From a virus: a stretch of DNA of 31,465 nucleotides. Below, one piece after another: positions 1 to 31,465 of this stretch; the stretch's first letter is position 1; every line of letters begins with the position of its first letter. Location of the stretch: the IMG/VR virus record IMGVR_UViG_3300025617_000067, positions 1 through 31,465 of that record, one strand, 5' to 3'. The notes under the pieces were generated by a model. That model was not told the DNA's origin, made no database searches, and was given only the letters and a program-made list of their open reading frames with translations. Made by a program: the position numbers and the translations under genes.

Positions 1-3000
1 TACAAATTGAGTGCTATCAATGCCATCTAGTGTTGTAGCATCAACATCAGTTAATCCACTACCGTTACCAGTAAATGTACTTGTGCCAATGTTGATATTT
101 CCAAATGTTGTCGTAATTTCACCTGCATCTAGTACACCTGTACCTGTTAAGTTATTATATGTACCTGTAACCCGTGCGTTTGGCACTGTACCGCTTGATA
201 AGTTACTTGCATTAAGTTGTGTTAATCCACTGCCTGTACCATTAAAACTACCACCCCAAATGGCACCCTGTACACCCAAACCACCGTTAACTCTAACAGC
301 ACCAGTAGTTGTACTCGATGCTGCACTAGTGTTGGTAAATGTCTTAACACCGCCCATGCTTTGGTTACCGCCAAGTCTAGCACCAGCTACTGTACCGCTT
401 GATAAGTTACTTGCGTTTAGTGACGATAGTCCACTACCGTTACCAGTAAATGTACTTGTGCCAATGTTAATGTTGCCAAATCCTGAAGTAATACTACCGC
501 TGTTTAAAGCACCAGTACCTGTAATACTGCCTTGGTGTTGTGTTATACTCGAAGCAGCAATAGCCGAATCAGGTATAACACTATTGTTAATTGATGCAAT
601 ACTCGAAGCATTAACATTTGTTAATCCGCTACCATCTCCTGTAAATATACTTGTACCAATGTTGATATTTCCAAAACCTGTGTTAATACTACCACTGTTA
701 AGAATTCCTGTTCCAGTAATATCTCCTTGGTGCTGTGTTACGTTTCCGCTACTAACACGAGCGTTAGCAAATGTACCACTTGTGATTTGATCTGCTGCAA
801 TATCACCTATGAAGTTATCTGCAACAACATCCTTGGCAACACGTAGACCGCCTGTAATTTTTACACTTGGCGAATCATCAGCAAATGTTTCGGCAGTATC
901 AACGTTTGTTGCATCAGTGAATGTAACAAAACTATTAGCTGCTAGTGTTGTAAATGCACCTGTGCTTGGAGTAGTATTTCCAATTGGTGTGTTGTTTAAA
1001 CTTGGAATAGTTAATGTACCGTCAACATTAGCATCGCCGTCAATGTCAACACTATGTCTAAATCTAGTCGTGCCAGTTGTTTCGCCAATTACAATACTAG
1101 TTGCTGCTTGAGCAAATGCAATAGTAGTTGCATTGTCTTTTAACAAATTAAATGTACCAGTTTCGTCTGTATCAATTGTTGTACCGTTTACATTTAGATT
1201 GCCGTTTAATGTAGTTGTAGCATTTCTAATTGTTGCGGTACCTGTAGTTGCACCAATCGTAATACCTGTACTAGCACTACCAAAGTTAATTGTTGTGGCT
1301 GTTGCATTTATTAAGTTAAATGTACTGCTGTTTGTAGTAATATCACCGCCATCTACATTAACATCTCCGTCTACATCTAAGTTATTGTTAATACTTGTTG
1401 TACCTGTAGTTGCACCAATATCAATTGCAGTTGCAGCGCCGCCAAAGTTAATTGTTGTTGCTGTACTATCAAACAGTGCCATTGTTGCACTTGCAGCATT
1501 AATCCCTGTTGTAATAGTTGGGCTTGTGCCAAATACTAGAGCGCCACTACCTGTTTCGTCGCTTATAACACCTGCAAGTTGCGCACTTGTAGTTGCTGCA
1601 AACTGACTTAAATTACCTCTGTTAGCAAGTGTACCGCTTGTCGGTAATGTTAACGCTGTTGCGCCTGTTGTTGTAAGTGATAATGTATGTGCACCACTAT
1701 GTGTAAAGTTGCCACCAAGTGTAATTGTTTTTGTACCATTGTTTACACCTGTACCGCCATAAGTAGGGCTAATAATACTACCTTGCCATGTACCTGTGCC
1801 AATTGTACCAACACTTGTTAAACTACTATTAACAACAGCACTGCCTAGTGTTGTCGAACTTAGTACACTATTACCGTTGATACGATATACTTTACTACTA
1901 GCTAGTTCGAAGTTTTCACTTGATGTCCAGCTGTCAGTTGCATTAACCCAATTGAGTGTTTTATCAGTTGCGCCTTTTAGTGTAATACCGCCGCCGTCTG
2001 CTGTAACATCAGTTGGTGTAGCTACTGCTCCTAGTTCAATATTTTTGTCGTCTACACTTAGTTCGGTTGTGTTAATTGTTGTAGTTGTACCATTAACTGT
2101 TAAATCACCTGTTACAACCAAATCGCCTGCAATATCAGTGTCGCCTGTTGTGTATGCTACTGTAAACTTGTTTAGTCCATCACCGTACCCAATATTACCT
2201 GTAGATCCAATTTGCATACGCTGAGTACCTGCTGTATAAAAATCAAGTTGATCATTATCTGCACCTGCACTTGTTTCTGCTTCAATTTTTGTGTCTTGGT
2301 CAACATCTTTAACACCGCCAAGTGATCCCCAGTTACCTCCGTCGTAGCCTTCAAAAGTACTATCATCAGTGTTATAACGTATTTGCCCTTGGGAAGCAAC
2401 ACCGCGTTCTGCAGATGTTCCAACAGGTATTTTAATAGATCCTGTACTTGTTAAATTTACATATCCTGAAATAATTACATCACCGTCGGTGTTAACTGTA
2501 AACCTTGTAGTATAAACTTGTTCAATATCGCCTGCTGTACCAGTTTCGCCAGTTTGAATAATAACACTACCACCTGTAGCACTACCAGTACTTAAACCGC
2601 CTGATAGTACTAAGTCACCGCCGGCGATATTGTTACCAATACCACTTTCGCCTTTGATTGTTGCATCTACTGGGCTCGAACTTGCTTCTGCACTACCTAG
2701 AATAATATTCCTATTTCTTAGTAACAGTGTATTATCTCTAATAATCGTACCACTTCTAGCAACTGCTGGATCGGCACTAACGTTAGCATCAACTCTAATT
2801 GTAAACGATGTAGCTGTTTCGCTTGCGCCTAATACTGGCCAAGTTCCGTCTACATTAGTAATTCCACTTCCTGAAACTGTTACAGTATCACCTGCTCTAA
2901 TTCCTAATGTTAATGGTGTAGTTGTAAATGTAATATTAGTAGTTGTTAATATACTACCAGTTAAATCATTGCTTAAGAACACTTCGCCTGCGTCAGTAAC

Positions 3001-6000
3001 ACCTGTAACAGTTGTGTTAGCTGGAAGGTTTCCACTACCTGTTACTAACATACCAAACAAGATATTTGATACATCACCAAATAATATAACATTTTCGCCG
3101 TTTGCACTTGCAGCATTAGTTTGACGAGTAATACTATTTAAATTAACAGTAACGTCCTGGCTAGTACTTGCAAAATAACTAATTACTGTAGAACTAATAT
3201 TTCTACCTGTACTAGAAGCACCAATTTTAACATTTTCAGCATCGCCTCCGATTTCTATAGCAGTAACATTTTCGTTGTAAACTTGTCCAAGTCCTGTACT
3301 ACTTGAAGTTAGTTTAGCACTACCAACATCTAACCCTTCAGCAAGATCAAGTGCTGTACCCCACTCTGGTGTTACGCCGTTTGATTTTAAGAAACTGTTC
3401 TGTCTACCAATTTCAAGTGTGTTTAAACTACCAGCACTTTGCGCATAAAGAATGTCACCAACAGCATAGGTACTAATATTTGTGCCGCCTCTGTTAACTG
3501 GAACTAAACTTGTTAAGTTAGCAGGGTTTAAAAAGTATGCACTATCAAGTCCGTCAAGTGTACCTGCATCAACAATACCATCTTTAATGAATACTTCGCC
3601 GCTACCGTTGTCATTTACATCAAATTGTTGTTGAATAAATCTTGCAACACCTAGAGTTGAAAATGTACCAAGGGGATCATAATCAACGTTTGAAATACCA
3701 ACGTTAACAGGATCACCGTAAAACTCTCCGCCTAAACTATTACCAGTTAATGTTATTGGATTATCTGTTGTATTTGCCTTTTTCAAACTTTGTACAACAG
3801 TTTGATAGCTACTATCACCTCTTAAGAATGTATCAGTGTTAGCAACACCAGAACTTGCAAGTCTACTTGGAGAAATAGTACCAGAAATAATATTTCCTGC
3901 GTCAATGTTTGTAACAGCAAGCGTGTTCCAATTATCTTTAATTCTACTTGATGTGTTTATAACTCCAGTAACTTGAACGTTGTTTGCAATAACTTCTGCA
4001 CTACCAATACCTTGACCGTCAATGTCTCTTGCATTTGTAACAAGGCCATTAATACTTGCAAGTGCATCAGATCTTAATTCGTGTATTGTAAACGAATTGT
4101 CTGTTATACTACCAACAAAGAATCTAGAACCGCTTGGAATTGCTTCAGCATTAACACTAAACAATTCGTTAGCACTCGAACCGTCGCTCAACGTTTCAAA
4201 TCTTACAGCATCACCAGTTGTTAGCCCGTGTGCTACAACTGTAAGACTATTATCAACTTGGTTAACAACTCGTCTTGTTAGGTTATGATTGTTATTTGCT
4301 GGTGTTGATAAGAATTCAACTTGATTTAGCAAACTAAAATCTTCGTATAATTCAATAGTACTATTGTCTATTCGTTTAGTATAATAAACTAGTCCATTTA
4401 TCAACCCGCCAATTGCAACATTTCCTAATGTATTGTAAATTACCGGATCGCCGTTTCCATAGCCGTGGTTTGAAATACTGATTCTGTATGTTGTATAATC
4501 AACAGCACCGCCGCCGCCTGTAGTACCTGCTAAGAAGTTGTTTGAAATTTCATCATCTAAGTTAATCTGTATTCCATTTTGTACAGCAGCATTGTCCTCT
4601 ACAAAGTCAATACTTGTAGCACTTGCAACAAATAATTCTCCACCTAGTATGTTTACATATGCACGTTTTTCAATGCTTGTAATTTCAACTTCAAATCCAC
4701 TTCCTGTACCGCCAATTGAACTTGCTAATGTACTAACAACATCGCCAACTTCGTATCCAATACCGCCTGTTTTAATATCAACGTCTGTAACTTGTCCAGC
4801 AGTAACCGTAATGTCTGCTGTTGCACCAGTGCCAGTTCCTGATACATTAGTTAATGCTACATCAGTATATGTTTTTGTAGCGCCGGTTGGAGTATACAAA
4901 CTACCACCAGTAATTTCGCCATTATCAACATTTGTAAGAACACCATATCGTATTTCGGTAACAGCACCTTGGGCATTTCCGTCAGCACTTGTAGCAATAG
5001 TTCTGGCAGTTCCGCTATCACCTGTACTTGATACATCACTACCACTATTGGAAATAGTAAATGTTGATGCACTTGGTACACTTAGTACTTTACCGTTTAC
5101 ACTAAAAGTTGTGTCACCTACAACAACAACTTGTACATTGTTATCAATTTGAAAATTGTGTGCTCCGTTTGTTGTAATTGTAGCTACGTTACTTGTACGT
5201 TGTATATTTGTTATATCAATGCTTGTAAACGTATAATCAGCATCTGTATCAAGTATAAGGTACTGACTTGTATTTGAGCTACGTAAGAAAAAGTTGTCAA
5301 CAATGTCACTACTCGAGCCTTTACTATCAACTGTTACACCTGAATCAACTCCGTTAACATAAAGGCTACCTGAGCTTACTTCCCACGGATCAGCTGTACT
5401 GTCATTTGTTTCGTCCCAACGCTCAGTTTGCGAAGCAACAAGAATAGTTGTACTATTTGTATACTCGCCCTTGGCATATGCAACTGCACCTGTAACACCA
5501 GGTTGTGTAATTTCGTCACCGTCATCTGCGGTAATTGCACCTGATAATGTAAGTTCTACTTGTTGATAATTTTCTGTAGCAATGTCACCAGCTTTCAAAT
5601 CTGTTGCTGGAATATTGTTTACTTGCTCAAGTCTTGACAAATACCCGTTAGAATTAGTGTTTGTAAACTGTCTAGTAGCAGGAATCAAATCTGCGTTTAA
5701 CTGACCGTTTGTGTTTAACTGAACAATAGCACCGGGCACAGCAGCAGTTGATACTGTTTTATCAACAAAGCCGCCTAGTCTGTTACTGATAAAGTTACGT
5801 ACAGCTGCCTGTGTACTCAATCTTGCATCACTAGGTCCGCCAATTTCATCGTCACCTAAGTTAACACTAGTTGAAATTTCTTCAATAGCAACATCTGAAA
5901 GACTCAAACGCAGAGCATCAAGTTCATCCACCTGTACTTTGTTACGGAAGGTAATGTTACCAGTTCTGTTGAAAGCTGTAATAAAGTCACCAACTTTAAA

Positions 6001-9000
6001 ATCACCAAGTTCGTTTGTACCCGATGAGTAACAACGACCTGGTAGTTCTTCAAACTGTTCGTATTCTTCTCTTGTGTTACCACCGTTTTGCGGTAGTGCG
6101 TTATAGTCTGTACCCGATCCTGCAAATTCCCATGTATGCGAAGAACTGTTAACAATACTCGGTCTGTGGAACCATGCTGCATTTTCTGGCAAGTTACTTA
6201 GGTTAGTTAAACTGCTAGTACCGTCTGTAGCAGTTACCGTAAATGTAGCAGTACCTAAATTTCTTATAGAACTTACTTCGTTAATACCAATGCTTAAATT
6301 TGGCGAGCCTGCATGGTCTGATGTAATTGTACTTGTTGCATCAAATTGAATACGTAGTGTACTTGATCCAACTGTAACTTGTTCAATACTAACAACTAAC
6401 TTACGTTCTATTGGTGTCCAGCTGTGTACAATAGCACTATTATTGTTTGCACCTGTAGTACCAGCAATCTGTCTACCTGGAACAAAATCATAGTTTTCTG
6501 CACCTGATTCAAGAATAAGTTGCTGATATGTTGTGTGACTTTGTGTGATTTCTTCAACAAAGAATTCAATAATGTTAGACAGAAATTTATGTGTTCCGGT
6601 GTTATTAAATCCTTCAAATAAATCAACGTTAAATTCTAAACTATCATCAAACGTTAAAGAAAATTCGTTTTCATCAATGAGTTTAATATAGTATGTCTGT
6701 TCAGGATCTAAGCCGCCAATTGGTTTGTTTCCGTCAGGATCGTAAATTACTTTTTGACCGTTTGTATATCCATGTCCAGTAATTGTAAATATGTTAGTTA
6801 AAGCACTTACTTCAGTGTTAGCATTAAAAGTTTGCTCAGTAGGAGCAGGTTTAAATGTATTTGTAATATCTCCTTCGGAGCTAACTTCTGTATAATCAGG
6901 AATATCAAGAGGATCTCTAATAGCTTCTTTTACAATTTCAAATCTACTATCAATAAAATCTTCTATATCTAAACTTACTCCAACTACTCCAGTAACTACT
7001 GCATTAGTAAGTACACTTGCACGTTCAATTGCAGCAATAGTTTGACGCTCTTGTCCACTAATCTGACTTCTAGTACTGTCTGCTAAGTTATTTGTATAAT
7101 ACGAAAGACCGGCAGCTCTAGTGTATCTATTACCTGTATCCCATGTATCTTTAGCAACAGCTTCAACAATAAGCCTTGTATCTCTACGACACTTTTCAAC
7201 ATCGTAAGTAAAGTTATACCATATAGCTGCATCCACTTGTTGTTCAATATATTCAGTTACATTTTGAGCAATGTTGACTCTTGTAGTATAATCAAGGACA
7301 TTGTACTGATTTTGGAATGTTTGACTTACCCAAGAAATATCTGGATAATCTTGTGCAAGTTCACTTACAGTTTCGTCACCATCTGCATTAATATGATCTA
7401 TAATTTCTTGTAAAAGATCTTGGGCTTTTGTTGATGCTGCCGCACTACCCGGTGTTCCAGATGTATCTTGTGTCTCTGTAGTTCCAGTCGATAAAGTTAC
7501 TGCTGTTTCAAGAATAACTTGTCCTAATACAGTTTTTAATCTTTCGTATGCTGCAATAGTTTCTTCTTTTTTGCCTGAACCGTATTGCGCAACTGCACCT
7601 ACAAAATAAGCTAATGCAGCATCATAAGTTTGCAAATTACCGCCGTAAGTTAGATCGTAAACTAATGCATCTATAATAAGACCAATGTCTCTTTCGCATG
7701 CAGCACTATCGTAATTAAATATAGATGCAAAAGGTGAAATTTCTGCTGCTACTTGGTCTGCAATCCAGGCAGTAACTTCGTCTTGTACAAATGCTTTGTT
7801 TGCAATTAACTGCTGGACTGCATTTGCATATCCGCTATCACTAGCGTTGTTAGACCCGCCTGTTGGTGTTGGAAAACTGTATGTATCGGCATTTGCTTCA
7901 CCATTTTGAACAATATCAATAACTTCGTCCCATAATGTATCAACACGGGATATATAAGTTGCATCACCTAAATAATTGTCTGTGATACCTTTAGCGTACT
8001 CAAATGCAGCAACAGTCTGATCTCGCTGATCACTAATTACGTTAGCAGCGTTACCTCTGTAATATGCTAGAGCAGCACTAACAGTTCTATAATTACTGTT
8101 AAATGCAGCATCTTGTCTAATAGCATTTAGTAATAAATTTGTATCACGTTTGCATTTTTCAACATTAAAATCAAACCCTGCCCAAATACTTGGTGTTGCA
8201 GCAGAAATTTGCTGTTGTATCCATGTTACTGTGTCATCAGCAATGCTGTTTTTTTCTGCTAAAATTGTATCGTGTGCGGTGCGATATCCTGCTTCACGGA
8301 AACGTAAAACAAATTCTTCAACTGGTGCATCTCGATTAATACCTACAATTGTAAGTGTTTCTTTTCCTTCAAATTGACCAGTTGCTGTTACAGTAGCTCG
8401 GTCAAATTCAAATGCTTTTGGTGAATAACCACTAGATCTCAACGCATACAATCCAAAGTTTGTAGCGGAGTTAGTAATGGAACAATAACCGCCCGACTGT
8501 GTGTAAACACCGTTTAGTAGGAAAATTTGGAAACAACTAACGATCTGTGCATAGGCATCGTTGAGTAGTCGCCAACCTGTACCGCCGAAACTAAGCATGG
8601 TGTATGCGTTAGCAACCATCGATTTACCTTGTTCGGGTACAGCACCGATAGTTGGGTTTTCAGCTTCAATAGCAAAATCCGGAACGTTTGGCGATTCAAC
8701 TAGCGCACCATCGATCTTAGCGCCGCTACCTCCTAAGAACGAAATAATAGAAGCGTTCTGTGTATAAGGAGATGTAAAAATTCTTGGTTTAGAGTTAGGT
8801 AAGTAGGTATATTCTGCACGGTCAGTTACGTCTGTTGCTGTTGGGTCATCAAACACTGTTGCATAATCCCAGGTAATAGTAGGAATACCATTTGCGTCAA
8901 CACCGTCGCGGAATGTAAATTCACCAAAGTAACAAGCGTTACGAACACGGAACATGTCTAAATTAGCATTAGCAGGACGTACAATACATCCACGCAAACC

Positions 9001-9702
9001 ATCACCTTTAACAACAACATTATCTGGAATAATAACCGGATTGTCTTCTGTGTAGTCACCAACAGCAACTTTTACGTTAACTCGTGTACCAGATAACGTA
9101 CCATCTGGATTATAAACAATAGCACTGGCTAATTTACAAGCACGTTTAATTGTTCTAACTGGAGCACTTTGTCCGTCGTTGTCGTCGTCGCCTTGTTCTT
9201 CTGAAACATAGATGACATTACCGCCAAAAATATCCGGATCAGTAAAACTTAAATTTCCACTACCGTCTGTTTTTAATAGTTGACCGATTGTACCTGTAAC
9301 TGGAGGCAATGTTAAGGTATATCCGCCGGCTAACGTATCTGGTGATTTTAATGACACTCCGTCGTCACCGGAAGCTGTTAATTCTTTAAACGTTAGCGTA
9401 TTTGCATCTTCGATATTTACTCGGTCTTTTAAATTAATATCAGTATCGTTAATAATCATACGTTCGGTATTATTAACTGTTACAGTAACTTGTGCTTGAT
9501 TTTCTGCGCCTAGATCATCAACTTTAACTTCTGTATCACCTTCAAAAATTCTTTTAGTAATGTCTTGTACAGTATTATCGTCACGCAGTAGATATACTTT
9601 ACCGTCTGCTGTGTTAATTGCTAATTCGCCGGAATCTAGTTGAGAAACTATCGGTTGCTTACCTGCGACCGCACTACGCTTGTGTTTAATTGTCGTTGCC
9701 AT
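1..9702 (-). CDS. Giant virion structural protein, fibre/spike-like (3' end outside window)
   Basis: One uninterrupted minus-strand frame of 3234 codons runs from ATG at 9702 to base 1; no stop is seen, so the C-terminus is missing. The start is set by AGGAGG nine bases upstream. Domains in order: N-terminal MATTIKHKRS...GELAIN segment; about residues 160-430 a parallel beta-helix/DUF1565-like domain (YVSEEQGDDDNDG, then TIKRA, VAVGDYTEDNP); about 440-1000 three CxRD...DA repeats; about 1200 a YNALPQNGG module; then long beta-rich repeats, including NTDDSTFEGYDG near 2450, several TTINFGGAATAI-type units, and C-terminal FGNINIGTSTFTG repeats. It is paralogous to the 2528-aa protein upstream. 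Architecture and context suggest a tail fibre, spike or other virion appendage; this is inference, and no enzyme motif is seen. Plus-strand frames here are antisense shadows. Confidence 0.9.
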   Translation of the reverse strand, partial: MATTIKHKRSAVAGKQPIVSQLDSGELAINTADGKVYLLRDDNTVQDITKRIFEGDTEVKVDDLGAENQAQVTVTVNNTERMIINDTDINLKDRVNIEDANTLTFKELTASGDDGVSLKSPDTLAGGYTLTLPPVTGTIGQLLKTDGSGNLSFTDPDIFGGNVIYVSEEQGDDDNDGQSAPVRTIKRACKLASAIVYNPDGTLSGTRVNVKVAVGDYTEDNPVIIPDNVVVKGDGLRGCIVRPANANLDMFRVRNACYFGEFTFRDGVDANGIPTITWDYATVFDDPTATDVTDRAEYTYLPNSKPRIFTSPYTQNASIISFLGGSGAKIDGALVESPNVPDFAIEAENPTIGAVPEQGKSMVANAYTMLSFGGTGWRLLNDAYAQIVSCFQIFLLNGVYTQSGGYCSITNSATNFGLYALRSSGYSPKAFEFDRATVTATGQFEGKETLTIVGINRDAPVEEFVLRFREAGYRTAHDTILAEKNSIADDTVTWIQQQISAATPSIWAGFDFNVEKCKRDTNLLLNAIRQDAAFNSNYRTVSAALAYYRGNAANVISDQRDQTVAAFEYAKGITDNYLGDATYISRVDTLWDEVIDIVQNGEANADTYSFPTPTGGSNNASDSGYANAVQQLIANKAFVQDEVTAWIADQVAAEISPFASIFNYDSAACERDIGLIIDALVYDLTYGGNLQTYDAALAYFVGAVAQYGSGKKEETIAAYERLKTVLGQVILETAVTLSTGTTETQDTSGTPGSAAASTKAQDLLQEIIDHINADGDETVSELAQDYPDISWVSQTFQNQYNVLDYTTRVNIAQNVTEYIEQQVDAAIWYNFTYDVEKCRRDTRLIVEAVAKDTWDTGNRYTRAAGLSYYTNNLADSTRSQISGQERQTIAAIERASVLTNAVVTGVVGVSLDIEDFIDSRFEIVKEAIRDPLDIPDYTEVSSEGDITNTFKPAPTEQTFNANTEVSALTNIFTITGHGYTNGQKVIYDPDGNKPIGGLDPEQTYYIKLIDENEFSLTFDDSLEFNVDLFEGFNNTGTHKFLSNIIEFFVEEITQSHTTYQQLILESGAENYDFVPGRQIAGTTGANNNSAIVHSWTPIERKLVVSIEQVTVGSSTLRIQFDATSTITSDHAGSPNLSIGINEVSSIRNLGTATFTVTATDGTSSLTNLSNLPENAAWFHRPSIVNSSSHTWEFAGSGTDYNALPQNGGNTREEYEQFEELPGRCYSSGTNELGDFKVGDFITAFNRTGNITFRNKVQVDELDALRLSLSDVAIEEISTSVNLGDDEIGGPSDARLSTQAAVRNFISNRLGGFVDKTVSTAAVPGAIVQLNTNGQLNADLIPATRQFTNTNSNGYLSRLEQVNNIPATDLKAGDIATENYQQVELTLSGAITADDGDEITQPGVTGAVAYAKGEYTNSTTILVASQTERWDETNDSTADPWEVSSGSLYVNGVDSGVTVDSKGSSSDIVDNFFLRSSNTSQYLILDTDADYTFTSIDITNIQRTSNVATITTNGAHNFQIDNNVQVVVVGDTTFSVNGKVLSVPSASTFTISNSGSDVSSTGDSGTARTIATSADGNAQGAVTEIRYGVLTNVDNGEITGGSLYTPTGATKTYTDVALTNVSGTGTGATADITVTAGQVTDVDIKTGGIGYEVGDVVSTLASSIGGTGSGFEVEITSIEKRAYVNILGGELFVASATSIDFVEDNAAVQNGIQINLDDEISNNFLAGTTGGGGAVDYTTYRISISNHGYGNGDPVIYNTLGNVAIGGLINGLVYYTKRIDNSTIELYEDFSLLNQVEFLSTPANNNHNLTRRVVNQVDNSLTVVAHGLTTGDAVRFETLSDGSSANELFSVNAEAIPSGSRFFVGSITDNSFTIHELRSDALASINGLVTNARDIDGQGIGSAEVIANNVQVTGVINTSSRIKDNWNTLAVTNIDAGNIISGTISPSRLASSGVANTDTFLRGDSSYQTVVQSLKKANTTDNPITLTGNSLGGEFYGDPVNVGISNVDYDPLGTFSTLGVARFIQQQFDVNDNGSGEVFIKDGIVDAGTLDGLDSAYFLNPANLTSLVPVNRGGTNISTYAVGDILYAQSAGSLNTLEIGRQNSFLKSNGVTPEWGTALDLAEGLDVGSAKLTSSSTGLGQVYNENVTAIEIGGDAENVKIGASSTGRNISSTVISYFASTSQDVTVNLNSITRQTNAASANGENVILFGDVSNILFGMLVTGSGNLPANTTVTGVTDAGEVFLSNDLTGSILTTTNITFTTTPLTLGIRAGDTVTVSGSGITNVDGTWPVLGASETATSFTIRVDANVSADPAVARSGTIIRDNTLLLRNRNIILGSAEASSSPVDATIKGESGIGNNIAGGDLVLSGGLSTGSATGGSVIIQTGETGTAGDIEQVYTTRFTVNTDGDVIISGYVNLTSTGSIKIPVGTSAERGVASQGQIRYNTDDSTFEGYDGGNWGSLGGVKDVDQDTKIEAETSAGADNDQLDFYTAGTQRMQIGSTGNIGYGDGLNKFTVAYTTGDTDIAGDLVVTGDLTVNGTTTTINTTELSVDDKNIELGAVATPTDVTADGGGITLKGATDKTLNWVNATDSWTSSENFELASSKVYRINGNSVLSSTTLGSAVVNSSLTSVGTIGTGTWQGSIISPTYGGTGVNNGTKTITLGGNFTHSGAHTLSLTTTGATALTLPTSGTLANRGNLSQFAATTSAQLAGVISDETGSGALVFGTSPTITTGINAASATMALFDSTATTINFGGAATAIDIGATTGTTSINNNLDVDGDVNVDGGDITTNSSTFNLINATATTINFGSASTGITIGATTGTATIRNATTTLNGNLNVNGTTIDTDETGTFNLLKDNATTIAFAQAATSIVIGETTGTTRFRHSVDIDGDANVDGTLTIPSLNNTPIGNTTPSTGAFTTLAANSFVTFTDATNVDTAETFADDSPSVKITGGLRVAKDVVADNFIGDIAADQITSGTFANARVSSGNVTQHQGDITGTGILNSGSINTGFGNINIGTSIFTGDGSGLTNVNASSIASINNSVIPDSAIAASSITQHQGSITGTGALNSGSITSGFGNINIGTSTFTGNGSGLSSLNASNLSSGTVAGARLGGNQSMGGVKTFTNTSAASSTTTGAVRVNGGLGVQGAIWGGSFNGTGSGLTQLNASNLSSGTVPNARVTGTYNNLTGTGVLDAGEITTTFGNINIGTSTFTGNGSGLTDVDATTLDGIDSTQFV
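40..790 (-). repeat. C-terminal FGNINIGTSTFTG coding repeats
   Basis: The visible end of the giant protein has four related units of about 60 aa: FGNINIGT[SI]xFTG[ND]GSGL followed by segments such as LNASNLSSGTV. At DNA level a 26-base stretch (actgtaccgcttgataag...) is identical at 185-210 and 389-414, and the segments near 55, 431 and 627 are closely related. This repeat style is typical of marine T4-like phage fibres. Confidence 0.75.
2294..2391 (-). repeat. Module duplicated at 10826-10923
   Basis: A 26-base identity (2294-2319 = 10826-10851) and a 43-base identity (2349-2391 = 10881-10923) sit at exactly the same spacing in the two giant genes, with diverged sequence between. They encode the YNTDDSTFEGYDG...GSLGGVKDVDQDT module in both proteins. 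Confidence 0.9.
7150..8170 (-). repeat. Three-unit CxRD repeat array in the giant protein
   Basis: Three repeat units begin near 8121, 7667 and 7160, with motifs KCKRDTNLLLNA, ACERDIGLIIDA and KCRRDTRLIVEA. They correspond to the array in the neighbouring 2528-aa protein but with fewer copies. Confidence 0.75.
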
Positions 9703-9779
9703 TAAGGCTGCCTCCTATTTAGGTACGGGTCAAGTCTATATAGACGCCCAAAACTACACGATATAAATCGTTGTATACT

Positions 9780-9787
9780 TATTTATC
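9780..9787 (-). promoter_or_regulatory. Late promoter-like GATAAATA before the giant gene
   Basis: Minus-strand GATAAATA matches the T4 late promoter core TATAAATA at seven of eight positions. It lies just after the hairpin that ends the preceding gene and about 78 bases before the ATG at 9702. The leader also holds the 12-base palindrome GTCTATATAGAC at 9734-9745. Confidence 0.5.
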
Positions 9788-9796
9788 ATAGGAGTA

Positions 9797-9822
9797 AAAT
9801 GGTAGCTTAATTAAAAGCTACC
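9797..9822 (-). terminator. Hairpin terminator after the 2528-aa gene
   Basis: Minus-strand GGTAGCTT / AAGCTACC form a perfect 8-bp stem (9801-9808 with 9815-9822) with a 6-base loop containing the stop codon of the 2528-aa gene. The stem is followed by ATTTTAC. The U tract is short, so it may be a partial terminator or an mRNA 3'-end stabiliser. Confidence 0.55.
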
Positions 9823-12800
9823 ACCGTCGATTGTGTCTGTCCAAACTGGTGTATTATCTCCTCCACCAACTACTGTTAGTATTTGGAAACTTTCATTTGT
9901 ATCACTAGTTCCTGCTGCATCAGTTACTTGTACTGGATTTGCAGTGTCACCGTATAGTATACCATTTTCTGTAAATGTGCTTACACCAGTACCGCCGTAT
10001 TGTACTTCAAGATCAATATTTGTTAGTGCAAGTGTACCGTCAATTGTTACATCTTCGTTGACTTGTACATTTTGATCAATAGTTGTTAATCCGCCAGTTG
10101 CACCAACATTTATAGCTGTTGCTGCTCCAGCAAAATTAATTGTTGTAGCAGTTGTATTCAACAAGTTAAATGTTGTTTGGTCGGTGCTTAGTGTATCATT
10201 GTTAATTGCAAGATCAGTTGTAAATGTTGAAACATCTTCACTTAAACGTAATTTTTCAACGTTAGCAGCACCTGATATCATAGTTTTAAAGACCATATCA
10301 AAGTCTTCTTGACCGCTTGTAACGTCTAAGGCTACGATATCAATTGCACCAATATTTTCAAAGTTATCGTTACCAGTTTCAAATTCAAATTTTAGACCAG
10401 TACCGCCGCCAGCACCTGGAGTACCACCATCATTGTGATGTGCAAGTGTGATAGGATAAATGATATTTGTTGCATCGCCAGCTGGTGCATTATTAAATAT
10501 TTTAGCAGTATTTTGAAGTTCAATAGTGTCTGATGGAATAATAATGTTATCAGTTTGTAAATCTGTTAACTGTAAGTTTCCGTCATTGTTGCCACTTATA
10601 AAGCCTTGTACGTGTAAGTTTTCTGCAATGCCTACGCCACCTGCAACTACTAATGCACCTGTTTGATAGTCAGTACTAGTTGTTGTTGCATTTAATGATA
10701 CTGTTAAAACTGTACTATCAAATGTTGCAGCTGAATTTTCTAATATAAAACGTTGCACATCATTAGTAAAGAATTTAAGCTGATCGTTATCTGATCCTGG
10801 GGTATCTTCAGGACTGATATATGTATCTTGGTCAACATCTTTAACACCGCCCAACGATCCCCATGCAGTTCCGTCGTAACCTTCAAAAGTACTATCATCA
10901 GTGTTATAACGTATTTGCCCTTGTAATTCTGTTGGACGTTGTGCAGTTGTACCAACTGGAACTTGTAACGAGCTAGTACTATCAATAATAACATCTTCAA
11001 CGTTAATTGTTAATGTACCTGTTGCAGCACCTATGTTAATTTCGGTAGCAGCGCCAAACGCATTGATAGTAGTTGCATTTGTATTAAACACATTGAACGT
11101 GCCGGTTTCGTCAGTGATAATATTAGTGCCATTAACTTCAACATCTCTATCAGCAATTAAATCTCTATCAGCAACAACGTCTTGTCCTGAATGTATGTTT
11201 AGCTGTGCGCTAATACCGCCAGTAACTTGCAATGCGCCAGTTGTGCTATCTGTAGCATCGTCGCTGTTTAATACAATCAAGTTTGGTGTATCACCAATTT
11301 CAACAATCTCGTTATCGTCAGTTGTATTAATGCTAATATAGTTAGTAAGGTTTTCACGCACTTTAAATACATTTGTAGTATCGTCAGGCACATCAATGTC
11401 AGTAATACCGTTAATATCTATACTGTCTTCAGCTCTGTCTGTACCTAGTCTTGTATTGCCATTTACGTTAAGTGTTAGTTCAACAAATAGATCTTCGCCG
11501 ATACCTACACCGCCGTCGACAACAAGAGCACCTGTAGTTGGACTTGTACTACCACTATCGTTTCGTATTTCAACTTTTGGCTGTTCACCAAACGTAAACT
11601 TTTCTTCGCCCTCTCTACTATTAATACTAACATAATCTTCAGTACCAACGCTTATACTGTATGCTTGTAAACTTTCTGCAGGAATAGTTAGTTCAACGTC
11701 ACCTGTAAATGTAATATTTCCATTTACTGTTAGTGTACCTTCAATTAACAAGTCTGGGTTAACAGTAACTAATCCAGATGCTGCACCTATATTAATTTCT
11801 GATGCTTCGCCGCCAAAGTTAATAATATCAGCTGTCGTATTCAGCAAATTAAATGTATCAACTGCGGTTGAAAGAACATCGCCGTTTACATCAAAATTTC
11901 CATCAAGTACTAAATCTCCTGTAACTGTGCCGCCAGTGAGTTTGTTTAAATATCTATTTTCAACGTATGTACTAACAGCTTTTTGTGTAGGCGAAGTATT
12001 AGTATCGACTAAACCGTTACTTGCTGTTAAGTTTGGATTATTACTTACTTCTTTAAGTTCTACACCAACTGGTATACCTTCTCTAATAAACGGTCCGACA
12101 CTTGTTAGACCTTGTAAGTCAATTTCATTAGCGTTAAGTGTAATAGCACCTGTAAGAGCATTAACTCCAAAGAAGTTACCAACTCTAAAGTTACCAATTT
12201 GGTCAACTGTGCCGCCGGCAAATACTTTACCTTGATCGCTTTCGATAATTTCTTGTTCAGGAATCGGTGATCCGCCAAAGAACGGAAGCGCATTATAAGT
12301 AACACCTGCTCCTACATATTCAAAAGCATGACCCGAAGTACTAATTGTACTAACGTTATACAACTGTCCTAGCGTATCTTCTGCAATAGTAATTAGACCT
12401 GGTGTAATGGTAATATCATATGTGCCGCCGTATGTAGAGTTAATAGCTTTGATTGCTGCATCTACAATATCGTCAGTGTTATTTAAAACTTTATTACGTT
12501 CAATATTATATGTACTATTTCCTAAATCGTAGTTGTGGTTAACTTCGCTCCAGTCGGCTGTTGTACTATATTCAATTGCATCTGCAATTCTATCTATCAG
12601 GAGTTCTGCTGTTTGTCCAGCAGCTAAACTACCATCTGGAATACCTGTATCTTGTGATAATAAGTTACCTGGACTTTTAGTAATAACATTGTTTTGTGCA
12701 ATTTCTCGTAGTATATCTCCTAAGTATCTATAAGTTAACTCAGTAATCGATTCTTGTCCTGAAATTACAGCATTACTATAGTATGATAATCCTGCACGTC

Positions 12801-15800
12801 TAGTTTGTTTATTACCACGATACATCATGTCGTAAACTACTGCATCAACAATATACTTAACATCTCTTTCACAAGTTTCAACATTGTATTCAAAGTCTAC
12901 AATGTTATCAAATATAAAGTCTGTAACTTGTGTTTGTATAGATGCTTTGTTTGCAAGAAGTTCTGCTGCTGCATTTTGTTGTGTAACATTTAGCCAACTA
13001 AAGTTAGGCTGAATTTCTCCAGGAGTACCGCTCAATGTTTGATTGGTAACAGCGTCTTCAATAATTTGTAGTATAGCATCAGCTGAAGCAGCTTCATTAG
13101 CAGTACCATAATTTCCATTTAAACTCTGCGATTCATTGTTTCCTGTACTCGGTGTTACTGCAACTCCTTGTATTACATCGCTAATTACGTTTGCTAAATG
13201 AGCCCATGCAGCTCCAGTTACGGCTGCTTGTTCGTCTGGTAAGTATTCAGTTGCACCTAAGAAGTATGCTCGTGTTGCGATTAGTATTGCTATGTTACCT
13301 GTGTAGAGCATATCGTGACATAATGCATCAATTACATATGCAGTATCGCGCTCACACTTTTCAATATCATATGAAAACCCATTATACGTAGTATTAATAT
13401 AATTAATTGTATCAGTTTGTAAAGTAGATTTAGCATCGATAAACAACTGTCTTGCTGCAAGAACATTTGCATCTACCCATGCAGTTGACGGTGTACTTGC
13501 CGATGGTAATGTGTCAGTTCCGAATTCTATACAATCTTCAACTATCTGTACTAGGCTCTCTAAGTCAGCTACTTCGGTTGCACTTGAGTTTGTACCAGTT
13601 GTGTCTTGTGTTTCTGTATTACCAGATTGTACTGTAATTGCATTACCTAATAAAATATCTTCAATTAGTCCTTGCAAGTGATTAAATCCAGCAGCTGTCT
13701 CTGCTTGTTGTCCGTTAACTTGTGTTACAGCATTTTCAAAATACGCTGATGCAGCTTGTCGTGTAGCAAGGTTAGTTCCATACACAATATCGTATGTTAA
13801 TGCGTCAATAATATACTTAACATCTCTTTCGCATTTAGTTTGATCAAACACCAAAGAAGGATAATTGTTAACAATATACGAACTTACATCAGCAGCTAAG
13901 AAATCTCTGTTGTTTTGTAGTCGATCTCTTGCGGCTGTAATTGTTGCTGCTGCACCTGTTGGTATTGGAAATGTTAAAGCGTCTGCGGCTGTATCAGTAC
14001 TAACAACTCCATTATTAATAATATCAATAATTTCGTCAAATGCTGCATTACTTCTTCCAACTGCTGTTGCGTCAGCAGTCATAATAGTACTTGCTCTTCC
14101 TTTAACATAAGTTATTGCGCCAACTGTTTCGGTTGCTTGATTGTCTTGTACATACGAACTACCTGCTCGCTGATAAGCTAAACCATTTGTAACAGCATTG
14201 TAATTAGTTCCAAATGCTACATCGTACCCAACTGCATCAATAATTATGCCAGTATCTCGTGAACATTTAGCACTGTCGTAAACAAATAACGTACCGCTTC
14301 CATTATCGTAAACATTGTTAATATACGCAGATGTTTCTTTTGTTAAGAAGTCTCTGTTATTAATAATCTGCTCAACTGCATCAATTAAATCTTGTCCAGC
14401 AGGTCCTGGACTTTCAAAAGTTCTACCTTCACTAGGAAGCTCGTTGTATTCAATTACTTGTAGTACATCTTCCCATCGTGCTTGCACTTGATCTTTGATA
14501 AATGTACTCAAAGTAACTGCTGCAACACTTAATTCTTTTGCTTTTCTAAGAGCCATAATAGTTGCAGGTCGTTGTTGTTCATTCAAGTAAGCAACATTAG
14601 CTCTATAATATGCAAGACCGGCTGTTAAACTGTTATGATTTGTGCCTAACTGTGCATCTCTATAAACAGCATCAATAATTAGACCAGTGTCTCTTTCACA
14701 TTTTTGTCTATTAAATGTATCATTAGGAAATGTTTCTAACAAATAGGTATTTGTTGCATCAATAATCAACGGTGTGTTGTTTAATATATCATTTGCTGCA
14801 TTTTGTTTTACACTAGTTTCTGTATCATATGTAGGATAAGAAACTAGAGGCAATCTACTAGTTGTATTTTCCTGGATCATATCTTCAATATTGAATAATA
14901 GTGAATCCAATGCATCCGCTTCAATACTAGTTGCTGCTGCATTACTAAAGTCTTGTGTTTCTGTAGTACCCGGCGATTGTACAACAACTTGTTCTCTAAC
15001 AACAGATTTAATCACACTTCTCATTCTAGCAAATCCGTCTGCAATACGAGTTCTGTTGATTGCAGTATAGTTTCCTATTTTTCTAGTACTATAATATCTA
15101 AACCCTTCTCTAACAACACCACTGTTACCTGTATACAAAATATCATATGTTAGTGCATCAACTATTTTTAGGAAATCATTATAGAATCCATCTTCGTCTG
15201 CTTGTGTCCAAGTATCAGTAAGTGTTGGGTGCTCACTTTTCAAATAAGCAACAAACTCGTCTGCTAAGAAATCTTTGTTTGCTTGTATTTGATTTTTTGC
15301 ATCTCTTCTGTTTGCTTCAACGCCTGTGTGATCAGGAAAATTAATTGTTATACCAGAACTATCGCCGTCGTCAAAAATGTTTATGTATGTATTAAATGCT
15401 TCGTTTGTAGTAGTAGTCATTGCACTATCAGCTTGTACTTGTGTTAAACTAATTGCTCTAGTCTGAACATCTTTCCATGCACTTAGATATAAATCTTTTT
15501 GCGTATCTCTTACATTATATTCTTGTGCATCTCTTACTACATGATAATTACTACCTAATGCACAATAGTATGCAGTTGCTTTTAACAAGTTAGTTGCATC
15601 AGTTTCAAACTGCGGAATGTTGTAACTCATTTCAGTAAACTGATTTCTAATGTACTCAGTAACTTCTTCTACAATAAAATCTTTGTTAGCAACAATATTG
15701 TCTTTAGCTCTACGCACTCCAATATCAATTGTTGCTAAATCGTTGTAAACAATATCGGGTGCAGCACTACTATCTTCGTTTCTTAAAAAGTTTTTAATTA

Positions 15801-17397
15801 TGTCAAACTTTTCAGTAATAAGAGTTTGCACTGCAACATTGTTGGTTACAGCAATCATTTGATCTCTAGCTTCTTCAATACCAAATATTGTTGGTTCAAG
15901 TTGATCAAGTAAAACTTTACCTGCTCTTGCTCTTAAATAACTTCTTCCTGCTGCAATACTTTGATAGTTTGTACCTAGTACAATATCTCCCATTACTGCA
16001 TCAACAATGAATTTTGTATCTCTTCTACATACTTCTTCATCGTAAAAGAATGGAGGACGAATTTGTTCAGATTGTGTAATATAATAAAATGTACTGTCGT
16101 TTAAAAATTCTACAATACTACCAACTTGCGGTTTATCTCTTAAACTGCCAATTCTAATTACGCTGTTTGTTTGTAAGTTAACAGTTGCTTCTGCACGAAT
16201 TTGAGGATCACCGCCAACAAAGCTAACTTGCGGTACTACTTCGTATCCAGAACCGTTATCTAAAATAGTAACACCTGCAATTTGTCCTGTTGTATTATCA
16301 AGTACTGCTTGTGCAGTAGCTTGTGTTCCGCCTGCTCCGGTTGGTGCATCAATAACAATTCCTGGAAGATTTTGATACCCTACACCAGGGCTTGTAATAG
16401 TTATACTTGCAACACTTGAAAAATAATCCTGCACAGGTCTAGTACTTGTATAACTAGTTGGATAATACCCGTCTGCTACACATCCAAAATCACCAAAGTC
16501 ACTAACTGAGTTAGAAATACTTAGATATCCGCCTTTTGTAGTTTTAAATCCTGTTGTACAGAAAACAGTAAAGCAACTAACAATCTGAGTATAACCAAAG
16601 TTTGTAATTTCAAAACCTGCTCCACCTTGTGCAATTTGAGTAAACGCATCAGCAACAAAAGATTTAACTAACGAAGCTGGGTTATATTGATCGCCGTCAA
16701 CTAACATTCCGCCACCGCCGCCAGCGTTATCAACTTGTTTTTCAAACGGAATGTTAGGATAGTCTGTTAACAATAAAGGTCTTGCACCTGGTTCGATTCC
16801 GTCAATTTGCACAGTTTCAAAAGGTGTAAATTCTGTTCCGTCATTTAGCCAAGGGCCATTCATATTTGTACAGTTTTGTACATACGGAGATGTTGTACAC
16901 AATGTACCTGGTCGTATGCTTGCACACCATCCCGGAGCTCTTAATCCGCGGAATGTAATTTGATAAAGATAACAACCGTTACCTAGTAAGAAAAAATTAT
17001 CTGTTGGATTGTTTGGCCAAACTTTAGTATTACGTAATTCTCCTGTTCCTGTTATAGTAACAAAATCAGGCATACTAATTGGATTGTCTTCGTAATAATC
17101 GCCTGGTGCAACTAAAATAGTTGTACCCGGTTGCGATACTGCAACCGCAGCTTTAATAGTGCGTTTTGCACCATCCGGTCCCATACTTTTACCGTCATTA
17201 CTATCGTTGCCGTCTTGGTTAACATAAAGTATATCAGATACTTCAGGACCGCTAATATTACCAGTAACAGTAACATCGGCATCAATTCGTAATTCTTTAC
17301 TCGGCGGATTTATTTCGACATCGCCGTTTGATCGTAAAACTACGGATTGGTCCGCTACTTTTCTTTCGTGTAGATTTTGACCCTTAAAATACTTCAT
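9811..17397 (-). CDS. Giant virion structural protein, beta-helix plus CxRD repeats (2528 aa)
   Basis: The start ATG at 17397 has GGAAG upstream, inside the end of the preceding gene. Residues about 55-330 look like a DUF1565-type parallel beta-helix (YVNQDGNDSNDG, KRTIKAA, ILVAPGDYYEDNP). Residues about 450-1600 hold eight copies, one degenerate, of a 140-160-aa unit with consensus CxRDxxxIIDAxxxD...GTN...A...Y. Next come a YNALPFFGG...GNFRVGNFF module near 1700 and repeated beta-rich segments (TTINFAGAATAINVG, EINIGAA, NTDDSTFEGYDG near 2166). The order matches the giant protein encoded next, so the two are paralogues. Such proteins occur in marine T4-like phages as virion structural or fibre-like proteins of unproven role. 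It lies last in the run that starts with the 120-aa gene. Confidence 0.9.
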   Translation of the reverse strand: MKYFKGQNLHERKVADQSVVLRSNGDVEINPPSKELRIDADVTVTGNISGPEVSDILYVNQDGNDSNDGKSMGPDGAKRTIKAAVAVSQPGTTILVAPGDYYEDNPISMPDFVTITGTGELRNTKVWPNNPTDNFFLLGNGCYLYQITFRGLRAPGWCASIRPGTLCTTSPYVQNCTNMNGPWLNDGTEFTPFETVQIDGIEPGARPLLLTDYPNIPFEKQVDNAGGGGGMLVDGDQYNPASLVKSFVADAFTQIAQGGAGFEITNFGYTQIVSCFTVFCTTGFKTTKGGYLSISNSVSDFGDFGCVADGYYPTSYTSTRPVQDYFSSVASITITSPGVGYQNLPGIVIDAPTGAGGTQATAQAVLDNTTGQIAGVTILDNGSGYEVVPQVSFVGGDPQIRAEATVNLQTNSVIRIGSLRDKPQVGSIVEFLNDSTFYYITQSEQIRPPFFYDEEVCRRDTKFIVDAVMGDIVLGTNYQSIAAGRSYLRARAGKVLLDQLEPTIFGIEEARDQMIAVTNNVAVQTLITEKFDIIKNFLRNEDSSAAPDIVYNDLATIDIGVRRAKDNIVANKDFIVEEVTEYIRNQFTEMSYNIPQFETDATNLLKATAYYCALGSNYHVVRDAQEYNVRDTQKDLYLSAWKDVQTRAISLTQVQADSAMTTTTNEAFNTYINIFDDGDSSGITINFPDHTGVEANRRDAKNQIQANKDFLADEFVAYLKSEHPTLTDTWTQADEDGFYNDFLKIVDALTYDILYTGNSGVVREGFRYYSTRKIGNYTAINRTRIADGFARMRSVIKSVVREQVVVQSPGTTETQDFSNAAATSIEADALDSLLFNIEDMIQENTTSRLPLVSYPTYDTETSVKQNAANDILNNTPLIIDATNTYLLETFPNDTFNRQKCERDTGLIIDAVYRDAQLGTNHNSLTAGLAYYRANVAYLNEQQRPATIMALRKAKELSVAAVTLSTFIKDQVQARWEDVLQVIEYNELPSEGRTFESPGPAGQDLIDAVEQIINNRDFLTKETSAYINNVYDNGSGTLFVYDSAKCSRDTGIIIDAVGYDVAFGTNYNAVTNGLAYQRAGSSYVQDNQATETVGAITYVKGRASTIMTADATAVGRSNAAFDEIIDIINNGVVSTDTAADALTFPIPTGAAATITAARDRLQNNRDFLAADVSSYIVNNYPSLVFDQTKCERDVKYIIDALTYDIVYGTNLATRQAASAYFENAVTQVNGQQAETAAGFNHLQGLIEDILLGNAITVQSGNTETQDTTGTNSSATEVADLESLVQIVEDCIEFGTDTLPSASTPSTAWVDANVLAARQLFIDAKSTLQTDTINYINTTYNGFSYDIEKCERDTAYVIDALCHDMLYTGNIAILIATRAYFLGATEYLPDEQAAVTGAAWAHLANVISDVIQGVAVTPSTGNNESQSLNGNYGTANEAASADAILQIIEDAVTNQTLSGTPGEIQPNFSWLNVTQQNAAAELLANKASIQTQVTDFIFDNIVDFEYNVETCERDVKYIVDAVVYDMMYRGNKQTRRAGLSYYSNAVISGQESITELTYRYLGDILREIAQNNVITKSPGNLLSQDTGIPDGSLAAGQTAELLIDRIADAIEYSTTADWSEVNHNYDLGNSTYNIERNKVLNNTDDIVDAAIKAINSTYGGTYDITITPGLITIAEDTLGQLYNVSTISTSGHAFEYVGAGVTYNALPFFGGSPIPEQEIIESDQGKVFAGGTVDQIGNFRVGNFFGVNALTGAITLNANEIDLQGLTSVGPFIREGIPVGVELKEVSNNPNLTASNGLVDTNTSPTQKAVSTYVENRYLNKLTGGTVTGDLVLDGNFDVNGDVLSTAVDTFNLLNTTADIINFGGEASEINIGAASGLVTVNPDLLIEGTLTVNGNITFTGDVELTIPAESLQAYSISVGTEDYVSINSREGEEKFTFGEQPKVEIRNDSGSTSPTTGALVVDGGVGIGEDLFVELTLNVNGNTRLGTDRAEDSIDINGITDIDVPDDTTNVFKVRENLTNYISINTTDDNEIVEIGDTPNLIVLNSDDATDSTTGALQVTGGISAQLNIHSGQDVVADRDLIADRDVEVNGTNIITDETGTFNVFNTNATTINAFGAATEINIGAATGTLTINVEDVIIDSTSSLQVPVGTTAQRPTELQGQIRYNTDDSTFEGYDGTAWGSLGGVKDVDQDTYISPEDTPGSDNDQLKFFTNDVQRFILENSAATFDSTVLTVSLNATTTSTDYQTGALVVAGGVGIAENLHVQGFISGNNDGNLQLTDLQTDNIIIPSDTIELQNTAKIFNNAPAGDATNIIYPITLAHHNDGGTPGAGGGTGLKFEFETGNDNFENIGAIDIVALDVTSGQEDFDMVFKTMISGAANVEKLRLSEDVSTFTTDLAINNDTLSTDQTTFNLLNTTATTINFAGAATAINVGATGGLTTIDQNVQVNEDVTIDGTLALTNIDLEVQYGGTGVSTFTENGILYGDTANPVQVTDAAGTSDTNESFQILTVVGGGDNTPVWTDTIDGGSF
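10826..10923 (-). repeat. Module duplicated at 2294-2391
   Basis: This is the partner copy, in the 2528-aa gene, of the module at 2294-2391: 26 + 43 identical bases in register. Confidence 0.9.
12841..16060 (-). repeat. Eight-unit CxRD-IIDA coding repeat array
   Basis: The plus-strand anchor tgcatca-like sequence (antisense of the IIDA codons) recurs at about 12841, 13324, 13801, 14233, 14669, 15154, about 15570 (degenerate) and 15998, spaced about 420-485 bases. The copies at 12841 and 13801 are still nearly identical over some 30 bases. The array encodes the repeated middle of the 2528-aa protein. Confidence 0.8.
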
Positions 17398-17400
17398 GCT

Positions 17401-17733
17401 TTAAACTTCCAAATAACTTAATGTAACACTTAAATTAGTAGGCGCTGCACCTACCATGATTACTCTATCACCTTCTTCTAATACTAGTCTTTCGACGTTA
17501 AATGTAAATGTATCTGCAGATGGCACAGCTAAATCATTCAATACTTGATTGTCTGTACCTTTAGCATCTCCATCTACAACTACATGCATGTCGAATGAAG
17601 TATTACCAATACCTGATCCGTCATCAACTGCTGTATTACATACTAGAATTGTAGTAATAGCATACTTCTTTCCACTCGGAACAGTTAGTATGGTAGTATC
17701 TGTTGCGTTGATGGTTGAGTTTACTATTGCCAT
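17401..17733 (-). CDS. Small virion-associated protein, 110 aa, unknown role
   Basis: It begins MAIVNSTINATDTTILTV, with AAGGAAAG just upstream of the ATG. The short, beta-rich, single-domain sequence contains PSGKKYAITTILVCN and ends in VTLSYLEV; no membrane segment, signal peptide or catalytic motif is visible. It starts 9 bases after the 358-aa gene and ends 3 bases before the 2528-aa gene, so the three are probably co-transcribed and translated from one late mRNA. Position suggests a virion or appendage-assembly component, perhaps a connector or decoration protein. That is inference from context only. Confidence 0.8.
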   Translation of the reverse strand: MAIVNSTINATDTTILTVPSGKKYAITTILVCNTAVDDGSGIGNTSFDMHVVVDGDAKGTDNQVLNDLAVPSADTFTFNVERLVLEEGDRVIMVGAAPTNLSVTLSYLEV

Positions 17734-17742
17734 TTTCTTTCC

Positions 17743-18819
17743 TTAAAATATAATACTAAAAAGCAGGGCTTTATTTCTGCTTATAAGTTCGTCTTGTGTT
17801 CCTAGTGCGTTTTTAAAAAACACACCGCTGCCGCCATCGCCTTCTTCTTTTCCGTAAAGTAAAACACCTTCGCTAGGACTATCTACAGGATCAGTTTGAT
17901 CTGTAAGTTGTGTAATACTATCAAATTTTACAACACCAGTTCCTGATCCTTTAATGATTACATCGCCGATTAAATCTAGGTTAGTAATAATATTATCATT
18001 CAATCTAATATTATTAATTTCTACTCTATCATCATAAAATATTGCAGCGTCAGTGCTATCAACTTTTACAACAACTCTGCTATCTTCTAAAGGCTCAATC
18101 TCTTGATCAAAAACTCTAACACTAGTTTCAGTGCTTAAATCGTTGTATGTAATTCTGTCTTGGAAATTATACTTTTTATAATCTCTAACATAATCAGTTA
18201 ACGTTTTAACAGTAATCAATGCATCTTGATCAAGTGTTGTAGAAAGTTTATCAGGGTTTGACGGATTTGGCGTAATATCGTCAGCTGTATACGGAAATAC
18301 TTGTTTATGATAATCAATTGTTCCTCTAACACTAACAATACCGCTACCTTCGGCAAGTAATATTAAATCATTATTGCCGAAAGTTTTTATACCACTAGTA
18401 TAAAGTGTTTTCAATTTGTTTTGACTATCACTTAATACAAATGCACCAGCGTCAACATCTGGAAAAGATGCTAATTCTAGTCCATTGTCAGCAGGTACAA
18501 TGTTTTTTAATTCTTCATCAAAGAGTATACTTGCATTAAATCCGCCTGATCCTTCGCCTCTGTCAATAATAAGACCTGCTTTACGCTCGCCTTCAAATTC
18601 ACTAAGTCCAGGACCTTGTTCGCCATCATTAACTGTAATTGTTCTATCTCGAACAACAACTTCGTTAACTTCAGTTTGTGTAATTTGACCTGTAACATTC
18701 AAACTACCTGTAATATTTACAGAACCGAGTTCGTTTCCTGTATCAATAGTAAACGTAGCGTTATCATTTAACTTAATCTTATACGAAGCAAGATCAAGTA
18801 TTTCTACTCTTTGAGCCAT
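17743..18819 (-). CDS. Virion structural protein, 358 aa, fibre-associated type
   Basis: The start ATG at 18819 follows AAGGAG. The N-terminus (MAQRVEILDLASYKIKLND) leads into a short beta repeat (GSVNITGSLNVTGQIT) like the unit repeated in both giant proteins. A segment RDRTITVNDGE...AGLIIDRG follows at about residues 57-90, a motif I associate with structural proteins of marine T4-like phages. The C-terminal part (GVLLYGKEEGDGGSGVFFKN, then ELISRNKALLFS) looks like a compact terminal domain. Shared motifs and tight linkage to the giants suggest the same appendage or baseplate-proximal structure. The exact role is unknown. Confidence 0.8.
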   Translation of the reverse strand: MAQRVEILDLASYKIKLNDNATFTIDTGNELGSVNITGSLNVTGQITQTEVNEVVVRDRTITVNDGEQGPGLSEFEGERKAGLIIDRGEGSGGFNASILFDEELKNIVPADNGLELASFPDVDAGAFVLSDSQNKLKTLYTSGIKTFGNNDLILLAEGSGIVSVRGTIDYHKQVFPYTADDITPNPSNPDKLSTTLDQDALITVKTLTDYVRDYKKYNFQDRITYNDLSTETSVRVFDQEIEPLEDSRVVVKVDSTDAAIFYDDRVEINNIRLNDNIITNLDLIGDVIIKGSGTGVVKFDSITQLTDQTDPVDSPSEGVLLYGKEEGDGGSGVFFKNALGTQDELISRNKALLFSIIF

Positions 18820-18830
18820 TACTTAACTCC

Positions 18831-19193
18831 TTAAATTGCAGTCAAACGTAGTAATGATTCAGTTGAGTCGTCTTCTGCTGCCCATGTATAACGGTTATTG
18901 TTGTAATCTACTGCTATTCTGTTGAATATTTTTTTAATTGCAATAGCATTTCCGCCATCACCAATGCCAACTAACTGACATTCGTTATCAGCATTTGGAG
19001 TCGATCCATCTGCTGTTAGTCTGCAAATTCTTGTAATTGTATCTCCATCATTCGAACAATTAAATTTATTTGTACCACGTTGTGATAAAATATAACCTTC
19101 GATTAAATTCGATCCATCATGGAATCTTACTGGTATGTTTGCTGCTGCGGCACCTGTGGCACCAAAGTATCTTTTATTTACTGGACGTCCCAT
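18831..19193 (-). CDS. Small virion protein (MGRPVNKRYFG family), 120 aa
   Basis: The start is placed at the ATG at 19193 because AAGGAG lies seven bases upstream. A longer in-frame reading to 19274 would run through a structured leader and lacks comparable support. The protein opens GRPVNKRYFGATG, continues AAANIPVRFHDGSNLIEGYILSQRGTNKF, and ends with an RYTWAAEDDSTESLLRLTAI tail. Small proteins with this opening are recurrent in T4-like marine phages, usually annotated only as structural or hypothetical. It is first in a four-gene run (120 aa, 358 aa, 110 aa, 2528 aa) read from a late-promoter-like site at 19278-19285. Function unknown; a virion component is the likeliest reading. Confidence 0.8.
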   Translation of the reverse strand: MGRPVNKRYFGATGAAAANIPVRFHDGSNLIEGYILSQRGTNKFNCSNDGDTITRICRLTADGSTPNADNECQLVGIGDGGNAIAIKKIFNRIAVDYNNNRYTWAAEDDSTESLLRLTAI

Positions 19194-19277
19194 TGTTTTC
19201 TCCTTTGTCGACGTTCTAGGTCTACGCTGTGGGTACAGCATAAGTCCTCTTTCGAGAGGCTCTCCTCTTGACATAAG
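19194..19277 (-). promoter_or_regulatory. Structured 5' leader of the 120-aa gene
   Basis: Between the late-promoter-like site and the ATG at 19193 the minus-strand RNA has two hairpins: CCTCT-CGAA-AGAGG (19246-19259) and a 7-bp stem ATGCTGT-ACCC-ACAGCGT with one G-T pair (19224-19241). The ribosome-binding site follows unpaired. The leader is open in frame with the gene but is better read as untranslated. Confidence 0.45.
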
Positions 19278-19285
19278 TATTTATC
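19278..19285 (-). promoter_or_regulatory. Late promoter-like GATAAATA(C)
   Basis: Minus-strand GGATAAATACTTATG matches the T4 late core TATAAATA at seven of eight bases, followed by the C common in T4 late promoters. It is 32 bases past the terminator at 19318-19348 and about 85 bases before the 120-aa gene. Confidence 0.6.
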
Positions 19286-19314
19286 CAAAAAGAAAAAATG
19301 GGTTATAATGACAT

Positions 19315-19348
19315 AAAAAAAGGCCTGCTAAAATGTAGCAGACCTTTT
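19315..19348 (-). terminator. Rho-independent terminator of the ncRNA / cold-shock unit
   Basis: On the minus strand AAAAGGTCTGCTA and AGCAGGCCTTTTTTT form a 13-bp stem with one mismatch and a 5-base loop, ending in seven Ts (stem 19318-19330 with 19336-19348). The plus strand also reads as a hairpin with a short T run, so it may work both ways. Confidence 0.85.
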
Positions 19349-19560
19349 CTATAATATATGATAGGTTGGACTCTGTGAATACCAACAACCTTTTGTAGAG
19401 CCACGCTCAAATCCAGGAACTTCATATTAAACAGTTACGTCTAAAAATACAACTTCGTATCTCTACGCTCTTGCATTGCCACCACAGCTATGAATCAAGT
19501 TACGACCTCTACGGACCGCCATTCCTTGCACTATCTAACTTAGACCGTCGCCTAACTTAT
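19315..19560 (-). ncRNA. Candidate phage non-coding RNA, about 246 nt
   Basis: This gap has no convincing gene but is framed like a small-RNA gene. A sigma70-like promoter with extended -10 (19567-19594) would start transcription near 19560, and an intrinsic terminator ends it near 19315. The minus-strand RNA offers local hairpins: CGTA-GAGA-TACG, a GNRA loop (19456-19467); GAGC-GTG-GCTC (19398-19408); and GTTGG/CCAAC (19365-19386). CTCTAC at 19395-19400 could pair with either of two GTAGAG copies (19507-19512, 19461-19466). No tRNA, RNase P, SRP or tmRNA signature was recognised. A 19-codon frame (19463-19522) lies inside but has no spaced ribosome-binding site. Alternatives are a long untranslated 3' region of the cold-shock gene or a small peptide gene. 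Confidence 0.55.
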
Positions 19561-19566
19561 GTACTT

Positions 19567-19594
19567 AATATAACATATATAAAACAGAAGTCAA
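19567..19594 (-). promoter_or_regulatory. Sigma70-type promoter with extended -10
   Basis: Minus-strand TTGACT (19589-19594), a 16-base spacer and TATATT (19567-19572) preceded by TGT form a near-consensus host-type promoter. Its -35 box overlaps the stop codon of the cold-shock-like gene. It differs from the late-type motifs used elsewhere in the window. Confidence 0.65.
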
Positions 19595-19800
19595 GACTTT
19601 TTTTCAATTTTTTTTATAGTTTCTGCGTATCTTCTACCATTTTTTTCAATCCACGAATATTCAACTTTGTCGCCTAACACAAAATTGTAGTCTACTGTTT
19701 CAAAGAATACATCTTGTCGTTGAACTTTCCATTGATCAGGTAGTATAGTACCATATTTTTTACGTTTACTAAATTTAATAATTGTTCCAGTGTTTTCCAT
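19591..19800 (-). CDS. Cold-shock-domain-like protein, 69 aa
   Basis: The start ATG at 19800 has TTGGAG five bases upstream. The sequence aligns by eye with CspA-type proteins over its whole length: TGTIIKF (residues 4-10) matches TGIVKWF; KKYGTILPD (14-22) takes the place of the RNP1 segment KGFGFITPD; DVFFET (30-35) that of the RNP2 segment DVFVHF; then GDKVEYSW (43-50) and a basic tail. The RNP1 and RNP2 aromatic residues are only partly kept, so it is a divergent member. Family members bind single-stranded RNA or DNA and melt RNA structure. The gene stands between the gp23 terminator and a candidate ncRNA with which it shares a terminator. The role in infection is unknown; RNA chaperone is the natural guess. 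Confidence 0.75.
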   Translation of the reverse strand: MENTGTIIKFSKRKKYGTILPDQWKVQRQDVFFETVDYNFVLGDKVEYSWIEKNGRRYAETIKKIEKKS

Positions 19801-19818
19801 AACATCTCCAATACAATG

Positions 19819-19826
19819 TACTTATC
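19819..19826 (-). promoter_or_regulatory. Late promoter-like GATAAGTA(C) for the cold-shock gene
   Basis: Minus-strand GATAAGTAC differs by one base from the GATAAATAC seen at 19285. It begins four bases after the gp23 terminator stem and lies 18 bases before the ATG at 19800. The leader would be very short. Confidence 0.35.
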
Positions 19827-19854
19827 ACAAAAATAGGCCCCGGAGGGCCTATTT
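19825..19854 (-). terminator. Strong terminator after gp23
   Basis: The minus-strand stem AAATAGGCCC/GGGCCTATTT closes on TCCG, a UNCG-type stable tetraloop, and runs into TTTTTG. It sits 20 bases after the gp23 stop codon and would end the head-gene transcript. Confidence 0.85.
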
Positions 19855-19873
19855 CTAATACATGTTTCTAGCC

Positions 19874-21046
19874 TTAGCTGAATGATACGTTTGAAACGCT
19901 TACACGAGCTAGGTAATCAGCAGCATTGCCAAGCGACGATGCTGTGTTGTTTAGCTCAACATAACCGTAACGTGTCATGAAGCTTACTACTGGCTCAAAC
20001 GATGTTGGATCTAGTACAACACCTGAACTCATTAGTGGGATGTATGGGCAATAGAACGCTGCTGCGTCTGATTCCGAAGAACCTTTATAACCAATTAGTA
20101 CATCTTTGCTGTCCGAAGCATATGTGTTTACATACACTTTCATTGCATTGTTCAATGTACCAACCATTTTAGTGTTAGTTGGTGCTTCAAATGTGCCTTC
20201 AGTTGTACGTGCAAACGCTGAAGTTGTTGCAGATTGTAGAACTGTTAATGTGTGTGGTGACACAACAGCCCAGTTACCTGCGCCACGGCGTGTACGCTGT
20301 GCGATTTTGTTTGATGCACGGTTGATCATAACTGCTAATGCAGCATGTTCGTCACCAACAAAAGTAGCTGTACCACTAACAGCAGCTTGGTCAAACTGTA
20401 CGTCTGATTCAGCTGAACCTGCTAGGCTGTATAGAGATGCTAGGACCTCTTGGTCGATTTCAGCAGTAATCTCTTGTGCTAGTGCAGCCATGATTTCTGC
20501 TTCTACGTCGATACCGTGCTGTGACTGCGCATCCTGAGCAGCTTCAAAAGTCCAACGTGCTGATAGCTTACGTGTTTTAGCTTCAACAGTTTGCTTTAGT
20601 ACTTGGATACTTAGTTTGTTACCAGCTGTACCTTCCATTGCCGCAGTTGCATTTGCTCTACCTGCGTCTGAACCAGCTTCGTCACCTGAGTAACCGATAG
20701 CTAGTTTGAATGGACTTAGTGCTTCTTCACCCGCTGTTGCATCGTCAGCTGTGTCGCTATAACGAACGCGAAGTGTGTGAATCTGACCAACTGGGCCAGT
20801 CATTGGTTGTACACCAACAATCTCGTTTGCGATGACAGTTGGCATCACACGTCTGATTACTGGGAGGATAACACGGTTAAGTGTTGCGATATTACCGGCA
20901 GATGTAGCACCAGCAGTTGCAGTCTCCATCAAATACCTACGGGTATTTTCAAGTGTTGAAGACATTACTGCTTTCTTTGTGCCTTGTAGGCCTTCAAGAA
21001 GTGCGCTTTTTGTATCGTGCCAGCGACTTTCTAGTAGTTCTGACAT
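19874..21046 (-). CDS. 23: Major capsid protein gp23 (390 aa)
   Basis: The main shell protein of the head. Residues 57-89 (NRVILPVIRRVMPTVIANEI, continuing VGVQPMTGPVGQI) are the hallmark gp23 block; WTFEAAQDAQSQHG and EAEIMAALAQEITAEIDQEV follow. The start ATG at 21046 has AGGAG upstream. The N-terminal 40 residues look like the peptide removed by gp21; LME at 39-41 fits the (L/I)xE cleavage pattern. At 390 aa it is clearly shorter than T4 gp23 (521 aa), mostly in the region between residues 100 and 150, where T4 has its insertion domain. It lies 14 bases after gp22 and ends before a strong terminator. No gp24-like vertex gene follows. Confidence 0.97.
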   Translation of the reverse strand: MSELLESRWHDTKSALLEGLQGTKKAVMSSTLENTRRYLMETATAGATSAGNIATLNRVILPVIRRVMPTVIANEIVGVQPMTGPVGQIHTLRVRYSDTADDATAGEEALSPFKLAIGYSGDEAGSDAGRANATAAMEGTAGNKLSIQVLKQTVEAKTRKLSARWTFEAAQDAQSQHGIDVEAEIMAALAQEITAEIDQEVLASLYSLAGSAESDVQFDQAAVSGTATFVGDEHAALAVMINRASNKIAQRTRRGAGNWAVVSPHTLTVLQSATTSAFARTTEGTFEAPTNTKMVGTLNNAMKVYVNTYASDSKDVLIGYKGSSESDAAAFYCPYIPLMSSGVVLDPTSFEPVVSFMTRYGYVELNNTASSLGNAADYLARVSVSNVSFS

Positions 21047-21057
21047 TGGTTTCTCCT

Positions 21058-21065
21058 TATTTATA
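21058..21065 (-). promoter_or_regulatory. 23: Perfect TATAAATA at the gp22-gp23 junction
   Basis: Minus-strand CTATAAATAAGGAG places an exact T4 late core just before the gp23 ribosome-binding site, overlapping the gp22 stop codon. A start six bases downstream would cut into the AGGAG, so use as a promoter is uncertain. Confidence 0.35.
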
Positions 21066-22161
21066 GTCCAGCTAAACGCTTAATATCAACTACTTTGTTG
21101 TTATCTACGTTTGCTTGTATGTCATTTGTTTGTGTTTGCACACGGTTGCCTGTTATTTCTTTTGCCTCTGCCAATACTGCCTTCTTCTTTGCTGGAGATT
21201 TACCGTCAATAACTGCCGGTAGATACTTGTCAAACGATTCACGAAGTTTCTTCGTTTGTACAGATTCCAGTAAGTCCATCATAATTCCTTTCTGATCCTT
21301 GCTTAAAGGCCCAGTAAGTTCGCTAATAATATCGTTACGTGCAATTGACTCATTAATCATTTTGATTTTTTTGTCTTGTGCTTCTGCAAGATTTATTGCT
21401 TTTGCCGCAGCTTCACGTGCTTCTACTATTTGTCTGTCTTTTGTGTTAACAACTTTTAATAGTTTAGCTGTTTCCGACTTCTCATTTAGTAAGCTATGTG
21501 TATATTCGTTGCTAAATGCTTCGAATATTTTGCGACCAAAGTCATTTTTACGTGCGCTATCAATATCTTCTTTAAGTGACGAAATTTCTTTTTTAAGACC
21601 TTTCGAAACAGTTTCTGATACTAATGTAGCACTTTTTTTGATAAAGTCTGACTTAACTTTATCAATTTGAGCTTTGCCTTCACGTACTAAACGTACTTTT
21701 GTTTCGGCAAGATCTTTTTTATCTTCATAAAACTCTGCAAGTTCTTTTGCAAGAGACTCAACTACAAATTCTTCCATAGCAATAAACTTGTCAGCCATTG
21801 CTTTTTGATCCGAGTGTAGTTCTGTTACTTCTTTTTTCAACGATTCTAATACAAAATCTTTTAATAGATTTGCATTTTCACGCTGTGCAACAGCGAATTT
21901 AGCTTTTGCTTCTGCAAGTTGTTTACGATCATCTTGGAATTCTGCAATTTCTTCAGCTAGTTTTTCACTAACCAATGAATCAATTGCTTCAACCATAGTT
22001 TGCTTGTCGTGTTCATACTTCCCTGCAAACTCTTCACGTAATTCAGCAGTAACAGAAAGGCGATTTTCTTTCACCTTAGCGTTCCAAGCCTCTTCAAGTT
22101 CTGTGCGAACTTCTTCTGAAATAGCAGTGTTTTCAAAGAGTGATTTCAGTGCATCATTCAT
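21061..22161 (-). CDS. 22: Prohead scaffold protein gp22 (366 aa)
   Basis: The internal scaffold around which gp23 assembles; it is later degraded by gp21. The start is set at ATG 22161 because AAGGAG lies six bases upstream; a longer GTG-started reading to 22179 would place that site inside the gene. The protein is almost wholly charged and helical, with repeated Lys/Glu coiled-coil segments (AEEIAEFQDDRKQLAEAKAK; KELAEFYEDKKDLAETK). A conserved core FGRKIFEAFSNEY lies near residue 205-217, and the ending VVDIKRLAGL is typical of gp22. It contains (L/I)xE sites suited to gp21 cleavage. It is 14 bases from both gp21 and gp23. Confidence 0.93.
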   Translation of the reverse strand: MNDALKSLFENTAISEEVRTELEEAWNAKVKENRLSVTAELREEFAGKYEHDKQTMVEAIDSLVSEKLAEEIAEFQDDRKQLAEAKAKFAVAQRENANLLKDFVLESLKKEVTELHSDQKAMADKFIAMEEFVVESLAKELAEFYEDKKDLAETKVRLVREGKAQIDKVKSDFIKKSATLVSETVSKGLKKEISSLKEDIDSARKNDFGRKIFEAFSNEYTHSLLNEKSETAKLLKVVNTKDRQIVEAREAAAKAINLAEAQDKKIKMINESIARNDIISELTGPLSKDQKGIMMDLLESVQTKKLRESFDKYLPAVIDGKSPAKKKAVLAEAKEITGNRVQTQTNDIQANVDNNKVVDIKRLAGL

Positions 22162-22175
22162 TTCTTTCTCCTTGG

Positions 22176-22799
22176 TCACTGGAGTTTGCTTATTATATCT
22201 AATAAGCTCTCTTTAATGTATTTTTGTGCCTTTTTATCGCCTTGTACTTCCCTAGCTGTGTGGAACGCCTTTAATCCACCTTTGGTGTTCATAAGATGTT
22301 CATATATTGGTGTTGGATATGCACCGGGGGCGCTGGGCTGAGCCACAACGTCCACGGTGATTATTTCAAAATCAGTTACTTCTCCTGATCCATCTTCTTT
22401 TACATTGCCCGACCCCCTTGAAGAAACACCTAGTTTAACTCCGCTTTCAAGCATTGTTTTAACTAGTTGTCCCATTGGAGTAGGCAAGATTTTTAACTTG
22501 CCATAACCGTTTGGCCCATCCATCCACATTTCGCTGATCATGTGACTCACTCGGTCCAAGTTAATGTTAAGTCCATCTGGATGATCTACTTCACCTAACA
22601 CTGAGTAGCCACCACTAATTTGTTCGTTGAGTGTGGTGACAGCCCTGCCAATCTCGTTAACGGGATAAACACGCTGATTTGCGTTGCGTACTCCGCCTTG
22701 AATGCAAATACCTTTCATAAAAAGATCTTTGCCTTCATTAGCAGACTCAACAACAATCTTAGCTTGGTCGAAACTCAAATGTTCGTTTAGTAAATTCAT
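22176..22799 (-). CDS. 21: Prohead core protease gp21 (207 aa)
   Basis: Serine protease (peptidase S77 type) that matures the prohead by cutting core and capsid proteins. GGYSVLGEVDHP carries the catalytic His73, and GVKLGVSSRGSG the catalytic serine at 126 or 127; TVDVVAQPSAPGA follows in the conserved place. The length is close to T4 gp21 (212 aa). The ATG at 22799 follows AAGGA seven bases upstream. The C-terminal half (KAFHTAREVQGDKKAQKYIK) is basic and helical. It lies 14 bases downstream of the acidic core gene and 14 bases before gp22, in T4 order. Confidence 0.95.
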   Translation of the reverse strand: MNLLNEHLSFDQAKIVVESANEGKDLFMKGICIQGGVRNANQRVYPVNEIGRAVTTLNEQISGGYSVLGEVDHPDGLNINLDRVSHMISEMWMDGPNGYGKLKILPTPMGQLVKTMLESGVKLGVSSRGSGNVKEDGSGEVTDFEIITVDVVAQPSAPGAYPTPIYEHLMNTKGGLKAFHTAREVQGDKKAQKYIKESLLDIISKLQ

Positions 22800-22813
22800 A
22801 CTTCAGTCCTTAA

Positions 22814-23764
22814 TTACTTTGCTCTTTTAGGAGCACCATTTAGCATTGAACCTGCTGACTTGTCGTCTGCGCCGTTCATTGCTGGTTTAGTAGCATTTGT
22901 CATTGACTTTGATGCTTTACCGCCTGGTTTATTTACATTACCCATGTCGTCAGTTTTTGGTGCTGCTGCTTTGCCGCCAGCTTCGTCTGCTGAACTTTGT
23001 GCAATATTACCTACTGTGCCGCCCATGTCGTTTTTACCTGCAACTGCTGACTTTGTACCGTTTGTACCAGTGTCGCCCATTGATGCAGTTACTTTTTCTA
23101 CATACTCGCGCATTGTTTCAGTTTGTGATTTTTCACCTTCTTCAACTTCTTCGTCGGTTGCTTCTTCAACTTCTTCGTCAGTTGCTTCAAACGCTTCCAT
23201 TTCGTCGTCGTCTTCGCCTTCTTCTGAATCCATGTCCATTGGCATTTCGTCGTCGCCGCCCATGTCATCATCTGCTGGTGCTTCATCGTCGCCCATCATT
23301 GCGTCAAATTCTGCTTTTAGTTCGTCTAGCATATCTTCGATGTCTGTTAAACGATCTTCTACATCGCCTTCGCCTTCTTCATCGTCCATGCCCATGTCGT
23401 CCATGCCCATGTCGTCCATGCCTGGCTCTTCTTCGCCACCCATGTCTGGCATTTCGATAGCACCTGCTAATTCGTCTGCTGGATCTGCTTCATCAAAAAA
23501 CGATTCGTCAACTTCTTCATCAGCTTCGTCTAATTCTTCTTCCGACTCATCAACTTCTTCATCAGTTGCTTCGTCTAAATCTTCTTCTGATTCATCTACT
23601 TCTTCGTCAGTTGTTTCTTCAACTTCTTCTTCGTCTTCTAGTAGTGATTCGTAAATGTCACGTGATTTTTCTACCACGATTTCATGGAAAAGCTCTTCTG
23701 CACCCGCACGGTCTTCGTTTACTAGGCGCTCAAGCATTTCTTCAAACTTGTTGCGTTCAGTCAT
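22814..23764 (-). CDS. Acidic prohead core protein (gp68-position), 316 aa
   Basis: It sits between the gp20-proximal small genes and gp21, where T4 has core proteins gp67 and gp68. The N-terminus MTERNKFEEMLERLVNEDRA resembles a gp68-type start. The remainder is strongly acidic: repeated (T/S)DEEV(D/E)E units at about residues 52-90 and 195-215, tandem GMDDM repeats near 113-127, one helical segment RLTDIEDMLDELKAEFDAMM, and a Gly/Lys/Asn-rich tail ending APKRAK. It is about twice the length of T4 gp68 (141 aa). Its low complexity suits an internal core filler cleaved by gp21. The ATG at 23764 follows AAAGGAG. The antisense strand reads as a long Ser-rich frame, which is a shadow. Confidence 0.8.
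   Translation of the reverse strand: MTERNKFEEMLERLVNEDRAGAEELFHEIVVEKSRDIYESLLEDEEEVEETTDEEVDESEEDLDEATDEEVDESEEELDEADEEVDESFFDEADPADELAGAIEMPDMGGEEEPGMDDMGMDDMGMDDEEGEGDVEDRLTDIEDMLDELKAEFDAMMGDDEAPADDDMGGDDEMPMDMDSEEGEDDDEMEAFEATDEEVEEATDEEVEEGEKSQTETMREYVEKVTASMGDTGTNGTKSAVAGKNDMGGTVGNIAQSSADEAGGKAAAPKTDDMGNVNKPGGKASKSMTNATKPAMNGADDKSAGSMLNGAPKRAK
23386..23430 (-). repeat. 15-bp coding tandem repeat (GMDDM)
   Basis: The plus-strand unit catgcccatgtcgtc recurs two to three times in tandem within the acidic core gene, giving GMDDM repeats. Such a tract could change length by slippage without breaking the frame. Confidence 0.7.
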
Positions 23765-23800
23765 GTTTTTCTCCTTTGATTGTTACAAGGCTGTCTATTG

Positions 23801-23808
23801 TATTTACT
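23801..23808 (-). promoter_or_regulatory. Late promoter-like AGTAAATA(C)
   Basis: Minus-strand GAGTAAATACAATAG resembles the TATAAATAC core at six of eight bases. It lies 35 bases past a hairpin and 37 bases before the ATG of the acidic core gene, so it could start a core-gp21-gp22-gp23 transcript. Confidence 0.4.
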
Positions 23809-23839
23809 CTTTTTAGAAAATATACGTGTAAAATGGTGT

Positions 23840-23869
23840 AAAAGCACGCCGTTTTTAAACGGGAAGTGC
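23840..23869 (-). terminator. Imperfect hairpin after the 202-aa gene
   Basis: On the minus strand GCAC/GTGC and CCGTT/AACGG pair with a small internal loop, the stop codon lies at the apex, and TTTT follows. Weak as an intrinsic terminator, but placed like the other unit ends. Confidence 0.4.
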
Positions 23870-24463
23870 CTTTAAGCTGAATTTTTGAATAAATTCAGGA
23901 ATAGTTTGATGATATAAATTTTGTAAATCTTTTAGTTGATCAGGAACAAATCCCCTATTGTTTGCAGTTATTCTAATGTATTTAGTTCTAGGATTAGTAT
24001 TAATAGTCATTGTAGTTTGTCTTACCCAATTACCATAATACGTTGCTCGTTCATCTGATCGTTTATAATTTTTTGTATCAGCAAACATATTATTTAATTT
24101 GTCGTTATTATCGCCAATTCCCAAATAATCAAAACCTAATATGTATATTGTTTTATATTTGTGTGTACTAGCTAACCATAATGCTGTAGGACCGCTACTC
24201 CATCCTTTATTAGGATTAAGTAAATTTAAATCTTCAACTGCTTGAGAATATTTGTTAGGATTAGTATATACAGGATGCTGTTTGTGATAGTTACTATTTG
24301 CAATTTCCATTACCATTTTTGTGTCTACAGCTATTAAATGATCAACAGCACATTCTCTATAAACTGCATTACAAGCGTAAACAGGTCCGTGTTCTTTTAA
24401 ATTAGGGATAGATATCTGTTGCCTGCTTGTACCATTGCCAAGCACAAATGCTATTTCTGACAT
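23855..24463 (-). CDS. Rossmann-type protein resembling MptE/GT42 family, 202 aa
   Basis: It begins EIAFVLGNGTSRQ (residues 3-15), a nucleotide-binding-like loop, followed by GPVYACNAVYREC (26-38), HLIAVD (42-47), and GPTALWLASTHKYKTIYILG then FDYLG (91-115). This order (GNGxS, CNxxY, GxxALxxA...KxIYxLGxD) resembles CST-I-type sialyltransferases of family GT42 and MptE-like/DUF115 proteins, which use nucleotide-linked donors. The match is by motif only. The ATG overlaps the stop of the 83-aa gene by one base (TAATG, 24461-24465), implying translational coupling. A sugar- or nucleotide-handling enzyme inside the head operon is unexpected; it may modify a virion protein or be a degenerate structural homologue. 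Confidence 0.75.
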   Translation of the reverse strand: MSEIAFVLGNGTSRQQISIPNLKEHGPVYACNAVYRECAVDHLIAVDTKMVMEIANSNYHKQHPVYTNPNKYSQAVEDLNLLNPNKGWSSGPTALWLASTHKYKTIYILGFDYLGIGDNNDKLNNMFADTKNYKRSDERATYYGNWVRQTTMTINTNPRTKYIRITANNRGFVPDQLKDLQNLYHQTIPEFIQKFSLKALPV

Positions 24464-24714
24464 TATAGTCCGCCGGTGGCTGCTGCTTGCGCTGCTATTC
24501 CGTACATCTGTTTTACAAAGTTTAATTCTTCTGCGTGTTCTTCGCGCTTTTGATCACTAGCTTTACGCACTTTGTTAATATCTTTAAGTGTAAGTTTAGC
24601 TTTTCTAGTATCTGACATCTGTATTATACTTTTGTCATCGCGAGCATCGTACCTACCGTTATCAGTAGGTTCTAGTGTTTCGTCATCAAAGTAAAACAAT
24701 TCTCTTAATATCAT
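24463..24714 (-). CDS. Small conserved protein after gp20 (gp67-position), 83 aa
   Basis: A charged, helical protein: MILRELFYFDDETLEP, then a conserved-looking block SDTRKAKLTLKDINKVRKAS (residues 34-53) and a C-terminal coiled stretch EELNFVKQMYGIAAQAA. It lies 17 bases after gp20, where T4 encodes core protein gp67 (80 aa). Length and place agree with gp67, but I see no decisive sequence match, so identity rests on synteny. A small AAAGG precedes the ATG at 24714. The stop shares one base with the start of the 202-aa gene. Confidence 0.8.
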   Translation of the reverse strand: MILRELFYFDDETLEPTDNGRYDARDDKSIIQMSDTRKAKLTLKDINKVRKASDQKREEHAEELNFVKQMYGIAAQAAATGGL

Positions 24715-24731
24715 ATAACTATTTACCTTTA

Positions 24732-26492
24732 TTAAATTGTTTGATCCGTAGCTGCATCACCAGCAGGGGCGGCACCAAAGTCGTCACCTGTTGCTGTGTC
24801 TGGAGGAGTATCTTCGCCGCCATCGATGCCGCCAAGGTCGTCATCCATTCCAGTTTCAAGTCCGCCAAAGTCGCCACCTAAGTCGCCACCAGTTACACCA
24901 GCAGATCTCATTTCTGCACTACCTTCGGCATCAGTTGGTTGTAAGTTTTCGTCGTTTTCCTCACGCCATAGACGTTCGTTTTCGGCAATCTCTTCTTCGC
25001 TCATGCCTAGGAATCGTTTCATAGCAAATCTATTTGAAATATAAGGTATTCCGGCCATTTGCGTAAATGTTCCAATTCTATTATTATCAAGTTCGGCTTG
25101 ACGATAACTTGCAAAGTTTTGTGGAGGTTGTAATTTTAAATCAAACATAGCAAAGTCAACATTTGCACCTTTGCTACTTAAAAATAGTTTAAATTCTAAA
25201 TTAAATACTTCTTCAACCATACTTTGCAAACGTTCGCAATACTTATTAAAACGTAGTTCTTGGATATATGCTGTACCTACTCGTCCATCATTATATTGCG
25301 ATGCGCCATCATCTGCGCCTGTGGGTAGATAACTAGAAGGTATGCGTAAACCACGCACCAACTTGTTAGTAAAATACCTAAGGTCATCAATCTCTCCTAA
25401 GTTTGTACCACCTGGTAGTGTTTCAACTTTAGATCCTCTACCTTCTGCTGTTTGAGGGAAAAAGTAGTCTTCGTTGATTGACAGTGGATTATAACTACTG
25501 TCGATAACATTCTGACCGCCGCCTGTTTTACTAGGAATACGTCTTTGGTGTATTTCTGTTTTAACACGTTCCACAAACTGCATAGCAAGGTGTGATGGCA
25601 TGTTACCTACATCAACGTAGAATACTCTGCGCTCAGGCGCACGTTGAACTCGATAGATGATAATTGCATCTTCAAGCAATTCTTTTTGCTTGTATACTTT
25701 AAAAATACTTTCTAATAAACTATTACCAAACGGATAATTTCCATCTAAACCTTCGCTCATACTTAAATGAACAACATGATTAGCATCTACATATGTTTCT
25801 TTTTCACCTTGTTCAAATCTACTAGAACCGCTTGCAGGAGTACTATTGCCACCAGTTCCAAACTGATTTGTAACTTGATTGTACCCTTGTGTTCCTCCGG
25901 GGCCGTAACTGTTTTGCGTATTTAGAGGAGTGGCTTCAAGATTTTCAAAACTAAAATTGAGATTTTTAACAACATATTGTTCAGGACGTTTGCCTTCACT
26001 TTCGTTTACAATGATTTTTGTTACTTGACTAGGGTCTACGTGAAACCATTTTTGTGTTTCTGGATCTCTAATAAAGAACTGGTCACCGTATTTAAATGCA
26101 TTACGCATAACTCTAAACATACGTGTTTCAAACTGATTTAATTTACACCATTGTTTTAGATACTGTCCTAAAATTTGTATTTCGACGTTTGTTGCTTCTT
26201 TACTAAAGTTAAAAGTAAAATGTGTATCATTTTCTTTGGCTTTTTGTGTGCAAAACTCAGCAAGAATATCCAATGCAGCATTAACTTCGCTATCACTATC
26301 CATTGTATTATACTGATTATAACGTTCGATACGATTAGGAGACCCTACATATACATCAGGAAGATGGCTACTATAATTTGCTGCCGCAGGACCGATACCA
26401 GTTCCTTGTCCGCTTTTAAAACTAAACGGACTATAACTTCCGCTAGGATTGTTTCCTGTTGGTACTGGTTTAAAATGTTTTTTCCAACTCAT
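24732..26492 (-). CDS. 20: Portal vertex protein gp20 (586 aa)
   Basis: Forms the dodecameric DNA gateway and nucleates the prohead. Typical gp20 blocks are present: SPNRIERYNQYNTMDSDSEV then NAALDILAEFCTQ (residues about 51-83), FMRMRNAFKYGDQF-like FRVMRNAFKYGDQFFI, YRVQRAPERRVFYVDVGNMP, and LPGGTNLGEIDDLRYFTNKL then VRGLRIPSSYLP. Its length is about 60 residues over T4 gp20 (524 aa); the excess is a Gly/Asp-rich acidic tail after residue 510 (GGDLGGDFGGLETGMDDDLG). The ATG at 26492 overlaps the stop of the tape-measure-like gene (TAATG), with AGGA eight bases upstream. Translational coupling of tail-length and portal genes is notable. Confidence 0.97.
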   Translation of the reverse strand: MSWKKHFKPVPTGNNPSGSYSPFSFKSGQGTGIGPAAANYSSHLPDVYVGSPNRIERYNQYNTMDSDSEVNAALDILAEFCTQKAKENDTHFTFNFSKEATNVEIQILGQYLKQWCKLNQFETRMFRVMRNAFKYGDQFFIRDPETQKWFHVDPSQVTKIIVNESEGKRPEQYVVKNLNFSFENLEATPLNTQNSYGPGGTQGYNQVTNQFGTGGNSTPASGSSRFEQGEKETYVDANHVVHLSMSEGLDGNYPFGNSLLESIFKVYKQKELLEDAIIIYRVQRAPERRVFYVDVGNMPSHLAMQFVERVKTEIHQRRIPSKTGGGQNVIDSSYNPLSINEDYFFPQTAEGRGSKVETLPGGTNLGEIDDLRYFTNKLVRGLRIPSSYLPTGADDGASQYNDGRVGTAYIQELRFNKYCERLQSMVEEVFNLEFKLFLSSKGANVDFAMFDLKLQPPQNFASYRQAELDNNRIGTFTQMAGIPYISNRFAMKRFLGMSEEEIAENERLWREENDENLQPTDAEGSAEMRSAGVTGGDLGGDFGGLETGMDDDLGGIDGGEDTPPDTATGDDFGAAPAGDAATDQTI

Positions 26493-28729
26493 TATTTCAA
26501 TCCTATTCCTTTTAACATATTTCCTTGTAAGCCTTTTGTAGCTCGTAAACTTTTTATTTCAGTCTGAAGTTGCTGTTGATTTATACTTGCTATATTATGC
26601 ATACCTGCATTAAGAGTTTTTATAGAATCATTTAAATCTTTTATCATCGAACTTATTTCATTATTATTATTACTTATCTGTGTAGTGTTGTCAACCGAAT
26701 TTACTTGATTTTCCATTGTTGTAGCTACACTATTCATTTTATCATTTAATTGATTAATAAAATCAAATGTTTTCATTCTTCCAGTTACATTAGCACTACC
26801 GCTAACTATTTCCGGACCACGTTCTCCTACTATACCAAACCCATCTTGTGGAATAAATCCTCCATTATCAAAACCGCCGTAGAACTGTCCACCTTCTGCT
26901 TGTGCTGCGCGATAACGTTCAACTTGCCTATTTGTATATGCCATCCCATCTTCAATAGCTCTTAGAGTATCTATTCTACTTTGTTCAACTGCTTGGATAG
27001 TAACTTCTTGTGCCATTTGCATTTCATCTTGACGTTGTCCTAACCTAGTTTCGGCGTCAACTACTGTTGCTCTAGCAGCATCAATTTCAGTTTGTAAATC
27101 AGCAGCTCTATCAAATTGCCCTTGTTGAACTAACTCAGTTTGTCTATTTGTTAACTCTGCTAATTCTGCTTGTGCAGTTGACAATTGAGCTTGAGACTCT
27201 GCTACTGCTGCTTCTGCTTGTGCTATTCTTTCGTTAGACGAAACATCATTATCTTGTAAAACTTGATCAACATCCATGTCAAGTTGATTTGCTAAATCAG
27301 CAGCCGTGCCCTCACCTAAAATAACTTGTTCTGCATCCATTGGAACAGTTTGAGGATTAAAACTAAACATGTCTTCTAAGCTATTGACTGCATCTCTGGC
27401 CGGATTTAAAACGCCGCTAATAGCTTCTTCGACTTGTCTGCGTAATGCTGCATCGTCGCCCATTGCTTCTGTAACTGTTGTTAATGCTGATTCAGCTGCT
27501 CCTACTAGTGCTGGTAATGCAGTTTGCTGAACATACATAATAGTTTCACGTAGTGCTTCTTGCATATCTACAGTTTGTCTTATAATTCCGTCGGCGCCCA
27601 TTTGCGCTTGTTGTTGATCTGCAATAGTATCTCTTAAACTTCCAATTACACTTGCAAGTTCGTCAGTTCCTTCTGCTGCGCTAGTAATACCTCTGCGTAA
27701 ATCAAAACTACTTTCTAACATATCAGCAGCATTAGCACCTACATCACTAAAGTTTCCTAATAGTGCTAAATTTGCAAAATCTGGAGATTCCATGCCTTCA
27801 ACACTTGCACCGATAGCTTGATCTAATAGTCCTTGTGCTTGTTCAGCACTGGCGCCGCTTCTAATTGCATTTGCATAGGCTTCGTATTCATCAATAACAC
27901 TAGGTAATGCTTTTGCAATATCTTTACTTGCATCACTTACAGGTGCACCAAACGCTACCAAGTCTTGAATAAGTGTTTCAAATCCTGGACCTAGCTCTCC
28001 AGCAGTTTGCAAGCCTTCTTGCAATGCCATAGCTTGTTCTTCGTCTAGCTGAGACAACAATGCTTGAACTTGTCCATTGCGGCGTCTTTGTCTCATTTCT
28101 TCAGCAATTTGATCTCTTTGTTTGCCTGTTAATTTACTTAATTCGTCTAGTGTTGTTGCAAAATTAGCAGCATTTTGATTTAATGTGCCATCAGTTCGCA
28201 TCCTGCGCATACCTTCAACTGTTTGTAAATCTGCAAATGTAGCTAACGATTCGTTGATATCTTTAACATCATATCCTAGCATACGTAAATTAGTACCAAA
28301 GTCGCTGTCTAAAAAATCCTTACTCATTTGAATAAAACTTTGTGTAGCATCTTCAGTTGTACCACCGAGAACTCTTAATGCATTTTGATTTTTCATAAAG
28401 AATTCAGTCATGTCTTTAACTTCTAAGCCCATTTCAGCAGCACTTTGCTTAATATCAACAATACTGGCTCCAAACGTAGCACCAATATTACTAAGTTGTT
28501 GATACTCAGATAAGCTACCTTCAGCAAACTGGACAAGTCCAGCAATTGCTTTAGATGCTGCACCAAGAATTTTTGTATTTGAATTAAGTGCGTCTGAATA
28601 TGCACTTAAACTTTGTGAACCGCTAAGAAGATTACCTGCTATGCCCAAACCGGCACTAGCAATGTCACTACCTGCCTGTCTCAAGCCGTTTGTTAGAAAA
28701 TTTAATCCACTACCTGCTTCGTTTTCCAA
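26492..28729 (-). CDS. Putative tail tape measure protein (745 aa)
   Basis: It starts at a TTG codon (28729): a stop lies five codons upstream, no ATG lies between, and AGGAG is nine bases before the TTG. The protein is long and helical with Ala/Gln-rich coiled coils (SNERIAQAEAAVAESQAQLS, then TAQAELAELTNRQTELVQ). Near residues 640-665 it carries GGFDNGGFIPQDGFGIVGER followed by GPEIVSGSANV, the Gly-rich GIVGExGPEIV motif common near the C-terminus of tape measure proteins. T4 gp29 is 590 aa; at about 1.5 angstrom per residue 745 aa would suit a tail somewhat over 100 nm. A weakly hydrophobic stretch near 400 (ALPALVGAAESALTTV) is not a clear membrane span. It is divergent from the gp26-like gene and coupled to gp20. 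Confidence 0.75.
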   Translation of the reverse strand: MENEAGSGLNFLTNGLRQAGSDIASAGLGIAGNLLSGSQSLSAYSDALNSNTKILGAASKAIAGLVQFAEGSLSEYQQLSNIGATFGASIVDIKQSAAEMGLEVKDMTEFFMKNQNALRVLGGTTEDATQSFIQMSKDFLDSDFGTNLRMLGYDVKDINESLATFADLQTVEGMRRMRTDGTLNQNAANFATTLDELSKLTGKQRDQIAEEMRQRRRNGQVQALLSQLDEEQAMALQEGLQTAGELGPGFETLIQDLVAFGAPVSDASKDIAKALPSVIDEYEAYANAIRSGASAEQAQGLLDQAIGASVEGMESPDFANLALLGNFSDVGANAADMLESSFDLRRGITSAAEGTDELASVIGSLRDTIADQQQAQMGADGIIRQTVDMQEALRETIMYVQQTALPALVGAAESALTTVTEAMGDDAALRRQVEEAISGVLNPARDAVNSLEDMFSFNPQTVPMDAEQVILGEGTAADLANQLDMDVDQVLQDNDVSSNERIAQAEAAVAESQAQLSTAQAELAELTNRQTELVQQGQFDRAADLQTEIDAARATVVDAETRLGQRQDEMQMAQEVTIQAVEQSRIDTLRAIEDGMAYTNRQVERYRAAQAEGGQFYGGFDNGGFIPQDGFGIVGERGPEIVSGSANVTGRMKTFDFINQLNDKMNSVATTMENQVNSVDNTTQISNNNNEISSMIKDLNDSIKTLNAGMHNIASINQQQLQTEIKSLRATKGLQGNMLKGIGLK

Positions 28730-28743
28730 ATCGTAAAACTCCT

Positions 28744-28797
28744 AGTTTATACATCAATAAATATGCTATAGTATATTTACCTGACAGGACAACTAAT
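28744..28797. promoter_or_regulatory. Divergent promoter region between tape measure and gp26-like genes
   Basis: A 54-base AT-rich gap between two divergent starts. For the plus strand AATAAATA (28756-28763) matches the late core at seven of eight bases, 34 bases before the ATG at 28798. For the minus strand TATAAACT overlaps the ribosome-binding-site region and is a poorer match, so the minus promoter is unresolved. Confidence 0.4.
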
Positions 28798-29637
28798 ATG
28801 ACCAATCAAAGCATTCTTAAAAAATATAGACGCCAGCCTAAACTGCAAATTGATTTGCCAAGCCGAGGCGAGTATTATCCGCCGGACGCTTTGTACGAAA
28901 ATCAACATACTGATATTCCAGTGTTTAGCATGACTCCTAATGATGAAATTATGTTTAAAACTCCTGATGCATTAATAAACGGCGAAGCAACAGTAGCAAC
29001 AATAAAAAGTTGTATTCCAACTATTACAGATCCGTGGAGTATACCTACATTAGATATAGATACTGTATTAGTTGCAATACGTATTGCTAGTTACGGTGAT
29101 ACTATGAATGTTTTAAAAGTTTGTAAGGATTGCGGATCAGAAAATCAATACGAAATTCCGTTAACTTCTTATTTAGATTCTTATCTAACAAAAACATTTA
29201 ACAATAAGTTAACTATAGATAATTTTACTTTTCATTTTCGTCCGCTATCTTATAGAGAATTTACAAACGGTCAAAAAAGATTGTTAGGAATAAGAAGATC
29301 AATTAATCAAGTAATTACTAACAAAGACTTTTCTGACGACGATAAAGGCAAGGCAATGGATCCGTTGTACATTGAATTAGCAAAGGCACAACTTGAAGCA
29401 ATAACAAATGCAATAGTTGGTATTGAAGTCGAAGGCGAAATAGAAAAAAACAAACAAGAAATAATGGAATTTCTTGACAACAACGACACAAAATATATTG
29501 CCAAAGTTAAAAAAACAATCGAAGAAAATCACAAGACATGGTCGCCTCCAAAACATTCTATCAAATGTAATGAATGTAATAAAGACGATCAAATGCAAGT
29601 TACACTGGATACATCTGATTTTTTCGGGAAAGGCTAG
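28798..29637 (+). CDS. 26: Baseplate hub protein, gp26-like (279 aa)
   Basis: The start ATG at 28798 has AGGA eight bases upstream; a longer frame to 28690 lacks such a site and overlaps the divergent gene. Family features (T4_baseplate, gp26 type) are LQIDLPSRGEYYPP (residues 16-29), MTPNDEIMFKTPDALINGEA (45-64), IKSCIPTITDPWSIPTLDID (69-88) and IRIASYGD (94-101). Two CxxC pairs, Cys109/Cys112 and Cys257/Cys260, could make one zinc site. In T4, gp26 acts in baseplate hub assembly. The last codons hold T TTT TTC in frame, and the stop overlaps the next gene's GTG, so a -1 frameshifted fusion of about 353 aa is possible. Confidence 0.85.
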   Translation: MTNQSILKKYRRQPKLQIDLPSRGEYYPPDALYENQHTDIPVFSMTPNDEIMFKTPDALINGEATVATIKSCIPTITDPWSIPTLDIDTVLVAIRIASYGDTMNVLKVCKDCGSENQYEIPLTSYLDSYLTKTFNNKLTIDNFTFHFRPLSYREFTNGQKRLLGIRRSINQVITNKDFSDDDKGKAMDPLYIELAKAQLEAITNAIVGIEVEGEIEKNKQEIMEFLDNNDTKYIAKVKKTIEENHKTWSPPKHSIKCNECNKDDQMQVTLDTSDFFGKG

Positions 29638-29648
29638 TGAGTCTTTCC
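29619..29648 (+). promoter_or_regulatory. Candidate -1 frameshift site with hairpin
   Basis: The heptamer T TTT TTC (29619-29625) is in the zero frame of the gp26-like gene. A -1 slip gives CGG GAA AGG CTA GTG, open into the 73-aa frame. GGAAAG (29627-29632) pairs perfectly with CTTTCC (29643-29648), with TAGTG in the loop. The hairpin starts closer to the slip site than usual. Confidence 0.4.
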
Positions 29649-29858
29649 GACGAGGAAGTATTTTCACTAGCCGATGATATGGAAAATGAAATCAAACAGA
29701 TTAAAGACAATTGGTATCGTATCGGATGGTATATGAGGGGTAGTGCAAATATTCACGACTTGATTAACGATACCGATGTTGGTGATTTGGAAATTTTTAA
29801 TAATATTATCAAAGACAATATCGAAACTAGTAAGACTACTAAACTACCTTGGATTTAA
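29637..29858 (+). CDS. Small acidic protein after gp26-like, 73 aa
   Basis: It starts at GTG 29637, sharing a base with the stop of the gp26-like gene (TAGTG, 29635-29639), with AAAGG just upstream; an internal ATG at 29679 has no better site. Sequence: SLSDEEVFSLADDMENEIKQ, then a core WYRIGWYMRGSANIHDL (residues 26-42) and an ending KTTKLPWI. Small proteins with a WYMRG core follow gp26 in related phages. Position beside a tape measure gene, overlap with its partner and the possible frameshift recall tail assembly chaperones of other phages, but that role is inferred. Its last four bases overlap the end of the convergent 461-aa gene. Confidence 0.75.
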   Translation: MSLSDEEVFSLADDMENEIKQIKDNWYRIGWYMRGSANIHDLINDTDVGDLEIFNNIIKDNIETSKTTKLPWI

Positions 29859-31240
29859 TTAATTCTTGCTCGATCTGCTGCAATAGCATCCAACGCATTT
29901 TCTTCGTTGCCTGGTCTTACAGTAGGCGGCGCTCCAACTGATCTACTGCTGCTTACTCTGCCTCTAGGAACCACTGGAGCAGTACTTTGTCCAGTACCCG
30001 GAGGTGTTTCACCTGTTGTTGAAGGTTCTTCTGTTGTTGAAGGTTCTTCTGTTGTTGAAGGTTCTTCTGTTGTTGAAGGTTCTTCTCTTGTCATTGGACC
30101 AAAGTCTTCAGCCATCATCATTTCTCTTCTAGCTCGAGTGTAGTACGGAACTCTTCTGCTTTCAATGCTAGTACCTGGAGGAAATATTAAATCCTGAAAC
30201 ACAAGTCTAGCCCACTGCGATGTTGCAAAAGCACTGCCGTTTACTCCTGCACGTTCTCTTGTACCGGGATCTGCAAACCCACTAGCTTGGGCAGCACCAC
30301 TGGCTGCAAAAAAGTCTTCGCTGCCAATCAAGCCTCCGGTAATGCTATTAAGTGTGTTTGCTGCACCTTGCATACCTGCTCCTGCTAATTCAACTGCACC
30401 TTGTAGCATTGAGCCTATTATACTTTCTTGACCCCATTCAACAATCCAGTCAACTATTCCTTGTTGTACAGCAGGCCTAGTAACTGCATAAACAAGCAAC
30501 TGAAATCCAGCTTCAGAAACAACTGCACTAATAATTGCCGGTACAGCACCAATACCGGTAGCCCCTACTGCAAGTTGCCCAGCTCTAACCATGTTTCTAA
30601 TTCCTCTAAGCACGTTAAGGTATCTTGGCGATCTAAGAATTGCTAGTAAAATTACACTTAGCTGAATTGAATACATTCCCCAGGCAACTTGTATTTTATC
30701 TTGATATTCAGCTTCGGTAATTTCTCCATTGAGCATTTCTGCTTCAATGTTTGCCATAGTAGTTAATATGCCGTCTCTTAATTGCTCTTCTACTGCAAAT
30801 GCTCTAAGAACTCGCATAAGCACAGTGCCAGTTCTGCTTGCCATAAATGCAGCTACTCTAGGTGCAGTTTGTCTAGTTATTTGTCCAGGATTTGAAAAAC
30901 GTATTTTTGATCGTAATAAGTTTCTACTAACTACATTACCTCTTGTCCTTAAAGATGCTCTGTTACCTCTAGTTTTCCATTGCTCTTGAAAATCTCGTGC
31001 TGCTGTTAATGCACCTCTGTTAGTTGTAATTCCATCATCGCCAACTGCAAATCTAAAAACATCTCTGCCCTGTACAAAATAATACGAATTACCTACTTGT
31101 CTAATTACGCCTTCAGCAGCAGCAGCACCGGCAGCTGCGCCACCAGCTGCACCAGTAGCAGCAATGTCTAATAAGTCAAACGTATCCTGATCTTCTTTTA
31201 AGAAAATAGATTTTCGATTAGATAATTCAGATAATTTCAT
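29855..31240 (-). CDS. Unrecognised 461-aa protein with EEPSTT repeats
   Basis: I do not recognise this protein. It opens MKLSELSNRKSIFLKED, then an Ala/Gly-rich segment (about residues 28-43, AATGAAGGAAAGAAAAEG), a basic Arg-rich middle (about 88-145), two hydrophobic stretches (about 190-210, MYSIQLSVILLAIL; about 225-255, ATGIGAVPAIISAVVSEAGF), further amphipathic helices, and a disordered tail with four EEPSTT repeats and Pro/Ser/Arg-rich sequence. No signal peptide or catalytic motif is visible. It has its own perfect late promoter core, so it is probably a late, possibly virion, protein. The membrane-active segments would fit an internal or DNA-delivery protein, but that is speculation. 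Convergent with the gp26-like unit. Confidence 0.8.
   Translation of the reverse strand: MKLSELSNRKSIFLKEDQDTFDLLDIAATGAAGGAAAGAAAAEGVIRQVGNSYYFVQGRDVFRFAVGDDGITTNRGALTAARDFQEQWKTRGNRASLRTRGNVVSRNLLRSKIRFSNPGQITRQTAPRVAAFMASRTGTVLMRVLRAFAVEEQLRDGILTTMANIEAEMLNGEITEAEYQDKIQVAWGMYSIQLSVILLAILRSPRYLNVLRGIRNMVRAGQLAVGATGIGAVPAIISAVVSEAGFQLLVYAVTRPAVQQGIVDWIVEWGQESIIGSMLQGAVELAGAGMQGAANTLNSITGGLIGSEDFFAASGAAQASGFADPGTRERAGVNGSAFATSQWARLVFQDLIFPPGTSIESRRVPYYTRARREMMMAEDFGPMTREEPSTTEEPSTTEEPSTTEEPSTTGETPPGTGQSTAPVVPRGRVSSSRSVGAPPTVRPGNEENALDAIAADRARIN
30015..30086 (-). repeat. Four exact 18-bp tandem repeats
   Basis: The plus-strand unit gttgttgaaggttcttct occurs four times without change, encoding EEPSTT repeats in the 461-aa protein. 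Perfect identity implies recent expansion; gain or loss of units keeps the frame. Confidence 0.95.
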
Positions 31241-31271
31241 TTACAAATATTCCATGTTTTTATTATATATG

Positions 31272-31279
31272 TATTTATA
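31272..31279 (-). promoter_or_regulatory. Perfect T4-type late promoter TATAAATA(C)
   Basis: Minus-strand CATATAAATACATAT holds the exact late core followed by C, 31 bases before the ATG at 31240. Confidence 0.75.
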
Positions 31280-31281
31280 TG

Positions 31282-31300
31282 AAGTGAGCTTTGCTCACTT
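31282..31300 (-). terminator. Perfect 8-bp hairpin upstream of the late promoter
   Basis: AAGTGAGC and GCTCACTT (31282-31289, 31293-31300) pair with a 3-base loop. No T run follows; the late promoter begins two bases later. Probably ends or protects the transcript of an upstream gene outside the window. Confidence 0.4.
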
Positions 31301-31465
31301 GTGTTTACGCTATCGCTTAACACAAAATATTTTTTAATAATAAACAAGGCATATGCTTATGCATATGCATTTAATATTATGTAGATTAATCTGGTCAGAC
31401 GGAACCTGTTTATGGTCCCGTCCTCTCAAACATTATGTGAGTATCACCAGCCGAGATCGGAAGTA
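31301..31465. other. Non-coding, hairpin-rich end of the window
   Basis: No frame of useful length exists on either strand. It holds an imperfect hairpin (GTGTT/AACAC, 31301-31323), two copies of the palindrome GCATATGC separated by TTAT (31349-31368), the palindrome AGATTAATCT (31383-31392), and a possible three-way-junction RNA fold (31391-31450). The last bases include AGATCGGAAG (31454-31463). Confidence 0.5.

Follow-up and report, generated by a model that had tools for sequence, protein, structure and literature searches.

The arrangement of a divergent manA RNA in T4-like phages suggests a free-standing RNA gene

What is a host-type promoter doing among the late genes of a phage, with a terminator about 245 nt away and almost no coding sequence in between? 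The question arises in a 31,465-base viral contig, the whole of which was analysed here and is called the window. A preliminary description of its sequence had proposed that this stretch is a separate small RNA gene. The RNA proves to have relatives in a family that, since 2010, has counted as cis-regulatory and perhaps as a riboswitch, so that the arrangement of the locus bears on how the family as a whole should be studied.

A conserved structured RNA behind the capsid gene

The unit occupies positions 19594-19315 on the minus strand and consists of a TTGACT-16-TGTTATATT promoter, a structured stretch of about 245 nt and, at its end, a strong intrinsic terminator (Table 1). Upstream lies a 69-aa cold-shock-like gene, whose match to the cold-shock domain (CSD, 21.8 bits) is under the Pfam cut-off of 27, and beyond it a gp23-type major capsid gene (Pfam Gp23, E 1.7e-98) whose product has its nearest counterparts in large T4-like phages, Vibrio phage 2.275.O among them. 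The stretch had been described as gene-free, which is nearly but not wholly so because the 69-aa gene's stop codon shares bases with the -35 box. Downstream the order is a late-type motif GATAAATA, a freshwater-2 leader and a 120-aa gene; the next gene is on the same strand, behind the terminator and the late-promoter motif, and in some relatives tRNAs follow. The freshwater-2 RNA (RF02980; 19191-19260, minus strand) scores 49.3 bits against a cut-off of 49.9 and exceeds the cut-off at the same place in the loci of nine relatives. A Glutamine riboswitch (RF01739) stands upstream of the RNA in five relatives (L011, L013, L016, L061 and L136), so several structured RNAs gather after the capsid gene. 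Elsewhere, the window encodes a 2528-aa protein (9811-17397, minus strand) with many RDT.(I/F)IIDAV..D...GTNY repeats and a weak Pfam match to a phycobilisome protein.

Table 1. Features of the RNA unit and its surroundings, in window coordinates
Feature	Positions	Strand	Basis or remark
-35 box TTGACT, sigma70-type promoter	19594-19589	-	sequence; same place in relatives
Extended -10 TGT-TATATT	19567-19575 (-10 at 19572-19567)	-	sequence; same place in relatives
Predicted transcription start	near 19560	-	promoter spacing
Structured core, divergent manA RNA (RF01745 model positions 1-192 of 192)	19355-19555	-	profile match; covariation
GNRA-loop hairpin CGUA-GAGA-UACG	19467-19456	-	sequence; stem covaries (helix 8)
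Loop-loop pseudoknot, 5' side, GUGG	19401-19404	-	covariation
Loop-loop pseudoknot, 3' side, UCAC	19375-19378	-	covariation
Intrinsic terminator, hairpin and U-run	19315-19347 (hairpin 19347-19319)	-	-16.2 kcal/mol
T4-late-promoter-like motif GATAAATA	19285-19278	-	between RNA and next gene; context, outside the RNA

The window promoter matches the consensus at 10 of 12 positions, with a 16-nt spacer. Such sites are no commoner in the window than in shuffled sequence (51 observed against 58.7), a single match alone is not significant, and on this count the element could be chance, either unconserved intergenic DNA or an unrecognised coding gene. We regard the promoter as real because it is conserved in relatives. 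The minus strand moreover folds better than shuffles (z -2.7; plus strand z -0.66).

Relatives were obtained as 80 related contigs from a capsid-protein search. By single-sequence nucleotide search, more than 20 of these contain homologues of the window RNA (E values as low as 1e-58), on the same strand and positioned downstream of the capsid gene; many further copies came from a motif scan, and the RNA is conserved in more than 100 IMG/VR phage contigs. Covariation among relatives, a check put forward in the preliminary description, is extensive: in an alignment of 61 diverse copies (A1), 41 of the 50 base pairs show compensatory changes on both sides, and the structure has a covariation score of 0.479, against 0.172 for shuffled and at most 0.162 for slid partners. 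The GNRA-loop hairpin noticed at the outset is real. Coding signal, the other check in relatives, did not appear; no reading frame is conserved open across the element, and stop-free frames are no longer than in shuffled sequence. The deep conservation with covariation and the absence of a conserved open frame refute chance or an unrecognised gene, to which we give practically no weight.

A blind covariation scan recovered most helices and added a loop-loop pseudoknot (columns 185-188 with 214-217), formed by GUGG/UCAC in the window and by GAGA/UCUC, AGGAU/AUCCU or AAUGAUC/GAUCAUU in other copies. It scores 0.460 against 0.160 when shuffled; its exact register is less certain because a slide of one column still scores 0.323. 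The long-range pairing first envisaged was a different one, between CTCTAC (19400-19395) and either of two GTAGAG copies (19512-19507 and 19466-19461). These words are present, but only 59% and 50% of the cells across relatives keep them paired, and we find no support for this alternative pairing.

Relationship to the manA family

The Rfam scan identified the RNA as a divergent manA RNA (RF01745), which corrects the initial impression that it belonged to no known family; manA is a marine family of the kind then suggested for a search. All of the model aligns with the window RNA; the score is 38.6 bits against a cut-off of 55.2 (E 1.1e-8, 351 bases scanned), and at curated cut-offs the scan gave zero matches in the window. 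Thr_leader, ncr1015, AbsR25 and other families lay over the 3' end and terminator hairpin, far below their cut-offs, and were rejected; blastn of the window RNA against phage records returned nothing meaningful. Two contigs linked to the window by plain nucleotide search (L016, E 2.4e-10; L061, E 2.9e-5) pass the manA cut-off at the coordinates of those nucleotide matches. Among 50 records of relatives, RF01745 is found at full length in 36 and over its cut-off in 11, and the model finds manA in P-SSM4, P-SSM2, P-HM2, S-SSM7, S-SSM4 and Pelagibacter phage Mosig.

The reciprocal comparison used a model (R1) built from the window clade, with Mosig included and zero cyanophage copies. R1 recovers the manA RNAs of P-SSM4 (E 4e-15) and P-SSM2 (E 8e-12) where RF01745 also puts them; it misses the cyanophage manA of P-HM2, S-SSM7 and S-SSM4. 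In canonical manA the same loop-loop contact can be seen by eye, as CUGU/ACAG and AUGU/ACAU. Because the RF01745 match runs end to end, linked relatives exceed the cut-off and the R1 matches are reciprocal, we assign the window RNA by homology to a divergent manA subgroup, the window copy itself lying under the formal Rfam cut-off.

Annotated hypothetical proteins overlap manA RNAs in P-SSM4 (NC_006884 164884-165057), P-HM2 (NC_015284 4849-4953) and S-SSM7 (NC_015287 151441-151572), and are probably spurious genes. As to host-encoded homologues, only four of the 64 pattern matches listed in genome contigs (L395, L404, L399 and L356) are strong to R1. Two of these, L395 and L404, are probably phage DNA in bins, because the same terminator and a freshwater-2-like leader are present there. 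Pattern matches in Photobacterium reach at most 16 bits to R1 and look like chance.

Boundaries and neighbours across copies

The anatomy of the unit was compared in at least 184 distinct copies, at least 94 of the window type and at least 90 of the canonical cyanophage type, which a second, separate scan supplied. The numbers are minima, since the motif scans demand an exact core motif and miss very divergent copies, and genes on the relatives' contigs are simple open-frame calls. Copies from one scan are related, so the percentages do not represent independent events; that two deep clades behave alike is the better argument.

Immediately upstream, 87% of window-type and 93% of canonical copies among the matches listed have a sigma70 promoter with at least 10 of 12 consensus positions, against 0-2% in controls; for the window type this is 87% of the 94 copies listed against 0% (rounded) of 529 control windows. 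At a threshold of 9 of 12 the values are 90% and 93% among the matches listed, against 3-6%. A nearby promoter, taken alone, fits a leader as well as an RNA gene. Within the 50 nt that follow the RNA, a terminator begins in 50 of 91 window-type and 31 of 89 canonical matches listed (55% and 35%; controls 2-5%), mostly about 5-20 nt past the core. The promoter and terminator originally seen at either end of the stretch are therefore borne out, both being retained in relatives.

Some variants of these signals were observed. In L263, L269, L275, L246, L299, L306, L312 and others a terminator-like stem with a conserved interior, AGACCTAAGATGCAACTC...GAGTSGGGCAGATGGTCT, and then a U-run stands about 10 nt after canonical manA; Rfam at cut-off, run on L263 and L275, names manA alone near this recurring stem. 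The -10 region upstream of manA in L227, L244, L260 and L311 reads TGCTATAAATA, in which the sigma70 -10 overlaps a T4-late-type TATAAATA, suggesting both early and late expression in these phages. In L277 an irregular tRNA-Gly-like sequence, which neither ARAGORN nor Rfam calls a tRNA, replaces the promoter just upstream of manA.

In nine or more copies the next feature is a tRNA, set off from the RNA by a few to about 20 nt. The partner is tRNA Gly(TCC) in L079, L004, L241, L298 and S-SSM7 and tRNA Asn(GTT) in L226, L252, L266 and L303; sequence inspection of L356 shows an apparent tRNA-Trp after manA. In L143 the manA copy lacks a promoter and stands immediately behind a permuted tmRNA. There ARAGORN calls the tmRNA over manA and places its tag inside it, as though manA were a piece of phage tmRNA or a tRNA-like RNA. 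This tag placement is wrong: Rfam puts the tmRNA at 5282-5613, just ahead of manA at 5624-5830, and Mosig and L184 carry tmRNA and manA at separate places, which leaves such an origin extremely improbable.

A free-standing RNA or a leader

Weinberg et al. 2010 (PMC2864571) and Rfam place the manA RNA among cis-regulatory RNAs, with a riboswitch as a possibility, and it is treated as cis-regulatory elsewhere (PMC9964418). As a riboswitch or attenuator, its fold would sense a metabolite and decide between a stop at the terminator and read-through into the next gene. A promoter, a complex fold, a terminator and a same-strand gene are indeed the usual layout of an attenuating riboswitch, and the next gene has the same direction in 74 of 81 window-type and 77 of 79 canonical matches listed. 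In P-SSM2 manA sits about 15 nt before purL, and 49 of the 89 canonical cyanophage copies listed have none of the three boundary signs. We count all of these points, together with the window copy's score under the Rfam cut-off, against a free-standing RNA.

Several observations argue against the riboswitch. The next feature is a tRNA in the copies described above, and the next genes fall into at least 24 (window type) and at least 26 (canonical) unrelated clusters that include single-strand DNA binding protein (gp32), transaldolase and thymidylate synthase. Separate late-promoter motifs stand ahead of the next gene, within 130 nt after the RNA, in 56 of 84 window-group copies listed against 3% of controls, including copies before gp32. 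A swap test for antiterminator coevolution, which considered arm-core duplexes only, gave no signal (own -8.0 against swapped -8.2 kcal/mol, P 0.66, n=50), and five folded examples give the terminator a probability of 0.96-0.997. Taken together, the terminators, tRNAs, tmRNA, late motifs, diverse next genes and null antiterminator test favour independent transcription, and a cis-acting switch appears unlikely. The two uses might also be mixed, with the RNA free-standing in the window subgroup and in tRNA- or terminator-linked copies and a true leader in other phages. Boundary signs are far commoner in the window subgroup (73 of 91) than in the cyanophage group (40 of 89) among the matches listed; against this, the conserved core, the pseudoknot and the tight promoter are common to both groups, and we find such a division more doubtful still.

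We therefore judge, with a probability of roughly 0.7, that the manA-type RNA in the window is a free-standing and probably trans-acting phage RNA gene. Support from sequence analysis comes from the conserved structure, manA homology, the conserved promoter, the terminator and the tRNA and tmRNA neighbours in relatives; to this extent the initial proposal, a small RNA gene of its own that carries a host-type promoter amid late genes, is upheld. Starting at the unit's own promoter, host RNA polymerase with its main sigma factor would make an RNA of about 245 nt. The intrinsic terminator would end it ahead of the next gene, for which a separate late-promoter-like motif is present. The transcript would fold into the manA architecture. 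A study of a related marine T4-like phage assigned its predicted sigma70 promoters to the early class (PMC9004378), and for this reason the RNA should be made early in infection, amid late structural genes; it may also be stable. Its action would be in trans, with a protein or ribonucleoprotein of host or phage as the likeliest binding partner. For a role around translation the tRNA and tmRNA partners are the only hint.

More tentatively, the whole manA family could be an early, trans-acting RNA gene made by the host polymerase, a cassette of promoter and RNA, with or without a terminator or tRNA, that moves between loci of marine T4-like phages and acts on host translation or RNA machinery, and not a riboswitch. 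We consider this extension possible but rather doubtful. The arrangement in the window and in at least 180 relatives nevertheless suggests that manA is a free-standing phage RNA and not the gene-control switch as which it is filed. Open papers matching the family names, not all of them about manA, report no function for it. If manA is a free-standing RNA gene, a search for a ligand and for effects on downstream genes is the wrong experiment, and what should be sought is the transcript, the partners it has and the phenotype when it is lost. The isolates Mosig, P-SSM4, P-SSM2 and P-HM2 make this testable.

Among known systems, manA RF01745 shares with the window RNA its whole model from end to end, the helices, the loop-loop contact and an occurrence in marine T4-like phages. 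The window RNA differs in adjoining the capsid gene and not metabolic genes, and in having its own terminator and a separate late-promoter motif ahead of the next gene. The freshwater-2 RNA is likewise a structured RNA at this locus, but lies past the terminator as a separate element, a leader that takes in the next gene's ribosome-binding site and start codon. The stable RNAs C and D of phage T4 are encoded with tRNAs, and their role is not established; by this description they resemble the window RNA in function, a likeness for which we claim no homology.
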